Both the position numbers and the translations under genes were made by a program. 64,000 bases of DNA. Origin: Pedobacter sp. Hv1 (GTDB lineage: Bacteria; Bacteroidota; Bacteroidia; Sphingobacteriales; Sphingobacteriaceae). Position 1 is the first letter of the stretch; every line of letters starts with the position of its first letter. The notes beneath the pieces are model-generated. The model had not been told where the DNA came from and ran no database searches. It saw only the letters and a list, made by a program, of their open reading frames with translations. Where the stretch lies: positions 744,001 through 808,000 of the forward strand of contig NZ_LLWP01000004.1 in assembly GCF_001412215.1 (NCBI RefSeq), read 5' to 3'. Below, piece by piece: positions 1 to 64,000 of the stretch.

Positions 1-178
1 CCCCTTTTCCACCGGCACCAATACCGGCCAGTTGCAGGCGATCGCTTGGCGCTAAAAATCCTTTCCCTCCCAATACATGTCGGGGAACGATCATAAATCC
101 TGCTGCTGCAAGTGCCGTTGTTTGAATAAATTTTCTTCTCGAATTATTGGTTGTTGGTTCTTTACCTTCAGTTGTCAT
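1..178 (-). CDS. Gfo/Idh/MocA oxidoreductase, N-terminal part (cut by window edge)
   Basis: Only the first 59 or so codons are in the window; the rest lies before position 1. The ATG at 176-178 opens a twin-arginine signal (SRRKFIQ) followed by a hydrophobic stretch and the segment IVPRHVLGG, then a glycine-rich start of a Rossmann fold (GIGAGGKG). The same layout, including PRHVLGG and GFLAPSD, is seen in the complete oxidoreductase two genes upstream, so this is a paralogue. The family uses NAD(P) to oxidise sugars or sugar derivatives; the Tat signal predicts export after folding with its cofactor. It is 28 bases downstream of the DUF1080 gene and probably in its operon. Confidence 0.85.
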
Positions 179-206
179 TTAACTTGTTGTTTTATTCCGT
201 TTAACC

Positions 207-3200
207 CTATTTTTTATCATTTGCTGTTTTGGCACCCGTTTCTTTTGTGCTCAGGTCTTTGATTCTGATGTTGCGGAACTGAACTGGCGAACCATGGCCA
301 AGAAAACCGATGTGCCCACTGTCTCTAAGTAGCCCCGGATGCTGCTGCTTATCTGGCGTTCCATCCTTTTTAAACGGTGTAATATCGCCATCTAAAATTA
401 CAGTTCCATTTAAGATCACTTTTATTTTAGGCCCTTTTGCAATTACTTCTTGGTAATTCCACTCGCCAACAGGTTTTAAGAAGCCTCTTTTGGCTGCAAT
501 GGTGCCATAAATAGAGCCATGGTATTGGTACACATGAAGGTCTTTATAAATTGGCGCATCATTGTCTAAGATCTGTAGTTCCATACCTACATAAGCAGCA
601 TCGCCTTCTAAAGGTGCCCTTATACCCAATCCATTGTTAGCACCAGGGGTAAGTTGAAATTCAAAACGGTAAATAAAATCACTAAATTCTTCTTTGGTAA
701 ACAAGTTACCTCCAGAACCCTTACCAGGTTGAGGTCTGATGGCGATGTTACCATCTTCGATCACATAATCGGTGGTATTTCCTGTCCAGCTGTGCATGTT
801 GGTACCGTCAAATAAAACTTTATAGCCTTCTTTTTTCTCTTCTGCACTCAACTCAAAAGGTTTCGGACGTGGAATTTCTCTGATGTAAATATCGCGATAA
901 GCTACTGGCGATCCATGTGCTTGTAACTCGATCTGCTCTTCGGCAAAAATAGGTAGACTCCTGTCCCAATAATTTTCAAGGATTACATTATCGGTCACCA
1001 ATTGACCGTTCAAATAAACAGTAACACGATCCCCTTTCATCAGAATTCTGAAAGTATTCCATTCATCTAATTTATTATCGGCCACTTTAAGTGGTTTGCT
1101 CTCATTAGCTTGGTTGTTGTACAAACCACCAGAACCTACCTGAGCACCTACTTTAGTGCGGGCAAGATCCCAGATTTGTACTTGTGGTGTACCACGAAGG
1201 TAAATACCAGCATCGCCTTCTCCTTTTTTGTCGTCAATAATTTTCCAGTCTACCAACATTTCAAAATCACCATATTTTTTTGTGGTAACCAGGTTGTTGC
1301 CATGGCTCTGAAATTGCAGTTCGCCATTAATTACCTTCCAACTATCTTGTGCCTCGGCATCAGCTTTTGTTTGTGCATCTGCTAATGTTTTCGGATCCAT
1401 TTTGGCTCTTTTGATCGGATCGGCCACTAAACCTTTCCATCCCGTTAGGTCTTTGCCATTAAATACTTGTACAAATCCTTCTCCTGCCTTCATGTCTGAG
1501 ATGTACTTGCGCATGCCTTCTTTCTCGTAACCTGCATCGCCACCAGTGATCACATTGATCGTTTTATTTAACAGACCTTTTACAATATCGCCATTGTAAG
1601 TTCCTGCCATGGTAATGTTCATTACCGCATTGGCAGCAGCTTGTTGTAAGGTTGGATTATCCAAATACTGGCCAGCAAATACAATGGCATTGAAACATTT
1701 GGCCTGTTCTGCATCTTTCAAGATGGTTTGTTGTTGCATTGGGGCTTTGGCTACGGCCATTGCATTGCGGAGCAACAGCAAACGTTGTTCGGCTGCATAA
1801 TTGGCATTTTTAACCAAATACAGGTAACCTTTAAGGGCTTGATTTAAAAATTCGGCATTGTTGGTGCTACGGGCAATTTTAATCAACTCTTCAGTCGAAC
1901 TCGCATCAGTCCATGCAGATAAGGCTTCGATGCTTGCTTTTTTAGTGGCATCATCTCCTGTAGCATAGGCATTCGCCACGGCTTTTAATGATTTTTGACC
2001 TCCGATACTAGCCAATATTTTATAAAACAGCAATTTTTTATCGGCAGTTGCTGCGCTCATTTGCTGTAATATTTCTTCAGCTTGTGCATCAGCATTTGTG
2101 CTTCCTTTTACTGAAGCAATGATAGCATTTTGTACATCGCTCAACTCGTTAGGCGCTGTAGTAGTTTTTAAAAGATCGAAAAGCTGCGTTTTTTGTGCTG
2201 GCGTAGCAATGTCTTTCAATGAAAGAAAAGCCGCTTTTTTGACTTCAGCGTTTTTGCTATTGAGCGAGGTATAAATAATGTCTTTTTGTGCGCTTGCGGC
2301 ACGAGCCGCCAAAATATTGATCAGTGCTACCTGCACCTCAGGTGTTGCTTTAGGGATATAGGTGGCAACTTTAGCTGTTACACCTTCTCCCTTCATGCGA
2401 AGGATGCCGTTGGCAATGGCTGTAATGTGTGCAACATCTCCTTTGTCCATTAATTTTAACAGTTCGTCTAATGAGGCCTCTTGCCCTATTTTTACTGCTG
2501 CGTTAATGGCTGCTAGTTTTACTTGCGGATCTTCGGTTTTTACCAATTTCAATACTTCTGGCAATGCCGATTTGGCTTTGCTATTAGCCAGTAAATCTAA
2601 GATGGCCACTTGAGTTGGGGCATCAACTGTTTTTAATTTCTTCACCCATAACGCACTATTGGCATCAGTTAAACCTAAGGCAGCAAATTTTACGGCTGCA
2701 GCTCGGTATTTAAATTGTTTATCGCTCATGGCTGCCAACAAAATCTGTTGATCGGTTTGTGTATGAGCAATCAGCTTTAATGCGGCAATGCGTTGATCTG
2801 TCTGGTTATCGGCTGTTGCCTTTTCGAGAATGGTTTTGGCAATCTTTTCTACACCCGCTTTGTCGCTTGCAACTCTTTTTTCGGCATAAATTAATAAGGC
2901 AGCCAAAGCATTGGTTTGCTCGTATTGATAACCTGCTTGTTCAGCAGCTTTTATCAATACATCGTTTGCAGATGCATCTGCAATATTTGCCAATGCATAT
3001 AAACTTACTTTTGTTAAATCTTTGTCTGCACTGGTTGCCAAGGGTAAAATTGCAATGGCTGCCGCTTTTGAGTTGCTGTGTCCTAATGCTTCAACAATAG
3101 CCATTTTAGCTTTTCCATTGGCTTTACCTAAGCCATTTATTAATGCGGTTACGGCCGTAGGGGTTCCAATTTTAGCCAAGGCCCTCGAAGACTCGTCGGC

Positions 3201-3665
3201 CAATTGCTCATTGGTTAAATAACTTTCTAAACAAGCTACCGCATTGTCATTTCCTATCAGGTCGAACTGGCTGATGATAAAGGCCTTGTTTTGTTGATTG
3301 GAAACTTTGGCTAGCGCCTTGCAGTATGCACTAATGGCCATATTTTTGGAGGCTTGTTGATCATTTTTGGTAGCAAAAGCGGTAAAGCCACTCACAGCAT
3401 ATTCAATCAGGGCATTGTTTCCTTTTCCGGGAGCACTCAGTCCACTGATCAGCGTTACATAGCCTTCTTCACCCAGTTGGGCAACTTCCTTCATATTGCG
3501 CTCTAGTTGGGCTGCATTTCTGGCTGGCAATTGCGCTAGTAAATCTGCAATACGGGTGGTGGTGGTTCGTTCGTCTTTTTTATCTTGGGCAATAGCTCTG
3601 TTTGCAACAAATGTATTGGAGAGCATGATCACTGCCAACAGTATCAAACGTATTTTTTTTATCAT
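207..3665 (-). CDS. Secreted HEAT-repeat protein with two DUF1080 (3-keto-glycoside hydrolase-type) domains
   Basis: 1152 residues with a signal peptide (MIKKIRLILLAVIML...). Residues of about 40-700 form an all-helical Ala/Leu-rich array of HEAT-like repeats. Residues of about 729-932 and 946-1136 are two DUF1080 (PF06439) jelly-roll domains, each opening with a (V/L)F(N/D)G...W motif and closing with HGSPV..R(D/N)I.I. DUF1080 members have been described as hydrolases of 3-keto-disaccharides, which fits the flanking Gfo/Idh/MocA oxidoreductases that could make 3-keto sugars. Stop-to-start gaps of 27-28 bases on both sides suggest one operon. The HEAT array may be a protein-protein scaffold; the actual substrate cannot be told from sequence. 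Confidence 0.85.
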   Translation of the reverse strand: MIKKIRLILLAVIMLSNTFVANRAIAQDKKDERTTTTRIADLLAQLPARNAAQLERNMKEVAQLGEEGYVTLISGLSAPGKGNNALIEYAVSGFTAFATKNDQQASKNMAISAYCKALAKVSNQQNKAFIISQFDLIGNDNAVACLESYLTNEQLADESSRALAKIGTPTAVTALINGLGKANGKAKMAIVEALGHSNSKAAAIAILPLATSADKDLTKVSLYALANIADASANDVLIKAAEQAGYQYEQTNALAALLIYAEKRVASDKAGVEKIAKTILEKATADNQTDQRIAALKLIAHTQTDQQILLAAMSDKQFKYRAAAVKFAALGLTDANSALWVKKLKTVDAPTQVAILDLLANSKAKSALPEVLKLVKTEDPQVKLAAINAAVKIGQEASLDELLKLMDKGDVAHITAIANGILRMKGEGVTAKVATYIPKATPEVQVALINILAARAASAQKDIIYTSLNSKNAEVKKAAFLSLKDIATPAQKTQLFDLLKTTTAPNELSDVQNAIIASVKGSTNADAQAEEILQQMSAATADKKLLFYKILASIGGQKSLKAVANAYATGDDATKKASIEALSAWTDASSTEELIKIARSTNNAEFLNQALKGYLYLVKNANYAAEQRLLLLRNAMAVAKAPMQQQTILKDAEQAKCFNAIVFAGQYLDNPTLQQAAANAVMNITMAGTYNGDIVKGLLNKTINVITGGDAGYEKEGMRKYISDMKAGEGFVQVFNGKDLTGWKGLVADPIKRAKMDPKTLADAQTKADAEAQDSWKVINGELQFQSHGNNLVTTKKYGDFEMLVDWKIIDDKKGEGDAGIYLRGTPQVQIWDLARTKVGAQVGSGGLYNNQANESKPLKVADNKLDEWNTFRILMKGDRVTVYLNGQLVTDNVILENYWDRSLPIFAEEQIELQAHGSPVAYRDIYIREIPRPKPFELSAEEKKEGYKVLFDGTNMHSWTGNTTDYVIEDGNIAIRPQPGKGSGGNLFTKEEFSDFIYRFEFQLTPGANNGLGIRAPLEGDAAYVGMELQILDNDAPIYKDLHVYQYHGSIYGTIAAKRGFLKPVGEWNYQEVIAKGPKIKVILNGTVILDGDITPFKKDGTPDKQQHPGLLRDSGHIGFLGHGSPVQFRNIRIKDLSTKETGAKTANDKK

Positions 3666-3692
3666 GATGATTTGAAATTTTAATAGGACAAC

Positions 3693-4979
3693 TTAAATGG
3701 TAAATGGGGCACGCATTACTGGATTGATCAGTTTGTTTGCCGCTTCATCGTTTATAAACTCTTGTTTTACGGGATCAAACTTTAATGATCTTCCCAATCT
3801 TAATGCCGCCAGCCCAATATTGACAATGTTGCAAGAACGATGGCCATTCTCTTCGTTAAGCGCAAACTTTTTTCTGGTTCTTACAGATTCTGAGAACTCG
3901 ATAATCTCTGGATCGGGATCTGGGAATTGCGCCAACTTACGCTCAAGATCTGGAATATCAGACTTGAAACCTGGATATAGTTTACCTTTTGGTCCTTCTA
4001 TGTAAGGCACATTGGTGTCTTTTCCTTCGCCATCCAATATAATCTGACAGCCATCGGCATAGGTATAGGTAATCCTTCGCCAAATTCCAACGGCATCGGG
4101 ATGTTGTTGAGGTGCATCTATTTCTACAGAGATTGGACTGGTATCATCTTTACCCAAAAAATATTGGATAGGATCGATATAATGTTGGCCCATATCGCTT
4201 AATCCGCCTCCGTCATAATCCCAATACCCCCTAAAGGTTCCGTGAACCCGATGTGCATTGTAAGGTTTATAAGGCGCTGGACCAAGCCATGCGTTATAAT
4301 CTAATTCGGGTGGTACGGGTTGAGGCTCTAAGTTGTCTTTTCCAACCCAATAGAATTTCCAATCGTAACCTGTATGCTTGCTTACGGTCACTTTTAAAGG
4401 CCAACCCAACATGCCACTGTCTACCAATTTCTTAATTGGTTTAACGGTTGTGCCCATCCCGTAAAAGGTATCTTTAAACCTGAACCAAGTATTTAACCTA
4501 AACATACTACCATGCTGCTTAACAGCTTCTACCACTCGTTTACCTTCGCCAATGGTATGGGTCATTGGTTTTTCGCACCAAATGTCTTTGCCTGCATTGG
4601 CAGCATCAACAGCCATAATACCGTGCCAGTGTGGCGGGGTGGCAATGTGCACAATGTCTACCTCTGGAAGTTTAATCAGTTCTCTATAATCGCTAAATGT
4701 TTTTACGCCTTTGTCTAACATGGCAGCGGCTTGTTGCAGGTGGTTCCTATCTACATCGCAAATGGCCACTACCTGTGTGCCTTCGTAGCCAAAGTGGCCT
4801 CTACCCATTCCGCCTACGCCGATTACAGCTTTGGTCAATTTGTCGCTTGGTGCTAAAAAACCTTGCCCGCCCAGCACATGCCGAGGTACAATGCTAAATG
4901 TAGCGAGAGCGATTGCAGATTTTTTGATAAAATCTCTTCTGGAGTTTTGTTCTTTTTGTGGTTCTTGTTTAGTTTTCAT
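3693..4979 (-). CDS. Tat-exported Gfo/Idh/MocA family oxidoreductase
   Basis: 428 residues, complete. The N-terminus has a twin-arginine motif (SRRDFIKKS) and hydrophobic segment, then a Rossmann fold starting VIGVGGMGRGHFG. The family's EKP signature is present (CEKPMTH), followed by a C-terminal alpha/beta domain with a conserved GGGLSDMGQHYIDP stretch that carries likely catalytic Asp and His. The start ATG at 4977-4979 is first in the minus-strand operon. Likely role: NAD(P)-dependent oxidation or reduction of a sugar in the periplasm, paired with the DUF1080 hydrolase downstream. The sugar is not known. Confidence 0.88.
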   Translation of the reverse strand: MKTKQEPQKEQNSRRDFIKKSAIALATFSIVPRHVLGGQGFLAPSDKLTKAVIGVGGMGRGHFGYEGTQVVAICDVDRNHLQQAAAMLDKGVKTFSDYRELIKLPEVDIVHIATPPHWHGIMAVDAANAGKDIWCEKPMTHTIGEGKRVVEAVKQHGSMFRLNTWFRFKDTFYGMGTTVKPIKKLVDSGMLGWPLKVTVSKHTGYDWKFYWVGKDNLEPQPVPPELDYNAWLGPAPYKPYNAHRVHGTFRGYWDYDGGGLSDMGQHYIDPIQYFLGKDDTSPISVEIDAPQQHPDAVGIWRRITYTYADGCQIILDGEGKDTNVPYIEGPKGKLYPGFKSDIPDLERKLAQFPDPDPEIIEFSESVRTRKKFALNEENGHRSCNIVNIGLAALRLGRSLKFDPVKQEFINDEAANKLINPVMRAPFTI

Positions 4980-5222
4980 TTTGTTTAGATAGGAATAAAC
5001 CTACAATGTGGTGGTAGGTTGGTATTTAGGTTTAATAAGTGCTGATTTGCAGATGTTGGTTATTCATCCTTTTGGTTATGTAAATTATACACTTAGTAGA
5101 ATAATGTTAATAAGAAATTAGGACAAAGACAAAAGATAATTCATTTTTTTATGCATTAAAAAAACTTTCATAAAATTTTAACATAAGTTCTCTATATTTA
5201 ATGAATTTGAATAATCAAACCC

Positions 5223-6476
5223 ATGAATCTTAACCTATTAAATGACATAATAAAGGATGCAAATGATAAGCAGATCGTTTCCAAACACAGGTTGATCAAA
5301 CATCTTTTTAAGCTGGGAGCCGCTTCTGTTTCTACCTTATGCGAACTCATGGATATGAGTACACCAAGTGTTTTGAAGTTGATCATCAGCTTGATGGAGG
5401 AAGGATGGATAGAGAAAAAGGGCTTGGGGGTATCGATGGGTGGGAGAAAACCTGATTTATATGGACTAAAGGATAAAAAAATCCTGATCCTTTGTATTGA
5501 CATTGAATTATTTCATACCAAAATAGCCGTTTTAGATAACAACTATAACTTCATATTTGATGTAAAAACCATCGCTTTACCCATTTCTAAAAGTAGAACT
5601 GACTTTTTTGCGCTTCTCCATACCCAAATCCAAGCCATTTTACAAACAGAAGGAATTGACAACAAACAACTAATTGGTTGTAGTGTGGGTATGCCAGGTT
5701 TAATTGATGCCGAAAAGGGCGAAAATTACAGCTATTTCTTAAGTGATACCGAGAATATCTCTTTAACTAGTGCATTTGAGAAGATGCTCGAATTGCCAGT
5801 AGTGATCCAAAATGATGTAAACGGTTCGTCGATGGCCGAATTTACACATGGGCTGGCAAAAGGCAAAAAAAATGTACTGATCTTGTTAATGGACTGGGGT
5901 GTTGGACTTGGGATTATCATGGATGGTCAATTGAGACAAGGGACGTGTGGATTTTCGGGAGAATTGGGGCATATTCCATTTGTTGAAAATGGTGCCTTAT
6001 GCTACTGTGGCAAACATGGTTGTTTAGAAACAGTTGCCTCTGGAAATGCATTATCTGAAATGGCTAAGGAAGATATTTTATCGGGCAAAAATTCGATGCT
6101 CAACAAACTCACTAACGAAGAATTGGAAAGAATTGAACCTGCAGTGATTATTAAAGCGGCAAATAAAGGAGATCAATACGCTATTCAGTTATTGTCTAAT
6201 GTGGGCACTTACATGGGCAAAGGAATAGCTGTGCTGATCCAATTGTTTAATCCAGAGCTGATTATTTTAAGCGGTAAAATTGCTGGGGCAAAACAATACA
6301 TTACCTTACCTATGCAACAAGCGATTAATATGTACTGCATGACTCAAATTAGAGAAAAAACAACGATTGTGTCTTCAGAGCTTGGCGAAAACTCGAGGCT
6401 CTTGGGTTATGCTGCAACAGGAATTGATCAATTTTTGGATACCCATATTAAAAAAGCCAAAAAGTTAAAGAAGTAA
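5223..6476 (+). CDS. ROK family transcriptional regulator (NagC/XylR-like)
   Basis: 417 residues. An N-terminal winged helix-turn-helix (about residues 20-75, STLCELMDMSTPSVLKLI) precedes a ROK sugar-kinase-like fold. The ROK zinc site is intact as CYCGKHGCLE, and the phosphate and sugar-binding segments GMPGLID and NDVNGSSMAE are visible, so sugar binding is plausible. It is divergent from the oxidoreductase/DUF1080 operon across a 243-base gap, the usual arrangement for a local repressor responding to a sugar or phosphosugar; that regulation is inferred. A hairpin terminator shared with the tRNA follows. Confidence 0.9.
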   Translation: MNLNLLNDIIKDANDKQIVSKHRLIKHLFKLGAASVSTLCELMDMSTPSVLKLIISLMEEGWIEKKGLGVSMGGRKPDLYGLKDKKILILCIDIELFHTKIAVLDNNYNFIFDVKTIALPISKSRTDFFALLHTQIQAILQTEGIDNKQLIGCSVGMPGLIDAEKGENYSYFLSDTENISLTSAFEKMLELPVVIQNDVNGSSMAEFTHGLAKGKKNVLILLMDWGVGLGIIMDGQLRQGTCGFSGELGHIPFVENGALCYCGKHGCLETVASGNALSEMAKEDILSGKNSMLNKLTNEELERIEPAVIIKAANKGDQYAIQLLSNVGTYMGKGIAVLIQLFNPELIILSGKIAGAKQYITLPMQQAINMYCMTQIREKTTIVSSELGENSRLLGYAATGIDQFLDTHIKKAKKLKK

Positions 6477-6527
6477 AAGATAGCGTATTAGTAATCTTAG
6501 CCAGAAAAAGGCAAATAGAGTGCAAAT

Positions 6528-6561
6528 AAAAAGCCCACCAATGTATATTGATGGGCTTTTT
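6528..6561. terminator. Bidirectional intrinsic terminator between ROK gene and tRNA-Ser
   Basis: Stem AAAAAGCCCACCAAT / ATTGATGGGCTTTTT with one C.A mismatch (a G.U wobble on the minus strand) and A/T tracts on both sides. It ends two bases from the tRNA 3' end and 51 bases after the ROK stop, so it can serve both convergent transcripts. Confidence 0.75.
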
Positions 6562-6649
<88 letters not shown>

Positions 6650-6716
6650 TATCGTTGCGCATTATTGCGTTTCGAGGTTGCAAATATAGCAATTCATTGA
6701 TGTTTGCAAAAAAAAA

Positions 6717-8792
6717 TTACGTAGTTTGTAAATAATCTATCCTCACATGATAGATGCTCATGAGCATTGTCTTGAATATCAGCTTTATAGTTTCTAAATC
6801 TTTTAGCGTTAAATCGCAATTATCTAACTGATTTTGCTCCAATTTGTAATTAATTATCCTTTCAACGAGGTCATTTATGTTCTGAGCATCCGGATTTTTG
6901 AGACTTCTCGACGCTGCTTCGACCGAATCGGCCAACATTAACACACCTGTTTCTTTAGAAAAAGGAATGGGTCCGGGATAACGGAAAATATTTTCGTCGA
7001 CGAATTTTTCTGGCGAATTCTTCAAGAAAGATTGATAAAAGTAATCGACCCTTGTATTGCCATGGTGCGTTCTAATGAAATCAATTACATTCTCTGGCAA
7101 CTTATGCTTGCGGGTAATTTCTATGCCTTTGTGCACATGTTTAATAATGATCTGGGCACTTTGTTCGTACGGCAACTTATCATGCGGACTAACCGCTGTA
7201 TTTTGGTTCTCGATAAAATATTGAGGGTTCTCCATCTTACCAATATCATGGTACAATGCCCCTGCCCTAACCAATAGTGAATTTCCACCGATCTTAAAAA
7301 TGGCGGCTTCGGCCAAATTTGCTACCTGCAAAGAGTGCTGGAAGGTACCTGGTGCTTTAAAAGCCAACTCTCTGAGCAATTTATTATTGGTATTGGTCAA
7401 TTCAATCAGCGCCACATCTGATGTGATGCCAAAAACCCTCTCAAACGCATAAATCAATGGATAAGCCAATAAGGACAGCAACACGCTAAATACAAAAGGC
7501 AAAAAGTTTACCCATTCTATTTGTTTGAAAGAACCTTCACGCAACAGTGCAATACCCACAAAGGCCACAAAATACGATGCCAATATAAACGAAGCAGAAA
7601 TGAGCAATTGCTCTCTTTTGATTAGATTCTTAATGCTATAAATGGCCACCATACCCGCTGTAACCTGATAAAACACAAACTCGAAACTGTTGGGCACAAA
7701 AAAACCTGCAACTAAAATAACCAGCAAATGTAAATTGAGTGCCAAACGGGTATCAAATAAGATCCTGATAATAATGGGTACAATACAGAATGGGATGTAA
7801 TATAAACTTGGCAGATTGAGTTTAATGGCCCAGGTTAAAGCCAGCAACATCGAAGTGATCACCAGTAAAAGCAAAGAAAGCTGTCGGTTATCAGCAAAAA
7901 TATCCTTCCTAAAAAGGAAAAGGAAAACCATTAACAAGGTAATGATAAAACCTACCAAAAGCACTTGCCCCAAATACACAAGTCTGTTATCACCTATGGT
8001 TTTGGTCTGCGCTTCATACGTCTCTTTAAAAGAAAGTAGTTTTTGATACACTTCATCATCTACATAACTTCCTTTGGCTACAATCAGCTCGCCTTTTTGC
8101 ACCATCCCTTTAGTAGTAGAAAGGCTATTAACCGTACTGTTCTGTACCATTGCCGTTAACCTTTCGTCAAAGAGCAGATTAGGTTTTAGATGGCTCTCTA
8201 CCAAATTCACAATCACATCCTTCACTTTTAGATTGGTAGACCTAAAGTTGTTCTTGAAATAATCTAAAGCGCTTTCAGTAGTAAAAACATCTTGTGAGTT
8301 GGTCTTTATCGATACATTGTTGTTCACCAAAGAAAAATCGTAATGTTTATCTTCTTTCTGGTGTTTGGCAGTAAGGCCGATAATCCCTTTTTTATAAACC
8401 AATTCGAGCATTTTTAGTGCCGATTGTTTGGTGGCTTCTTTTTCATTTTCGACCAAGGCACTTGATCTCCATTTGACATCAAATTCATTTAAAAATGCTT
8501 CTCTCTGTCCTTTCAACACATCTTCATTGTATTTATAGATTGGCAACACATTGTTCAACGCTTCCTTTTTATCGGTATTGAGCTGTGGATTTGTTTTTAA
8601 AATGGCAAAACTAAATGGCGAGATCAGGTCTTTGTTTAACCAGATCTTTCCTTTTTCAAATTCGTACCTAAACCGAGGTTGTTTAGGCAGATAGAGTGTA
8701 ATTACAAATACACAAACTACCATCATTACATATTTAATGTTAGATGAATATTTGCGGTAAAGTACTTTAGGATTTTTTCTGATTTTGGCCAA
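6717..8792 (-). CDS. 7TM-HD family phosphohydrolase (PgpH-like, probable c-di-AMP phosphodiesterase)
   Basis: 691 residues. One N-terminal membrane helix (about residues 22-40) leads to a roughly 230-residue extracytoplasmic 7TMR-HDED domain, then about seven closely spaced helices and a cytoplasmic HD domain. The HD metal site is recognisable in GALYHDIGKMENPQYF, with preceding FKAPGTFQHSLQVA and a later H/THHGN segment. Family members such as Listeria PgpH hydrolyse cyclic di-AMP; activity here is inferred. No ATG precedes the membrane helix: the start is TTG at 8790-8792, with an in-frame TAA 18 bases upstream. Divergent from the SPFH gene. Confidence 0.88.
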   Translation of the reverse strand: MAKIRKNPKVLYRKYSSNIKYVMMVVCVFVITLYLPKQPRFRYEFEKGKIWLNKDLISPFSFAILKTNPQLNTDKKEALNNVLPIYKYNEDVLKGQREAFLNEFDVKWRSSALVENEKEATKQSALKMLELVYKKGIIGLTAKHQKEDKHYDFSLVNNNVSIKTNSQDVFTTESALDYFKNNFRSTNLKVKDVIVNLVESHLKPNLLFDERLTAMVQNSTVNSLSTTKGMVQKGELIVAKGSYVDDEVYQKLLSFKETYEAQTKTIGDNRLVYLGQVLLVGFIITLLMVFLFLFRKDIFADNRQLSLLLLVITSMLLALTWAIKLNLPSLYYIPFCIVPIIIRILFDTRLALNLHLLVILVAGFFVPNSFEFVFYQVTAGMVAIYSIKNLIKREQLLISASFILASYFVAFVGIALLREGSFKQIEWVNFLPFVFSVLLSLLAYPLIYAFERVFGITSDVALIELTNTNNKLLRELAFKAPGTFQHSLQVANLAEAAIFKIGGNSLLVRAGALYHDIGKMENPQYFIENQNTAVSPHDKLPYEQSAQIIIKHVHKGIEITRKHKLPENVIDFIRTHHGNTRVDYFYQSFLKNSPEKFVDENIFRYPGPIPFSKETGVLMLADSVEAASRSLKNPDAQNINDLVERIINYKLEQNQLDNCDLTLKDLETIKLIFKTMLMSIYHVRIDYLQTT

Positions 8793-8813
8793 AGCTGTAC
8801 AAATTGATTAACC

Positions 8814-8821
8814 CAAAATTA
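8814..8821 (-). promoter_or_regulatory. Putative -7 box (TAATTTTG) for the HD phosphohydrolase gene
   Basis: Perfect match to the Bacteroidota -7 consensus TAnnTTTG, 22 bases upstream of the TTG start. No good -33 TTTG at the expected spacing, so this is only suggestive. Confidence 0.3.
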
Positions 8822-8923
8822 AGATTATTTTCATCAATAGCCTAAAACATAAATATTTCCACTATTTTATTTGTTTATCTCAGATTTTATATTTCAATTT
8901 GTGATATCAAATCAATATCAATT

Positions 8924-9781
8924 ATGTATCAAGAAAAAATTATTAACCCACCATCTGGGTATTTAGCATTAGCATTATTTTTAGGGCTTTTGGGTGCAGC
9001 AGTTTTTTGTTTCGCCTTGGAGAGCTTTATTTTAGGCGGCTTACTTTTAACGCTTAATTTTGTTCTGGTTGCACCGGGATTGATTATTGTAAACCCAAAC
9101 GAATCTAAGATATTGACCTTATTTGGAAAATATGTTGGCACGGTAAAGTCTGACGGCTTTTTCTGGGTAAATCCGCTTACTACTAAAAAGAAATTATCAT
9201 TACGTGCCAGAAACTTAAATGGGCAACAATTGAAAGTAAATGATAAAATGGGTAATCCAATTGAAATTGCCGCCGTAATTGTTTGGCAGGTAAATGAAAC
9301 TGCCAAAGCCACATTTGCGGTAGAGAACTACTTACAATACGTAAACATTCAGAGTGAAGCAGCGGTTAGACATTTAGCCAACAGTTTTGCTTATGACAAT
9401 ATGGAAGATGAAAGTGCAGAAATTACCTTAAAAGATGGTGCAGAAAAGGTAAGTGTTCTTTTAGAAGAAGAATTGAACGAACGTTTATCTAGAGCGGGCA
9501 TTGAAGTAATTGAAGCCCGGATCTCGCACTTGGCCTATGCACAAGAAATTGCCAGCGCCATGTTACAACGTCAACAGGCTACAGCGGTTATCTCTGCCAG
9601 AAAACTGATTGTAGAAGGGGCTGTTGGAATGGTAGAGATGGCATTAGACAGGCTCTCTGAAAAAGGTATTGTTGAATTGGACGAAGAACGTAAAGCCGCC
9701 ATGGTAAGTAATTTATTGGTAGTGCTTTGTGGCGATAGAAATGTACAACCAGTTGTAAATACAGGTACTTTATACAACTAA
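8924..9781 (+). CDS. SPFH domain membrane protein
   Basis: 285 residues. Two closely spaced hydrophobic segments (about residues 12-52) precede an SPFH/band-7 domain: [34 protein letters not shown], and the coiled helical part from about residue 150 ([24 protein letters not shown]). Such proteins assemble as oligomeric membrane scaffolds. The stop codon overlaps the next ATG (TAATG), and a third small gene overlaps the second, so the three are translationally coupled. The partner Arc-like protein suggests a conserved module whose function is not established. Confidence 0.88.
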
Positions 9782-10314
9782 TGGAGTTTGAAGAAACACA
9801 ACAGTTAAAATTATGGTGGTTATATATTCTTTTGGGTATAGAAACCATCATTGTTTGTAGCATTATCTTTTTAGATAAAGGAGGCATGAGCTGGCAAGAC
9901 CTAAAGGATATTTATTTCTTACCTATCTTTTCTATATTGTTACCTTATGTGATTGTTTTCTTCGTCACCAAAAACCGATTGACCTTAAAGATTGATCAAC
10001 ATGGGATTACCTATCATTACTGGCCATTTGTAAGAAAAAAACACATTTCTTGGGCTACTATTAAAAGGGCTTATCTCAGAAAGTACGATGCCTTAAGTGA
10101 ATATGGTGGTTGGGGCTTACGTACCCGCCTCTGGTTTAAGTTTAATGACAAAGCCTATATTTTTAACGACAAAATATTAGGTTTGCAGCTGGAATTAGAC
10201 CCTAAAAAAGTGCTTTTTAGCACAGATAGACCAGACGAATTGGCTCTTTTTCTAATCAACCTAAAAAGACAGTACAACATAACAGCTATAGAAACAGATG
10301 TCAGAGAAAGATAA
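9781..10314 (+). CDS. Membrane protein with PH-like C-terminal domain, function unknown
   Basis: 177 residues. Two predicted membrane helices (about residues 12-31 and 45-62) are followed by a roughly 110-residue soluble beta-rich region (LTLKIDQHGITYHYWPF...ISWATIKRAYLRKYD) that resembles bacterial PH-like domains. It starts on the TAATG overlap with the SPFH gene and its 3' end overlaps the Arc-like gene by 17 bases. Its place between an SPFH scaffold and a small DNA-binding-like protein is the only functional clue. Confidence 0.75.
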   Translation: MEFEETQQLKLWWLYILLGIETIIVCSIIFLDKGGMSWQDLKDIYFLPIFSILLPYVIVFFVTKNRLTLKIDQHGITYHYWPFVRKKHISWATIKRAYLRKYDALSEYGGWGLRTRLWFKFNDKAYIFNDKILGLQLELDPKKVLFSTDRPDELALFLINLKRQYNITAIETDVRER

Positions 10315-10474
10315 AAAAGCGTTTGTGTTAAGAATAAACCCTGCTCTACTTAAAGAAATAGAGCAATGGGCAGCAAGTGAATTTCGAAGCACGAATGGGC
10401 AGATTGAATACCTGCTCAATGAAGCTATTAAAGCGAAGAAGAAAGGCAGAAGCAAAAAAGAAAATTTGGACTAG
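10298..10474 (+). CDS. Small Arc-like ribbon-helix-helix protein
   Basis: A 58-residue protein. ATG at 10298-10300, stop TAG at 10472-10474, overlapping the previous gene by 17 bases in another frame. The sequence KKAFVLRINPALLKEIEQWA followed by EFRSTNGQIEYLLNEAI matches the Arc pattern: one beta strand, helix A, a turn rich in polar residues and helix B, with a basic tail (KAKKKGRSKK). It probably dimerises to bind DNA, possibly as autoregulator of the SPFH operon; this is inference. Confidence 0.82.
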   Translation: MSEKDKKAFVLRINPALLKEIEQWAASEFRSTNGQIEYLLNEAIKAKKKGRSKKENLD

Positions 10475-10644
10475 GCTTTAATTATCCATATTTAATCTTT
10501 TTACTGCAAACCAAGGGTTTAAAATGCATTAAACCATTCTATTTCACAAAGCTACGCCTGATCAATTACTCAAAATCAAACATTTTTGCGGTAATCTGTG
10601 CTCAATTACCTAAATTGCGCCCACCAAATATTTAAAAATATAAT

Positions 10645-11823
10645 ATGAGAGACGTAGTAATTGTAGCTGCTGTTAGAACGCCCGTTGGCAGTTTTGGCGG
10701 TTCATTATCAGGATTTTCTGCTACCCAATTAGGTGGTTTTGCCATTAAAGCGGCTGTAGCAAAGGCTGGTTTAGCTCCAGAAAGTATTCAAGAAGTTTAC
10801 ATGGGTAATGTATTGTCTGCTAATTTAGGCCAAGCACCTGCAACACAAGCAGCTAAGTTTGCTGGTTTACCAGATGTACCTACCACAACCATTAATAAAG
10901 TTTGTGCTTCTGGCACCAAAGCAATTATGTTGGCTGCACAAAGTATTGCCCTAGGTCAAAACGAAATTGTAGTAGCAGGTGGTATGGAAAGCATGAGCAA
11001 TGTACCTTATTACTTAGATAAAGCCCGTAATGGTTACCGTTTAGGACATGGTCAAATTACTGATGGCCTAATTAAAGATGGTTTGTGGGATGTTTATAAT
11101 GATTACCACATGGGATCTGCTGCAGAGCTTTGTGCAGAAACTTGCCATATTACCAGAGAAGATCAAGACAATTTCGCTATAGAATCGTACAAAAGAGCAC
11201 AAGCGGCACAAGCAGCTGGCAAGTTTAACGAAGAAATTGTTGCTGTAGAAATTAAAGACCGCAAAGGCGAGGTTACTTTATTTGATAAAGATGAAGAACC
11301 AGCGGCCGTAAAATTTGATAAAATACCAAGCTTAAAACCAGTATTTAAAAAAGATGGTACCGTTACTGCTGCAAATGCTTCAACCTTAAATGATGGTGCT
11401 GCTGCCTTAGTATTAATGAGTGCCGATAAAGCGAAAGAAATGGGTATTGAACCATTGGCTAAAATTTTAGCTTATGCCGATGCACAACAAGCACCAGAAT
11501 GGTTTACTACTGCCCCATCTAAAGCAATTCCTTTAGCCCTAAGCAGAGCAGGTTTAAGCACTGCTGACGTAGATTTCTTTGAAATTAACGAAGCATTTTC
11601 AGTAGTTTCTTTAGCTAATAATCAAGAATTAAGTTTAAAAGAAAACCAGGTGAATGTAAATGGTGGCGCTGTTGCCATTGGGCACCCACTTGGCGCATCT
11701 GGGGCCAGAATTGTAGTAACTTTACTTTCTGTTTTGGCACAAAACAATGGAAAAATTGGTGTGGCTGGTATTTGTAACGGCGGTGGCGGTGCAAGTGCAA
11801 TAGTTATCGAGAATTTACGTTAA
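10645..11823 (+). CDS. Acetyl-CoA C-acetyltransferase (thiolase)
   Basis: 392 residues, the usual length. Catalytic residues are all present: Cys87 in [10 protein letters not shown] (acylated nucleophile), His347 in [10 protein letters not shown] and Cys377 in CNGGGGASA. The N-terminal [11 protein letters not shown] and [12 protein letters not shown] motifs are typical of biosynthetic or degradative acetoacetyl-CoA thiolases. It reversibly joins two acetyl-CoA to acetoacetyl-CoA in the cytosol. The SCOT CoA-transferase genes at 30-31.7 kb could feed it with acetoacetyl-CoA. A secreted protein of unknown function follows after 18 bases. Confidence 0.93.
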
Positions 11824-11841
11824 CACCCAAAAACAGCTTTG

Positions 11842-12771
11842 ATGATTAAAGCCTTCAGCAGCAAGATATTAATTCTATTAATCGTATGTTGTGCAACTAC
11901 AAAACTAAGTGCACAATATACGGTTACTACCGACAACAAATCTAAGCTAAGCGCTTATCAAGATTCTTTGCTTACACTGAGCGAAGAAACCTTTACTGCC
12001 AAAGACAACCTTTCTCGTTTTGAAAAAAATGCAGCTTTTGTTAAAAAGCTGGTCACTGCATTAAAAATAAACGGGTCATTTAATTACGATTTCGATTCTT
12101 TAAAACGCATTTCTGTTTTAAAATCACCAGATCAATCTTTTCGGATCATTACCTGGTTTATACCAACTGATGAAGGTAATTACCGCTATTATGGCACCAT
12201 CCAAATGGCTACACCAAACGGGAGCTTGAAATTATTCCCTTTAACAGACGACACCAACAATTTAATTGATGCAAATGCAGTAACTAGCCATAAAAATTGG
12301 CTTGGTGCTCGTTACTATGAAATTTTGCCAGTAATTGTAAACGGAAAACAACCTTATTTCCTCCTTTTAGGCTGGAAAGGTAATGACCAAAAAACAACCA
12401 AAAAAATAATCGAGGTTTTATCCTTCGAAAAGGGAGAGCCTGTTTTTGGGAAAAACATTTTTGAACCCGTTAAAAATTCCCCTTTAAAAAACAGGGTTGT
12501 ATTTGAGTACAATAAACAAAATGCAATGACCTTAACTTTTGATAAAAAGGTGAACATGATTGTTTTTGACCATTTGGTACCCTACGATCCAAAAATGGTT
12601 GGAAAATTTGAATTTTATGCCTCAGACTCAAGTTTTGACGGCTTTAAATTGGTTTATGGCAAATTATCTCTCTCAGAAAATATACAGTTAAAAAATGATG
12701 CTTCTGCCAATGATGAATTATACGGCAGACCAACTAAAGCATCTACTGTAATCATTAATCAAAATCACTAA
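11842..12771 (+). CDS. Secreted protein of unknown function
   Basis: 309 residues from ATG 11842 (a TTG directly before it is less likely). An N-terminal signal peptide ends near LSAQ. The mature part has many aromatic and polar residues, for example RIITWFIPTDEGNYRYYG and KNWLGARYYEILPV, and reads as a beta-rich periplasmic protein. I do not recognise a named domain; similar proteins are common in Bacteroidota. It is 18 bases downstream of the thiolase gene. Confidence 0.7.
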   Translation: MIKAFSSKILILLIVCCATTKLSAQYTVTTDNKSKLSAYQDSLLTLSEETFTAKDNLSRFEKNAAFVKKLVTALKINGSFNYDFDSLKRISVLKSPDQSFRIITWFIPTDEGNYRYYGTIQMATPNGSLKLFPLTDDTNNLIDANAVTSHKNWLGARYYEILPVIVNGKQPYFLLLGWKGNDQKTTKKIIEVLSFEKGEPVFGKNIFEPVKNSPLKNRVVFEYNKQNAMTLTFDKKVNMIVFDHLVPYDPKMVGKFEFYASDSSFDGFKLVYGKLSLSENIQLKNDASANDELYGRPTKASTVIINQNH

Positions 12772-12845
12772 ATATTCAGGAATGGGCAATATTTGGTACT
12801 ATCGCCTCCTGTTTTTATATTGCAAATTGTTTGAAGCCAAAAATT

Positions 12846-14507
12846 ATGTCAAAATCAATTACTACAAAACATCCTAAAGGATTAAAATTTCTCTTTTTAT
12901 CAGAAATGTGGGAACGTTTCGGTTATTATTTAATGATCGGAATTTTTACACTTTACCTCAAAGATGTAAAAACAGGGTTTGCGATGACAGAGGCCGAATC
13001 GGCCGATTTATATGGCACTTTCATTGCATTGGTATTTTTAACCCCATTTTTAGGAGGTTTAATTGCCGATAGGTATCTCGGTTATGCCAAATCAATTATC
13101 ATTGGGGGATTAATGATGGGTATTGGTTATTGCCTTATGGGTGTGCACAGCTTAACCATGTTGTATGTGGCCATGACCTTGGTTATTTTAGGAAATGGAT
13201 TTTTCAAACCCAATATTTCTACCCTACTTGGAAATATCTATTCTACGCCAGAACATGAGGATAAGAAAGATGATGGTTATAACATTTTCTACATGGGCAT
13301 TAACGTTGGTGCCTTTATCTGTAATTTCTTTGGTGCCGCCCTATACATTATGCTGGGATGGGAATATGCATTTTTCGCTGCCGGAATAGGGATGTTTATT
13401 GGCGTGGTTGTATTTATCAGCGGGCTAAAACATTACAGGGCTTTCGATATTAAAAAAGGCGTAACCAAAGACGATATGCCTTTTCTTAAAATTATCTTAT
13501 TAATTCTATTGCCTTCTGTAGTTGCGGGCGTAATTGGTTGGGTATTGCCAAGTAAATTATTAGGGCATCCCTTGGTAGGTTCTACCTCTACTGATGCCTT
13601 TATTTTCGCCTGTTTACCAGTAATCTATTTCTACAGCACCTTATTTTTCAAAGCCAACAAAGAGGAAAAACGGCCTATTGCTGCTTTATTAACCATTTTT
13701 GCTGTGGTAATTTTATTTTGGGCCGTATTTAAACAAAATGGAACTGCATTAACCACTTGGGCCGATCGTTATACAGATAGAGAATTAACAAATCCAGTAG
13801 CAAAAAACACTTTCTCTAGCTTAAGTTTATCTCAGAATGTAACCTATCAAAAAGATAGCATTGCCTTATACGACAATGCATTCCGTTTACAAAAACAAGA
13901 TGGCGTGGTATTGAAAGAGTTCAACTACCCTACTTATTTCAAAAATGTACCAGCTGCTAAACTTCCGCAAGAAGGCGGAAAAGTAGAGCTTTGGGCAACC
14001 AATTTAAGCCAATCGATTAACCCGGCATGGGTAATTCTACTTACTCCATTAGTTGTTGCCTTTTTTAGCTGGCTAAGACGCAGAGAAAAAGAACCAAGTA
14101 CAGCTACAAAAATCATATTCGGACTATTGATCTCTGCCATTTCTGTACTGGTAATGGTGGCTGCTGTTTATGCTGGCAACAATGGTTCTGAAAAAGTATC
14201 TGTATTATGGCTCATGGGCAGTTATGGAGTGATTACCATCGGTGAACTATTCTTAAGCCCAATGGGACTTTCTTTGGTTTCTAAACTAAGTCCTACCAGA
14301 ATTACTTCATTAATGATGGGTGGATGGTTTTTGGCTACCTCAATAGGAAACAAACTTTCTGGGGTACTCTCTACCCTATGGGATACTTATAGCGATAAAT
14401 CTAACTTCTTCTGGGTTAACTTTACCTTATTGACCTGTTCGGCCGTTATCGGTTTCGTACTCTTAAAATGGCTAAATGGCATTATGAGAGAGAAGGGGAT
14501 AAAATAG
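12846..14507 (+). CDS. POT-family proton-dependent peptide transporter
   Basis: 553 residues from ATG 12846; an in-frame TTG at 12831 would add five residues and is less likely. The POT proton-coupling motif ExxER is present near the N-terminus (SEMWERFGYY), as is the family signature around GGLIADRYLGY and NGFFKPNIST. About 12-14 membrane helices, with a long polar loop of about 100 residues (near residues 300-385, WADRYTDRELTN onward) before the last helices. Imports di- and tripeptides with protons. A second POT gene lies 71 bases downstream, so the two may form an operon. Confidence 0.92.
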   Translation: MSKSITTKHPKGLKFLFLSEMWERFGYYLMIGIFTLYLKDVKTGFAMTEAESADLYGTFIALVFLTPFLGGLIADRYLGYAKSIIIGGLMMGIGYCLMGVHSLTMLYVAMTLVILGNGFFKPNISTLLGNIYSTPEHEDKKDDGYNIFYMGINVGAFICNFFGAALYIMLGWEYAFFAAGIGMFIGVVVFISGLKHYRAFDIKKGVTKDDMPFLKIILLILLPSVVAGVIGWVLPSKLLGHPLVGSTSTDAFIFACLPVIYFYSTLFFKANKEEKRPIAALLTIFAVVILFWAVFKQNGTALTTWADRYTDRELTNPVAKNTFSSLSLSQNVTYQKDSIALYDNAFRLQKQDGVVLKEFNYPTYFKNVPAAKLPQEGGKVELWATNLSQSINPAWVILLTPLVVAFFSWLRRREKEPSTATKIIFGLLISAISVLVMVAAVYAGNNGSEKVSVLWLMGSYGVITIGELFLSPMGLSLVSKLSPTRITSLMMGGWFLATSIGNKLSGVLSTLWDTYSDKSNFFWVNFTLLTCSAVIGFVLLKWLNGIMREKGIK

Positions 14508-14578
14508 TTACAAAAAATATAAATAAACTTACTTAATTTGCAATTTAAACTAAACACACAAACACCTAAACTAAAAAC

Positions 14579-16165
14579 ATGGCAATAGAAAATTCTTCCA
14601 GCCTAGGCCAAGATCAGGTCTTAGATTTACACCTAGAAAATAGTGGCGTAGCAACCGATAAATTGATCAATCATCCAGTAGGACTATTCGTATTATTCTT
14701 CACAGAAATGTGGGAAAGGTTTAGTTACTATGGAATGAGGGCCTTATTGGTACTCTTTTTAGTAAGCGAGGCCAGTAAAGGTGGTTGGGCATGGACTAGA
14801 CCCGAAGCTTTAAGTTTGTATGCATGGTATACTGGCTTGGTTTATTTGACACCAATTATTGGTGGTCTAATTGCCGATAAGTTAACAGGCTACAGAAAAG
14901 CAGTTATTTTGGGTGCGTTAATTATGACCCTTGGACATGCTGCCATGGCAATGGAAGGGCTAAACATGAATTTCTTCTATCTAGGCCTTGTTTTAATGAT
15001 GGCTGGAAATGGCTTGTTCAAACCGAATATTTCTTCAATGGTTGGACAATTATACCCTGCCATTAGTGATAAAAAAGATGCAGCTTATACCATCTTCTAC
15101 ATGGGTATCAACTCTGGTGCATTTTTGGGTATTTTAATGTGTGGTTATGTAGGCGAAAAAATTGGCTGGCACTGGGGATTTGGTCTAGCTGGTATTTTTA
15201 TGTTCTTTGGTATGCTACAGTTCTATTTCGGACAGAAAATATTCGGTGTAATTGGATCAGCCCTAAATACCGTAACTAAAAAAGTAGAGAACAAAGTAGA
15301 GGAATTGCCTAAAAAAGTGGTTACCGAAAGGTTATTGGTAATTTTCGTCCTATCAATCTTTACCATTTTCTTTTGGATGGTATTTGAACAAGCAGGTGGA
15401 TCAATGACCATTTTTGCTAAAGATTATACCTTAAGGAACTTAAATGGAAATGCAGGTACAATTTTTAGATGGGCAGATGCAGCCTTAACTATTTTCCCAT
15501 TATTGGCAGTTTCTGTAGTATTATTTGGCTTAGCACAAAAAATCTTTAAAAAATATCCTGCAACTATTATTTTCACAACTTTAAGTTTCATTATCATTTG
15601 GGGGTTAGCCATTTGGAAAGTGCAAAAAGAGTTCACAGCTGTGAACACTGAGGTTCCAGCTTCTTGGTTTGGTATATTAAACTCGTTTTTCATTGTGTCT
15701 TTGGCACCATTCTTCTCTAAATTATGGGAAACTAAATTTAACCCAAGCGGACCAGTTAAATTTGGTTTAGGATTAATTTTTGTAGGCTTAGGCTTTGCCG
15801 GGCTGGCTTATGGTGGTAAAGATATCGCTGCAGGTGCATCGGTAGCACAAGTGAGTATGTTTTGGTTAATTTTTGCTTATTTCTTCCATACTGTAGGCGA
15901 ACTTTGTGTGTCTCCGGTTGGTTTATCTTATGTAAGTAAATTAGCCCCAGCTAAATTAGTTGGATTAATGTTTGGCGTATGGTTTACTTGTACAGCTATT
16001 GGAAATTGGTTAGCTGGAAAAACTGGTGGTTTAATTGATAAAATCAGTACCGAATATTCTATCTCTACTTTCTTTTTAATATTTACGATTATCCCTGTTG
16101 TAGCAGGATTACTTTTGTTCTTATTAAATCCATTATTGCGCAAGTGGATGAATGGAGTTCATTAA
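14579..16165 (+). CDS. POT-family proton-dependent peptide transporter
   Basis: 528 residues. ExxER motif TEMWERFSYYGMR, followed by GGLIADKLTGYRKA and NGLFKPNISSMVGQLY, both POT signatures. It carries an extra roughly 25-residue N-terminal cytosolic tail and a charged central loop (VTKKVENKVEELPKKVV). It shares overall layout with the upstream transporter but is clearly diverged, suggesting different substrate preference or pH range. An intrinsic terminator follows 22 bases after the stop. Confidence 0.93.
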   Translation: MAIENSSSLGQDQVLDLHLENSGVATDKLINHPVGLFVLFFTEMWERFSYYGMRALLVLFLVSEASKGGWAWTRPEALSLYAWYTGLVYLTPIIGGLIADKLTGYRKAVILGALIMTLGHAAMAMEGLNMNFFYLGLVLMMAGNGLFKPNISSMVGQLYPAISDKKDAAYTIFYMGINSGAFLGILMCGYVGEKIGWHWGFGLAGIFMFFGMLQFYFGQKIFGVIGSALNTVTKKVENKVEELPKKVVTERLLVIFVLSIFTIFFWMVFEQAGGSMTIFAKDYTLRNLNGNAGTIFRWADAALTIFPLLAVSVVLFGLAQKIFKKYPATIIFTTLSFIIIWGLAIWKVQKEFTAVNTEVPASWFGILNSFFIVSLAPFFSKLWETKFNPSGPVKFGLGLIFVGLGFAGLAYGGKDIAAGASVAQVSMFWLIFAYFFHTVGELCVSPVGLSYVSKLAPAKLVGLMFGVWFTCTAIGNWLAGKTGGLIDKISTEYSISTFFLIFTIIPVVAGLLLFLLNPLLRKWMNGVH

Positions 16166-16187
16166 TAAAAAATTTAACAACATTTAA

Positions 16188-16225
16188 CCAAAAGCCCGCA
16201 AAGAAATTTCGGGCTTTTGGTTTTT
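16188..16225 (+). terminator. Intrinsic terminator after the POT pair
   Basis: Perfect 11-bp stem CCAAAAGCCCG / CGGGCTTTTGG with an 11-base loop, followed by five T. Confidence 0.88.
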
Positions 16226-16242
16226 AATCCCTAATTTTGTTC

Positions 16243-16279
16243 ATCCGTAGTCAATGGTTAAACAATCCATAGTCAATGG
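16243..16279. repeat. Two 15-base direct copies, ATCCRTAGTCAATGG
   Basis: ATCCGTAGTCAATGG (16243-16257) and ATCCATAGTCAATGG (16265-16279) differ by one base. Same word family (TAGTCAATGG / CCATTGACTA) as the intergenic block at 40.6 kb. Confidence 0.8.
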
Positions 16280-16300
16280 CCATTAACCCCAAACAAACTT

Positions 16301-17029
16301 GTGTCAGATAGCTTAGTCATTATCCCTACTTATAACGAGAAAGAGAACATCGAAAAAATTATACGTAAAGTTTTTTCTTTAAACTATGCTTTCCACCTCC
16401 TGATCATTGATGATGGTTCTCCAGACGGCACTGCAGACATTATTAAAACACTACAGTTAGAGTTTCCTAAACAATTGCACTTAGAAGAACGTAAAGGTAA
16501 ACTTGGTTTAGGAACTGCTTATATCCATGGTTTTAAATGGGCATTGTCTAGAAATTATGAATATATTTTTGAGATGGATGCCGATTTCTCTCATAATCCA
16601 GAAGATTTGATCAGGTTACGTGAGGCCTGTGTAAATGGTGCCGATTTGGCCATCGGTTCACGCTATGTAAAAGGAGTAAACGTAGTGAACTGGCCAATGG
16701 GAAGAGTACTGATGTCGTATTTCGCCTCTATGTACGTTCGCTGGATTACCAGAATCGACATTCAAGATGCAACTGCAGGTTTCAAATGTTACCGCAGGTT
16801 GGTATTGGAAACTATTCCTATGCACAAAATCAAATTTGTAGGTTATGCTTTTCAGATTGAGATGAAATTCACGGCCATAAAGTATGGTTTTAATGTGGTA
16901 GAAGTGCCCATCATTTTTACCGACCGCACAGAAGGAACTTCTAAAATGAGTACAAGAATATTCAGGGAAGCTTTTTTAGGAGTGATCCAAATGAAAGTAA
17001 ACAGCTGGTTCCGTAATTATAGTCGTTAG
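16301..17029 (+). CDS. GT2 polyprenol-phosphate mannosyltransferase-like glycosyltransferase
   Basis: 242 residues from GTG 16301, which places the first strand directly at the start (MSDSLVIIPTYNEKENI). The GT2 DxD motif is EMDADFSHNP, and the segment FKCYRR...VGYAFQIEMKF is typical of dolichol/polyprenol-phosphate mannose synthases (Dpm1 type). It lacks the C-terminal membrane helices found in some homologues. It would charge a lipid carrier with a hexose from a nucleotide sugar at the cytoplasmic face. The GT117 protein at 40.8 kb belongs to a family that uses such lipid-linked sugars; a link is speculative. Confidence 0.87.
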   Translation: MSDSLVIIPTYNEKENIEKIIRKVFSLNYAFHLLIIDDGSPDGTADIIKTLQLEFPKQLHLEERKGKLGLGTAYIHGFKWALSRNYEYIFEMDADFSHNPEDLIRLREACVNGADLAIGSRYVKGVNVVNWPMGRVLMSYFASMYVRWITRIDIQDATAGFKCYRRLVLETIPMHKIKFVGYAFQIEMKFTAIKYGFNVVEVPIIFTDRTEGTSKMSTRIFREAFLGVIQMKVNSWFRNYSR

Positions 17030-17036
17030 TTTTAAG

Positions 17037-17156
17037 TAGTTCAGAGTCTGCAGTCCTCACTCTAGAGTCCAGAGTACGCGGTCACCCCCCCCCCTTCTGT
17101 AAGCTATTCATTATTGACTTCAGACTATAGACTCAAGACTATTGACTAAAGACTAA
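17037..17156. repeat. Degenerate short-word repeats and a C10 tract
   Basis: The gap after the glycosyltransferase holds words such as AGAGTCTGCAGTC, AGAGTCCAGAGT, GACTTCAGACTATAGACT, CAAGACTATTGACTAAAGAC. A run of ten C lies at 17085-17094. No coding potential. Confidence 0.7.
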
Positions 17157-17658
17157 CATCCCTACCCGCTCTAATCATCTCTCCAAAATTATATTTTTCG
17201 GCCATTGCCTTTACAATCATAACCAGTCTTTTGGTTCTCGTTACTTCTGTTTTAGCCGTATTTAACCAATTGATAAAATAGTTCTGATGTGATTTTGACA
17301 TCGATAAAAATTGCTTCAACAACACTTCTTCATCAGCCAAGCAAATTTCCAGATCATCGGGCATTTCAATCTTAAAATCAGCATCAAAGCTTAAATTCAA
17401 CTCAACCTTTGCACCTGCTTCTTTTCCAAGTTGTTTACGCAAGGGCTTATTGAGTGCCATGATAAAATCGCCTTCGCCAATGGGCAACAAACCTATGCCA
17501 TTAATTTCAACCCGATCTATGGTCCCTTTAACCCTTATGCTTCGCCTTTCGCCAGGTTTAATCTGATCGGCAACGGCATTCGGAATAAAAACATAAGACC
17601 ATCCGGTTTTTTCACCATTGCTTTCAAATCTTTCTATTTCGGCTTTAAGATTAATCAT
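17146..17658 (-). CDS. YdeI/OmpD-associated family protein with DUF1905 domain
   Basis: 170 residues. Residues of about 1-95 match DUF1905 (FIPNAVADQI, RVKGTIDRVEINGIGLLP, MALNKPLRKQLG), a small beta-barrel. Residues of about 110-165 form the helical 'bacteriocin-protection, YdeI or OmdA' region (SKSHQNYFINWLNTAKTEVTRTKRLVMIVKAM). The biochemical role of this family is not established. It is a single gene surrounded by repeat-rich gaps. Confidence 0.8.
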   Translation of the reverse strand: MINLKAEIERFESNGEKTGWSYVFIPNAVADQIKPGERRSIRVKGTIDRVEINGIGLLPIGEGDFIMALNKPLRKQLGKEAGAKVELNLSFDADFKIEMPDDLEICLADEEVLLKQFLSMSKSHQNYFINWLNTAKTEVTRTKRLVMIVKAMAEKYNFGEMIRAGRDVSL

Positions 17659-17707
17659 ATTTTAAAGATAATAGAAGAAACACAATCGAACAAAGCCTTT
17701 GTAAAAT

Positions 17708-17813
17708 AAACCTGATTAACGTGGATGTCGATTTTTCTTCGGTAGTAACAAAAGCCTGCCTGCGGTAGGCAGGCGAGGCGGCATTTGCCAAACCGCAGTA
17801 ACATCGTTTTCAG
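17708..17813. repeat. Dispersed repeat, copy 1
   Basis: Shares with copy 2 the cores GTCGATTTTTCTTCGG(T/C)AGT, TAACAAAAGC, GCATTTGCCA and a TTTTTCAG-like end. Copy 1 has an insertion built around the hairpin GCCTGCCT-GCGGT-AGGCAGGC (17754-17774). Confidence 0.75.
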
Positions 17814-18070
17814 AAATCTTTATAACCTATTCAGTTAGCCCGATCTATTCCCTATTCCCCATTTCCTACCAATTTTAAATACTAACGTCTATCTCTTTTT
17901 TAGATTTGAAAATCAGTTTCCGAGCTCTTTTTAACGATAGCCGGGCTTTCCATTGCAATCTTTTTGTGCTTCGCAGCAAAAAGGATTTTCATTTCAATCC
18001 CGTTTATAGAACGCAGGCTTATGCAACTATTTAGGTCTGCTTTTGCCAAGAACCACTGGTTTTGTTAGCT

Positions 18071-18158
18071 AAACCCGATTGACGTGAATGCCGATTTTTC
18101 TTCGGCAGTAACAAAAGCGGGACTGCATTTGCCATGCAGCAATGACATTCTTTTTCAG
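18071..18158. repeat. Dispersed repeat, copy 2
   Basis: Same orientation as copy 1, 360 bases away. The internal hairpin insertion of copy 1 is absent; GCATTTGCCATGCAGCAATGACA replaces the corresponding end, itself with a small GCATTTGCCATGC inverted repeat. Confidence 0.75.
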
Positions 18159-18184
18159 TTTTTTTAAATAGCAATAGAAGTCTC

Positions 18185-18250
18185 TCTACCTATTTTCTAT
18201 TCCCTATTTCCCATTTACTATTTTCTATTCCCCATTCCCTATTTCCTCCC
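18185..18250. repeat. CTATTCCC-family short-word repeats
   Basis: Runs of CTATTTTCTATTCCCTATTTCCCATT type words ending in a C-rich stretch just before the next stop codon. Same family as 54.1 kb and 61.6-61.95 kb. Confidence 0.75.
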
Positions 18251-18252
18251 CC

Positions 18253-19107
18253 CTAAAATTTCTCCTCTATCCCTAAACCAAAGAGCGCAAAGTCATATTT
18301 AACAGGGTCTGCGGCATCAAATGCCTTCAGTTTATCGGTCAACTCTACAGCAGTTAGCCAATCCGTTTGTTTCCGGTTGATCAATTTTAATTTTCGCGCT
18401 ACCCTATCAACATGCACATCGCAAGGACAAACTAGTGCCGACATTGGAATGGTATTCCACACCCCAAAATCTACCCCACAGTTGTCTTTCCGCACCATCC
18501 ACCTTAAAAACATATTTAGGCGTTTACAGGTCGATTTCTGCAATGGTGATGAAATATGTTTAATGCTTCGTCTAGGAAAATCTGGTAGACTAAAAAAGTA
18601 GGTTCTAAAATGATTGAGGGCTTTTTCTGCAGTAAAGTCTTCTATTTTAAATTGGTTTAGCATACAAGCCGATGAAGAGAGTTCAATTTCGACCTCATTA
18701 AACTCAGGCAAATAAGCCGAATTAAAAGTTTGTGGTGGTAAAAAAGCAGTTTCTAAACTATTCGATTTGGTATAATGGTAGTTGAAAAAAGAAACAAAAT
18801 ACAACAGGTCTGTATCGTTAAACGTACGGTGTTTAAAACCTAGCAATCCTTTCAGGTCGTGATCACTATGGTGCAGCATAAACTGATAAGGCTGGTTATC
18901 CATCCTTAAAAACAGCTCATTACATTTGTTGATGATCGTTTTACGTTGCCCCCAAGCTAAAATTGCTGCAAAAAATGCAGCAATTTCAATATCTTGTTTC
19001 AATGTATATTGATGTGGAATACAAATTGGATCATTAGTAATAAAGCCTGGCTGATTGTATTGCGCAACTTTATAATCCAAAAAATCTTTCAATTCTAAAA
19101 ATTCCAT
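18253..19107 (-). CDS. TIGR02757 family protein, function unknown
   Basis: 284 residues, mostly helical. Matches the conserved TIGR02757/DUF2400 family: IPHQYTLKQDIEIAAFFAAILAWGQR near the N-terminus, then SPLQKSTCKRLNMFLRWMVR and the conserved cysteine-rich segment VWNTIPMSALVCPCDVHVDRVARKL. The last part recalls helix-hairpin-helix DNA glycosylase-like folds, but no activity is established. Nothing in the neighbourhood points to a pathway. Confidence 0.85.
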   Translation of the reverse strand: MEFLELKDFLDYKVAQYNQPGFITNDPICIPHQYTLKQDIEIAAFFAAILAWGQRKTIINKCNELFLRMDNQPYQFMLHHSDHDLKGLLGFKHRTFNDTDLLYFVSFFNYHYTKSNSLETAFLPPQTFNSAYLPEFNEVEIELSSSACMLNQFKIEDFTAEKALNHFRTYFFSLPDFPRRSIKHISSPLQKSTCKRLNMFLRWMVRKDNCGVDFGVWNTIPMSALVCPCDVHVDRVARKLKLINRKQTDWLTAVELTDKLKAFDAADPVKYDFALFGLGIEEKF

Positions 19108-19114
19108 TCCAATA

Positions 19115-19196
19115 TTTTAATTGTTTAATTGCAGAATTGTTTAAACTGGTTAAATGAGCAATTAACCAATTTAAACAATTAAACAGTTAACCTCTA
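19115..19196. repeat. Inverted AATTGTTTAA-type words
   Basis: AATTGTTTAATTGCAGAATTGTTTAAACTGGTTAA is followed by TTAACCAATTTAAACAATTAAACAGTTAA, forming a long imperfect inverted repeat between two minus-strand genes. It could act as a terminator-like hairpin for the upstream gene. Confidence 0.65.
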
Positions 19197-19197
19197 G

Positions 19198-20337
19198 TTA
19201 ACTCAATGCTTGTTCCAAATCTGCCAATAGATCGTCGATATCTTCTACACCTACGCTTAAACGCAATAAATTATCAGTTACACCAACTTTTTCACGCTCT
19301 GCTTTCGGAATTGAACCATGTGTCATGGTGGTTGGGTGGTTCACTAAAGACTCTACTCCGCCCAACGATTCGGCCAAAGAGAACACTTTAAATCGAGAAG
19401 CAATTCTAAACGTTTCTTGCAAATCGGCATCTTTCAAAGTAATGGATACCATGCCACCAAAACCACGCATCTGTTTTTTGGCGATATCATGGTTAGGATG
19501 ATCTTCAAATCCTGGCCAATAAATCTTGTCTATTTTAGGATGCTTTTTTAAATAATGCGCTACTTTTTCGCCATTTTCGCAATGTGCTTTCATTCTCAAA
19601 TGCAGCGTTTTGATCCCTCTTAATACCAAGAACGAATCTTGCGGCCCTGGGGTTGCACCACAGGCATTGTAAATAAAGAACAGGTCTTTGTATAAAGCTT
19701 CATTATTAGTCAATAATGCACCCATTACCACATCCGAGTGTCCGCCAATATATTTGGTTACCGAATGCATTACAATGTCGGCACCTAAATCAATTGGATT
19801 TTGTAGGTATGGCGAAGCAAATGTATTGTCGACCGTTAAAAGAATATTGTTCTCTTTAGTGATTTTAGCTACCCCCTCAATATCAATAATACGCATAGTT
19901 GGGTTGGTAGGTGTTTCTATCCAAACCAATTTGGTATTGGCATTGATATAAGGAATGATATTTTCTGGTTTTGATAAATCTAAAAAGTGGAACTTAATTC
20001 CGTATTTCTCATACACTTTTGTAAAAATACGGTAAGAACCTCCATACAAATCATCACCTGTAATTACTTCATCGCCAGGCTTCAACAACCTTAAAACTGT
20101 ATCTGTGGCACCCATTCCGCTACTAAAAGCTAAGCCAAATTTACAGTTCTCTAAAGCGGCCAAACAATCTTCTAAGGCCTTACGTGTAGGGTTTGTTCCT
20201 CTAGAATATTCATAACCTTTGTGTTCTCCTGGCGATTTTTGCCAATAAGTTGAGGTTTGATAAATTGGTGTCATTACAGCACCTGTTGTTGGATCTGGTT
20301 CTTGACCAGCATGGATCGCTTTTGTTGCAAATTTCAT
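19198..20337 (-). CDS. Cystathionine gamma-synthase/lyase (trans-sulfuration PLP enzyme)
   Basis: 379 residues from ATG 20335-20337 (an upstream in-frame TTG adds three residues). Typical Cys/Met metabolism PLP fold: MKFATKAIHAGQEPD, YEYSRGTNPT, FSSGMGATDTVLRLLKPGD, and the PLP lysine in MHSVTKYIGGHSDVVMG. The C-terminal AESLGGVESLVNHPTTMTH segment is conserved. It exchanges or removes the gamma substituent of homoserine esters or cystathionine. Synthase and lyase cannot be separated safely on motifs alone. Confidence 0.9.
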   Translation of the reverse strand: MKFATKAIHAGQEPDPTTGAVMTPIYQTSTYWQKSPGEHKGYEYSRGTNPTRKALEDCLAALENCKFGLAFSSGMGATDTVLRLLKPGDEVITGDDLYGGSYRIFTKVYEKYGIKFHFLDLSKPENIIPYINANTKLVWIETPTNPTMRIIDIEGVAKITKENNILLTVDNTFASPYLQNPIDLGADIVMHSVTKYIGGHSDVVMGALLTNNEALYKDLFFIYNACGATPGPQDSFLVLRGIKTLHLRMKAHCENGEKVAHYLKKHPKIDKIYWPGFEDHPNHDIAKKQMRGFGGMVSITLKDADLQETFRIASRFKVFSLAESLGGVESLVNHPTTMTHGSIPKAEREKVGVTDNLLRLSVGVEDIDDLLADLEQALS

Positions 20338-20374
20338 GTTATACAAGTATTGAGTGATGAATATTAAATCATCT

Positions 20375-21061
20375 TTATTTATTTTCTATTTCTGCTTTAA
20401 ACTGATAGCCCAAACGTTTACCAGTTGGGTATCCGCTTGCGGCAACAATTGATTGCTTTTGATGTAAAGTTACATCTTTAACTTGTGCAAATGGTGGCAA
20501 TAACAAATCAGTATTTAAGCACAAAAGAATTGATTTTTCTAAAATATCAGTCAGGTTTTCTTCTGTAACCACATTTGCAGCAAAATCTTCGTACAAAAAG
20601 CCTAAAGCCCCATCGCCTTCTACCATAAAGTGCTTTTCTTTGTTCACTAAAATGCGGGCTATTAAAGAGCCTTCATCTGCCAAACGATTATACTTTATCG
20701 AATCTGCCAAAAAGTTATGTACATAAATCACGCCACAATAACTTAAACTCTCGTCGGCCTTAACATAGGTCGTTTGAAAAATAGAATGTCCTACATCAAA
20801 ATTAAAAACATTGCTGTGCATAGAAATCATCAGCATATCGCCTGAAAATTTCAGCTGCGCTTCAAATTGATTATTCTCCTGATAGTTTACCTCAACCGAT
20901 GGATCTTTTTGTGTATAATCTGCATGCAGTTTTGCAGCTATTTTAGAAAGAATAGATTTTGTTAAACCAAATACTTCAGCGGTACTGCGGTAAATGGCCT
21001 GCTTTAACGAAGCCTTACTTTCTAATTTGCCTAGTATTTCTTTATAATTATCTTTTTGCAT
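20375..21061 (-). CDS. Conserved Bacteroidota protein of unknown function
   Basis: 228 residues from ATG 21059-21061 (MQKDNYKEILGKLES). The open frame continues 20 codons upstream, but that part is encoded by the GAGATTTGAGAG inverted repeat and is unlikely to be translated. The protein is soluble, without signal peptide or membrane helix. I recognise no domain. It sits 95 bases downstream of proS on the same strand. Confidence 0.7.
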   Translation of the reverse strand: MQKDNYKEILGKLESKASLKQAIYRSTAEVFGLTKSILSKIAAKLHADYTQKDPSVEVNYQENNQFEAQLKFSGDMLMISMHSNVFNFDVGHSIFQTTYVKADESLSYCGVIYVHNFLADSIKYNRLADEGSLIARILVNKEKHFMVEGDGALGFLYEDFAANVVTEENLTDILEKSILLCLNTDLLLPPFAQVKDVTLHQKQSIVAASGYPTGKRLGYQFKAEIENK

Positions 21062-21068
21062 TTTTTTT

Positions 21069-21155
21069 TTAGATATGAGAGGTGAGATAGGAGATTTGAG
21101 AGAATAGATATGAGTCAACAAAGGCTCTCAAATCCCACATCTCAATACTCACATC
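21069..21155. repeat. Imperfect inverted repeat of GAGATTTGAGAG words
   Basis: The arms are AGATATGAGAGGTGAGATAG...GATTTGAGAG (about 21071-21102) and CTCTCAAATCCCACATCTCAAT...CATCT (21125-21156), with the perfect ten-base inner pair GATTTGAGAG/CTCTCAAATC. It fills the gap after the proS stop codon. Confidence 0.8.
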
Positions 21156-22628
21156 TTAGTAAGCTCTTGCAAACAATACCCTTTGTATAGAAGGTTTACC
21201 AGTAACCATACAAACGCCATCTTCTAGTTTATTATCTAAAGGAATACATCTAATGGTAGCTTTGGTTTCTTCTTTAATTTGTTTTTCTGTTTCTGCAGTT
21301 CCATCCCAATGGGCCGAAATAAAGCCAGTTTTGCTATCAAGCAATTCTTTAAACTCTTCGTAAGAATTAGCTTCGGTAATGTGCTCTTCTCTAAATTGGT
21401 GGGCTTTATTGTAAATATTTTCTTGAATTTCGTTCAATAGATTTGCAATGTAAACATCTAAATCTGCTTGAGGTACCGTAAATTTCTCTTTGGTATCTCT
21501 TCTAGCCAGTTCTACAGTTCCATTTTCCATATCTCTACCTCCAATAGCTAAACGGATTGGCACTCCTTTGAGTTCGTATTCTGCAAATTTAAATCCTGGG
21601 CGTTGGCTGTCTCTATCATCGTATTTTACAGAAATACCTAGGCCTTTTAGCTTAGCCATCAATTCGTCAACAAAGGTTGATATTTTGGCCAAGTCTTCTT
21701 CGCCTTTATAAATTGGAACGATAACTACTTGAATTGGAGCCAATTTCGGAGGCAGTACCAATCCAGAATCATCACTATGTGACATAATTAAAGCACCCAT
21801 TAAGCGAGTTGACACTCCCCAAGAAGTTGCCCAAACATGCTCTTGTTTACCTTCTTTACTAGTAAATTTAACATCAAAAGCTTTGGCAAAATTCTGTCCC
21901 AAAAAGTGAGAAGTACCTGCTTGTAAAGCTTTTCCATCCTGCATCAAAGCTTCAATACAATACGTATCTAAAGCCCCAGCAAAACGCTCTGTAGGCGTTT
22001 TCTTTCCTTTAACAACAGGAACAGCCATCCAATTTTCAACAAAATCGGCATATACATCCAACATTCTTTCTGTTTCTTCAATAGCTTCTTGAGAAGTTGC
22101 ATGTGCGGTGTGCCCTTCTTGCCATAAAAACTCGGTGGTACGTAAAAACAAACGGGTTCTCATTTCCCAACGAACCACATTTGCCCATTGGTTAATTAAC
22201 AAAGGTAGATCACGATAAGATTCGATCCAACCTCTATAAGTATTCCAGATAATGGTTTCCGAGGTAGGACGAACAATTAATTCTTCTTCTAATTTAGCGG
22301 TTTCGTCTACCACAATATTTCCATTGCCATCATTTTTTAAACGGTAATGGGTAACCACAGCACACTCTGTTGCAAAACCTTCTACGTGAGCTGCTTCTTT
22401 AGAAAAATAAGACTTGGGTATAAACAAGGGGAAATAAGCATTGCTGTGACCAGTATCTTTAAATTTCTGGTCTAAAACTGCCTGAATTTTCTCCCAAATG
22501 GAGTAACCATATGGCTTAATTACCATACAGCCTTTAACAGACGAATGCTCTGCAAGATCGGCTTTTATAACAATATCGTTATACCACTGCGAATAATCGT
22601 CATTTTTGCTTGTAATACCTTTGCTCAT
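21156..22628 (-). CDS. proS: Prolyl-tRNA synthetase (archaeal/eukaryote-like short type)
   Basis: 490 residues. Class II synthetase motifs are visible: [10 protein letters not shown], the motif 2 region [29 protein letters not shown], and the anticodon-binding domain [11 protein letters not shown]. The absence of the roughly 180-residue editing insertion and the C-terminal extension ending in ARAY identify the archaeal/eukaryotic-type ProRS common in Bacteroidota. It charges tRNA-Pro with proline. A TAGCTTTG box lies 48 bases upstream of the ATG. Confidence 0.96.
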
Positions 22629-22675
22629 AACTATTTGGAACGTTTTTTGTGTTAAATTTCTTGTAATATCGTTTA

Positions 22676-22683
22676 CAAAGCTA
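22676..22683 (-). promoter_or_regulatory. Putative -7 box (TAGCTTTG) for proS
   Basis: Exact TAnnTTTG match, giving a leader of roughly 40 bases. A -33 TTTG is not evident. Confidence 0.35.
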
Positions 22684-22789
22684 TAAATTTATAGCTAGAA
22701 TTTGATTGCACACACAAACAAAAGACAGATATCATGAAATGAGCCTTAAGCGAATTCCATGTAAGAATTAAAAACTTAAACACACACAC

Positions 22790-23743
22790 ATGAAACCTAA
22801 TCATTTATTCACCAGTTTGCTTGCGGTAACAGCCTTGTTTGTTGCCTCTTGCTCCGCTCCTCGAATGGTGCAAAACAACTCCATTCAGGACGATGTATAC
22901 AACTCTACGGCTCGAGCTAAGGAATATATAGCGATGGCGCCTATCCAAAATTCACAGACAGATTCTGTAAATACTGGGTATTATGCTACAAGTGATCCTT
23001 ATTACGACATGGATTACTCTTCTCGTATTGATCGATTTTATTATGGCAGCCCTTGGAGATCTTATTTTAACAATAATTATTTTGACTACGGTTATAACGG
23101 ATACAATAACTATTACGGCAACTTTTACGGCTCAAACTATTTCGGATTTGGGCTAGGATTAGGTGGCTATTTCGGCGGTTTTTATAACAACTGGTCTAAT
23201 CCTTATTACAACTGGGCTTTCTATGGTTCTCCATATTTCAGTAATTTCTGGGGACCATATTCTTATTACAGTGGATTTTATGGAGGCGGATTTTACGGTG
23301 GTGGATTCTACGGCGGAGGTTTCGGTGGCGGTGGTTATTTGGTAAGAGAACGTAACAATAACCCTAGACCAAGTAGAGGTAGTGAAAATGGGGTAAGTAG
23401 AGCAAATGGCTCTTATATGGGTGGCGTGCCTACAAGAGCTGACAATGGCAATTCAAATGCAACTAGAAGCGGCAGAGCTGAAGTGTATAACCCAACTAGT
23501 GGTAGACCTACCCGTGGTGGTGAAAGCGGTAATGCTCCTGGCAGACCTAATTCAACTGATTCTAGACCAACTCGTACAAATGATGCTCCGGCTTCATCTA
23601 GACCAACTCGTACAAACGACTCTCCTCCTTCTAGACCAACTTACACCCCTCCTCCTGCAAGCAGCAGTGGCGGTGGTAGTAGAGGCGAAAGTGGCGGCGG
23701 CGGTGGTGGCGGTGGCGGCAGACCAACTAGAGGGGGTAGATAA
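22790..23743 (+). CDS. Gly/Tyr-rich, Pro/Arg-repeat lipoprotein
   Basis: 317 residues. A lipoprotein signal peptide ends at the lipobox VASC (Cys about 21). Residues of about 60-180 are extremely rich in Tyr, Gly, Asn and Phe, with repeats such as FYGGGFYGGGFYGGGF; residues of about 195-317 are disordered, with RPTRTND and RPTRGG-type repeats and a poly-Gly run. It is predicted to be anchored in the outer membrane and to be largely unstructured or aggregation-prone. An outer-membrane beta-barrel gene follows after 22 bases, so the two may work together at the cell surface. Confidence 0.75.
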   Translation: MKPNHLFTSLLAVTALFVASCSAPRMVQNNSIQDDVYNSTARAKEYIAMAPIQNSQTDSVNTGYYATSDPYYDMDYSSRIDRFYYGSPWRSYFNNNYFDYGYNGYNNYYGNFYGSNYFGFGLGLGGYFGGFYNNWSNPYYNWAFYGSPYFSNFWGPYSYYSGFYGGGFYGGGFYGGGFGGGGYLVRERNNNPRPSRGSENGVSRANGSYMGGVPTRADNGNSNATRSGRAEVYNPTSGRPTRGGESGNAPGRPNSTDSRPTRTNDAPASSRPTRTNDSPPSRPTYTPPPASSSGGGSRGESGGGGGGGGGRPTRGGR

Positions 23744-23765
23744 TCTAAATTAGCACGAAACACAC

Positions 23766-25316
23766 ATGAAAAAAATTTTAACCATATTAGTGGTAGCTAT
23801 AGTAGCTACCACAAGTAATACATACGCTCAATATGCAAGCGATGCTTTGCGATTTTCGCAAACAAATTATGGAAGTTCTGCTCGATTTAAAGGCTTAGGC
23901 AATGCTCAAATTGGCGTTGGTGGCGATATGAGTGCCTTAGGTGGCAACCCTGCCGGCTTGGGACTTTTTACAAAATCTGAATTTAGTTTAACACCAGAAT
24001 TTAATCAAACAGGTGCCAATGCACTTTACTTAGGTCAAAACACCAACTCTTCTAAAAACCAATTGAACCTTAATCAAGTTGGGCTTGTTTTTTATTCTCC
24101 AGTGTACAGACAAAAAGGACAAGACACAAGAAAAGGGTTAGTTAGTACTGTATTTGGTTTAGGTTACAATAGAAATAACGATTTTAGTTTTGAAGGCAAT
24201 TTTGGTGCGCCGAACAATTCTACATCAGTAGCTGATTATTTTGCACAGATAGCAGGTTCAACAACACCTAATAAATTAAAAGATGTAGATGGGCTTGAAG
24301 GATGGGCCTACAACAATTATTTGATTAGTTATGACCCTTCTAAAGGCAATTACTATCCTGAAACGTTTGCGGACGCTAATCAAAGTAACATACAACGTAC
24401 AAATGAGGTAAGAACAGGTTCTACATCTGAATTTAACTTCTCTGCTGCAGCCAATATTTCAAACCAGATCTACATTGGGGCAACTATCAATTTGGTAGAT
24501 GTGAGGTATAACAGAGATGCCAGCTATGAGGAAACTGGAAAGGTTAGAGAATTTGATGGAGGTGGTAACTTAACCGGAAACAACATCAATTACAAGTTGT
24601 TTTTTAACCAAAACCAACAAACTAAAGGTTCTGGTGTAAATGGAAGAATAGGTGTTATTTTTAGACCTGTAAGTAATTTCAGGTTAGGTTTAACCCTTCA
24701 ATCACCAACTTGGATGGTAATTGATGATGCAACCACCGAAACGTTAGACAACAGATCTACAGCTAGAGGAACGATCAACAGTAGAACTTATGATTTTACG
24801 TACAATGTGAGAACCCCACTGAAGGGGTCATTAGGTGCAAGTTATGTAATTGCTGGGCAAGCATTAATTAGTGCAGATGTTGATTTTGTAGATTATAGCA
24901 GCATCAGATTTTCTACAAATGAAGGCTTTAATGGTTCAAGCGATTTAGCTACCATTAACAATGATAACAACGAGGTAAGAAAAAACTATAAAAGTGCCAT
25001 TAATTATAGAATTGGTGCTGAGTATAAAATTAACACCATCAGCTTAAGGGCAGGTTATGGTGTAAATGGCAGTCCTTACAAAGCAGATGCAGCTACAATT
25101 TTAAACAAAAAAGACGATTCTAGTCTTTTAGATACAAAAATGTACAGTGGTGGTATTGGTTACCGTGTAAACAATTATTATATGGATGTAGCTTATCAGA
25201 GAGTGGAGGTAACTAATAATTTTAGTCCTTATAGCTTAAGCAATGGCAGTTCACCAAGTGCAGATATTAAAACTACCAAAAACAATGTATTTTTAACTTT
25301 CGGACTTAGGTTCTAA
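23766..25316 (+). CDS. Outer-membrane beta-barrel protein of the OmpP1/FadL/TodX type
   Basis: 516 residues with signal peptide (cleavage after NTYA). The mature N-terminus YASDALRFSQTNYGSSARFKGLG and GGDMSALGGNPAGLGLF is the typical FadL/TodX-like hatch signature with its NPAG motif. The rest alternates beta strands and ends in an aromatic residue (LTFGLRF), as required for barrel insertion. It probably transports small hydrophobic molecules. It is co-directional with the Gly/Tyr-rich lipoprotein. Confidence 0.88.
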   Translation: MKKILTILVVAIVATTSNTYAQYASDALRFSQTNYGSSARFKGLGNAQIGVGGDMSALGGNPAGLGLFTKSEFSLTPEFNQTGANALYLGQNTNSSKNQLNLNQVGLVFYSPVYRQKGQDTRKGLVSTVFGLGYNRNNDFSFEGNFGAPNNSTSVADYFAQIAGSTTPNKLKDVDGLEGWAYNNYLISYDPSKGNYYPETFADANQSNIQRTNEVRTGSTSEFNFSAAANISNQIYIGATINLVDVRYNRDASYEETGKVREFDGGGNLTGNNINYKLFFNQNQQTKGSGVNGRIGVIFRPVSNFRLGLTLQSPTWMVIDDATTETLDNRSTARGTINSRTYDFTYNVRTPLKGSLGASYVIAGQALISADVDFVDYSSIRFSTNEGFNGSSDLATINNDNNEVRKNYKSAINYRIGAEYKINTISLRAGYGVNGSPYKADAATILNKKDDSSLLDTKMYSGGIGYRVNNYYMDVAYQRVEVTNNFSPYSLSNGSSPSADIKTTKNNVFLTFGLRF

Positions 25317-25330
25317 GCAAATACTAATTA

Positions 25331-25366
25331 ACAAAAAAGCCATGATCAACATCATGGCTTTTTTGT
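25331..25366. terminator. Bidirectional intrinsic terminator
   Basis: Perfect stem ACAAAAAAGCCATGAT / ATCATGGCTTTTTTGT with a CAAC loop, between the convergent outer-membrane protein and UbiD-family genes. Confidence 0.9.
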
Positions 25367-25371
25367 TAAAA

Positions 25372-27204
25372 TTAAATTCCAAATAAGGCTCCGCCCTTTT
25401 CCCAAAAACGGTTGATTCTTTCTTCTACATCTGCATCCTTTATCAACTCTGGAGCATGATGAGGTTTTTTACGGGCATCGATAATTAATGGTCCATTACA
25501 GCCCCAATGTTTGTCTACTGTAAAATCAGCTACACCATTGATGTCGGCTGCAGGATTACTTCTTGTAAATGTTACCCAAACCAGATTATTGATATTGGCC
25601 GCTGTAAATGAGGCATCATCACAAACCACAATTAAAGGTAAAGTAGTTAACGATAAACCTTTCAGTTGATCTTTTAAAGTTTCTATTTCTTGTTTCGCTT
25701 TTATGGTATCGAGATAGGCATTCGCTTGAATAACCACTACACCCGGAATGGCCATCTGTTGATCGGTAAATTCGGCAGATAGATGGAAACCATCTGGTAA
25801 TACGTCCATTAATTCTCTTCGTTTTTCGCCAGCAGCTGCAAAAACCACTTTCGAACCTGTATTTAATCCATCACCAGAGTAATCTAAAGTATCGATTGTG
25901 GTATTGGTATAAAAATGTAGGTCGTTACGTAAATCTATCCGCTCTAAGATGTGGGTAAAAAATGCTGAAATATTGTTCGTGCTCAACTCCTCGTTATCTT
26001 CTCTAGCTGCAATAAATAGATATTTGGCTAAACTTAACTGGTTTTTACCCAAAATATGATTGGCAATGGTTAAAATTTCTTGTGGTTTGCGTTCCTTTAA
26101 GTATGGTGTATAGCGTTCACTTCCAATGGCAAACAACAAGGGATGTACACCTGCGGCATCAACAGCATTCACTTCCTTTAAACCTGAGATCTCTTGTGGT
26201 ATGGCTGCTCCAGTAATTTCGTGAATAAGCGCTCCAAAACTGGTATCTTCTTGTGGTGGGCGACCTACCACTGTAAAAGACCAAATGGCATCTTTTTTAT
26301 GGTACACATTGTGCACTTTCATTAAAGGAAATGGATGGGTAAGGCTATAATAACCTAAATGATCTCCAAACGGGCCTTCTGGTTTATTGTCTTGTGGGTA
26401 AACTATACCCGTAATTACAAAGTCGGCATCGGCAGAGATGGTAAATCCTTCTTCATCATAAAAATAACGAAAACGACGGTTACCTAAAGCACCAGCAAAT
26501 GTCAATTCAGATAAGCCTTCTGGTAAAGGCATTACTGCTGCTAATGGATGTGAAGGAGGCCCACCCACAAAAATACTTACTTTTAAAGGTTGCCCCTTGT
26601 CATTTGCCTTAGTTTGATGTACTCCTATCCCTCTATGGATCTGATAATGCAAACCAATTTCCTGATCAGTGAGGTACTCATTTCCAGCCAACTGGATTCG
26701 GTACATTCCCAAATTTCCATTCATTACCCCAGGGCGATCAATATCTTCGGTAAAAACTTGGGGCATGGTAATAAACGGACCTCCATCCATAGGCCAGTTT
26801 ACAATTTGCGGTAAACTGCTAATCGTTGTTTTCTCAAACGTACTTTTAAACAACGATTGTTTTAACGGTAAAGCCGACAATGCGGTTAAACCCGCACCTG
26901 CATATTTAAATGGATTTTTTAAGGCCTTGATGGGATCAGACCGTAAGCCTACTAATTCTTCTACTTTGGCCAAACTATCTCGGAACATAAATTTCGATCG
27001 TTCTAAAGTTCCAAAAAGGTTAGAAACGGCTTTAAACTTGCTTCCTTTTACATTTTCGAACAAGAGTGCTGGCCCTTGATTTTCGTAAACACGTAAATGA
27101 ATGGCAGCCATTTCTAAATATGGATCTACTTCTTCTTTAATACGAATCAAATGGCCATGTTTTTCGAGGTCGGCCACGCATGCGGCTAAGTTTTTATATC
27201 CCAT
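25372..27204 (-). CDS. UbiD-family decarboxylase
   Basis: 610 residues from ATG 27202-27204 (MGYKNLAACVADLEKHGHL); an in-frame GTG at 27222 is less likely. The UbiD fold is clear: GRPPQEDTSFGALIHEITG carries the conserved E-x-x-R region neighbourhood, and PEGPFGDHLGYYSLTHPFP contains the prenyl-FMN binding and catalytic Glu region. The length matches the long bacterial subgroup that includes menaquinone-pathway decarboxylases. The cofactor would come from UbiX, encoded at 54.5 kb. The substrate is not determined by sequence. Confidence 0.9.
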   Translation of the reverse strand: MGYKNLAACVADLEKHGHLIRIKEEVDPYLEMAAIHLRVYENQGPALLFENVKGSKFKAVSNLFGTLERSKFMFRDSLAKVEELVGLRSDPIKALKNPFKYAGAGLTALSALPLKQSLFKSTFEKTTISSLPQIVNWPMDGGPFITMPQVFTEDIDRPGVMNGNLGMYRIQLAGNEYLTDQEIGLHYQIHRGIGVHQTKANDKGQPLKVSIFVGGPPSHPLAAVMPLPEGLSELTFAGALGNRRFRYFYDEEGFTISADADFVITGIVYPQDNKPEGPFGDHLGYYSLTHPFPLMKVHNVYHKKDAIWSFTVVGRPPQEDTSFGALIHEITGAAIPQEISGLKEVNAVDAAGVHPLLFAIGSERYTPYLKERKPQEILTIANHILGKNQLSLAKYLFIAAREDNEELSTNNISAFFTHILERIDLRNDLHFYTNTTIDTLDYSGDGLNTGSKVVFAAAGEKRRELMDVLPDGFHLSAEFTDQQMAIPGVVVIQANAYLDTIKAKQEIETLKDQLKGLSLTTLPLIVVCDDASFTAANINNLVWVTFTRSNPAADINGVADFTVDKHWGCNGPLIIDARKKPHHAPELIKDADVEERINRFWEKGGALFGI

Positions 27205-27224
27205 TGGCACAAAAGTAATCACTT

Positions 27225-27253
27225 GTTAGTCGAGATTACAAATCCCGACTAAC
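27225..27253. repeat. REP-like palindrome GTTAGTCGAGATT-acaa-ATCCCGACTAAC
   Basis: Stem with a single mismatch, between the UbiD start and the dps terminator. The GTCGRGATT...AATCCCGAC core is also found at 50631-50653. Confidence 0.7.
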
Positions 27254-27270
27254 AAAAAATCTTGACTAAC

Positions 27271-27300
27271 AAAAAAATCCCCACCTTTTGAGTGAGGAAT
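27271..27300 (-). terminator. Intrinsic terminator of dps
   Basis: On the minus strand CCTCACT / AGGTGGGG pairs with two G.U wobbles and a short A-rich loop, followed by seven T. It lies about 20 bases after the dps stop codon. Confidence 0.65.
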
Positions 27301-27319
27301 CTTCCTTTAAATCAATCTT

Positions 27320-27799
27320 TTATTTTTTGCCTGCAAATGAACGTAACATCCAGGTTGTTTTCTCTTTGAATTGCATAAAGCGGTTAACCATATCATTTGA
27401 ACCGTCATCGCCAGCTGCGTCTGTTGCATCTAATAATTCGCGTTCCAATTCAATTAATTTCGCCATATCGTCTAAAACAGCATCAACCATGGTTAAATCG
27501 CTCATTCCGATGGTATCAATTTCTTTAATTTTAGATTCTTTAATATAATCTGAGAAGCGGCTATGCGGGGCTTTGCCCAAGGTTAAAACACGTTCTGCAA
27601 TTTCATCAATGGTGAGCTGTGCATTGGTATACAACTCTTCAAACTTGATGTGTAATGTAAAAAAGTTTTGTCCTTTAATGTTCCAGTGACAACCTCTTAA
27701 TTTTTGGTAATGAATATGATAATTTGCTAGATAGTCATTCAACATATCCACAACTGGCTTCACTTTTTTTTCACTTAAACTGATTTCTTTTGCGTCCAT
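27320..27799 (-). CDS. dps: Dps-family ferritin-like DNA-protection protein
   Basis: 159 residues. Typical Dps helices with the intersubunit ferroxidase ligands: GCHWNIKGQNFFTLHIKFEELY (His and downstream Glu/Asp) and LTIDEIAERVLTLG. A dodecamer would store iron and scavenge peroxide in the cytosol. A TATTTTTG box inside a GTTCGAAA/TTTCGAAC inverted repeat lies 64-83 bases upstream of the ATG, suggesting stress-responsive control. Confidence 0.94.
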   Translation of the reverse strand: MDAKEISLSEKKVKPVVDMLNDYLANYHIHYQKLRGCHWNIKGQNFFTLHIKFEELYTNAQLTIDEIAERVLTLGKAPHSRFSDYIKESKIKEIDTIGMSDLTMVDAVLDDMAKLIELERELLDATDAAGDDGSNDMVNRFMQFKEKTTWMLRSFAGKK

Positions 27800-27847
27800 G
27801 ACAATTAATTTTGATGGGTTTTAATTTCTAAATAAAGAACAAACGAT

Positions 27848-27882
27848 GTTCGAAATGGTTTTCAAAAATAGAACTTTCGAAC
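27848..27882. promoter_or_regulatory. Inverted repeat GTTCGAAA-N19-TTTCGAAC around a -7 box, upstream of dps
   Basis: Perfect eight-base arms at 27848-27855 and 27875-27882. The spacer holds TATTTTTG on the minus strand (27863-27870), a match to TAnnTTTG. The layout suits an operator for a dimeric regulator acting on dps or on the divergent LysM gene. Confidence 0.45.
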
Positions 27883-27972
27883 AATACATCTGTCATCTTA
27901 TCGTTTTACATACATATTTTCGGTAAAATATATTATTCGTATAATTGTGTTTCCAAATATCTCAAGAATTTA

Positions 27973-29295
27973 ATGCATAAAATATATATCATCATACTGG
28001 CCGGCTTGTTCATCAATATTTCGGCCTATGCCAGTAACACCATAGACTCTATTGGTGTAGAAAACAACAAAGGAAAAAAAGTAATTGTTTATAAGGTTGA
28101 AGCCAAAGAAACTTATTATTCTATCGCTAAGAAATATAACGTTAATTATAAAGACGTTATGGAGTTTAACGACAGTAAGCTTTTACAGATTGGGGTAATT
28201 TTAAAAGTCCCTACTAACAGCCCATTCACTACTGCTGCTCCAACAAGTACTGGCAACATTGTTGAACATACCGTTGTTGCCAAGGACAACTTAAATATGT
28301 TGGCAGAAAAATATGGCACCACGGTAAACGACATCAAAAGTGCAAACAACCTAAGCTCTATCAATTTAAGGATTGGGCAGGTTTTAAAAATCCCATCAAC
28401 TGGAGCTGTTGTAGAAACGCCGAAAGAAGTTTCGCCAAGTGCGGTATATAAACCAACCACAGCAGCTGTGAGCAGCGACAATGTTACTGCAATTGAGCAT
28501 ACCATTAAAGCTAAGGAAAACCTAAATCTATTGGCACAAAAGTACCACACTACGATAGATGAAATTAAACGTATAAATGGACTTTCTTCTAATAGTTTAC
28601 AAATTGGACAGGTTTTAAAAATCCCTTCGGCTAACGGAGAAGTAATAGAAACACCTGCTGAAAAAATTGTAGAACAACCGGCACCAAAAATTAGCAAAAA
28701 AGCTGCTGCAGAAAAACCTGTAGCAAATGTGGCTACACCTGAAGTTTCGAGCGATGGAAGTAGTATTGAACATGTGGTGGTAGCCAGTGAAACCATCTAT
28801 TCTATTGCCAAAAAATACAATTCGACAACCTATCAGATTAAAACTGCAAATAATTTGACCAGTAACGACCTTACGGTTGGACAGAAATTGATCATCAAAA
28901 ATGCTAAACCAACTGCTGCAGCTGCTACAGAAGAAGAAGGCACAGAAGAAAGTACAGGCACCATGAAAAACCCTGCCTTAAAACTTCCAGCAAGCAGATA
29001 CGGACTTAGTCAGGTAGAAGAAAAAGGAACTGCAGTTTGGATTGCCGACCAAGATTTAGACCCTACTAAAATGCTGGTTTTACACCGCACTGTTCCGGTT
29101 GGTACCATTATCAAAATTACCAACCCAATGACCAATCGGTCTACCTTTGCAAAGGTTGTTGGTAAATTTACAGAGAATGAAACCACAAAAGATGTTATCA
29201 TTGTAATTACAAAAGCAGTAGCAGATGCTGTTGGTGCTTTAGATAAACGATTTTTTTGTAATATAAGTTACGGCGCTCTAGAGAATGAACAATAA
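27973..29295 (+). CDS. Four-LysM protein with C-terminal double-psi beta-barrel-like domain
   Basis: 440 residues with a signal peptide (to about residue 20). Four LysM modules at about residues 38-82, 96-142, 174-220 and 264-310, each with a YSIAKKYN or LAEKYGTT-like core and ending in IGQVLKIPS. Low-complexity Thr/Ala/Pro linkers separate them. The last 100 residues (LPASRYGLSQVEEKG ... VPVGTIIKITNPMTNRS) resemble RlpA-like double-psi beta-barrels. Likely a periplasmic peptidoglycan-binding protein. Its end overlaps the uridine kinase gene by 11 bases. Confidence 0.85.
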   Translation: MHKIYIIILAGLFINISAYASNTIDSIGVENNKGKKVIVYKVEAKETYYSIAKKYNVNYKDVMEFNDSKLLQIGVILKVPTNSPFTTAAPTSTGNIVEHTVVAKDNLNMLAEKYGTTVNDIKSANNLSSINLRIGQVLKIPSTGAVVETPKEVSPSAVYKPTTAAVSSDNVTAIEHTIKAKENLNLLAQKYHTTIDEIKRINGLSSNSLQIGQVLKIPSANGEVIETPAEKIVEQPAPKISKKAAAEKPVANVATPEVSSDGSSIEHVVVASETIYSIAKKYNSTTYQIKTANNLTSNDLTVGQKLIIKNAKPTAAAATEEEGTEESTGTMKNPALKLPASRYGLSQVEEKGTAVWIADQDLDPTKMLVLHRTVPVGTIIKITNPMTNRSTFAKVVGKFTENETTKDVIIVITKAVADAVGALDKRFFCNISYGALENEQ

Positions 29296-29923
29296 AAGTC
29301 CATTAATTATTGGTATTGCTGGTGGAAGTGGTTCTGGCAAAACCTTTTTTTTGAATAGTTTTTTACACCATTTTAAAAACGATGAGGTAACTCTTTTATC
29401 TCAAGATGACTATTACATTCCTGCTGGCGAAATGACGCAGGAAGAAAACAAGTTGTATAATTTCGATCTCCCATCGACCATAGATGATGAACAATTTTTA
29501 ATTGACATCAAAAAGCTAATCAAAGGCGATGTGGTTTATAAAAAAGAATACAATTTCAATAACCCTTTGGCGGTTGTAAAAATATTGGAGATCAATCCTG
29601 CACCAATTATTATTGTAGAGGGGCTTTTCATTTTACACTTTAAGGCAATTGCAGAGTTGTTAAATCTGAGGCTTTTTATTGAAGCCGATGAGGAAGTAGC
29701 TTTACAACGACGTATTAAACGCGATGGTATGGAGCGTGGTTATCCTGAAGATGATGTGTTATACAAATGGACCAACCATGTGGTACCTGCCTACAAAGAG
29801 TTCTTATTGCCCTACAGAGAAAGCTGCGATAAAATTATAGTTAACAATAACGATACGCCTGATGATATTATCAGAATTACGGAAGAAATTACTGAAGAGC
29901 TTAAAGCTAAATTCTGTAAGTAA
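29285..29923 (+). CDS. udk: Uridine kinase
   Basis: 212 residues. P-loop GIAGGSGSGKT near residue 10, LLSQDDYY (nucleoside-binding region), IIIVEGLFIL (Walker B-like strand) and the lid segment RRIKRDGMERGYPEDDVLYKW. It phosphorylates uridine/cytidine to the monophosphate for pyrimidine salvage. The ATG lies inside the LysM gene. A strong hairpin terminator follows. Confidence 0.9.
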   Translation: MNNKSPLIIGIAGGSGSGKTFFLNSFLHHFKNDEVTLLSQDDYYIPAGEMTQEENKLYNFDLPSTIDDEQFLIDIKKLIKGDVVYKKEYNFNNPLAVVKILEINPAPIIIVEGLFILHFKAIAELLNLRLFIEADEEVALQRRIKRDGMERGYPEDDVLYKWTNHVVPAYKEFLLPYRESCDKIIVNNNDTPDDIIRITEEITEELKAKFCK

Positions 29924-29937
29924 GTTTTTAGATCAAG

Positions 29938-29969
29938 AAAAAGGTCAAGAAATATTTCTTGACCTTTTT
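29938..29969. terminator. Bidirectional intrinsic terminator
   Basis: Perfect 32-base palindrome AAAAAGGTCAAGAAAT / ATTTCTTGACCTTTTT between the convergent uridine kinase and CoA-transferase genes. Confidence 0.9.
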
Positions 29970-29985
29970 GATTCCATATTATTTT

Positions 29986-30648
29986 TTAATCAATTACCAT
30001 TTCTGGTACATCGTCATCAGCATAGAGTTTACCCCATGTTGCATTTCTAATAAAATCAACACTTACACCCGGTGCTCTTTCAATTAATTTAAAACCACCT
30101 TCAGGTAAAACATCCAATACCGCTAATTCTGTTACTATCTTTTTGATACATTTTACACCAGTTAGCGGTAAAGTACAAGCTGGTAACAATTTACTTTCGC
30201 CCGCTTTATTTACATGCTGCATGGCTACAATAATGTTTTTAGCCGATGCTACCAAATCCATAGCACCTCCCATTCCCTTCACCATTTTACCTGGAATTTT
30301 CCAGTTGGCGATGTCGCCATTTTCCGAAACTTCCATTGCGCCTAAAATGGTCAGGTCAATTTTTTGTGCCCTGATCATTCCAAAACTCATTGCCGAGTCG
30401 AATATAGAAGATCCTGGCAAGGTTGTAATGGTCTGTTTACCCGCATTGATCAAATCAGGATCTTCTTCTCCTTCAAAAGGAAAAGGGCCCATGCCCAATA
30501 ATCCATTTTCAGACTGGAGTACTACATTTATTCCTTGCGGAATATAATTGGCCACCAATGTTGGAATACCTATTCCAAGATTTACATAATAACCGTCTTT
30601 TATTTCTTTGGAGATTCGCTGAGCGATCCCTTCTTTTGATAATGCCAT
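29986..30648 (-). CDS. scoB: 3-oxoacid CoA-transferase, subunit B
   Basis: 220 residues from ATG 30646-30648; the open frame extends 16 codons further, across the DUF4260 stop codon, and is not used here. The catalytic glutamate is in VVLQSENGLLGMGP, with GIGIPTLVANYIP before it. With subunit A it transfers CoA between succinyl-CoA (or acetyl-CoA) and acetoacetate. It sits directly after the DUF4260 gene, so all three are probably one transcript. Confidence 0.93.
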   Translation of the reverse strand: MALSKEGIAQRISKEIKDGYYVNLGIGIPTLVANYIPQGINVVLQSENGLLGMGPFPFEGEEDPDLINAGKQTITTLPGSSIFDSAMSFGMIRAQKIDLTILGAMEVSENGDIANWKIPGKMVKGMGGAMDLVASAKNIIVAMQHVNKAGESKLLPACTLPLTGVKCIKKIVTELAVLDVLPEGGFKLIERAPGVSVDFIRNATWGKLYADDDVPEMVID

Positions 30649-30649
30649 A

Positions 30650-31006
30650 TTATTTATTTTTTCCGATAATGCCCAAATGCGTATGATTAAAAGCATTAAA
30701 ATATTTTAAACCATAACCTAATGCCCTATCCATGCTAGAATGGGCAAATAGGATAATGCCTATAAGTTGAAGAATTGGTGATGATAAATAGAAACCTGTA
30801 ACAAAAATTGCAATAGCCAAAGCTTTGTGGTGTAAAATGTTATAGAGGATAGCTCCAACTTTAGGGTTAATGATATAACCTAACATACTAAGATCGGGCA
30901 CCAATAACAATGCAGGAAAAACCCACCACGAAAATGGCAAGTAACAAAACCCAAAAAGCGCTAGTAAAAACATAGCGATCTCTTCTATTGCAACTATTTT
31001 TTTCAT
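30650..31006 (-). CDS. DUF4260 family membrane protein
   Basis: 118 residues, three or four membrane helices. Conserved features of DUF4260: VPDLSMLGYIINPKVGAILYNILHHKA and HSSMDRALGYGLKY. Its ATG overlaps the scoA stop and its stop is at the start of scoB, so it is translationally embedded between the two CoA-transferase subunits. No function is known for the family. Confidence 0.85.
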   Translation of the reverse strand: MKKIVAIEEIAMFLLALFGFCYLPFSWWVFPALLLVPDLSMLGYIINPKVGAILYNILHHKALAIAIFVTGFYLSSPILQLIGIILFAHSSMDRALGYGLKYFNAFNHTHLGIIGKNK

Positions 31007-31707
31007 TAAGCTTTGCTTCTAACGGTTCTTTGCTCAATTCTTTTTTCGTAAGCTTTTCCCTGAAAAATACGGTGTACATAAACACCAGGCGTATGAATTT
31101 GATCAGGATCTAATTCTCCGGCCTCTACCAGTTCTTCTACTTCAGCGATGGTAGTTTTACCTGCCATTGCCATTACCGGATTAAAGTTTCTACTGGTAGA
31201 ACGGAAGATCAAATTGCCAGCTGTATCACCTTTCCAGGCTTTTACCAAAGCAAAATCAGCATCGAAGGCATATTCCATTAGGTAATCTTTTCCGTTAAAA
31301 TTACGCACTTCTTTTCCTTCTGCTACCTCGGTTCCTACTCCTGCTGGTGTAAAAATTGCAGGCATACCGTAACCAGCTGCCAAACAACGGGTTGCTAAAG
31401 TTCCCTGAGGGATCAGTTCTACTTCTAATTCACCACTTAGCAGTTGACGTTCAAATTCTGCATTTTCTCCTACATAAGAAGAGATCATCTTTTTTACCTG
31501 ACGAGTCTGCAACATTAAACCGATCCCAAAATCGTCAACACCTGCATTATTGGCAATACAGGTTAAATCTTTCACTCCCTTTTTAACTAGGGCTGCAATA
31601 CAATTTTCTGGAATACCACATAAACCAAAACCACCTAACATTAAGGTTTGTCCGTCATTGATATCTTTAATAGCCTCGTCTGCACCAGCTACAACTTTAT
31701 TGATCAT
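31006..31707 (-). CDS. scoA: 3-oxoacid CoA-transferase, subunit A
   Basis: 233 residues. Typical alpha subunit: [26 protein letters not shown], then [14 protein letters not shown], and ending with [18 protein letters not shown]. With ScoB it forms SCOT, using acetoacetate or related 3-oxoacids. A TATTTTTG box lies about 95 bases upstream. First gene of the scoA-DUF4260-scoB operon. Confidence 0.93.
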
Positions 31708-31800
31708 ATACTCTGTTTTAGGGCTAAATTATAAAGTTATTGCACGGCTTCCAAATCGTTTTTTGAACAATGATGATGTAAACTATACACTAAGGCAGAA

Positions 31801-31808
31801 CAAAAATA
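31801..31808 (-). promoter_or_regulatory. Putative -7 box (TATTTTTG) for scoA
   Basis: Exact TAnnTTTG match 94 bases upstream of the ATG; no clear -33 element. Confidence 0.3.
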
Positions 31809-31870
31809 GCCTCTAAAAATATTTAAAGACTACTTTAGCCGTAATTTTGTCAAATTAAAAACTAGTGTAG

Positions 31871-32959
31871 CTATTTTGTGATTTCGATAATTTTATCGTT
31901 ACTTCCGTTACTGGTACAGATATAGATCTTTCCTTCCGGAGATTGACAAACCGCTCTTAACCTACCAAAACTGTTCACATAAAAATCTTTTGTTTCAACA
32001 ATTCTGGATTGCGTTTCATCTAATTTGAGCTGTACCAATTTCGATCCCTTTAATACGGCTAGCAACAAAGAGTTTTTAAATTGCGGAATATAATTTGAAT
32101 TGTAATACGTTAAGCCGCTTGGCGCTATGGTTGGTGTCCAATTGATCAATGGTTCTACGATATTATTTTGGGTACAAAAAGCTTGTTCATTGGGCTCATT
32201 ACAAAAACCTTTCACATTTGGCCAACCATAATTCCTTCCTTTTTCAATTACATTAATTTCATCGTCAGAATCTGGACCATGTTCTGAAGAAAAGATTTTA
32301 CTACTAACGAGCACTAAACCTTGTGGATTGCGATGGCCTGATGTCCAAATTGGGCTATTGCGATTTGGATTATCGGCAGGAATGGTTCCATCTAAATTTA
32401 TCCTTAATATTTTACCAGAAATTGAGGTGTTATTTTGTGGTGTTGAAGTATCTGATGCATCGCCAGTGGTGATGAAAAGTTTATTGGCATTGATCAACAA
32501 TCGAGAACCATTGTGGATAGATGCTGCCGGAATTTGATCTAATAAAATTTGAGGATTATTTAAAGCTCCACCTGAATAAGTATAACGCACAACTTTGCCT
32601 TTATAAGTTGTACCATAATTATACACTACATATACATACGGATTGGTAGCAAAATCTGGATGAAGCGCCATGCCCAACAAACCACCTTCACCATTTACTC
32701 GAACTTCACTAATAGTGAGTAAAGGGCTTACTGCACCTGTTTGCGGATTTAAGCGACTAATTTTGCCACTCTTTTCGGTCAACCAAATGAACTGATCTGG
32801 ACCATAAACTATTTCCCAAGGATTAACCAAACCAGACACCAATACATTTGTTTTGAGTGTTACATCTGGTAAGGTTCCTACTTCCTCATTTTCGGAACTG
32901 CTCTTTTTACAAGCAACGCATGAAATTGCAATTACAAGGTAAAATAAGAATGTTTTCAT
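31871..32959 (-). CDS. PQQ-type glucose/sorbosone dehydrogenase-like lipoprotein
   Basis: 362 residues. Lipoprotein signal with lipobox VACK (Cys17). A six-bladed beta-propeller of the GSDH type: LVNPWEIVYGPDQFIWLTEKSG, GEGGLLGMALHPDF, SGHRNPQGLVL, SSEHGPDSDDEINVIEKGRNYGWP. These segments match soluble PQQ-dependent aldose dehydrogenases, including the likely catalytic His and Ca/PQQ-binding residues. It would oxidise sugars in the periplasm, if PQQ is available; no PQQ synthesis genes are in this window. Confidence 0.9.
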   Translation of the reverse strand: MKTFLFYLVIAISCVACKKSSSENEEVGTLPDVTLKTNVLVSGLVNPWEIVYGPDQFIWLTEKSGKISRLNPQTGAVSPLLTISEVRVNGEGGLLGMALHPDFATNPYVYVVYNYGTTYKGKVVRYTYSGGALNNPQILLDQIPAASIHNGSRLLINANKLFITTGDASDTSTPQNNTSISGKILRINLDGTIPADNPNRNSPIWTSGHRNPQGLVLVSSKIFSSEHGPDSDDEINVIEKGRNYGWPNVKGFCNEPNEQAFCTQNNIVEPLINWTPTIAPSGLTYYNSNYIPQFKNSLLLAVLKGSKLVQLKLDETQSRIVETKDFYVNSFGRLRAVCQSPEGKIYICTSNGSNDKIIEITK

Positions 32960-33272
32960 AACCCCAATGTTTTAAAGATAACAACATTAGGGTATTTTAG
33001 TTTTAAAGTTTGGTTTAACTGGACTTAGGGATAAGAAAATGAGTTTTTATTTTTTTCTCCTCTTTGGTAACTATATTGCTTCGCAGACAAACTTTTTTCC
33101 TGTAGATGAAAAAAGTATGCAAAAAAATCCACGGCTGCGCCCTGTTCTTTTAAAGAAAGTACTTAGGCCTATTGCTGCATTCCGAACAGGCCAAGGCCGC
33201 TTTTAGTGGAACGTGAGGTGGTGCTTTGGCTTGACATAGTTCCAAGTTTAGGCTCCTTAACCTGAGCTTACA
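32960..33272. other. 313-base gap without gene; hairpin and GC-richer repeat-like stretch
   Basis: Contains the hairpin ACTTTTTTC-N8-GAAAAAAGT (33091-33116) and a GC-richer stretch (about 33130-33235, AGGCCT, GGCCAAGGCC) unlike the AT-rich flanks. No reading frame of interest. It resembles the dispersed material at 17.9 kb in style, but I see no shared long word. Confidence 0.5.
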
Positions 33273-35642
33273 TTAGTTTAGGTATACATAAGTAATCCCA
33301 TCTCCTCCTCTATCGGCATGCTCATCTTCCACTTTGGTTACCTCTTTAAATTTTTTAAGGTAATCTCTAATCAATTTCCTTAAAATGCCATCGCCTTTGC
33401 CATGAATTAACTTAACCGATGGAAAGCCCAACATAATGGCCTTATCCAAATAGTTTTCTACTTCTTGCAGGGCATTTTCGCCACGCATACCACGTAAATC
33501 TAATTCTGGCTTAAAGTTGGTAATGGCCTCAGAAATACGTCCTGAAAAAGAATTGCTTTGCACTACCTTTTTAGCTTGGCGGTTGCTAATTTTTTGCACT
33601 CTATTTTTCTTTACTACAGACCTTAGATCGCCCAAAGCAATAACCAAGTTATCTCTATTAATCTCTAAAACCTGCCCACTGGTTTCTGTATTTACCAATT
33701 GTACCCAATCGCCAACCTCTATTATAGAATTGTCTATCTTCACCACAGGTTTGCGTTCTTCTTTCACTTCGTTTTTAACCAAGCTTTTCTGTAGGTTCTG
33801 GCGCAGTTCTTTGGTTACCACTTTATCTGCTTGTTTTTCTTTAATCTCAGCAATTGTATTTTCTACCAATTTATTGGCTTCACGTACAATGTTCTGGGCT
33901 TCGAGTTTGGCTTCTTTAATCAGTACTTTTTTATTCTCTTCTAAAAACAGTTTGAGTTTTTCATTTTCAGCAACGAGGTTCTTCACCTTGTTTTGTTGAT
34001 TGGCTAAGGTGATTTTGGTTTCGTGAATTTGTCGTTTTTCTTTCTCCAAATCAACCAATAAACTATCAATACTATTCTGGTTGGTTCCTGTCTTCTCTTT
34101 GGCCAATTGCAATACTTCCTTTTGCAAACCTATATTTTGAGCAATTTCAAAGGCGTAAGAACTTCCTGGCTTACCAATATCCAAAATGTATAAAGGCTTC
34201 ATTTTTGCATTGTCAAACAGCATGGATGCATTTTCTAGACCATCTGTATTTCCGGCAAACAACTTCAGGTTAGAATAGTGGGTTGTAATTACACCACGAA
34301 CTTTTTTATTGTTCAATACTTCTAATACTGCTTCGGCCATTGGCCCACCAAATTGCGGATCAGTTCCGGTACCAAATTCGTCTATTAACACCAATGTTTT
34401 GGGTGAGGCATGTTCCACAAAATAACGCATTTTGGTTAAGTGTGCACTGTAGGTACTCAAATCGGATTCTATTGATTGGTCATCTCCAATGTCTGCAAAA
34501 ATCTGATCAAAAATACCCATTTCACTGCTCTCATCAACAGGCACCAATAAACCTGTTTGCATCATCATCTGCAACAAGCCTACTGTTTTCATACAAACAG
34601 ACTTTCCCCCGGCATTTGGCCCAGAAACCAATACAATCCTTAAATTTTCATTGATATGAATATTTAAAGGCACCACTGTCTTTTTTTCTAGCGCAAAAGA
34701 AAGCAACAATAAAGGATGGCGGGCATTGGTCAACCTAGTTTTAGGTTCTTTTAACAACACTGGCATATTTGCCTGAATATCAATAGCAAACAAGGCCTTA
34801 GCCCTAACAAAATCAAGCTTAGTTAAAAAACCATGGTACGACAACAATAAAGGCGTGTATGGCCTCAATTCGTTGGTCAAAGCAATCAAAATCTTAATGA
34901 TCTCTCTGCGTTTGTCGAATTCTAGGTCGCGAAGTTTATTGTTTAAGGTAAAAACTTCTTCAGGTTCTAAATAAACCGTTTGCCCACTGGCAGATTCATC
35001 ATGGATAAAACCTTTCAGTTTTCTTTTATTTTCTGCTAAAATAGGAATACACATTCGCCCATCACGGATAGTTAAACTTCCATCGGCCACCCAATTTTTA
35101 CCAACTGCCATTTTATAGATGGAGTCCATTCTTTTGCGAACTTCTTGCTCGCCTTTGGCAATTTCAGCGGTAATTTCTTGTAATGTTGGCGAAGCATTTG
35201 GTTTCAATTTCCCCTTAGGGTCTAAAACTGCTTCTATTTTTTTAAGGATATTTCTTTCGATGGGCAAATGCTCAAACAGCGCCTCTAAGTTTGGATAGAT
35301 TTCTTTTCTTTCGTCAAAAAATCTAATCACCGAAAATACGGTCTGTAAAGAAGCATAGATCTGGAAGAGTTCTTCTTCCATTAAATAAGTTCCCTCTACC
35401 CTAATTTTATCGGCTAGTGCCTTAATGTCAAAAAAGGTACTGATCTGTAAAGGTTCCTGGTTTTCTAAAATACTCTTGAATTCGTGGGTTTGGCGAAGAA
35501 ATTTATTGATCTGATCATATTTGGTCATCACCTGCATTTTATTCACCAATGCTTGCCCCATTGTACTTAAACAATGTTGATGAACCATTTGCCTCACTTC
35601 ATTAAAACCCAATCTCTCTTGGCAATTTTCTGGATATAACAT
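33273..35642 (-). CDS. mutS2: MutS2 family ATPase/endonuclease
   Basis: 789 residues. MutS core and clamp helices are followed by the ATPase: Walker A GPNAGGKSV, Walker B TLVLIDEFGTGTDP and ITTHYSNLK. A long coiled coil (about residues 500-640) leads to a KOW-like segment and a C-terminal Smr nuclease domain (LDLRGMRGENALQEVENYLD, LIHGKGDGILR). Bacterial MutS2 acts on branched DNA and has been linked to rescue of collided ribosomes. A DUF4296 lipoprotein gene precedes it by 14 bases. Confidence 0.94.
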   Translation of the reverse strand: MLYPENCQERLGFNEVRQMVHQHCLSTMGQALVNKMQVMTKYDQINKFLRQTHEFKSILENQEPLQISTFFDIKALADKIRVEGTYLMEEELFQIYASLQTVFSVIRFFDERKEIYPNLEALFEHLPIERNILKKIEAVLDPKGKLKPNASPTLQEITAEIAKGEQEVRKRMDSIYKMAVGKNWVADGSLTIRDGRMCIPILAENKRKLKGFIHDESASGQTVYLEPEEVFTLNNKLRDLEFDKRREIIKILIALTNELRPYTPLLLSYHGFLTKLDFVRAKALFAIDIQANMPVLLKEPKTRLTNARHPLLLLSFALEKKTVVPLNIHINENLRIVLVSGPNAGGKSVCMKTVGLLQMMMQTGLLVPVDESSEMGIFDQIFADIGDDQSIESDLSTYSAHLTKMRYFVEHASPKTLVLIDEFGTGTDPQFGGPMAEAVLEVLNNKKVRGVITTHYSNLKLFAGNTDGLENASMLFDNAKMKPLYILDIGKPGSSYAFEIAQNIGLQKEVLQLAKEKTGTNQNSIDSLLVDLEKEKRQIHETKITLANQQNKVKNLVAENEKLKLFLEENKKVLIKEAKLEAQNIVREANKLVENTIAEIKEKQADKVVTKELRQNLQKSLVKNEVKEERKPVVKIDNSIIEVGDWVQLVNTETSGQVLEINRDNLVIALGDLRSVVKKNRVQKISNRQAKKVVQSNSFSGRISEAITNFKPELDLRGMRGENALQEVENYLDKAIMLGFPSVKLIHGKGDGILRKLIRDYLKKFKEVTKVEDEHADRGGDGITYVYLN

Positions 35643-35656
35643 ACTTTATACTGGTG

Positions 35657-36136
35657 TTAGTGCACTAAAAAAAATGGGTTTGAACCCACTGCAGGTCCTG
35701 TACGCTTTGCCCCTGCATTTTGAATATCTAAATATTTTATAACCAACAATGGGTTCTGTTGTGCTGCAAGCCTTTCTTGCTCTTTTACCGATTCTGCATT
35801 AACCATTTTATCATTTTTTGCTTTTTCTTTAGCAAAGGTTTTTTCTACTTGTTGGTAAATTTTTTCCATGATGTCTGGATGGTCGTAATAATAATTCATG
35901 CTTTTAGCATATAAAGCAGAATCAATACTAAATTTTTTATAAATGCCCTTATAGTAAGCCGAAGCTACCAATGTTGCAGAATCTTTTTTAGCAATTGTGG
36001 TAACGTAGCCATCTACTACATGCACATCAAATAATACTTTCTCCATTTGATCTGGCTGAATGATCTCTTTAGGGATGCCTGGTTTACAAGCATATAATAG
36101 CATACAAGATATGATGATGGCAAAAAATCTCTTCAT
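35657..36136 (-). CDS. DUF4296 domain lipoprotein
   Basis: 159 residues. Lipobox LYAC (Cys16), then the conserved DUF4296 segment (PDQMEKVLFDVHVVDGYV, YYKGIYKKFSIDSALYAKSMNYY). The C-terminus is Lys/Gln/Asn rich. Family of unknown role widespread in Bacteroidota, often near mutS2 or other core genes. Divergent from the yggS operon. Confidence 0.85.
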   Translation of the reverse strand: MKRFFAIIISCMLLYACKPGIPKEIIQPDQMEKVLFDVHVVDGYVTTIAKKDSATLVASAYYKGIYKKFSIDSALYAKSMNYYYDHPDIMEKIYQQVEKTFAKEKAKNDKMVNAESVKEQERLAAQQNPLLVIKYLDIQNAGAKRTGPAVGSNPFFLVH

Positions 36137-36208
36137 TATTTACAAAACCTTTCTTATTTCTTAGTCAAATTGAGCTAAGGTTATTAATTTTACCAAAAAT
36201 ACTGATAA

Positions 36209-36907
36209 ATGAGCATTGCAGATAACTTATTGAAATATAAAAATGAATTAGATTCAGCGGGGGTTAAGTTGGTAGCCGTTTCTAAAAACCATCCAGCAGA
36301 AGCTATATTAACTGCTTACAATGCAGGTCAAAGAGTTTTTGGCGAAAATCTGGTACAAGAGATGGTGGAAAAACAAGCTCAACTGCCACAAGATATTGAA
36401 TGGCATTTAATAGGTCATTTACAAAGCAATAAGGTAAAATACATTGCTCCTTTTATTAAATTGATCGAATCTGTAGACAGTCTAAAACTCTTAAAAGAGA
36501 TTGACAAACAAGCCGCAAAAAACAACAGGGTAATTGATTGTTTGTTACAGATTTACATTGCCGATGAGGAAACGAAGTTTGGCCTGGGCTTTGATGAAGC
36601 TATTGAACTATTGCGTTCGGAAGAATTTACAACTTTGAAAAATGTAAGGATCATCGGTTTAATGGGCATTGCCACCAACACCGCCCTTGATGGACAGACA
36701 AAAGCAGAATTTCAGGAGTTGAAAGTACTTTTTGATGGCATTAAGCTGAGCTTTTTTAGAAAAGAAGATAGTTTTAAAGAAATTTCTATGGGCATGTCTT
36801 CAGACTACCAAATTGCCGTTGAGCAAGGAAGCACCATTGTAAGGATTGGAAGTAATATATTTGGTAAAAGGGTAATTAAACATTGGAAAACAGCAGATGG
36901 AAATTAA
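36209..36907 (+). CDS. YggS-family PLP homeostasis protein
   Basis: 232 residues. PLP-binding lysine in LVAVSKNHPAEAI (about residue 25), then VFGENLVQEM, WHLIGHLQSNKVKYI, and the phosphate-binding end MGMSSDYQIAVEQGSTIVRIGS. This family binds PLP without a known catalytic reaction and helps maintain cellular B6 and amino-acid pools. First gene of a five-gene operon with very tight overlaps. Confidence 0.92.
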   Translation: MSIADNLLKYKNELDSAGVKLVAVSKNHPAEAILTAYNAGQRVFGENLVQEMVEKQAQLPQDIEWHLIGHLQSNKVKYIAPFIKLIESVDSLKLLKEIDKQAAKNNRVIDCLLQIYIADEETKFGLGFDEAIELLRSEEFTTLKNVRIIGLMGIATNTALDGQTKAEFQELKVLFDGIKLSFFRKEDSFKEISMGMSSDYQIAVEQGSTIVRIGSNIFGKRVIKHWKTADGN

Positions 36908-37364
36908 TTTAAGAGTAGCAGTAGAAAAAGATTGTGTTCGTTTACTCGAGCTGATTAATGAGTTGGCCCTTTATGAAAAAGCTCCTGAAGAAGTAACGGT
37001 AACTTTGGCCGAATTTATTGATGCAGGATTTGGAGAAAAACCGGTTTGGAAAGCTTTTGTTGCAGAAGAAAATGAGGTAATTATCGGTTTCGCCTTATTT
37101 TACACCAGATACTCAACCTGGAAAGGTTGTCGTTTATACTTAGAAGATTTTATTGTAACCGAAGCTTACAGAGGAAAAGGTGTAGGTAAAATATTATTTG
37201 AAAAGGTAATTGAAGAAGCTAGAGACAACAATTACAACGGTATGACTTGGCAAGTGTTAGACTGGAATGAACCTGCTATCAATTTTTACAATAAATATAA
37301 CGCTTATATAGAAAATGGTTGGTTAAATGCATCATTCTCTAAAGCACAAACAAAAAGCCTATGA
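36897..37364 (+). CDS. GNAT family N-acetyltransferase
   Basis: 155 residues. The acetyl-CoA binding loop is VTEAYRGKGVGKILFEKVIE, followed by MTWQVLDWNEPAINFYNKYNA, both GNAT hallmarks and close to the diamine acetyltransferase (SSAT-like) group. The acceptor is unknown. It overlaps yggS by 11 bases and the next gene by four (ATGA), implying coupled translation. Confidence 0.9.
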   Translation: MEINLRVAVEKDCVRLLELINELALYEKAPEEVTVTLAEFIDAGFGEKPVWKAFVAEENEVIIGFALFYTRYSTWKGCRLYLEDFIVTEAYRGKGVGKILFEKVIEEARDNNYNGMTWQVLDWNEPAINFYNKYNAYIENGWLNASFSKAQTKSL

Positions 37365-38161
37365 AAAAATTAGCCCTATTTTTTATTGCAGCAAGCATCT
37401 TTGTAGCTTGTACCAATGAAAAAAAAGATACCACTGCTAGCGGTGATGCTAAAGTTGATACTTTAACTTATAAATACGATTCGGTTAAGGTATATAGTAA
37501 ATACGTTATTAAGGAGGATAAAAATACCGATACAGCAAAAGCAAGTATCAAATATCCTATTTTTGAAAATAAAGACCTCAATACTTATATCAACAGACAA
37601 GTGCTTGATTATTTCTCGAAAGAAGATCAAGCTGTGAGCTCTTATCAGGATATTGTGAATAGTTTTATCAAGGGATATGATAGTTTTTATACCGAAAATA
37701 AAGACACGCACCAATGGTGGTTTTTACAGATTGACATTAAGGTATTGAGACAAACTTCAAATTACATCGCTATGCAATACATGCACTCAGATTATGCTGG
37801 TGGTGCGCATGGCATTACCAATATCTCGTATATCAATTACAACCCAAAAACCAATCAGCCCATTACCTTAGATTCGCTGATTGACGCCAGTCAAAAACCT
37901 AAGTTGTTGAGCATTGCCGAAGGCATTTTTAGAAAGAATGAAAAATTAAGTGCAACAGCACCATTGGCCGACAAATACTTTTTTGACAAAGGCATATTTG
38001 CCTTGGCCCAAAATTTTTATGTAAGCGATAAAGGCTTGGTATTTCTTTATAACCCTTACGAGATTAAAGCCTATGTTTTTGGTACAACTGAATTGATTGT
38101 TCCATTCTCTGCTTTAAAAGAAATTGCTAAACCCCATACCATTTTAACATCAACAAATTAA
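37361..38161 (+). CDS. DUF3298/DUF4163 domain lipoprotein
   Basis: 266 residues. Lipobox FVAC (Cys16). Residues of about 50-250 contain the DUF4163 (IKYPIFENKDLNTYINRQ) and DUF3298 (LDSLIDASQKPKLLSIAE, ... VFLYNPYEIKAYVFGTTELIVPFS) regions seen in RsiV-like extracytoplasmic proteins and in lysozyme-sensing anti-sigma factors. No membrane helix besides the lipid anchor, so a sensor of that type is not implied. The stop overlaps the aspartokinase start. Confidence 0.82.
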   Translation: MKKLALFFIAASIFVACTNEKKDTTASGDAKVDTLTYKYDSVKVYSKYVIKEDKNTDTAKASIKYPIFENKDLNTYINRQVLDYFSKEDQAVSSYQDIVNSFIKGYDSFYTENKDTHQWWFLQIDIKVLRQTSNYIAMQYMHSDYAGGAHGITNISYINYNPKTNQPITLDSLIDASQKPKLLSIAEGIFRKNEKLSATAPLADKYFFDKGIFALAQNFYVSDKGLVFLYNPYEIKAYVFGTTELIVPFSALKEIAKPHTILTSTN

Positions 38162-39435
38162 TGCAAGTATTTAAGTTCGGAGGCGCGTCGGTAAAGGACG
38201 CAGAAGGTGTTAAAAATTTAGCCAAAATTGTCCAAAATTATCCAGCTAACAATTTATTGATCGTGATTTCTGCCATGGGAAAAATGACCAATAAATTAGA
38301 AGAATTAACTTGGGCCCATGTAAATGGAGACGAACGCTCTCATCAATTATTTGAAGAAATCAAAGCTTATCATTTCCAAATCATTACCACTTTGTTCGAA
38401 GATCATCAAAACCCAGTTTACGATGATGTAGCGAACACATTTGTAGAAATTGAATGGCTCTTAGAAGAAGAAGCAAATGATAGTGCTGATTACCTGTACG
38501 ATCAGATTGTATCTATCGGCGAGCTGGTTTCTACAAAAATTGTGGCCGCCTACTTAAATTTAGTGGGTTGTTTTACCATTTGGGCCGATGCCAGAAGTTA
38601 CATCAAAACAGATAACAATTACCGCGAAGCCAATGTAATTTGGGATAAAACCGAGCAAGAAATCCAAAAGCACCTGCCTACTTATTTAGACAAGGGAATT
38701 GTGGTTACCCAAGGCTTTATTGGGGGCACCAGCGAAAACTTTACCAGTACTTTAGGTAGAGAAGGGTCTGATTATTCGGCAGCTATTTTCTGTGCTTGTT
38801 TAAATGCAACTTCAATGACCATTTGGAAAGATGTACCAGGCGTACTCAATGCAGATCCAAAATGGTTTGATGAAACGGAGAAAATTCCAGAGCTCTCCTA
38901 TCACGATGCCATAGAACTAACTTATTATGGTGCTACGGTAATCCATCCAAAAACCATCAAACCTATTCAAAATAAAAATATTCCACTTTATGTGCGTTCT
39001 TTTCTTCAACCAGACGTAGAAGGAACCGCCATTACCGGAATAGCTACACCTTTACCTGTACCCTCTTTCATTTTTAAGGTAGATCAGGTTTTAATTTCGA
39101 TCTTTCCTAAAGATTTCTCTTTCATTATTGAAGAAAACCTAAGCCATATTTTCAATATCCTTCACAAAAACAAGGTAAAAGTAAATACCATGCTCAACTC
39201 TGCCATTAGTTTTTCGGTGAGTGTAGACAATGATGAGGCGAAGATTAAACAATTGATTGAGGATCTATCTGAAACCTTTAAGGTAAAATACAACAAGGGC
39301 TTAGAGTTGGTTACTATTCGTTATTACAACCAACAAACTATTGATCGCGTAATTGTAAACAAAGATGTACTATTGGAAGTAAAGAGCAGACATACCTGCC
39401 AGATTGTGATGAAAGATAAGCCTCAAATTGCTTAA
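38161..39435 (+). CDS. lysC: Aspartate kinase (monofunctional)
   Basis: 424 residues. Amino-acid kinase domain with KFGGASVKDAEGVKN at the N-terminus, VTQGFIGGTSEN and GREGSDYSAAIFCACL, and C-terminal ACT domains from about residue 290. It phosphorylates aspartate, the first step to lysine, threonine and methionine. The usual KFGGTSV has Ala in place of Thr. The start overlaps the preceding stop (TAATG). Confidence 0.92.
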   Translation: MQVFKFGGASVKDAEGVKNLAKIVQNYPANNLLIVISAMGKMTNKLEELTWAHVNGDERSHQLFEEIKAYHFQIITTLFEDHQNPVYDDVANTFVEIEWLLEEEANDSADYLYDQIVSIGELVSTKIVAAYLNLVGCFTIWADARSYIKTDNNYREANVIWDKTEQEIQKHLPTYLDKGIVVTQGFIGGTSENFTSTLGREGSDYSAAIFCACLNATSMTIWKDVPGVLNADPKWFDETEKIPELSYHDAIELTYYGATVIHPKTIKPIQNKNIPLYVRSFLQPDVEGTAITGIATPLPVPSFIFKVDQVLISIFPKDFSFIIEENLSHIFNILHKNKVKVNTMLNSAISFSVSVDNDEAKIKQLIEDLSETFKVKYNKGLELVTIRYYNQQTIDRVIVNKDVLLEVKSRHTCQIVMKDKPQIA

Positions 39436-39448
39436 TTAAATAGTGGGG

Positions 39449-40627
39449 ATGAATGAAGCACTTTTAGCCAAACCAGTACAAGCATACATCAATGCAAATT
39501 TAAATGCTGATGTAAACAAGATCGCTTTGGCTAAACCTGTTTTCGAAAATGTAAGCGCTGCTGAACTGGCCGGACAAATTGCCGCTAAAAAAAAGTCCAT
39601 TAACAAACTTCCAACCTGGTTTAATACAGAAGGGATTTATTATCCAGCCCTCCTATCAATCGAGCAATGTTCTTCTGAATCTACGGCTGCTTATAAAGCT
39701 AATTTGGCTATCGGAAATGCACTAATAGACCTTACCGCAGGATTTGGCGTAGACAGCTACTTCTTTTCAAAAAAAATTGACCATGTATACAGTTGCGAAA
39801 TCAACCCCGAATTAGCAGCAATTACCATACATAATGCTCAAATTTTAGGTAGCAACAATATTCACATCTTGGCTGAAGATGGCATTACATTTCTACAAAA
39901 TACCCATTTAAAGTTTGATACCATTTACATAGACCCAGCTAGAAGAAGCCATAGTAATAAGGTTTTTAAGTTAAAGGATTGCACCCCAGATGTTACTGAA
40001 CATTTAGCCTTATTTCTACAAAAAGCACAACGCATCATTATCAAAACTGCGCCACTTTTAGACATTAGCGCAGGTTTGAGCGAACTTAACCATGTAAGCG
40101 AAATCCATATTGTAAGTGTTAAAAATGAATGTAAGGAACTACTTTGGGTAATTGATAGAAACCATACCGCCGAAACCCAAATTATTTGTGCTACAATTAA
40201 TGAAAATGTAAAAACCTTTGCCTTTCCAATTGGCGAGCTCAAAACAAAGCTAGAGATGAGCAGTAACGCACCTGCTGGTTATTTGTACGAACCAGATGTT
40301 GCCCTTTTAAAAAGTGGAGCATTTAATCTCATTGCTACAAAATTTGGATTAGAAAAACTGCATCAACAAAGTCAATTGTATTTTGCCCCAGAAATTAAAT
40401 CAGATTTTTTAGGTAGGATTTTTGAAATCGAGTCTTTACTCAGTTTAAATGAATTGAAAAAAGAAAAATCTTTAAAAGGCAATGTAATTGTTAGAAATTT
40501 TCCAGAAAAAGCTGAAAATCTGGTTAAAAAATATAAAATCACTTCAAGCCATGATGACTTTCTCATTTTCACGCAGTCTCAAAACGGCTATATGGTAATT
40601 AAAACAAAAATTATCCAACATTATTAG
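39449..40627 (+). CDS. THUMP-like class I methyltransferase (PG_1098-like)
   Basis: 392 residues from ATG 39449; an in-frame GTG at 39443 would add two. SAM-binding strand IDLTAGFGVDSYFFSKK, then VYSCEINPELAAI, and the catalytic-region motif YIDPARRSHSNKVFKL (DPARR). The C-terminal region is the THUMP-like/ferredoxin-like part of the PG_1098 family. Family members are thought to methylate RNA, but the target is not established. It ends the yggS operon. Confidence 0.82.
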   Translation: MNEALLAKPVQAYINANLNADVNKIALAKPVFENVSAAELAGQIAAKKKSINKLPTWFNTEGIYYPALLSIEQCSSESTAAYKANLAIGNALIDLTAGFGVDSYFFSKKIDHVYSCEINPELAAITIHNAQILGSNNIHILAEDGITFLQNTHLKFDTIYIDPARRSHSNKVFKLKDCTPDVTEHLALFLQKAQRIIIKTAPLLDISAGLSELNHVSEIHIVSVKNECKELLWVIDRNHTAETQIICATINENVKTFAFPIGELKTKLEMSSNAPAGYLYEPDVALLKSGAFNLIATKFGLEKLHQQSQLYFAPEIKSDFLGRIFEIESLLSLNELKKEKSLKGNVIVRNFPEKAENLVKKYKITSSHDDFLIFTQSQNGYMVIKTKIIQHY

Positions 40628-40735
40628 TGTAGTCAATAACTAATGGTTTAAATAGGTTGAGTACAATTACCATGAACCAATGAACTATTGACTAACGAAC
40701 CATTGACCAATAAACAATTTTAACATTCTTTAACA
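40628..40735. repeat. CCATTGACTA-family short-word repeats
   Basis: Words AGTCAATAACTAATGG, GAACCAATGAACTATTGACTAACGAACCATTGACCAATAAAC and TTTAACATTCTTTAACATCTTTTAACA lie between the methyltransferase and the GT117 gene. Confidence 0.75.
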
Positions 40736-40766
40736 TCTTTTAACAGCATAGCAATAAGTGATGAGG

Positions 40767-40774
40767 TATTTTTG
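40767..40774 (+). promoter_or_regulatory. Putative -7 box (TATTTTTG) for the GT117 gene
   Basis: Exact TAnnTTTG match, 23 bases before the ATG; no clear -33 element. Confidence 0.3.
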
Positions 40775-40796
40775 ATTAGACCCTAAAACTCATCTC

Positions 40797-43700
40797 ATGA
40801 AGAAATTCAACAGCATTAACACCATTTCTGGTTTTGTTATTTTTGCCTTTGCCACCATTGTTTATTGGTTGTGCATGGAGCCCACCCTCAGTTTTTGGGA
40901 CTGTGGCGAATTTATAGCTGCCGCCTTTAAGTTAGAAGTAGGTCACCAGCCAGGTGCCCCATTATTTTTAATGATCGGCAAATTATTTTCGCTTATGGCA
41001 GGCAACAATACGGCTAAGGTTGCCTATTGGGTCAATTTTGTTTCCGTAATTTCTAGTTCGGCTACCATACTTTTTTTATTTTGGAGCATCAATGCCATTG
41101 CACTTAAAATTGTAAAAAGAACCACAGAAAATCTATCAACACTTAACATCTGGAGCATTATTGCCGCTGGTGCCGTGGGTGCACTTGCTTATACATTTTC
41201 AGATACTTTTTGGTTTTCGGCTGTTGAGGCAGAAGTTTATGCTATTTCTACGCTGTGTACTGCCATTGTATTTTGGGCTATTTTGAAATGGGAAGAGCAG
41301 ATGAACGACCGATGGTTATTGTTTATTGCCTTAATCATTGGCTTGTCTATTGGTATGCACCTGTTAAGTTTATTGGTTATTCCGGCCATTAGTTTGGTTT
41401 ATTATTTCAGAAAAACAGACAAACCAACATTTTGGGGTACCACAAAAGCCTTTTTAATTGGTTGTTTCTTATTGGGCATTGTCCAGTTTGGAGTGATCCA
41501 ATATGTGGTGTTATTTGCTGCAAAAGCAGATTTATTGTTTGTCAATTCATTTGGAATGGACTTTGGTACTGGTGCCCTCCTATTTATCATCTGTTTATTT
41601 GCAGGTTTAGGTGTGGCCATTTATTACAGTATCCAAAAGAAACTGTATCGCCTAAATTTAGGTTTGTTGATGTTTACTTTAATTTTATTTGGGTTTAGTT
41701 CTTATTTCATGATCATTATCAGATCTAATGCCAAACCAAATATCAATCTCTCTAGTCCAGATAGCCCAATGTCTTTACACGGCTACTTGAGCAGAGAACA
41801 ATATGAAGAAAAACCTTTGGTTTATGGCCAATTTTATAATTCGAAACCTATAGACAGCAAAGAAACTGGCTTAACTTACCGCAGAGGCGATAAAAAATAT
41901 GAAGTAAGTGGAAAAACCTACAAAGGCATTTACGACAATAACACGTTTTTTCCAAGAACCTATAGCAATAAACAGCCACACATAGACTTTTATAAAAGTT
42001 GGATGGGATTAGGTGATGAACAGACACCTACATTCTGGCAAAATGTTGGCTTTTTCAATAGCTACCAAATGGGTTTTATGTACTGGAGGTATTTTTCATG
42101 GAATTTTATTGGCAGGCAAAATGATGAGCAAGGGCAAGGTGCCATCCATCAGGGAAACTGGGTAAGTGGGATCAAACCAATTGATGCCTTACATTTGGGC
42201 AACCAGAGCAAGTTACCAGAAAGTATTACCCAAAATGCTGGTAATAATCTATTTTATGGGCTCCCTTTAATTTTAGGCCTTTTAGGCATTGGTTACCTCT
42301 TTAAAAAAAACAGAAAAGATGGTTTAGTAGTTGCCACACTTTTCTTTTGTACCGGTATTGCCATTATTTTATACATTAACCAAGACCCATTGCAGGTTAG
42401 AGAACGTGATTATGCTTATGTGGGTTCTTTTTATGCTTTTGCCATTGTGATCGGAATTGGGGTATTGGCTGTAAAAGACATTTTAGCTCGTATTTCGTCA
42501 AATAAAATGAGCCTTGTTGTTGCCACAGCTACATGTATGTTAATTGCACCAGTTTTAATGGCGGTACAAGGCTGGGATGACCACAATAGAAGCGGAAAAA
42601 CAACTGCGCTTGAAATGGCCAAAAATTACCTTAACAGCTGCGAACCAAATGCCATTTTGTTTACCAATGCAGACAATGATACTTATCCATTATGGTATGC
42701 CCAAGAAGTGGAAGGTATTCGTACCGATGTAAGGGTGGTGTGCTTGCAATTCCTTTCCACCAGTTCGTATATCGATCAGATGAAAAGACAGCAAAACCTA
42801 TCTGCTCCGCTACCCATTAGCCTAAAAAATAGCCAGTACAAAGATGGAGTAAGAGATTACTTACCATATGTTGATTATGGCATTACCGATAGTGTTGAGC
42901 TTGGCGATTTGCTTTCTATCCTTACTTCTGATAACCAAGCCGATAAAATACAGATGAATGACGGCAGTTACGAGAACTTTATGCCTACACGTAAGCTCAA
43001 ACTGAGCATCAATGCTGATCAAATTATTGCTACCAAAACAGTAGCTGCTAGCGATAAAGATAAAATTGCCACGCAATTGGATTGGGATTTTAAAGAAAAA
43101 TATGTGTTTAAGAAAGATTTGGCCATGTTTGATATCATTGCCAACAACAATTGGAAAAGACCAATCTATTTTTCTGTTGGTGTTTCTGAAGATACTTATA
43201 TGGGCTTAGAAAAATACTTATATCAAGAAGGCTATACTTATCGCCTGTTGCCTTTAAAACCAGACCCTAAGGTAGATAAATTGGACAAAACCAATACAGC
43301 CTTGGCTTATCAACATTACCTAAATTTTGAATTGGACGGTTTTAAAAATGCAAAATACCTGGATCCAGAAAGCAGACGTATTTTATCAGGAACTTGGAGT
43401 TATGCCAATACCTTAACGGCTAACCTGCTCCAAGCCAATCAAATTGCTCAGGCAAAGGCAGTCGTTAACAAGAGTTTAAACAAGTTACCATTAACCAATT
43501 CTTCAATTTCTGATACGTTGGGTAAAATCTCTTTGGTTCAAAACCTTTATTATTTGAAAGATGAGGGTAAAGCAAGCCAGATTGTTAAAACAACCTCGAA
43601 ATATTTGGCACAAGAATTTGATTATATTTTATCGTTAGAGCCAAGCCAGCAACAAGCTTTTATCAACGACATTAGAAGAGGTTTTTATGTTTTACAAAAC

Positions 43701-43802
43701 CTAGATCAAATCACAGACATGCACAATCAACAGGCCTTGAGCAAAAGCCTAAAAGAACAGCTTAAAATTTATGAAACGAGATTTGCCAATAGCTTAGGCT
43801 AA
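40797..43802 (+). CDS. DUF2723 / GT117 family membrane glycosyltransferase
   Basis: 1001 residues. The DUF2723 signature is clear at the N-terminus (MEPTLSFWDCGEFIAAAFKLEVGHQPGAP), where the Asp/Glu pair is typical of GT-C glycosyltransferases. About 12 membrane helices are in residues 10-600, with an extracytoplasmic loop (about residues 320-450), and a soluble C-terminal domain of about 400 residues. GT-C enzymes transfer sugars from lipid carriers outside the membrane; the acceptor here is not known, with protein O-glycosylation a possibility. Confidence 0.9.
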   Translation: MKKFNSINTISGFVIFAFATIVYWLCMEPTLSFWDCGEFIAAAFKLEVGHQPGAPLFLMIGKLFSLMAGNNTAKVAYWVNFVSVISSSATILFLFWSINAIALKIVKRTTENLSTLNIWSIIAAGAVGALAYTFSDTFWFSAVEAEVYAISTLCTAIVFWAILKWEEQMNDRWLLFIALIIGLSIGMHLLSLLVIPAISLVYYFRKTDKPTFWGTTKAFLIGCFLLGIVQFGVIQYVVLFAAKADLLFVNSFGMDFGTGALLFIICLFAGLGVAIYYSIQKKLYRLNLGLLMFTLILFGFSSYFMIIIRSNAKPNINLSSPDSPMSLHGYLSREQYEEKPLVYGQFYNSKPIDSKETGLTYRRGDKKYEVSGKTYKGIYDNNTFFPRTYSNKQPHIDFYKSWMGLGDEQTPTFWQNVGFFNSYQMGFMYWRYFSWNFIGRQNDEQGQGAIHQGNWVSGIKPIDALHLGNQSKLPESITQNAGNNLFYGLPLILGLLGIGYLFKKNRKDGLVVATLFFCTGIAIILYINQDPLQVRERDYAYVGSFYAFAIVIGIGVLAVKDILARISSNKMSLVVATATCMLIAPVLMAVQGWDDHNRSGKTTALEMAKNYLNSCEPNAILFTNADNDTYPLWYAQEVEGIRTDVRVVCLQFLSTSSYIDQMKRQQNLSAPLPISLKNSQYKDGVRDYLPYVDYGITDSVELGDLLSILTSDNQADKIQMNDGSYENFMPTRKLKLSINADQIIATKTVAASDKDKIATQLDWDFKEKYVFKKDLAMFDIIANNNWKRPIYFSVGVSEDTYMGLEKYLYQEGYTYRLLPLKPDPKVDKLDKTNTALAYQHYLNFELDGFKNAKYLDPESRRILSGTWSYANTLTANLLQANQIAQAKAVVNKSLNKLPLTNSSISDTLGKISLVQNLYYLKDEGKASQIVKTTSKYLAQEFDYILSLEPSQQQAFINDIRRGFYVLQNLDQITDMHNQQALSKSLKEQLKIYETRFANSLG

Positions 43803-43804
43803 AC

Positions 43805-43839
43805 AAAAAAGCCCTAGATACAAAATCTAGGGCTTTTTT
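43805..43839. terminator. Bidirectional intrinsic terminator
   Basis: Perfect 14-bp stem AAAAAAGCCCTAGA / TCTAGGGCTTTTTT with a seven-base loop, between the convergent GT117 and cold-shock genes. Confidence 0.9.
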
Positions 43840-43863
43840 ATTGGAAATTTTATATGTACAGAA

Positions 43864-44061
43864 TTAAGCTTTTCTAACCTTTACTGCCTGTAAACCTTTT
43901 TTACCCTCAGCGGTTTCAAATTCTACTTCATCGTTCTCTTTAATCCCTTCAATACCACCTTCTACATCTTTAAAGTGAACAAAAATTTCTTTATTGCCAT
44001 CATAAACAATAAAACCATAACCTTTTTGGCTATTAAACCATTTTACTTTTCCGGTATTCAT
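43864..44061 (-). CDS. Cold-shock (CspA-like) RNA-binding protein
   Basis: 65 residues, one cold-shock domain. RNP1 is KGYGFI and RNP2 is IFVHF, with KWFNSQKG at the start. Single-stranded RNA/DNA chaperone in the cytosol. The 88-base gap upstream is very AT rich and could hold a thermosensitive leader; this is only a possibility. Confidence 0.95.
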   Translation of the reverse strand: MNTGKVKWFNSQKGYGFIVYDGNKEIFVHFKDVEGGIEGIKENDEVEFETAEGKKGLQAVKVRKA

Positions 44062-44149
44062 AAAACTGTAATTGTATTGAAAATTAATTTAATTGTTACT
44101 GAACTAAAGTTAATTACAAAAAAATTGAAATAAAATAATTATTTATAAT

Positions 44150-44785
44150 TTACTTATTAGGCTGTGGTGTGGTTCTTAAATAAGGTTTGATCACCGTGTG
44201 CCCTTTTGGGAAACGCTCAGGAATATCTTCTGTCTTGATGCTGTTCATCACAATCACATCCTCGCCATCTTGCCAATCGGCAGGTGTGGCTACGCTATAC
44301 TGTGCTGTTAATTGCAATGAATCAATCACTCTTAAAATCTCCACAAAATTCCTTCCTGTAGAGGCTGGATAAGTAATCATTAGCTTAACCTTTTTATCAG
44401 GAGAAATCACAAACAATGAACGTACAGTCATCGTTTCCGAAGCGTTTGGATGGATCATATCGTAGGCATCTGCAATTTTCTTATCCTGATCTGCAATAAT
44501 CGGGAACTCTACATTGGTGTTTTGCGTTTCGTTGATATCGCTGATCCAACCTTTGTGCGATTCTGCCGAATCAACACTCAAAGCTAAAACTTTAACATTT
44601 CTTTTGTCAAATTCTGGTTTTAGGGATGCGGTACGTCCCAATTCTGTAGTGCAAACAGGTGTATAATCTGCCGGGTGCGAAAATAATACGCCCCAACTCT
44701 CGCCTAAATAATCGTAAAAATCTATTTCTCCGATAGAAGTTATCGCTTTAAAGTTCGGTGCTGTATCTCCAAGTCTTAAACTCAT
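44150..44785 (-). CDS. Peroxiredoxin (1-Cys, Prx6-like)
   Basis: 211 residues from ATG 44783-44785; an in-frame TTG two codons upstream is less likely. The peroxidatic Cys is in FSHPADYTPVCTTELG (about residue 45). The long C-terminal domain (WQDGEDVIV, IPERFPKGHTVIKPYLRTTP) marks the Prx6/1-Cys group. It reduces peroxides in the cytosol. Confidence 0.94.
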   Translation of the reverse strand: MSLRLGDTAPNFKAITSIGEIDFYDYLGESWGVLFSHPADYTPVCTTELGRTASLKPEFDKRNVKVLALSVDSAESHKGWISDINETQNTNVEFPIIADQDKKIADAYDMIHPNASETMTVRSLFVISPDKKVKLMITYPASTGRNFVEILRVIDSLQLTAQYSVATPADWQDGEDVIVMNSIKTEDIPERFPKGHTVIKPYLRTTPQPNK

Positions 44786-44841
44786 GGTCAATTGTTTTAA
44801 ATCCTAAAATTAATATATGATTTGAAGTTACAAAAACTCCA

Positions 44842-45765
44842 TTAGAATAATCCTTTATCGGGTGTAATAAAATTTATCCGTGACAAATCGCTACCTAAAT
44901 GCTTATTAAACTCTTGGATGGTATAATCTGCAATTAATGGGGTATCGGCCTCATCATGTTGGTGCAAAAAGAAGTATACTTGTTGTAATCCTTCCGCTAA
45001 CCATTGTTTAATCCGCACTACCCATTCATCAACTCTGGCTTTATCAGAATCTAAATATTTGCCACCATTGCCTACAAACCTGATAAAAGCTTCTGGGGTT
45101 GGCAATTCCATATGTACACAATCCCTCCTCCCACTGGCATCTGTAATGGCTGCTCCTTTACCCACTTTTGCCAATAGGCTGAACAATTGTTTTTTATGTT
45201 CACCAATAAACCAGTCTTTGTGCCTCACTTCAATAAATACCTTTAAATCTTTTGGTAATTTTTCGAGATAACTTTCTAAAACATCGATATTATTTGGTCC
45301 AAAATTATCGCTTACCTGCAAAAAACATGGGCCTAAATATTTACCAAAAGCAGAAATAGCCTTGATATATTCGTCTGTTAAATAATCGGTGTCTTTTAAA
45401 CGTTTGATATGGGTAATCGTTCTAGAAAATTTAGGGCAAAACATAAAATCGCCTTTGGTATTGGCGTCTACCATTTCTTTCCACTTTAAAATCTGCTCTT
45501 CTTTGGGTACACTGTAAAATACGGCATTCAACTCAATCGAATTAAAGTGTTTCACATACTCGCCCAAAAAATCTGCTTCTTTGGTCTTTTTTGGATAGAT
45601 GAGTTCTTTCCATTCTTTTCTGCCCCATTTGGCACAACCTACATAATAAGCAGGCTGAGCTACAGGCGCTAAACCTTTTAAAGTCAACATTGTTTGCTCG
45701 CCATCAGCAGGTAAGGTAAAATCAATGTGTTTGATTTCTTCTTCGGCAACTCTACCAAATTCCAT
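44842..45765 (-). CDS. DUF72 family protein
   Basis: 307 residues from ATG 45763-45765 (MEFGRVAEEE); the longer frame starts inside the preceding terminator hairpin and is not used. TIM-barrel-like DUF72 features: YVGCAKWGRKEW, FNSIELNAVFYSVPKEEQILKW, FIEVRHKDWF, VYFFLHQHDEADTPL. No biochemical role is established. Confidence 0.88.
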   Translation of the reverse strand: MEFGRVAEEEIKHIDFTLPADGEQTMLTLKGLAPVAQPAYYVGCAKWGRKEWKELIYPKKTKEADFLGEYVKHFNSIELNAVFYSVPKEEQILKWKEMVDANTKGDFMFCPKFSRTITHIKRLKDTDYLTDEYIKAISAFGKYLGPCFLQVSDNFGPNNIDVLESYLEKLPKDLKVFIEVRHKDWFIGEHKKQLFSLLAKVGKGAAITDASGRRDCVHMELPTPEAFIRFVGNGGKYLDSDKARVDEWVVRIKQWLAEGLQQVYFFLHQHDEADTPLIADYTIQEFNKHLGSDLSRINFITPDKGLF

Positions 45766-45784
45766 ATCAGTTTGTTTATAAATG

Positions 45785-45820
45785 AAAAACCCCAAAACTT
45801 AATTAAAGTTTCAGGGCTTT
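45785..45820 (-). terminator. Intrinsic terminator of the sigma/anti-sigma operon
   Basis: On the minus strand AGCCCTGAAACTT pairs with AAGTTTTGGGGTT (three wobbles), loop TAATT, then TTTTTC. It lies about 22 bases after the protease-fusion stop codon. Confidence 0.7.
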
Positions 45821-45841
45821 CAAATTTATAATTATTTAGAG

Positions 45842-46921
45842 TTAATTATATACTTTAACCATAAAAACGTAATCCTGTATTTTTTCTACCTGTTTATTAC
45901 GTTTTAAACCTTGTAAAGAGCTTCTTTTACCATAAGCTACTCTTTTACTTAACGAATCTTGAGGAATTGCATTTAAAGCCTCCATGATATATTTAGATTT
46001 TACCGCGAAAGCAGCGCCATCTGTTTTATTTTCTTTGCCATTGATCACTCCTACAATGTTGCCATTGTTATCTAATAATGGTCCACCACTATTACCTGGG
46101 TTTACAGGAATAGCAATCTGATAGGCTAAAGTATCGCCATTGATACCTGTTTTAGAACTCACATAACCATCTCCCAAAACTGCATCATCTTTTGAATAGC
46201 CTAAAGTATATACTGGTTCGCCGATACCTGTGCTTGATCTTTTGATATTATAAGGTAAACTACCTAGGTTACGGAAAGATTGATCAATAACCCTTAAGAT
46301 GGCAATATCATTTGCTGCATCTGTAAAAAAGACTTTAACCTTAAAAGAAACACCTTTGTTATTTTGGATATATAAAGAATCAGCGTCTTTAATTACATGG
46401 AAATTGGTTAAGATATAACCATTGCTTGAAATGGCAAAACCAGTACCTCCATATTTTGCTGGAGTGATATTTGTTTTCTGCGAATTGGCCTTAATGTCTC
46501 TGATTAAACTATTTTGTGATTTTTTAATCTGCGATACATCTCTATTTAAGGCTTCAAAACTGCCTTCTTGTTTATTCTGGTTTAAAACCACTACACTTAC
46601 TAAGATCAAGAACGATGCAGCAACGGCAATAGCAGATTTATAATTATTCCAGAACCTTACAATTCTAGATGAGTGTGGTTTAAGTTGGGCACTTAGTGAA
46701 ACTACATCAATTTGATCATGTGCAGCATCCATTTGTTGTTTCAACAATAAAACATCGGCATATTGTTGCATCGACTCTAAGAAAACCTTGTGGGCAACAA
46801 CTTTATGGTCAACAATTGGATCATTACTCCTCAATTGCTCAAAAGCGGCTTGCTCTGCAGGATTAAGTTTACCATTTAAGTAATCTTCAATAATCGATTC
46901 TAATTGTATGTCGTTTCTCAT
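45842..46921 (-). CDS. Anti-sigma-like membrane protein fused to an S1C serine protease domain
   Basis: 359 residues. Residues 1-85 form a helical cytoplasmic region of the type found in Bacteroidota anti-sigma factors (IEDYLNGKLNPAEQAAFEQL, no zinc ligands). One membrane helix spans about residues 95-114. Outside, after a linker, lies a trypsin-like HtrA/DegP-type fold (about residues 155-315) with the full triad His175 (LTNFHVI), Asp205 (NDIAILRV) and Ser278 (NPGNSGGPLL). No PDZ domain is seen. Its ATG is one base after the sigma-factor stop. It may hold the sigma factor at the membrane and couple release to periplasmic protein damage; this is inference. Confidence 0.85.
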   Translation of the reverse strand: MRNDIQLESIIEDYLNGKLNPAEQAAFEQLRSNDPIVDHKVVAHKVFLESMQQYADVLLLKQQMDAAHDQIDVVSLSAQLKPHSSRIVRFWNNYKSAIAVAASFLILVSVVVLNQNKQEGSFEALNRDVSQIKKSQNSLIRDIKANSQKTNITPAKYGGTGFAISSNGYILTNFHVIKDADSLYIQNNKGVSFKVKVFFTDAANDIAILRVIDQSFRNLGSLPYNIKRSSTGIGEPVYTLGYSKDDAVLGDGYVSSKTGINGDTLAYQIAIPVNPGNSGGPLLDNNGNIVGVINGKENKTDGAAFAVKSKYIMEALNAIPQDSLSKRVAYGKRSSLQGLKRNKQVEKIQDYVFMVKVYN

Positions 46922-46922
46922 T

Positions 46923-47489
46923 TTAGGATTGAAAAAATAACTTCTTTAATCTTTGTAAACACTTATACTTCTGTGTTTTGGCATTATCAGTATTGGTATA
47001 GCCAAATTTTTCACAAATATCCTGCATTGATAAGTTATGGATATAAAAATCCTGGATTATCGTTTTGCAAGGTTCGCCCAAATTCTCTAGGGCCACTTTC
47101 ATCTTGTCAAACTGCATGTCTTTTTGTTCATGCTGTTCTATATCTTCATCTACTGCCAGCACATCTTCAAAATCGGCGATGTTATTTGTTTTTTTGCTCT
47201 GCTGTGCTAATTTTTTCAACCAAATGCGTCGGCTTACCGAGTACAAATAGGTTTTTAATTTACTGCTGAGCTCAAAATTGCCGCTTTTAATTTTGTTATA
47301 TAATACAATGATCGCTTCCTGATACACATCTTTTGCATCGTCTTCATCACCGTTATTATTCAATATAAATTGCAAAACCATCGGAAAATACCCCGTATAC
47401 AACTTATTTAGCGCTTCTTCTGAGTTGTTAAGTATACCTAATACTACTTCTCTATCTGTTGGAACTGAACTGCTTAACTTAATACTCAC
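46923..47489 (-). CDS. ECF-type RNA polymerase sigma factor
   Basis: 188 residues from GTG 47487-47489; a TTG one codon upstream is equally placed, and an in-frame TAA precedes it. Region 2 is EEALNKLYTGYFPMVLQFI ... DDAKDVYQEAIIVLYNKI, region 4 is CKTIIQDFYIHNLSMQDICEKFGYTN ... KCLQRLKKLF. No region 3, as expected for ECF sigma factors. Paired with the downstream anti-sigma/protease gene. Two candidate promoters lie upstream, one resembling an ECF promoter (47644-47672), one a housekeeping box (47593-47600). Confidence 0.92.
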   Translation of the reverse strand: MSIKLSSSVPTDREVVLGILNNSEEALNKLYTGYFPMVLQFILNNNGDEDDAKDVYQEAIIVLYNKIKSGNFELSSKLKTYLYSVSRRIWLKKLAQQSKKTNNIADFEDVLAVDEDIEQHEQKDMQFDKMKVALENLGEPCKTIIQDFYIHNLSMQDICEKFGYTNTDNAKTQKYKCLQRLKKLFFQS

Positions 47490-47492
47490 CAA

Positions 47493-47520
47493 TTAATACA
47501 TTTAAACGTGAATGGTAACC
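47493..47520 (-). promoter_or_regulatory. ECF-like motif overlapping the sigma-factor start (GGTTACC-N15-TATTAA)
   Basis: Same sequence pattern as the three other sites, but a transcript starting here would begin inside the gene. It is listed as a sequence match, perhaps a relic or regulator site. Confidence 0.3.
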
Positions 47521-47592
47521 CAATGATAGGCAAAAAAATTATTTTTTGTTTTAAAAAGACGTTTCCCATGGTTGTTTCTCTTTTCAACAGCA

Positions 47593-47600
47593 CAAAAATA
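47593..47600 (-). promoter_or_regulatory. Putative -7 box (TATTTTTG) for the sigma operon
   Basis: Exact TAnnTTTG match about 104 bases upstream of the start; the nearest TTTG lies 28 bases away, too far for a normal -33. Confidence 0.3.
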
Positions 47601-47643
47601 GTTCCATATTATTCCATCATCTTTTGCACAAAAACATCATCCG

Positions 47644-47672
47644 TTAATACCTGCAAATTGCAAATGGTAACC
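47644..47672 (-). promoter_or_regulatory. Candidate ECF-sigma promoter of the sigma operon (GGTTACC-N16-TATTAA)
   Basis: GGTTACC at 47672-47666 and TATTAA at 47649-47644 on the minus strand. Predicted start of transcription is near 47637, leaving a leader of about 145 bases. Similar to the sites at 47697 and 48010. Confidence 0.5.
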
Positions 47673-47696
47673 TCTAAAATTTAAATATATATTTCA

Positions 47697-47724
47697 GGTC
47701 ACCTTTTTGTTTTTTGTGCATTAA
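47697..47724 (+). promoter_or_regulatory. Candidate ECF-sigma promoter (GGTCACC-N15-CATTAA)
   Basis: One mismatch in each half relative to GGTTACC/TATTAA. Shares GGTYACCTTTTT with the site at 48010. Predicted transcript start near 47731, 40 bases before the lipoprotein ATG. Confidence 0.5.
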
Positions 47725-47771
47725 GTTTAAAAATCAACAATCATTAATTTAAAAATTTTAAAACACTACCT

Positions 47772-47975
47772 ATGAAAAACTTATTTAGATTTAGCCTTTT
47801 GGCCATCACTTTTATCCTAATTTTATCTTCATGTCAATTCTTTGGTAACAGTCCGAAAGCGGGAGTTGTAGACTCGAATAAAGTAGACTCTTTGAAGCTA
47901 GATACCTTAAAACAAGACACTTCTGTAGCAAATAAAGCAATCGTAAAGCCTGATTCCATAACACAGAAGCACTAA
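47772..47975 (+). CDS. Small lipoprotein
   Basis: 67 residues. Lipoprotein signal with lipobox LSSC (Cys17). The mature part is short, charged and disordered, with repeats of D(S/T)LK(L/Q)DT type. No known domain. It lies between the ECF sigma operon (divergent) and another small lipoprotein, and has its own ECF-like promoter motif 48 bases upstream. Confidence 0.7.
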   Translation: MKNLFRFSLLAITFILILSSCQFFGNSPKAGVVDSNKVDSLKLDTLKQDTSVANKAIVKPDSITQKH

Positions 47976-48009
47976 ACGAAAATAATTTTAACTTTTTTTC
48001 ACATTTGCG

Positions 48010-48037
48010 GGTTACCTTTTTAACTTTGCAGTATTAA
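48010..48037 (+). promoter_or_regulatory. Candidate ECF-sigma promoter (GGTTACC-N15-TATTAA)
   Basis: Exact GGTTACC (48010-48016) and TATTAA (48032-48037), predicted start near 48044, 32 bases before the lipoprotein ATG. The spacer also contains TAACTTTG (48021-48028), a housekeeping -7 match, so either polymerase form could act here. Confidence 0.5.
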
Positions 48038-48075
48038 CATGTAAAATTAATTAATTATTTAAACAGAAAATTAAA

Positions 48076-48282
48076 ATGAAAAATTTCTTCAAATTAGGCT
48101 TTGTAGCTTTAGCATTATCTTTATCAGTTGTAGCTTGTAACTCTGAGAAAAAAGCAGACGCAACTGATTCTCCAGCAGTTGATACTAACGCAATGGCTCC
48201 TGACACTACTAAAGCTGATACTACTAAAGCTGATACTACTAAAGCAGCAGCTGATACTACTAAAGCAGCAGCAAAACACTAG
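48076..48282 (+). CDS. Small lipoprotein with DTTKA repeats
   Basis: 68 residues. Lipobox VVAC (Cys21). The C-terminal half is a disordered tandem repeat (DTTKADTTKADTTKAAADTT...), encoded by near-identical 15-base units, and ends in KAAAKH. Shape and start (MKNFF..., lipobox near residue 20) recall the preceding small lipoprotein (MKNLF...). No recognised domain. A terminator follows. Confidence 0.75.
   Translation: MKNFFKLGFVALALSLSVVACNSEKKADATDSPAVDTNAMAPDTTKADTTKADTTKAAADTTKAAAKH
48202..48272 (+). repeat. 15-base tandem repeats inside a lipoprotein gene
   Basis: Units of GAYACTACTAAAGCT type: three in direct succession, then two spaced by GCAGCA. All are multiples of three, so copy-number change keeps the frame. 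Confidence 0.85.
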
Positions 48283-48304
48283 TTTCTAGTAAAACTTATA
48301 AAAG

Positions 48305-48333
48305 AGTCCTGGCAATTTGTCAGGACTTTTTTG
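48305..48333 (+). terminator. Intrinsic terminator after the small lipoprotein
   Basis: Stem AGTCCTGGCA / TGTCAGGACT (one G.U), loop ATT, followed by T6. Confidence 0.8.
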
Positions 48334-48384
48334 ATTCCAGACCTTTTTATCAGGGTTTAACTACCATAAATGCCTGATAAATGT

Positions 48385-48392
48385 TAACTTTG
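48385..48392 (+). promoter_or_regulatory. Putative -7 box (TAACTTTG) for purB
   Basis: Exact TAnnTTTG match 23 bases before the purB ATG. Confidence 0.4.
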
Positions 48393-48414
48393 CGGCTGTA
48401 TCAATTTCAATTCA

Positions 48415-49761
48415 ATGAATTTATCTCCGCTCCAAGCTATCTCTCCAGTAGATGGCCGTTATAGAAAGACAACTGTTAAACTTGCCGACTATTTTTCTGA
48501 ATCTGCTTTAATCAAATATCGCGTTTTTGTAGAAATCGAATATTTCATTGCACTATGTGAAGCTCAAATTCCAGGTTTGGAGTCTTTTGACAAAAATTTA
48601 TATACCAAACTTAGGGCAATTCATCAAAATTTTAACGATGCCGACGCACAACAGGTAAAAGATACAGAGAGCATTACCAATCATGATGTAAAAGCTGTAG
48701 AGTATTTCATTAAAACAAAGTTCGATGAACTGAACCTACAACCTTATAAAGAGTTTATCCACTTCGGTTTAACTTCACAAGACATTAACAATACCGCCAT
48801 ACCTTATACCTTTAAGCTTGCCCTTGAAGAAAGTTACTATCCTGCAATTGCAGATTTGATTGAAAAAATAAGTGATTTGGCTAAAGAATGGGAAAACATT
48901 CCTTTATTGGCCCATACGCATGGTCAACCTGCCTCTCCAACTAAATTGGGTAAAGAGTTTATGGTTTTTGCCGAGCGTTTAAATATTCAATTGCAAAACT
49001 TAAAAAACATTCCGAACAATGCTAAATTTGGTGGTGCGACAGGAAATTTCAATGCACACCACATTGCTTATCCTCAAACCAATTGGGTTCAGTTTTCAAA
49101 CAATTTTGTGAATGAAATTTTAGGGTTAAATCGTGCTCAATACACTACGCAAATAGAACATTATGATCAATTTGCTGCACAATGTGATGCTTTAAAACGA
49201 ATTAACAATATCATTATCGATTTAGACAGGGACATTTGGGCTTATATTTCTAAAAATTATTTCAAACAAAAAATCAAAGAAGGCGAAGTTGGCTCTTCGG
49301 CCATGCCACATAAGGTAAATCCTATCGATTTTGAGAATGCCGAAGGAAATGCCGGAATTGCCAATGCTTTGTTTGAATTCTTTGCTGCTAAATTGCCAAT
49401 TTCTCGTTTACAAAGAGATTTAACAGACTCAACAGTACTAAGAAATATTGGCGTTCCGATGGCTCATACCATTATTGCCATTAGCTCTACTTTAAAGGGT
49501 TTAAATAAGATTATCTTAAACAATGAGGCTATTGAAGCTGATCTAGAAAACAATTGGGCTGTTGTGGCAGAGGCTATTCAAACGGTATTAAGACGTGAGG
49601 CTTATCCAAATCCATACGAAGCTTTAAAGGCATTAACCCGTACCAATCAGAAAATTACTGCACAAACCATGGCTGTATTTATTGATGAATTGGACGTGAA
49701 TGATAGCATTAAAGCAGAACTAAAACAAATTACACCTTTTAATTATACTGGGATTTTTTAA
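48415..49761 (+). CDS. purB: Adenylosuccinate lyase
   Basis: 448 residues. Fumarase/aspartase superfamily: the signature GSSAMPHKVNPIDFENAEGN with the flexible catalytic loop, THGQPASPTKLGKE (catalytic His) and TSQDINNTAIP. N-terminal LSPLQAISPVDGRY is typical of PurB. It cleaves SAICAR and adenylosuccinate in purine synthesis. The gap after it is filled by a tandem repeat. Confidence 0.96.
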   Translation: MNLSPLQAISPVDGRYRKTTVKLADYFSESALIKYRVFVEIEYFIALCEAQIPGLESFDKNLYTKLRAIHQNFNDADAQQVKDTESITNHDVKAVEYFIKTKFDELNLQPYKEFIHFGLTSQDINNTAIPYTFKLALEESYYPAIADLIEKISDLAKEWENIPLLAHTHGQPASPTKLGKEFMVFAERLNIQLQNLKNIPNNAKFGGATGNFNAHHIAYPQTNWVQFSNNFVNEILGLNRAQYTTQIEHYDQFAAQCDALKRINNIIIDLDRDIWAYISKNYFKQKIKEGEVGSSAMPHKVNPIDFENAEGNAGIANALFEFFAAKLPISRLQRDLTDSTVLRNIGVPMAHTIIAISSTLKGLNKIILNNEAIEADLENNWAVVAEAIQTVLRREAYPNPYEALKALTRTNQKITAQTMAVFIDELDVNDSIKAELKQITPFNYTGIF

Positions 49762-49765
49762 GTTT

Positions 49766-49870
49766 TAAGTGGTACGTTATAAGTTCTAAGTAGTAAGTGT
49801 TAAGTGGTCCGTTATAAGTTCTAAGTAGTAAGTTTTAAGTAATAAGTTATACGTTTTAAGTGGTGAGTTT
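49766..49870. repeat. AAGTTTTAAGT-family tandem repeat
   Basis: Two adjacent 35-base copies (49766-49800 and 49801-49835) that differ by two bases, built of TAAGTGGT.CGTTATAAG and TTCTAAGTAGTAAGT. Degenerate related words continue to about 49870. Confidence 0.88.
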
Positions 49871-49957
49871 TGGCTTTTAAATGGTGTGTTTAAAGGCATC
49901 ATTTTATAAATGACCTAAAACAGACAACCCTTAGCTACATTTGGTAGTTGAATTAAT

Positions 49958-49965
49958 TATTTTTG
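49958..49965 (+). promoter_or_regulatory. Putative -7 box (TATTTTTG) for the NifU-like gene
   Basis: Exact TAnnTTTG match 19 bases before the ATG; a TTTG at 49940-49943 is closer than the usual spacing. Confidence 0.35.
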
Positions 49966-49983
49966 TAGCATAAAATTATAGAC

Positions 49984-50535
49984 ATGACTATTAACGTATA
50001 TACAGAACTAACTCCTAATCCGGCTACCATGAAGTTTATGGTGAATAAACTTTTAATTAACGGTAGTGAGGATTTTGCGACGAAAGAAAGTGCCGAGCAC
50101 TCTCCTTTTGCTAAAGAACTGTTCAAATTCAACTTTGTTAATGGCGTATTTTTTGCCAGTAACTTTGTAACCGTTACTAAAACTGAAGATGCTGAATGGA
50201 CAGATATTGAAGCCATTTTAAAAGAATTTGTTAAAGGTGCTGTAGAATCTGAACTTAAAATAAAAGAAAATACCGCTGATGAAGCTCCTAATTTTGAAGG
50301 ATCTGACCTAGAAATTAAAATTCAGCAGATCTTACACGATTATGTTCGCCCTGCTGTAGAGCAAGATGGTGGAGCCATTAGCTATAAATCATTTGATGAA
50401 GGTGTGGTAACTGTAGAATTGAGAGGTTCTTGCAGTGGTTGTCCTTCTTCTACCATTACCTTAAAATCGGGTATCCAGAATTTATTGCAAAGAATGGTGC
50501 CAGAAGTTAAAGAAGTAGTTTCTGAAGCACTATAA
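49984..50535 (+). CDS. NifU-like (Nfu) iron-sulfur scaffold protein
   Basis: 183 residues. The N-terminal Nfu_N domain begins TELTPNPATMKFMVN; the C-terminal NifU domain contains YVRPAVEQDGGAISYK and the cluster-binding pair in GSCSGCPSST. It carries and delivers Fe-S clusters in the cytosol. It stands alone between repeat-rich gaps. Confidence 0.94.
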   Translation: MTINVYTELTPNPATMKFMVNKLLINGSEDFATKESAEHSPFAKELFKFNFVNGVFFASNFVTVTKTEDAEWTDIEAILKEFVKGAVESELKIKENTADEAPNFEGSDLEIKIQQILHDYVRPAVEQDGGAISYKSFDEGVVTVELRGSCSGCPSSTITLKSGIQNLLQRMVPEVKEVVSEAL

Positions 50536-50555
50536 TTGCAAGATTCAATAGAAAT

Positions 50556-50590
50556 AAAAAAGTCGTAACCTTTGGTTGCGACTTTTTTTT
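50556..50590. terminator. Bidirectional intrinsic terminator
   Basis: Stem AAAAAAGTCGTAACC / GGTTGCGACTTTTTT (one U.G), loop TTT, between the convergent nfu and phosphatase genes. Confidence 0.87.
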
Positions 50591-50599
50591 ATTCTATTA

Positions 50600-50627
50600 T
50601 TTTGTTTCGTGTCGACACGAAACAAAA
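50600..50627. repeat. Perfect 28-bp palindrome
   Basis: TTTTGTTTCGTGTC / GACACGAAACAAAA, centred on a SalI-type GTCGAC, directly beside the REP-like palindrome. It may be an operator or an insertion-hotspot remnant. Confidence 0.85.
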
Positions 50628-50630
50628 ATG

Positions 50631-50653
50631 GGTCGGGATTTGAAATCCCGACC
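50631..50653. repeat. REP-like palindrome GGTCGGGATTT-g-AAATCCCGACC
   Basis: Perfect 11-bp stem with a single-base centre. Shares the GTCGGGATT core with 27225-27253; such GTCGGGATTT...AATCCCGAC elements recur in Bacteroidota genomes. Confidence 0.85.
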
Positions 50654-50658
50654 AACAC

Positions 50659-51447
50659 TTAAAAGTATTTTTTGATTGTCGCCAAAATCTCTTCGGTAAC
50701 CAGATTATTGGTAGCCAACACTTCCCGTGTTTCTAAAAATTCTTCTCCACCTGCAAAGTTCAAGATGGTACCTCCTGCCTGTTGCACCAAATAGGCACCT
50801 GCTGCAACATCGTACGCATTTAAGTTGTATTCAAAGTAAGCATCGAAACGCCCACAAGCCACATAAGCTAAATCTACGGCCGCAGAGCCAATTCGCCTTA
50901 GTCCATGACACTTCTGCATCATTTCGGTAAATAATTGAATGTATTGTGGTTGTTTATCGAATTGGTAATAAGGAAATCCGGTTGCCAACAAACATTGTGA
51001 AAGATCTGTAGCTTTAGAAACGCGAATTTCTTTATTGTTAAGATAGGCCGCTCCTCCCTTATAGGTAAAAAACATTTCTCCCCTATTGATTTCGTATACT
51101 ACACCAATTACGGGCTGTCCTTCTTCATATAGCGCAATACTGATTGAATAGGTTGGAATGCCATGGATAAAATTGGTTGTCCCATCTAAAGGATCAATGA
51201 TCCAAGTAAAGGTTTTACCTGTTACATTAACCGTTTCTTCTTCTGTAATGAATCCAGCTTCTGGCAACAGCTTGGTTAAGTTTCTGACCAATTGTTTTTC
51301 AGCATTTTTATCTACATAAGACACCAGATCATTCAAACCTTTGTATTCTATCGATTTAGCCTCGAATGACATCGATTCTTTACGAATAAAATTACCTGTT
51401 AAGCGGGTAATTGCAATTACTTTTGAGCACAATAATTCGTAATCCAT
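50659..51447 (-). CDS. Inositol-monophosphatase family protein
   Basis: 262 residues. Metal-binding motifs: the GFITEEE segment, WIIDPLDGTTNFIHGIP, and AAVDLAYVACGRFDAYFEYNLNAYDVAAGA. Family members hydrolyse inositol phosphate, fructose-bisphosphate or 3'-phosphoadenosine phosphate; this sequence cannot be assigned more closely. The lgt gene starts 1158 bases upstream and ends three bases before this start. Confidence 0.93.
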   Translation of the reverse strand: MDYELLCSKVIAITRLTGNFIRKESMSFEAKSIEYKGLNDLVSYVDKNAEKQLVRNLTKLLPEAGFITEEETVNVTGKTFTWIIDPLDGTTNFIHGIPTYSISIALYEEGQPVIGVVYEINRGEMFFTYKGGAAYLNNKEIRVSKATDLSQCLLATGFPYYQFDKQPQYIQLFTEMMQKCHGLRRIGSAAVDLAYVACGRFDAYFEYNLNAYDVAAGAYLVQQAGGTILNFAGGEEFLETREVLATNNLVTEEILATIKKYF

Positions 51448-51450
51448 CTG

Positions 51451-52605
51451 CTAGTAGTTTGCATGTTTCTCTTTGTTCTTGATAGAAAATACAACAAGTA
51501 ATAATCCACAAATGAATAAGATGGTTGAGATTAATTCTGCTTGTGTAAAAGGAATGCCAGCTACTGTATATTTTGAGTTTACACGGATCAATTCGATAAA
51601 GAAACGTTCTACACCATTCATCATCAGATAGATTCCAAACATCATGCCTGGTAAATTAATTTGGCGACGAATTTTCCATAAGATCAGGAATAAAATGAAG
51701 GCGACGATCACCTCATAAATTGGCGTTGGATATACAGGCTGTGGCAATTCGTTACAAAACTTGCCTACACAATTGGCCATCCGTACTCCTTCATTAGCCA
51801 CATTATTGGGATAGGTATAAGCCCACAACCAGTCTGGCAACCAACTAAAAGGTTTTGGGTTTAAGTTGACAATACCCCAATCGCCATCTCCAGACATATG
51901 GCAGCCAATACGGCCCACGCTATAAGCTAACATCATACCTGCTCCACCCACATCAAGCATGTGTAATGGTTTGATGCCATTTTTTTTAGCGATATACAAA
52001 ACAGCTGCTCCACCACAAATTAAACCTCCGTAAAAGGTTAAACCACTAAATGATAGCAAACCTCCTATCGGATCTTGGATAAAAGTATCCCAATGTTCTA
52101 GGTTGTCAAAAATTTTGGCGCCCAAAAAGCCCCAAACTGCTGCCCAAACAATTAAATTGCTCATCAGCTCATGCGGACGAACGGTAACTTCTACCGTTTT
52201 TGGCTTAGGTAATTTTGCTTTTTCTTTCTCTCTGTATTCCCAATAGGCAAATAATGCTGCTAATGCAATACCACCTAATATATTTCCTTTTGTAGAGAGC
52301 AAAACAGTTTGTGCATCGCTTACAAAAAGTTTGTAGTTTAATAAGGCATAAATTAATTTATAACCAACCAAAAAACCGAAAAAGGCATTGGTTAATAAGC
52401 TTACGATATGTGCAGGCTCGCCAATGGTTACTTTTCTTTTTGTTGGATGCAATATCCCCAATGCTTCTTTTCTTTTTAGCTCTTCAGAAAAAGCCCAATA
52501 ACCAGCTACAAAAGCTAAGGCAACAAAAACACCAAAAGTGTTAAATGGAAGTGGCACATCAATGCCAAAAAGATAGTTTAAGAAATGGGAAACGGTAGGA
52601 AACAT
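51451..52605 (-). CDS. lgt: Prolipoprotein diacylglyceryl transferase
   Basis: 384 residues from ATG 52603-52605; a TTG two codons upstream is not needed. Seven-helix Lgt fold with the signature SVGRIGCHMSGDGDWG and YPTPIYEVIVAF. Longer than the roughly 270-290 residues of proteobacterial Lgt because of an insertion of about 90 residues near 110-150, as in Bacteroidota homologues. It attaches diacylglycerol to the lipobox cysteine of prolipoproteins, several of which are encoded in this window. Confidence 0.94.
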   Translation of the reverse strand: MFPTVSHFLNYLFGIDVPLPFNTFGVFVALAFVAGYWAFSEELKRKEALGILHPTKRKVTIGEPAHIVSLLTNAFFGFLVGYKLIYALLNYKLFVSDAQTVLLSTKGNILGGIALAALFAYWEYREKEKAKLPKPKTVEVTVRPHELMSNLIVWAAVWGFLGAKIFDNLEHWDTFIQDPIGGLLSFSGLTFYGGLICGGAAVLYIAKKNGIKPLHMLDVGGAGMMLAYSVGRIGCHMSGDGDWGIVNLNPKPFSWLPDWLWAYTYPNNVANEGVRMANCVGKFCNELPQPVYPTPIYEVIVAFILFLILWKIRRQINLPGMMFGIYLMMNGVERFFIELIRVNSKYTVAGIPFTQAELISTILFICGLLLVVFSIKNKEKHANY

Positions 52606-52634
52606 AGTCAAAAGTTTAGGCGAAGATAATAAAG

Positions 52635-52706
52635 AGTTTTCAGTTTTCAGTTCTGAGTTTTCAGTTGATGATATTAACTGTCAACCTTCAATTGCTAATT
52701 GGGAAC
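52635..52706. repeat. CAGTTTTCAGTT-family words
   Basis: AGTTTTCAGTTTTCAGTTCTGAGTTTTCAGTTGATG and CTGTCAACCTTCAATTGCTAATTGGGAACTG fill the gap between mtaB and lgt. Confidence 0.75.
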
Positions 52707-52710
52707 TGAT

Positions 52711-54030
52711 TTAATGTGTGTAAACTGTTTCTAGTTCGGCTACTTCAACCTCACCATCTGCTAACAGCTCAACCAATTTGACATTTTTAAGCTCGTTGAC
52801 CATAATTGGGTCGTATTTGGCCTTTACTTTTACATAGTTTTTGGTAAAACCATGCATGTATCCATTTTTCTGATCGTCTTCAAAAAGTACCTGAGCATGA
52901 GAACCAATTTGCGATTGATAAAAGGCTCTTCTTTTTTTATCGGAAAGGATATGCAACATTTTATTCCGGTCAAATCGTGTGCTACCTGCTACTTTGCCCT
53001 TCATTTCGGCAGCTTCAGTCTGTTCACGCTCTGAATAGGTAAACACGTGTAAATAAGAGATATCCAATTCATTTAAGAATTGATAGGTATCTAAAAAGTC
53101 GTCGTGTGTTTCGCCCGGAAAACCAACAATTACATCTACCCCAATACAGCAATTTGGCATTACTGCTTTAATTTTGGCTACACGCTCGGTATAGAGTTCG
53201 CGTTGGTAGCGTCTTTTCATCAAGCCTAAAATCTTGTTAGATCCAGACTGTAATGGAATATGAAAATGAGGTACAAATCTTTTGGATGTTGCGACAAACT
53301 CAATGATTTCATTGCTCAGTAAATTTGGCTCAATTGAAGAAATCCGAATTCTTTCAATCCCTTCTACTTCATCTAAAGCTTTAACCAGGTCAAAGAATTT
53401 ATTTTCTCTTTTTCCTTCACGAATACCAAAATCGCCAAGGTTTACCCCGGTTAGCACAATTTCTTTTACTCCACTTGCAGCAATTTGGGTAGCTCGGTTC
53501 ACCACATTTTCAATGGTATCGCTCCTACTTCCACCGCGTGCCAATGGAATGGTACAATAGGTACATGGGTAATCGCAACCATCCTGAACTTTCAAAAAAG
53601 TACGGGTTCTATCGCCAATAGAATAGGCTGCAATAAAATTATGGTTTACTTTTTCAATGTTTTGCTGGTGTACAATCGCCTTTGGATTTTTGGTCAGATC
53701 TGAAATAAATTCAACAATCCTAAATTTCTCTGCAGCACCTAAAACCATATCAACTCCTTCAATTTCAGCAATTTCTGTTGGTTTTAACTGTGCATAACAT
53801 CCTACAATGGTAATGTAAGCGTTCGGCGAATATTTCAAGGCTTCTTTGACAACTTTCCTGCATTTTTTATCTGCATGGTCTGTAACGGAGCACGTATTGA
53901 TCACATATACATCTGCAGCATCGGTAAATTCAACTACAGCATAACCTGCATCGGTAAACAAACGACCAATACTTGAGGTTTCTGAAAAGTTTAGCTTACA
54001 GCCAAGTGTATAAAATGCAACTTTTTTCAT
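52711..54030 (-). CDS. mtaB: tRNA t6A37 methylthiotransferase MtaB
   Basis: 439 residues. N-terminal UPF0004 domain (FYTLGCKLNFSETS, CSVTDHADKKCRKVV, GCYAQLKP) supplies three cysteines for one 4Fe-4S cluster; the radical-SAM cluster is CDYPCTYC. VDVIVGFPGETHDDF and a C-terminal TRAM domain complete it. It adds the 2-methylthio group to t6A37 of tRNAs. Confidence 0.94.
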   Translation of the reverse strand: MKKVAFYTLGCKLNFSETSSIGRLFTDAGYAVVEFTDAADVYVINTCSVTDHADKKCRKVVKEALKYSPNAYITIVGCYAQLKPTEIAEIEGVDMVLGAAEKFRIVEFISDLTKNPKAIVHQQNIEKVNHNFIAAYSIGDRTRTFLKVQDGCDYPCTYCTIPLARGGSRSDTIENVVNRATQIAASGVKEIVLTGVNLGDFGIREGKRENKFFDLVKALDEVEGIERIRISSIEPNLLSNEIIEFVATSKRFVPHFHIPLQSGSNKILGLMKRRYQRELYTERVAKIKAVMPNCCIGVDVIVGFPGETHDDFLDTYQFLNELDISYLHVFTYSEREQTEAAEMKGKVAGSTRFDRNKMLHILSDKKRRAFYQSQIGSHAQVLFEDDQKNGYMHGFTKNYVKVKAKYDPIMVNELKNVKLVELLADGEVEVAELETVYTH

Positions 54031-54054
54031 GGAGGATGCAAAGATAAGAATTTG

Positions 54055-54480
54055 AGACGAGTATTAAGACAGGAGATTTGCAGTGAGTTAGAAACCTTAC
54101 AAGAATATTAGAATAGGTGGAGGGAATGGGTAATAGGAAATAGAGAATAGCTTGGAGGAAATAGGGAATGGTAAATGGACGATGGAAAAGGTAAAATGGA
54201 ACTAGAGTTAAAGGTTGAAAGTGTAAAGTTAAAAGTTGTACGTTTTAAGTTATAAGTTGATTTATTCACAAAATGTGATGTTTGTTAAATGTGTTCACAA
54301 AATTGGTATGCTTTGCTAAATCTTTATACTTGGTACTAACTACTTTCTGCTTAGTACTTTTTACTAATGAACTATTGAACAGGTTAGCATGATGTCTTTA
54401 TACTTTTTACTTGGTACTTTATACTAATGACCAATGAACTAATAAGTCTTAGTACTTTATACTTGGTACTTTTTACTAAT
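54055..54480. repeat. Mosaic of several degenerate short-word repeat families
   Basis: Gap of 468 bases without a gene. In order: GGAGATTTGCAGTGAG; GGGAATGGGTAATAGGAAATAGAGAATAG; AAAGTTAAAAGTTGTACGTTTTAAGTTATAAG; then three runs of CTTTATACTTGGTACTT (near 54321, 54396, 54445) alternating with ACTAATGACCAATGAACTAATAAG. Each family also occurs in another gap of the window. Confidence 0.85.
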
Positions 54481-54498
54481 GAACCAATGCCCAATGAG

Positions 54499-55071
54499 CT
54501 AATCATTCTCATTCCAGCGGTAGCTGTCTTGTTCTAAGCCTGCTAGGTCTATTGCTCTGTTGACTACGGTTTGGGCTACTTCTTCGATGGTTTTGGGTAA
54601 ACTGTAAAATGATGGGTTGGCTGGGCAAATGATTCCTCCGGCTTCTGCAACGGTTTTAAGGTTATTGATATGGATCAGGCTAAATGGGGTATCTCGTACT
54701 ACGGCAATTAATTTTCTTCGTTCTTTTAAAATGACATCGGCTGCCCGAGAAATGAGGTCGTTAGAAATGCCATGGGCGATACGGCCTAAAGTTCCCATTG
54801 AGCAAGGAATGATGATCATGGTATCAAACTTGGCCGAACCTGAGGCGAAAGGGGCATTGAAATCCATTTTATGGTAAAAGGTAAATGGATAATTGTCATA
54901 TTCTTCGTTGCCCAACTCATATCGCCATACTTCTTTGGCATTATCAGACATCACTACTCCTACTTTCTCAATCTGATCGGAGAGTTTTACTAAATTATCT
55001 AATAAGAGTTTGGCGTAAATAGAACCACTGGCTCCGGTAATTGCAACGATGATTTTTTTCTTGTTTCCCAT
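54499..55071 (-). CDS. ubiX: Flavin prenyltransferase UbiX
   Basis: 190 residues from ATG 55069-55071 (MGNKKKIIVAITGASGS). The flavoprotein fold with GASGSIYAKLLLDNL, the FMN-binding IIIPCSMGTLGRIAHG, and ERRKLIAVVRDTPFSLIH is diagnostic. It prenylates FMN to make the cofactor for UbiD-family decarboxylases such as the one at 25.4 kb. A terminator-like hairpin lies between its likely promoter and the ATG. Confidence 0.95.
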   Translation of the reverse strand: MGNKKKIIVAITGASGSIYAKLLLDNLVKLSDQIEKVGVVMSDNAKEVWRYELGNEEYDNYPFTFYHKMDFNAPFASGSAKFDTMIIIPCSMGTLGRIAHGISNDLISRAADVILKERRKLIAVVRDTPFSLIHINNLKTVAEAGGIICPANPSFYSLPKTIEEVAQTVVNRAIDLAGLEQDSYRWNEND

Positions 55072-55107
55072 GATATGGTACAAAGATACGAAGCTTAAAA
55101 CAAAAAA

Positions 55108-55131
55108 GGGCCAGAAACAAGTTTCTGACCC
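55108..55131 (-). terminator. Terminator-like hairpin in the ubiX leader
   Basis: On the minus strand GGGTCAGAAAC / GTTTCTGGCCC with one mismatch and a TT loop, followed by T6. It could end the upstream aldehyde dehydrogenase transcript (155 bases after its stop), a short RNA, or attenuate ubiX. Confidence 0.7.
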
Positions 55132-55172
55132 TACATCTACCTATGAAAAACATACCCCCGAAAGGGTAAGCT

Positions 55173-55180
55173 CAAATGTA
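55173..55180 (-). promoter_or_regulatory. Putative -7 box (TACATTTG) upstream of ubiX
   Basis: Exact TAnnTTTG match 42 bases before the hairpin and 102 before the ATG. Confidence 0.35.
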
Positions 55181-55285
55181 ACTAAAATTGTAAAAAAAAG
55201 AAAGTTTAAACACTCTTTTTTTTTATATAGTGTAAATGTGACACAACGAAAATCAAAATGTGGCTTAAAATGCACTTCAGACGAT

Positions 55286-56914
55286 TTAAAATAAATATTT
55301 GGTACTTAAAAAATTTGAACTATTGCTATCAATAATCTCATTTAGTAAGTGTTTGTTGTTTTCATTGAGTTTTGTAGCCACCAAAGAGCGGATCGAAAAT
55401 GAACGTAAAGCATCAACTACAGATAAAGTTCCTTCGGCACTGTCTTTTCTTCCGGTAAATGGAAACACATCTGGTCCTCTTTGACATTGACAATTGATGT
55501 TTACACGACTAACCTGATTGACCAAAGGATCGATCAAAGCTGCTACTTCTTGATCGTCGTTACTAAAGATACTTACCTGTTGGCCGTGCGTAGATTCGAT
55601 CAGATATTCAATCGTTTCTTCTAAATTATCAAATGGTACCACTGGCACCACCGGACCAAATTGCTCTTCGGTGTATAACTTCATTTCGGCATTTACAGGA
55701 TAAACAATTGCTGGAAACACAAAGGATTCGTTAGTAGCTCCTCCATTTTCGTTAATGATTTTAGCACCTTTTGCCACAGCATCGTCTAAACACTCTTTTA
55801 AATAAGCAGGTTTATGCTGTTCTGGAAGCGGAGTTAAGGAAACGCCATCTACCCAAGGCATTCCAAATTTCAGTTTAGCTACTGCTTCATCCAGCTGTTT
55901 CAAAAATTCGTCAGCTAAACTACGGTGTACAAAAATAATCTTTAAAGCCGTGCATCGTTGTCCGTTAAAAGAAAGCGAACCTAAAACAGTTTCTTGTACC
56001 GCCAATTTCAAATCGGCATGTGCCGTAATAATGGCTGCATTTTTAGCATCTAATCCTAAAATAGCACGTAAACGGTTTACTTTAGGGTGCATCTTTTTCA
56101 ATTCGTTGGCCACTTTGCTAGAACCGATTAAAGTGAGCACATTGATTTTGCCCGACTCCATTAAACCTGGAATGATCTTATTGCCACGGCCATAAATGGT
56201 ATTGACTACTCCTTTTGGAAAACAGTTTTTAAAGGCCTGCAACAAAGGATAGAACAATAAAGTACCATGTTTTGGTGGTTTAAATAATATGGTATTGCCC
56301 ATAATCAGGGCTGGGATTAAGGTGGTAAAAGTTTCATTTAATGGATAATTGAAGGGACCCATGCACAAAACTACCCCTAATGGCGAACGACGGATTTGTG
56401 CTACAATGCCCTGCTCTATGGTAAAACCTGAAGATTGTCTATCCAGATCTTTCAGTGCATCGATAGTGGCTTGAATATATTCGATGGTGCGGTCAAACTC
56501 TTTGGTCGAATCGGCAAATGTTTTACCAATTTCCCACATAATGAGCTTCACCACTTCCTCTTTTTTCTCTATAATTTCTCTGGTAAACTTCTCTACACTT
56601 TCAATTCTTTGAGCCACACTCATGGTTGGCCATTCTCCCCTCCCATTGTCATAAGCCTTAACGGCAGCATCTAAAGCAGCATTTGCTTCTTCTTTATCGC
56701 ACAGCGGATAAGTACCAATTACCTTACGTGCTAAACCATTGGCAGTTTGGATACAGATTGGTGATAAAACCGTATGCACATCTCCACTCCAGGCCAACAT
56801 CTCGCCATTGGATAGATATTCTCTTTGATTAACCTCTGCTGCCAATTTAAAAGCGGCAGGAATCTGCTCTTCGCTAGGGAAAAGCCCATTTAATTGTTCT
56901 TGAAAGCTCATCAT
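55286..56914 (-). CDS. gapN: Aldehyde dehydrogenase, NADP-dependent glyceraldehyde-3-phosphate dehydrogenase-like
   Basis: 542 residues; ATG at 56912-56914, an alternative one codon later. ALDH fold with NAD(P)-binding LCMGPFNYPLNE, the catalytic cysteine in FNGQRCTALK, and TEEQFGPVVPVVPF near the end, as in non-phosphorylating GAPDHs. The usual Glu of LELGGK is not evident: the site reads RAILGLDAKNAA. Last gene of the uronate operon, abutting the transporter, which fits a role in oxidising glyceraldehyde-3-phosphate to 3-phosphoglycerate with formation of NADPH. Confidence 0.82.
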   Translation of the reverse strand: MMSFQEQLNGLFPSEEQIPAAFKLAAEVNQREYLSNGEMLAWSGDVHTVLSPICIQTANGLARKVIGTYPLCDKEEANAALDAAVKAYDNGRGEWPTMSVAQRIESVEKFTREIIEKKEEVVKLIMWEIGKTFADSTKEFDRTIEYIQATIDALKDLDRQSSGFTIEQGIVAQIRRSPLGVVLCMGPFNYPLNETFTTLIPALIMGNTILFKPPKHGTLLFYPLLQAFKNCFPKGVVNTIYGRGNKIIPGLMESGKINVLTLIGSSKVANELKKMHPKVNRLRAILGLDAKNAAIITAHADLKLAVQETVLGSLSFNGQRCTALKIIFVHRSLADEFLKQLDEAVAKLKFGMPWVDGVSLTPLPEQHKPAYLKECLDDAVAKGAKIINENGGATNESFVFPAIVYPVNAEMKLYTEEQFGPVVPVVPFDNLEETIEYLIESTHGQQVSIFSNDDQEVAALIDPLVNQVSRVNINCQCQRGPDVFPFTGRKDSAEGTLSVVDALRSFSIRSLVATKLNENNKHLLNEIIDSNSSNFLSTKYLF

Positions 56915-58489
56915 TTATAGGTCGGTAATCTTTTTATATTTAGGAACCAATAACTTCATTACAGCCCATGCGATTAAATAGGCAACCGCACAAAATGCAA
57001 ACATAATGGTGTAAGCAACTGTCATATTCGATTGCACCAAAGGCTTTTGAACTTCTAAAAGCTGGGTAAATAGATTTGCATCAATGGCTTTCAGTTTATC
57101 TGCCACTTCTACTGGTAATTTACTTAAGGCCATTACATTTAGGTTTACTTTATCGCCATATTTACTGGCCAAATCCATTGAAGTGATTTGACTAATGAAA
57201 CTACTATTGCCCAATTCATTAAATTTGGTAAACGATTCTGCAATGCCTTTATGTGCATAGCTATCGAAAATCCAGCCCCCAATTTTGGTTACCAAAACAC
57301 CACCCATACCACCAGCCATACCACCAATACCTACTACAGAACCAATGGCTCTTTTCGGGAACATATCTGATACGGTTGTAAAGATATTTGCCGACCAAGC
57401 TTGATGCGCAGAAGCACCAATGCCAATTAATACTACTGGAATCCAGAAAGAATAATGGCCTAAAGGCTGTGCCAATAAAACGATTAATGGAAAAAGGGCT
57501 ATTAAGAACATAGCTTTCATTCTGCCATCGTAAACGGCGTAACCTTTATCTGCAAAATATTTAGGCAACCAGCCTCCGCCAATGCTACCAATCATGGTCA
57601 TGCTATACAACACCGATAATGGCAACATGATATCTGAACCGGTCATGGCATATTGATCTTTCAAATAACCAGGTAACCAGAACAAGAAAAACCACCACAC
57701 ACCATCAGTCATGAATTTACCAAAAGTAAATGCCCAAGTTTGTCTGTAACTTAACAATTTAAACCACGATACCTTATCTACGTTGGCTTTATCAGCTACT
57801 TCATCTTCGTCGCTATTGATATAGGCCAACTCGCCTGCCGACAATCTTTTTTGTTTTTCTGGAGATTCGTAAAATATCAACCAAAAGAACAACCATAAAA
57901 AGCCTATTGCCCCAACAAGCTCAAATGCTCTTTCCCATCCCCAGTGGGTAGCAATCCAAGGCACAGTAATCGGCGCTAAAATTGCACCTACATTGGCTCC
58001 AGAATTAAAGATACCGGTAGCAAATGAACGTTCTTTTTTGGGATGATATTCTGCTGTAGCTTTAATGGCTGCTGGAAAATTTCCTGATTCACCTATGGCC
58101 AAAACCGCTCTAGAGAACATAAAGCCCAATATGGAAACTGGAATGGCTGCAATACCAAAAGAAGTTAAGATAGAAGCAATACCTGTACCGATGGTAATGG
58201 AATACGCATGAATAATTGCGCCGATAGACCAAACGATAATGGCAATGCCGTAGCCCCATTTTGTACCTAACTTATCTACAAACCTGCCTGCAAAAAGCAT
58301 GGCAATGGCATAGGTAAATTGAAATACGGCAGCAATATCAGCGTAATCGCTATTAGACCAGCCAAACTGCTCTTCTAGTGTGGGTTTCAGTAAACTCAGC
58401 ACCTGTCTGTCGAGGTAGTTTACCGTAGTTGCAAAAAACAGAAGGGCACAAATGGTCCATCTGTAATTGCCGATTTTAGCTTGGTTCAT
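56915..58489 (-). CDS. Hexuronate-type MFS transporter (ExuT-like)
   Basis: 524 residues. Major facilitator fold with the ACS-family start NYLDRQVLSLLKPTLEEQFGWSNSDYA and loop motif GRFVDKLGTKWGYG. Compared with the roughly 430-450 residues of ExuT, an extra hydrophilic segment of about 80 residues precedes the last helix (about residues 410-490, SMDLASKYGDKVNLNVMAL). Located in the inner membrane; imports galacturonate or glucuronate, judged by the surrounding genes. Confidence 0.88.
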   Translation of the reverse strand: MNQAKIGNYRWTICALLFFATTVNYLDRQVLSLLKPTLEEQFGWSNSDYADIAAVFQFTYAIAMLFAGRFVDKLGTKWGYGIAIIVWSIGAIIHAYSITIGTGIASILTSFGIAAIPVSILGFMFSRAVLAIGESGNFPAAIKATAEYHPKKERSFATGIFNSGANVGAILAPITVPWIATHWGWERAFELVGAIGFLWLFFWLIFYESPEKQKRLSAGELAYINSDEDEVADKANVDKVSWFKLLSYRQTWAFTFGKFMTDGVWWFFLFWLPGYLKDQYAMTGSDIMLPLSVLYSMTMIGSIGGGWLPKYFADKGYAVYDGRMKAMFLIALFPLIVLLAQPLGHYSFWIPVVLIGIGASAHQAWSANIFTTVSDMFPKRAIGSVVGIGGMAGGMGGVLVTKIGGWIFDSYAHKGIAESFTKFNELGNSSFISQITSMDLASKYGDKVNLNVMALSKLPVEVADKLKAIDANLFTQLLEVQKPLVQSNMTVAYTIMFAFCAVAYLIAWAVMKLLVPKYKKITDL

Positions 58490-58527
58490 AATTTTAAGTT
58501 TATATGTTGGTTGGTTTGTATTGGTAG

Positions 58528-59193
58528 TTAAGGTTTTACTTTATTGATAATTTCGAATGTTTTCGTGGTTAGTAAAAACAAGGTATCGTAATCTTTATTT
58601 TCTAAAATTTGTTTGCTGATTAGCTTGCTGCCCATACCAACTGCACAAACGCCTGCTTTAAACCAGGTATCGATATTGGTTTCGTCTATTTCTACGCCAC
58701 CAGTTGGCACAAATAATTGCCCTTGGAAAAGTTCTTTAATAGACGACAGGTAACTTGGTCCTAGAATATTTGCTGGGAACAATTTGATAATTCCTGCCTC
58801 ATTTTGGTGTGCCAGATTGATTTCTGTTGGGGTCATACATCCCGGAATCCACAACAGATCTGCATCATGTACCAATTTTCCTACTTCGAGATCTACCACT
58901 GGGCAAACGATAAAATCGGCACCCGCAGCTAAAAATGCTTTGGCCTCTGTAGTGTTCTTAATGGTACCAATACCCAAAAACAGGTCTTGCATCTCGGTTT
59001 TTTGCACTGCTTTAATGAATTTGAAATTTTCAAGCGCCGCTTTGCCCCTATTGGTATATTCGAAAACACGAACCCCAGCACGGTACAAGGTACGCACCAC
59101 ATCTAAACTTACTTGTGCATCGTCTGTATAAAAAAGAGGCAAAAGACCTTGGGTTTTGATCGCTGCTATAGCGGTTTCCTTATTTTTAATCAT
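58528..59193 (-). CDS. eda: KDPG/KHG aldolase
   Basis: 221 residues, a class I TIM-barrel aldolase. The Schiff-base lysine is in AGIIKLFPANILGP, with FLGIGTIKNTTEA and FIVCPVVDLEVG before it. It splits 2-keto-3-deoxy-6-phosphogluconate to pyruvate and glyceraldehyde-3-phosphate. Its start overlaps the end of the kdgK gene by eight bases. Confidence 0.93.
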   Translation of the reverse strand: MIKNKETAIAAIKTQGLLPLFYTDDAQVSLDVVRTLYRAGVRVFEYTNRGKAALENFKFIKAVQKTEMQDLFLGIGTIKNTTEAKAFLAAGADFIVCPVVDLEVGKLVHDADLLWIPGCMTPTEINLAHQNEAGIIKLFPANILGPSYLSSIKELFQGQLFVPTGGVEIDETNIDTWFKAGVCAVGMGSKLISKQILENKDYDTLFLLTTKTFEIINKVKP

Positions 59194-60202
59194 GGTCTGC
59201 TAATGTTTGTTTTATGGCTGCAACTGTTGCTGTGGTACAATCGCTTGGGATAAATAATTTATTAAATGCTGCTGCTGTAGCAAAATTCAAGGTATCTAGT
59301 AATTGGTTTTGTTGATACAGACCATAGATCAGGCCCGCCATAAAACAATCGCCACTCCCTACTTTGTCTAAAATTTGTCCTGCATTGAATTCTTTTGATA
59401 CCAATAATTCATGATCGGTATAAAGTGTGGTGTAGTATTTGATGCCTTGTTGCTGGTCGAAACGAAATGTATTTGCAACCCATTTGCATTTAGGATATTG
59501 TTCAACAATTGCAGCAGAGGTTGTTTTGGCTTGTTCGAGATAAGTCGTTTGATCATCAAGCTTTTCTATATTTTCGGCAACAGGAATGCCTAACATTTTT
59601 TCGGCTGCCCAAATATTCCCCATTACCAAATCGGCATATTGCACCAATTGCGGGATCACCTCTATGGGTTGTTTGCCATACTGCCACAACTTTGCTCTAT
59701 AATTTAGATCGATAGAAATGGTAATGCCCTTTGCGCTTGCTGCTTTAACTGCAGCTAAACAAACATCGGCAGCGGCTTGATTTAACGCTGGACAAATGGC
59801 ACTGAAATGAAACCAACTGATTCCATCTAATACTTTGTCCCAATCGATATTTTCTGGTTGCAGGCTGGCAAAGGCCGAATTTGCACGATCATAAATCACA
59901 CCTGCATTTTTCAAGTCTTTTCCTTTTGGCAAATAATATAAGCCAATGCGGTCGCCGCCATGATAGATCCTAGAAGTATCAATCTGACAGCCATCTAGGT
60001 AACCGATCAACTGTTCTGCCATGAAATTTTCTGGCAAGGCAGTAAAGTAGGCCGAAGGAATGCCCCATAATGCCAGTGCTGTTGCCACATTTAACTCGGC
60101 ACCACCTACATAAAACGGCAATTTATTTTCCTTTAGCCATGCTCCATCTCCATCTGGACAGATCCGCAATAAAAGCTCACCAAAATTTAAGACTTTACCC
60201 AT
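59186..60202 (-). CDS. kdgK: 2-Keto-3-deoxygluconate kinase-type PfkB sugar kinase
   Basis: 338 residues from ATG 60200-60202, just after the uxaC stop; the open frame continues nine codons upstream but would overlap uxaC. PfkB features: LNFGELLLRICPDG, FYVGGAELNVATALALWG, and the catalytic-base loop DKVGSGDCFMAG. It phosphorylates KDG to KDPG, feeding the aldolase encoded directly downstream. Confidence 0.92.
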   Translation of the reverse strand: MGKVLNFGELLLRICPDGDGAWLKENKLPFYVGGAELNVATALALWGIPSAYFTALPENFMAEQLIGYLDGCQIDTSRIYHGGDRIGLYYLPKGKDLKNAGVIYDRANSAFASLQPENIDWDKVLDGISWFHFSAICPALNQAAADVCLAAVKAASAKGITISIDLNYRAKLWQYGKQPIEVIPQLVQYADLVMGNIWAAEKMLGIPVAENIEKLDDQTTYLEQAKTTSAAIVEQYPKCKWVANTFRFDQQQGIKYYTTLYTDHELLVSKEFNAGQILDKVGSGDCFMAGLIYGLYQQNQLLDTLNFATAAAFNKLFIPSDCTTATVAAIKQTLADHD

Positions 60203-60203
60203 A

Positions 60204-61604
60204 TTAAAAATTGAAATAGGTTTTGGCATTGTTGTAGCAAATGTCTTGGATTACTTTTCCCAGCCATTCTTTATCATTAGGAAGTTCTCCATTTTCTACA
60301 TCCGTTCCAAATAAATCACATAAAATGCGTCTAAAATATTCGTGACGTGGAAATGAAAGGAAACTTCTAGAATCGGTTAACATCCCTACAAAGCGGCTCA
60401 ACAAGCCCATGTTAGACAAGGTGTTTAACTGTTTGATCATGCCATCTTTTTGGTCTAAAAACCACCAGGCAGAACCCCATTGTACTTTACCGGCAACGGT
60501 ACCATCGTTGTAATTACCAATCATGGTGGCCATTAGCTCATTATCTGCAGGATTGAGGTTATATAAAATCGTTTTTGCAAGGGTATTGCCAGAATCTAAT
60601 TTATTTAAAAACTTGGCCAATTGTTTGCCTTGTACAAAATCTCCAATAGAATCGAAACCAGTATCTGGACCTAAAGAAGACAATAAGCGGTTATTGTTGT
60701 TGCGTAAAGCCCCTAAATGGAATTGTTGCACCCAACCTTTTTCATGGTCCCAAAGTGCAAAATTGAACAACATTGCCGATTTGAACTTCAAGTTCTCTGC
60801 TAAAGTAAGGCTTGCATTTGCTCTGATTTTCAGGAAGATATTTTTCACTTCTTCTATGGTATAATCTTCGGCATAGATTTGTTCTAAACCATGATCAGAA
60901 ACTGAAGCGCCGTTTTTGGCAAAATAATCGTGACGAGATTTCAATGCACTCAAATAAGCATCGTAGGTTGAAATAGCGATCCCAATTAAATTAGACAGCT
61001 TATCGATGTATTGGTTTAAACCAGCGATATCATCTGCATTCATTGCTTTATCTGGTCTAAATGCTGGTAAAACCCGAAGATCGGTTCCACTGTTTTTGAT
61101 CTGCTGATGATATTCCAAATTATCTAATGGATCATCAGTAGTACACAATGTTTTCACATTCATTTTGCGCAACAGCCCCTGTACACTGTATTCCTTTGTC
61201 TGTAATTTGGCATTACATTCATCGTATATTTTTTTGGCATTGGCCCCCGATAAAACCTCGTGGATATCAAAATAACGTTGCAACTCGAGGTGGGTCCAAT
61301 GGTAAAGTGGATTTCTTAAAGTATATGGCACTGTCTCTGCCCATTTCTCAAACTTTTCAAAATCAGATGCACCACCTGTGATGTAATATTCGTCTACTCC
61401 GTTGGCACGCATGGCTCTCCATTTATAGTGATCGCCATATAACCAAACCTGAGTAATGTTCTCGAAATTTTTATCTTCAGCAATCTGCTCAGGCATCAAG
61501 TGATTATGGTAATCGATGATGGGCATCTGTTTTGCAAATTCATGATACAGCGTTTGTGCTGTTTTGGTCTGCAATAAAAAGTTTTCGTCTAAAAAGTTTT
61601 TCAC
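60204..61604 (-). CDS. uxaC: Glucuronate (uronate) isomerase
   Basis: 466 residues from GTG 61602-61604, the first position that gives the conserved N-terminus (MKNFLDENFLLQ). An amidohydrolase-fold enzyme with IIDYHNHLMPEQIAED (metal ligands), TTDDPLDNLEYH and LTDSRSFLSFPRHEYFRRILC. It converts D-glucuronate to fructuronate and D-galacturonate to tagaturonate. kdgK and eda follow in the same operon. Confidence 0.95.
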   Translation of the reverse strand: MKNFLDENFLLQTKTAQTLYHEFAKQMPIIDYHNHLMPEQIAEDKNFENITQVWLYGDHYKWRAMRANGVDEYYITGGASDFEKFEKWAETVPYTLRNPLYHWTHLELQRYFDIHEVLSGANAKKIYDECNAKLQTKEYSVQGLLRKMNVKTLCTTDDPLDNLEYHQQIKNSGTDLRVLPAFRPDKAMNADDIAGLNQYIDKLSNLIGIAISTYDAYLSALKSRHDYFAKNGASVSDHGLEQIYAEDYTIEEVKNIFLKIRANASLTLAENLKFKSAMLFNFALWDHEKGWVQQFHLGALRNNNNRLLSSLGPDTGFDSIGDFVQGKQLAKFLNKLDSGNTLAKTILYNLNPADNELMATMIGNYNDGTVAGKVQWGSAWWFLDQKDGMIKQLNTLSNMGLLSRFVGMLTDSRSFLSFPRHEYFRRILCDLFGTDVENGELPNDKEWLGKVIQDICYNNAKTYFNF

Positions 61605-61955
61605 GTATTCTTATTTTTTTATGTCTGTTATTGGGGAATAGGGAATAGTAAATTGGGAATAGATTTGATGTTGATGCAAATTGTCTACTTCCTTTCTAGT
61701 ATATGATTAGGAAATTGGGAATTGTAAATGGGCAATAGATTGGATGTTGATGCAAATTGTCTATTTCCTTTCTAGATGATTAGGAAATAGAGAATAGGAA
61801 ATGGGCAATAGACTAGATGCTGATGCAAATTGTCTATTTACTATTCTCTATTATTTTCTATTCCCTATTTTCCATTTCCTATTTCCTTCTAGCTATTCCC
61901 TACTATCTATTTCCCATTCCCTACTACCTATTCTCTATTTCCTATTCCCTACTAT
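61605..61955. repeat. 351-base gap of tandem and inverted repeats
   Basis: No gene. Three tandem copies, about 74 bases apart, of a unit around GATGTTGATGCAAATTGTCTA (61655-61699, 61730-61775, 61803-61840). These sit between GGGAATAGGGAATAG-type words on the left and CTATTCTCTATT/CTATTCCCTA-type words on the right, so the gap is also an imperfect inverted repeat. Confidence 0.88.
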
Positions 61956-62771
61956 CTAAACCCCACTAAAAATCGAAAATCCACCATCTACACAGATCAT
62001 GGCTCCGGTTACAAATTGCGAAGCATCACTCAATAGCCAAACCAAGGCACCTTTCAATTCGCCTGGATCGCCAAAACGTTTAAAAGGAGTCTGTTTAATT
62101 ACCGATTGTCCACGAGGTGTAAAACCACCATCAGGTGTAGTTAATAAATTTCTGTTCTGTTCGGTTAAAAAGAAACCAGGTGCTAGGGCATTCATCCTGA
62201 TTTGATCTCCATAGCGGTTGGCCAACTCTACAGCGAACCATTGTGTATAACAATCTACCGCAGCTTTGCCCATATTGTATCCCAATACTTTGGTTACTGC
62301 TTTTTTAGAGTTCATCGACGAAATGTTAACGATGCTTCCTTTTCCGGTTTCGGCAATTGCAGCACCGAAAACTTGGGTTGGAATTAGTGTTCCCCATAAA
62401 TTGAGATCCAACACTTTTTTCATGCCATCCATTTTCATTTCGAAAATGCTTTCTTCAGGTTGTAAAACTCCATCTGGCATATTGCCACCAGCTGCGTTTA
62501 CCAAACCATCAATTTTACCAAATGCAGCCAATATTTTTGTTCTGGCAGCAATTAGTTGTGCTTCATCCATGGCATCGGCAATTAAGGCAATAGCCCTACC
62601 CCCATTTTTGTTAATGGCATCAGCACGTTCGTTAGCGATTTCGGCATTTCTGCCCAAAATACCTACAGCCCCACCTGCTTCTACAATTGCATTGATAAAC
62701 GAGTTGCCCAAAATACCTGTGCCACCAGTTACTACAATTACTTTATCTTTTAAAGAGAATGATTGTTCCAT
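61956..62771 (-). CDS. SDR-family oxidoreductase (probable fructuronate/tagaturonate reductase or KduD-like)
   Basis: 271 residues. Rossmann-type nucleotide-binding TGGTGILG, NAAGG after strand 4, catalytic Ser in IVNISSMNS, and YNMGKAA (Tyr-Lys). C-terminal WLLSDASQFVTGAMICVDGG is typical. Two roles fit: reduction of a ketouronate to mannonate or altronate, or reduction of the KduI product to KDG. The gene overlaps kduI by one base, favouring the second, but long SDR reductases of this form also act as mannonate oxidoreductases. Confidence 0.85.
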   Translation of the reverse strand: MEQSFSLKDKVIVVTGGTGILGNSFINAIVEAGGAVGILGRNAEIANERADAINKNGGRAIALIADAMDEAQLIAARTKILAAFGKIDGLVNAAGGNMPDGVLQPEESIFEMKMDGMKKVLDLNLWGTLIPTQVFGAAIAETGKGSIVNISSMNSKKAVTKVLGYNMGKAAVDCYTQWFAVELANRYGDQIRMNALAPGFFLTEQNRNLLTTPDGGFTPRGQSVIKQTPFKRFGDPGELKGALVWLLSDASQFVTGAMICVDGGFSIFSGV

Positions 62772-63601
62772 TATTTAAGTTCTTTTACGCCAAAGGTGTC
62801 CATATCTGCATAATCCAGGTTTTCGCCAGCCATGCCCCAAATAAAACTGTAATTCTTGGTACCACTACCTGCATGGATGCTCCATGTTGGCGATAAAACT
62901 GCCTCATGATTGGCTACAATAATGTGACGGGTTTCTTGTGGTTCGCCCATGTAATGGAAAACACGATGTTCTTCATCAACATCAAAGTAGAAATAGACTT
63001 CCATTCTACGATCGTGGGTATGTGGTGGAATGGTATTCCATACACTTCCGGTAGAAAGAATGGTCAATCCCATTACCAATTGACAGCTCTGGATCCCATC
63101 TTTGTGAATATATCTTACAATTTTACGTTCGTTTGCTGTTTCTAAACTTCCCAATTGAGCAGAAAAAGCATCAGCATGTTGCAAATGAGTAGTTGGATAA
63201 GTGTGGTGCGCTGGTGCAGACAATGCATAGAAGATAGCAGGTTCATCAGCATTTTTACTACTGAACTTTACTTCTTTTACACCTTTACCCATATACAGGC
63301 AGTCCATTTTTGCCAGCTCGTATGTGGTACCATCGGCCTCGATAGTGCCAGCACCACCTACGTTAATTACGCCCATCTCCCTTCTTTCTAAAAAGAAATC
63401 GGCACGTAAAATATCATAAGTACCTAAAGTTACCACTTCGGTTGTTGGGGTAATTAACCCTGTAACCATTCTGTCGTAATGGGCGTAAACGAAATTGGCT
63501 TTATTTTTTTCTTTTAAACCATCCAATAAAAATCGCTCTCTGATTTTATCTGTCTGATAGGTTTTAAAGTCTTCTGAATGTACAGCTTGTATTATTTTCA
63601 T
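62771..63601 (-). CDS. kduI: 5-Keto-4-deoxyuronate isomerase
   Basis: 276 residues, cupin fold. Zn-binding histidines are in WNTIPPHTHDRRMEVYFYF and a later H near GEPQETRHIIVANHEAV, ending with SWSIHAGSGTKNYSFIWGMAGEN-like sequence (positions near residues 235-260). It isomerises the unsaturated-uronate product to 3-deoxy-D-glycero-2,5-hexodiulosonate, the entry from pectin or glycosaminoglycan lyases. Confidence 0.94.
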   Translation of the reverse strand: MKIIQAVHSEDFKTYQTDKIRERFLLDGLKEKNKANFVYAHYDRMVTGLITPTTEVVTLGTYDILRADFFLERREMGVINVGGAGTIEADGTTYELAKMDCLYMGKGVKEVKFSSKNADEPAIFYALSAPAHHTYPTTHLQHADAFSAQLGSLETANERKIVRYIHKDGIQSCQLVMGLTILSTGSVWNTIPPHTHDRRMEVYFYFDVDEEHRVFHYMGEPQETRHIIVANHEAVLSPTWSIHAGSGTKNYSFIWGMAGENLDYADMDTFGVKELK

Positions 63602-63664
63602 TGGTCTGTGTTTTTATTTTTTATTTCAGTCCTGCGTATACCGTATTAAAGTTTTCAGGTCTGT

Positions 63665-64000
63665 TTATAAAGATACTCCTCTTTTCCATGGAATAAAATC
63701 GTCTTGGTTGAGCAAAACAGATTTAGGAATTACTTCGCCACTGGCTGCTTTGATACAATATTCCAATATATCTTCTCCCATTTCTTCGATGGTTTTTTCT
63801 CCTTCAATTACAGGTCCGGTATTGATATCGATGATATCGCCCATGCGTTTGGTTAATGCATTATTGGTGGCCACTTTAATTACAGGGCATACCGGATTGC
63901 CTGTAGGTGTCCCCAAACCCGTTGTAAACAAAATTAAGGTAGCACCACTCGCTGCTTTACCTGTGGTTGCTTCTACATCGTTACCGGGGGTACACACCAA
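63665..64000 (-). CDS. uxaA: Altronate dehydratase, C-terminal part (cut by window edge)
   Basis: The last about 112 codons. The segments [31 protein letters not shown] and the end [14 protein letters not shown] match the C-terminal domain of UxaA altronate hydrolases. It dehydrates D-altronate to KDG in galacturonate catabolism. The 63-base gap to kduI suggests the same transcript. Confidence 0.9.

Follow-up and report, generated by a model that had tools for sequence, protein, structure and literature searches.

In the classical pathway, as set out in the part of the source available (PMC12203970), site-1, site-2 and cytoplasmic proteases act on a separate anti-sigma factor. Because anti-sigma proteolysis is usually split among several proteins, cause and effect are hard to separate. 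The same partial source describes RsgI signalling, where self-cleavage occurs outside the membrane in a periplasmic domain and is followed by RseP and then ClpXP, and RsgI9 of Clostridium thermocellum, an anti-sigma factor with an S1C domain that is protease-like and cellulose-binding (PMC12203970). As far as that text goes, the idea of an S1C-joined anti-sigma factor has a precedent, since RsgI9 joins both domains; with RsgI self-cleavage known as well, neither feature is in itself new for an anti-sigma factor. In Bacteroidetes, class I anti-sigma domains (ASDI) are associated with only 6% of ECFs, according to the available part of the paper on these domains (PMC7406223).

We analysed a 64,000-nucleotide stretch of the Pedobacter sp. 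Hv1 genome (the window), in which an ECF sigma factor gene (46923..47492, minus strand) is directly followed by a gene for a putative anti-sigma/S1C protease fusion (45842..46921, minus strand; ATG start, 359 aa). A single base separates the sigma stop from the fusion start (TAA-A-ATG), as the initial annotation had reported without giving the strand. The sigma factor is 189 aa long if it starts at the TTG at 47492 and 188 aa from the GTG at 47489, the end which that annotation had used; either start is possible. The sigma protein matched Sigma70_r2 of Pfam (E 1.5e-8, 34.7 bits against a cut-off of 24), identifying an ECF region 2, and the NCBIfam sigma70-ECF model TIGR02937 across residues 26-184 (83.5 bits against a cut-off of 42.9). 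The Pfam region 4 model did not match the window sigma protein. Region 4 was recognised by structure, residues 121-189 of a model from the relative L042 superposing on the region 4 chain 3hug_K (Z 7.8, rmsd 2.0, 68 residues aligned). Genes for a DUF72 protein and a peroxiredoxin-like protein lie downstream on the same strand (44150-45795, minus strand).

The fusion begins with a helical, anti-sigma-like cytoplasmic head (residues 1-80; 46682..46921, minus strand), modelled with helices at 3-15, 21-33 and 35-70. A single membrane helix follows (residues 96-114; 46580..46636, minus strand). The top hydrophobic segment of the chain starts at residue 96 (KD 2.39 across 19 residues) and is the sole clear one; the model has a helix at 86-112, with low confidence. 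Lysine and arginine are commoner before than after the membrane helix in 286 of the 324 distinct sigma-fusion pairs described below. Beyond it lie a helical linker (residues 115-150; 46472..46579, minus strand; model helix 122-146), which may be the region that is cut, an S1C protease domain of the HtrA/DegS type (residues 151-323; 45953..46471, minus strand) and a C-terminal tail (residues 324-359; 45845..45952, minus strand; model helix 341-351, strand 352-358) at the place where other HtrA proteins have a PDZ. When seven segments were compared, conservation was lowest in the linker (residues 116-150, 0.45) and highest in the last 14 residues of the chain (346-359, the KIQDYVFMVKVYN end, 0.83).

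The protease assignment is supported by family and fold. Trypsin_2 of Pfam matched residues 159-292 at E 1.9e-25. In the AlphaFold model of the fusion (mean pLDDT 73, pTM 0.55, 22 rows), residues 154-321 superposed on MucD with Z 20.4 and rmsd 2.4 over 159 aligned residues; Z was 18.6-20.4 to MucD, HtrA1, DegS and others, with HtrA1, DegP and PDZ-less DegS tied with MucD. The tail past residue 323 falls outside the MucD superposition. The catalytic residues are His175 (codon 46397..46399), Asp205 (46307..46309) and Ser278 in GNSGGP (46088..46090), all on the minus strand, and the chain combines an HtrA-type fold with the His-Asp-Ser triad, as S1C proteases do. The triad, the one membrane helix and an outer S1C protease lacking a PDZ had all been proposed in the initial annotation and are confirmed here; no PDZ model was among the eight Pfam matches, scanned up to E = 1. 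Across distinct pairs His and Asp are each kept in 323/324 and Ser in 324/324, leaving the triad intact in 323/324. A degenerate protease is ruled out by this conservation. The sole exception, in a Pedobacter MAG (L086:1759-2547), is a fusion missing residues ~141-240 in frame, hence the loss of His and Asp; the gap may be a real deletion or an assembly fault. Neither the Pfam scan, in which the RsgI/SEAL autocleavage domain may or may not be represented, nor the model showed a further domain separating the membrane helix from the protease.

Like RsgI9, the fusion is a predicted membrane anti-sigma-like protein with an outer S1C peptidase domain. The available part of the RsgI9 source describes an orphan without an assigned SigI that is an anti-SigI rather than an anti-ECF protein and self-cleaves in a separate periplasmic domain, whereas the only outer domain found in the fusion is the protease, with its triad intact, and an ECF gene is adjacent. 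The components also match those of RpoE/RseA/DegS/RseP, namely an ECF sigma factor, a membrane anti-sigma factor, an S1C site-1 protease and an RseP-type site-2 protease (DegS domains as given in the accessible part of PMC8103513). Unlike in that system, anti-sigma factor and protease would be one chain, with no PDZ found. Nor is the fusion DegS proper, as the two DegS equivalog models gave 63.1 bits (cut-off 422.95) and 55.3 bits (cut-off 408). It shares the S1C domain with HtrA, MarP and related S1C proteases but differs from them in its head, sigma partner and C-terminal tail, and reaches no curated cut-off of the listed HtrA-type models.

The association of the fusion with its sigma gene was then assessed in 383 loci, of which 365 passed a full-length filter. 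One of these, L199, had passed through a 0.6-bit match and was removed by hand, being a headless protease whose start resembles a signal sequence; this left 364 fusions. In three loci counted as fusions (L129, L157 and L160) the profile match begins only at position 44-47, leaving part of the head unseen. An ECF gene of the same group lies directly upstream on the same strand of the fusion and its anti-sigma-like head in 363/364 cases, with gaps from -158 to 220 bases (longest-ORF starts). The only fusion without a sigma neighbour, L156, is on a contig that ends 7 bases upstream. Collection by similarity to the fusion favours these coupling figures and those for the triad, without forcing them, and the 363 loci amount to only 324 distinct pairs because some genomes entered more than once. 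By contrast, none of 19 headless relatives (18 partial matches and L199) had a sigma neighbour. That search used a model built on the sigma factors of the same group (E up to 1e-3), so an ECF of a very different kind next to one of the headless proteins could have escaped it. The difference between 363/364 and 0/19 rules out an ordinary membrane protease lying beside a sigma gene by chance. Thus, the domain order that the initial annotation had proposed to look for beside ECF genes is conserved and tied to one ECF gene, and the opposing outcome it had named, a plain protease in genomes without a neighbouring sigma factor, did not materialise, the only sigma-less fusion being at a contig end. 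The adjacent ECF gene presumably encodes the cognate sigma factor of the head.

Whether the head is an anti-sigma domain was examined by family scans, covariation and modelling. The window's own head matched no anti-sigma family. In a Pfam scan of 102 diverse heads (E up to 0.1) the most frequent match was zf-HC2 (17/102, best 1.7e-4), which we take to be a model of anti-sigma zinc fingers; Hemerythrin was next with 8, and RskA_N matched 1/102. In the corresponding NCBIfam scan (102 heads, E up to 0.1) 'anti-sigma factor' matched 15/102 (best 1.3e-4) and 'putative anti-sigmaE' 7/102, against 3 for the next unrelated family. Most matches of heads to anti-sigma families are weak. The window head contains no cysteine and hence no zinc motif; judged by the family scans and the weak covariation described below, the head resembles a zinc-less anti-sigma domain. 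A profile of the head found no solved anti-sigma domain: PPAR receptors make up almost all of the best 60 of its 141 matches to solved structures (best E 0.017), which we attribute to chance.

Covariation between sigma factor and fusion was computed from the 324 pairs (effective number 213), with the protease and tail of the same chains as control. The head makes up 29% of the columns, yet by mean-field DCA it contains 7 of the 10 strongest sigma-to-fusion pairs and 8 of the 20 strongest. Pseudolikelihood placed 4 of the top 5 (P 0.028) and 6 of the top 10 pairs (P 0.042) there, an enrichment that fades in longer lists (top 20, P 0.1; top 50, P 0.39); these P values count pairs as independent. 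Sigma region 2 and head residues 55-72 account for 7 of the top 20 sigma-head pairs against 1.9 expected, with segment borders that were set after viewing the model and the pairs. In class I anti-sigma domains an interface between helix 4 and sigma region 2 has been published, according to the part of the paper available (PMC7406223). The fusion is like these domains in having a small helical N-terminal head that is fused to other domains beside an ECF gene, and in the weakly recovered helix 4-region 2 interface. It is unlike them in that the window head is without cysteine and the published contact of helix 1 with region 4 was not recovered among the covarying sigma-head pairs.

For the relative L042, sigma factor and head were joined into one chain by reading through the stop, and the model of this chain has pLDDT 79.9 and pTM 0.74 (nine rows), a value that is favourable without proving an interface. 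Foldseek gave no match for this model at E <=0.001, and its best rows were the sigma chains of AlgU-MucA, SigE-RseA and ECF initiation complexes. Among rows that aligned both sigma domains, ECF/anti-sigma complexes (6dxo, 1or7, 6in7, 8z6g) fitted at 7.8-12.0 A, compared with 15.6-17.1 A for anti-sigma complexes of other sigma classes and 15.8-26.1 A for transcription complexes and other models. This tighter fit to ECF/anti-sigma complexes is favourable, not decisive. In the sigma-head list nearly only the sigma part was aligned, and the head is helical in both models; since the listed structural matches lie in the protease or in the sigma factor, the missing anti-sigma chains among them say nothing. 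Support for the anti-sigma-type head of the initial annotation comes from family scans, weak covariation and gene coupling, even though the head in the window itself matched no anti-sigma family; the structural fit that the annotation had asked for is favourable in the relative without proof of an interface. Overall, the interpretation in that annotation is partly supported, with cleavage of its own chain by the protease and damage as the signal standing as proposals. We consider it very probable that the head holds the sigma factor at the membrane.

The upstream region of the sigma gene carries a putative promoter motif, GGGTTAC-N15-GTATTAA, present in exact form at 47493..47521 (minus strand). 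A second copy with a spacer of 16 and one mismatch lies further upstream (47644..47673, minus strand). The GTG sigma start is only 3 bases past the GTATTAA box (47487-47493). This position right behind the box suggests a leaderless message or a start codon further in. Among the regions upstream of sigma genes, GGGTTAC-N15/16-GTATTAA was exact in 251/322, had one mismatch in 64 and two in 7, giving 315/322 with at most one. Mononucleotide-shuffled regions reached three mismatches or better in 30/322 and at most one in none. At 267 spacer-15 sites, both boxes are 92-100% conserved per position and the spacer much less, save for TT at bases 3-4. The motif was derived from the same upstream regions in which it was then counted; the counts in the window's own genome, in the class and before divergent genes are more independent checks.

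The whole genome (4.9 Mb) has two exact copies of the 15-spacer motif, the one before the sigma gene and one pointing away from it (48009..48037, plus strand), before a divergent gene for a 68-aa small lipoprotein (48076..48282, plus strand), a predicted sigma target. At the level of sequence, the sigma factor and the predicted membrane protein are encoded back to back behind a candidate promoter motif that also precedes divergent small lipoprotein genes. A second small lipoprotein gene of 67 aa (47772..47975, plus strand) has before it a weak copy with 3 mismatches, near chance level (47696..47724, plus strand). With spacer 15, the genome contains 45 sites with at most two mismatches against 66 for a reversed control and 3 against 2 with at most one; with spacer 16 and at most one mismatch there are 7 sites against 5, the second sigma promoter among the 7. 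The site counts against the reversed controls (45 vs 66; 7 vs 5) therefore show no excess of the motif outside the locus. A wide regulon via this motif (spacers 15/16) is unsupported in this genome by the control counts.

Among 247 genomes sampled from the class, the exact motif with spacer 15 was found in 19/38 genomes with the fusion, being absent from the other 19/38, compared with 2/209 without it (Fisher P 5e-16), and gave 40 hits against 14 for a reversed control pattern. The 38 sites in fusion-bearing genomes lie before the sigma gene (14), a small lipoprotein (15), a ~290-aa lipoprotein (3), a 96-aa protein (2) or other or unread sequence (4). The ~290-aa lipoprotein follows the motif in L390, L391 and L408 and the 96-aa protein in L393 and L409; the latter looks like a CBM48 domain.

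Of the 188 distinct pairs for which 900 or more upstream bases were available, 144 have one or more divergent motif sites (at most one mismatch) with an ORF behind them and the remaining 44 have none; relatives carry up to four such sites per locus. A lipobox-like start was seen in 206/208 site-ORF pairs. The small lipoproteins, 179 distinct ones in all, are 36-97 residues long (median 71) and rich in T, A, K and D, some with heptad-like repeats; just 7 have an aromatic residue in the mature part. Lysine is among the final three residues in 151/179, against 31% expected from composition. No Pfam cut-off was reached by the two window lipoproteins or two from relatives that were scanned. Such lysine ends recall Braun's lipoprotein, and the small lipoproteins could be envelope spacers. 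They could equally be a ligand or competing substrate of the protease, in which case the circuit would be a homeostat.

We judge it slightly more probable than not that this locus is a self-contained ECF module in which the head holds the sigma factor, site-1 cleavage falls to the protease, an RseP-type protease acts next and the sigma factor drives its own operon and the lipoproteins. The head would tether the sigma factor at the membrane until an envelope signal activates the protease, in this case without a PDZ. The protease would then cleave at site 1, in the linker of the same chain or of one beside it (probably its own kind), after which an RseP-type protease would cut the membrane helix and cytoplasmic proteases would clear the head. 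Free sigma factor would then transcribe its own operon and the lipoproteins, which would close the loop. We infer the cleavage by the protease; for the later step, the genome encodes one Peptidase_M50 as RseP-type site-2 protease (204.7 bits), and such proteases were found in 14/14 control genomes. The intact triad in 323/324 pairs would be unneeded by a pure binding domain, and no other outer domain was found in the chain. Both points count against a possible though doubtful alternative, that the fusion is an anti-sigma factor whose S1C domain serves as a periplasmic sensor or as a protease for other substrates, for example the small lipoproteins, with another protease making the site-1 cut. 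That alternative draws on RsgI9, whose S1C domain, in the part of the source available, is called cellulose-binding and protease-like while another, separate domain carries out self-cleavage (PMC12203970), and on the presence of the protease-plus-tail module in headless proteins too.

Release could also do without proteolysis, if binding of a substrate or ligand altered the assembly of the protease and the head freed the sigma factor reversibly. HtrA-type domains shift conformation upon binding and the helical linker could relay such a change, but the triad is intact and an RseP-type protease is present, common as these are in the control genomes, so we regard reversible release as improbable. 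Least credible, and in our view very improbable, is a head that is not anti-sigma on a membrane protease merely co-expressed by the sigma factor. The weak head matches and lack of a solved-structure match would fit such a protein; a sigma neighbour at 363/364 loci with a head and 0/19 without, the anti-sigma models topping the NCBIfam head scan, the head-sigma covariation and the pTM of 0.74 all speak against it. Returning to the self-contained module, an extended form of it would make one polypeptide the sensor, site-1 protease and anti-sigma factor, with a near-private regulon of its own operon and tiny, low-complexity, mostly lysine-ended lipoproteins that also act as the signal, for instance as competing substrates occupying the protease. 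We hold this extension only tentatively and think it rather unlikely; if true, the circuit would amount to a closed homeostat that acts on a lipoprotein by proteolysis.

Literature searches covering titles and the starts of abstracts found no paper describing a protease/anti-sigma fusion of this kind, the one paper returned for the fusion dealing with a Treponema virulence factor, and no description of a closed lipoprotein-homeostat ECF circuit. The initial annotation had known of no characterised example, which holds in part: RsgI9 is a documented anti-sigma factor bearing an S1C domain, but in the part of that source available the domain is protease-like and cellulose-binding and self-cleavage lies elsewhere (PMC12203970). 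As far as literature listings show (titles and abstract starts, a scope outside which the 2021 ECF classification falls), what is new is an ECF system with an apparently active S1C domain as the anti-sigma factor's sole outer domain, conserved across families and with a local lipoprotein regulon. With sensor, protease and anti-sigma factor potentially in one chain, a recognisable promoter and a very small predicted regulon, the whole idea is testable by one serine mutant and one reporter. Function also comes within reach for small lipoproteins that are below Pfam cut-offs. The locus is a conserved candidate for envelope signalling where few class I anti-sigma factors are known (6% of Bacteroidetes ECFs in the accessible part of PMC7406223).

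The distribution of the fusion was determined in samples of increasing breadth. The rest of the window's own genome has only one other match, a weak one (E 4.3e-6) in a 516-residue frame. Of 300 genomes in a sample of the order, which the table places entirely in the window's family, 298 carry the fusion, with best matches at E <=1e-115; the two without are G587 and G007. A match covering most or all of the chain was present in 65/396 genomes of a class sample, and in two other families of the class matches (E up to 1e-60) occur in at least 184/195 and in 80/87 genomes. In a phylum sample 23/247 genomes match at 1e-30, 16 of them over the whole chain. The named relatives are Pedobacter, Sphingobacterium, Niabella, Taibaiella and Edaphocola, along with others given as Sphingobacteriaceae and Chitinophagaceae. 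Headless proteins with the same protease, mostly with the conserved tail and without a neighbouring sigma gene, were seen in other Bacteroidota (L191-L195, L199-L203), and several of these start like secreted or lipid-anchored proteins.
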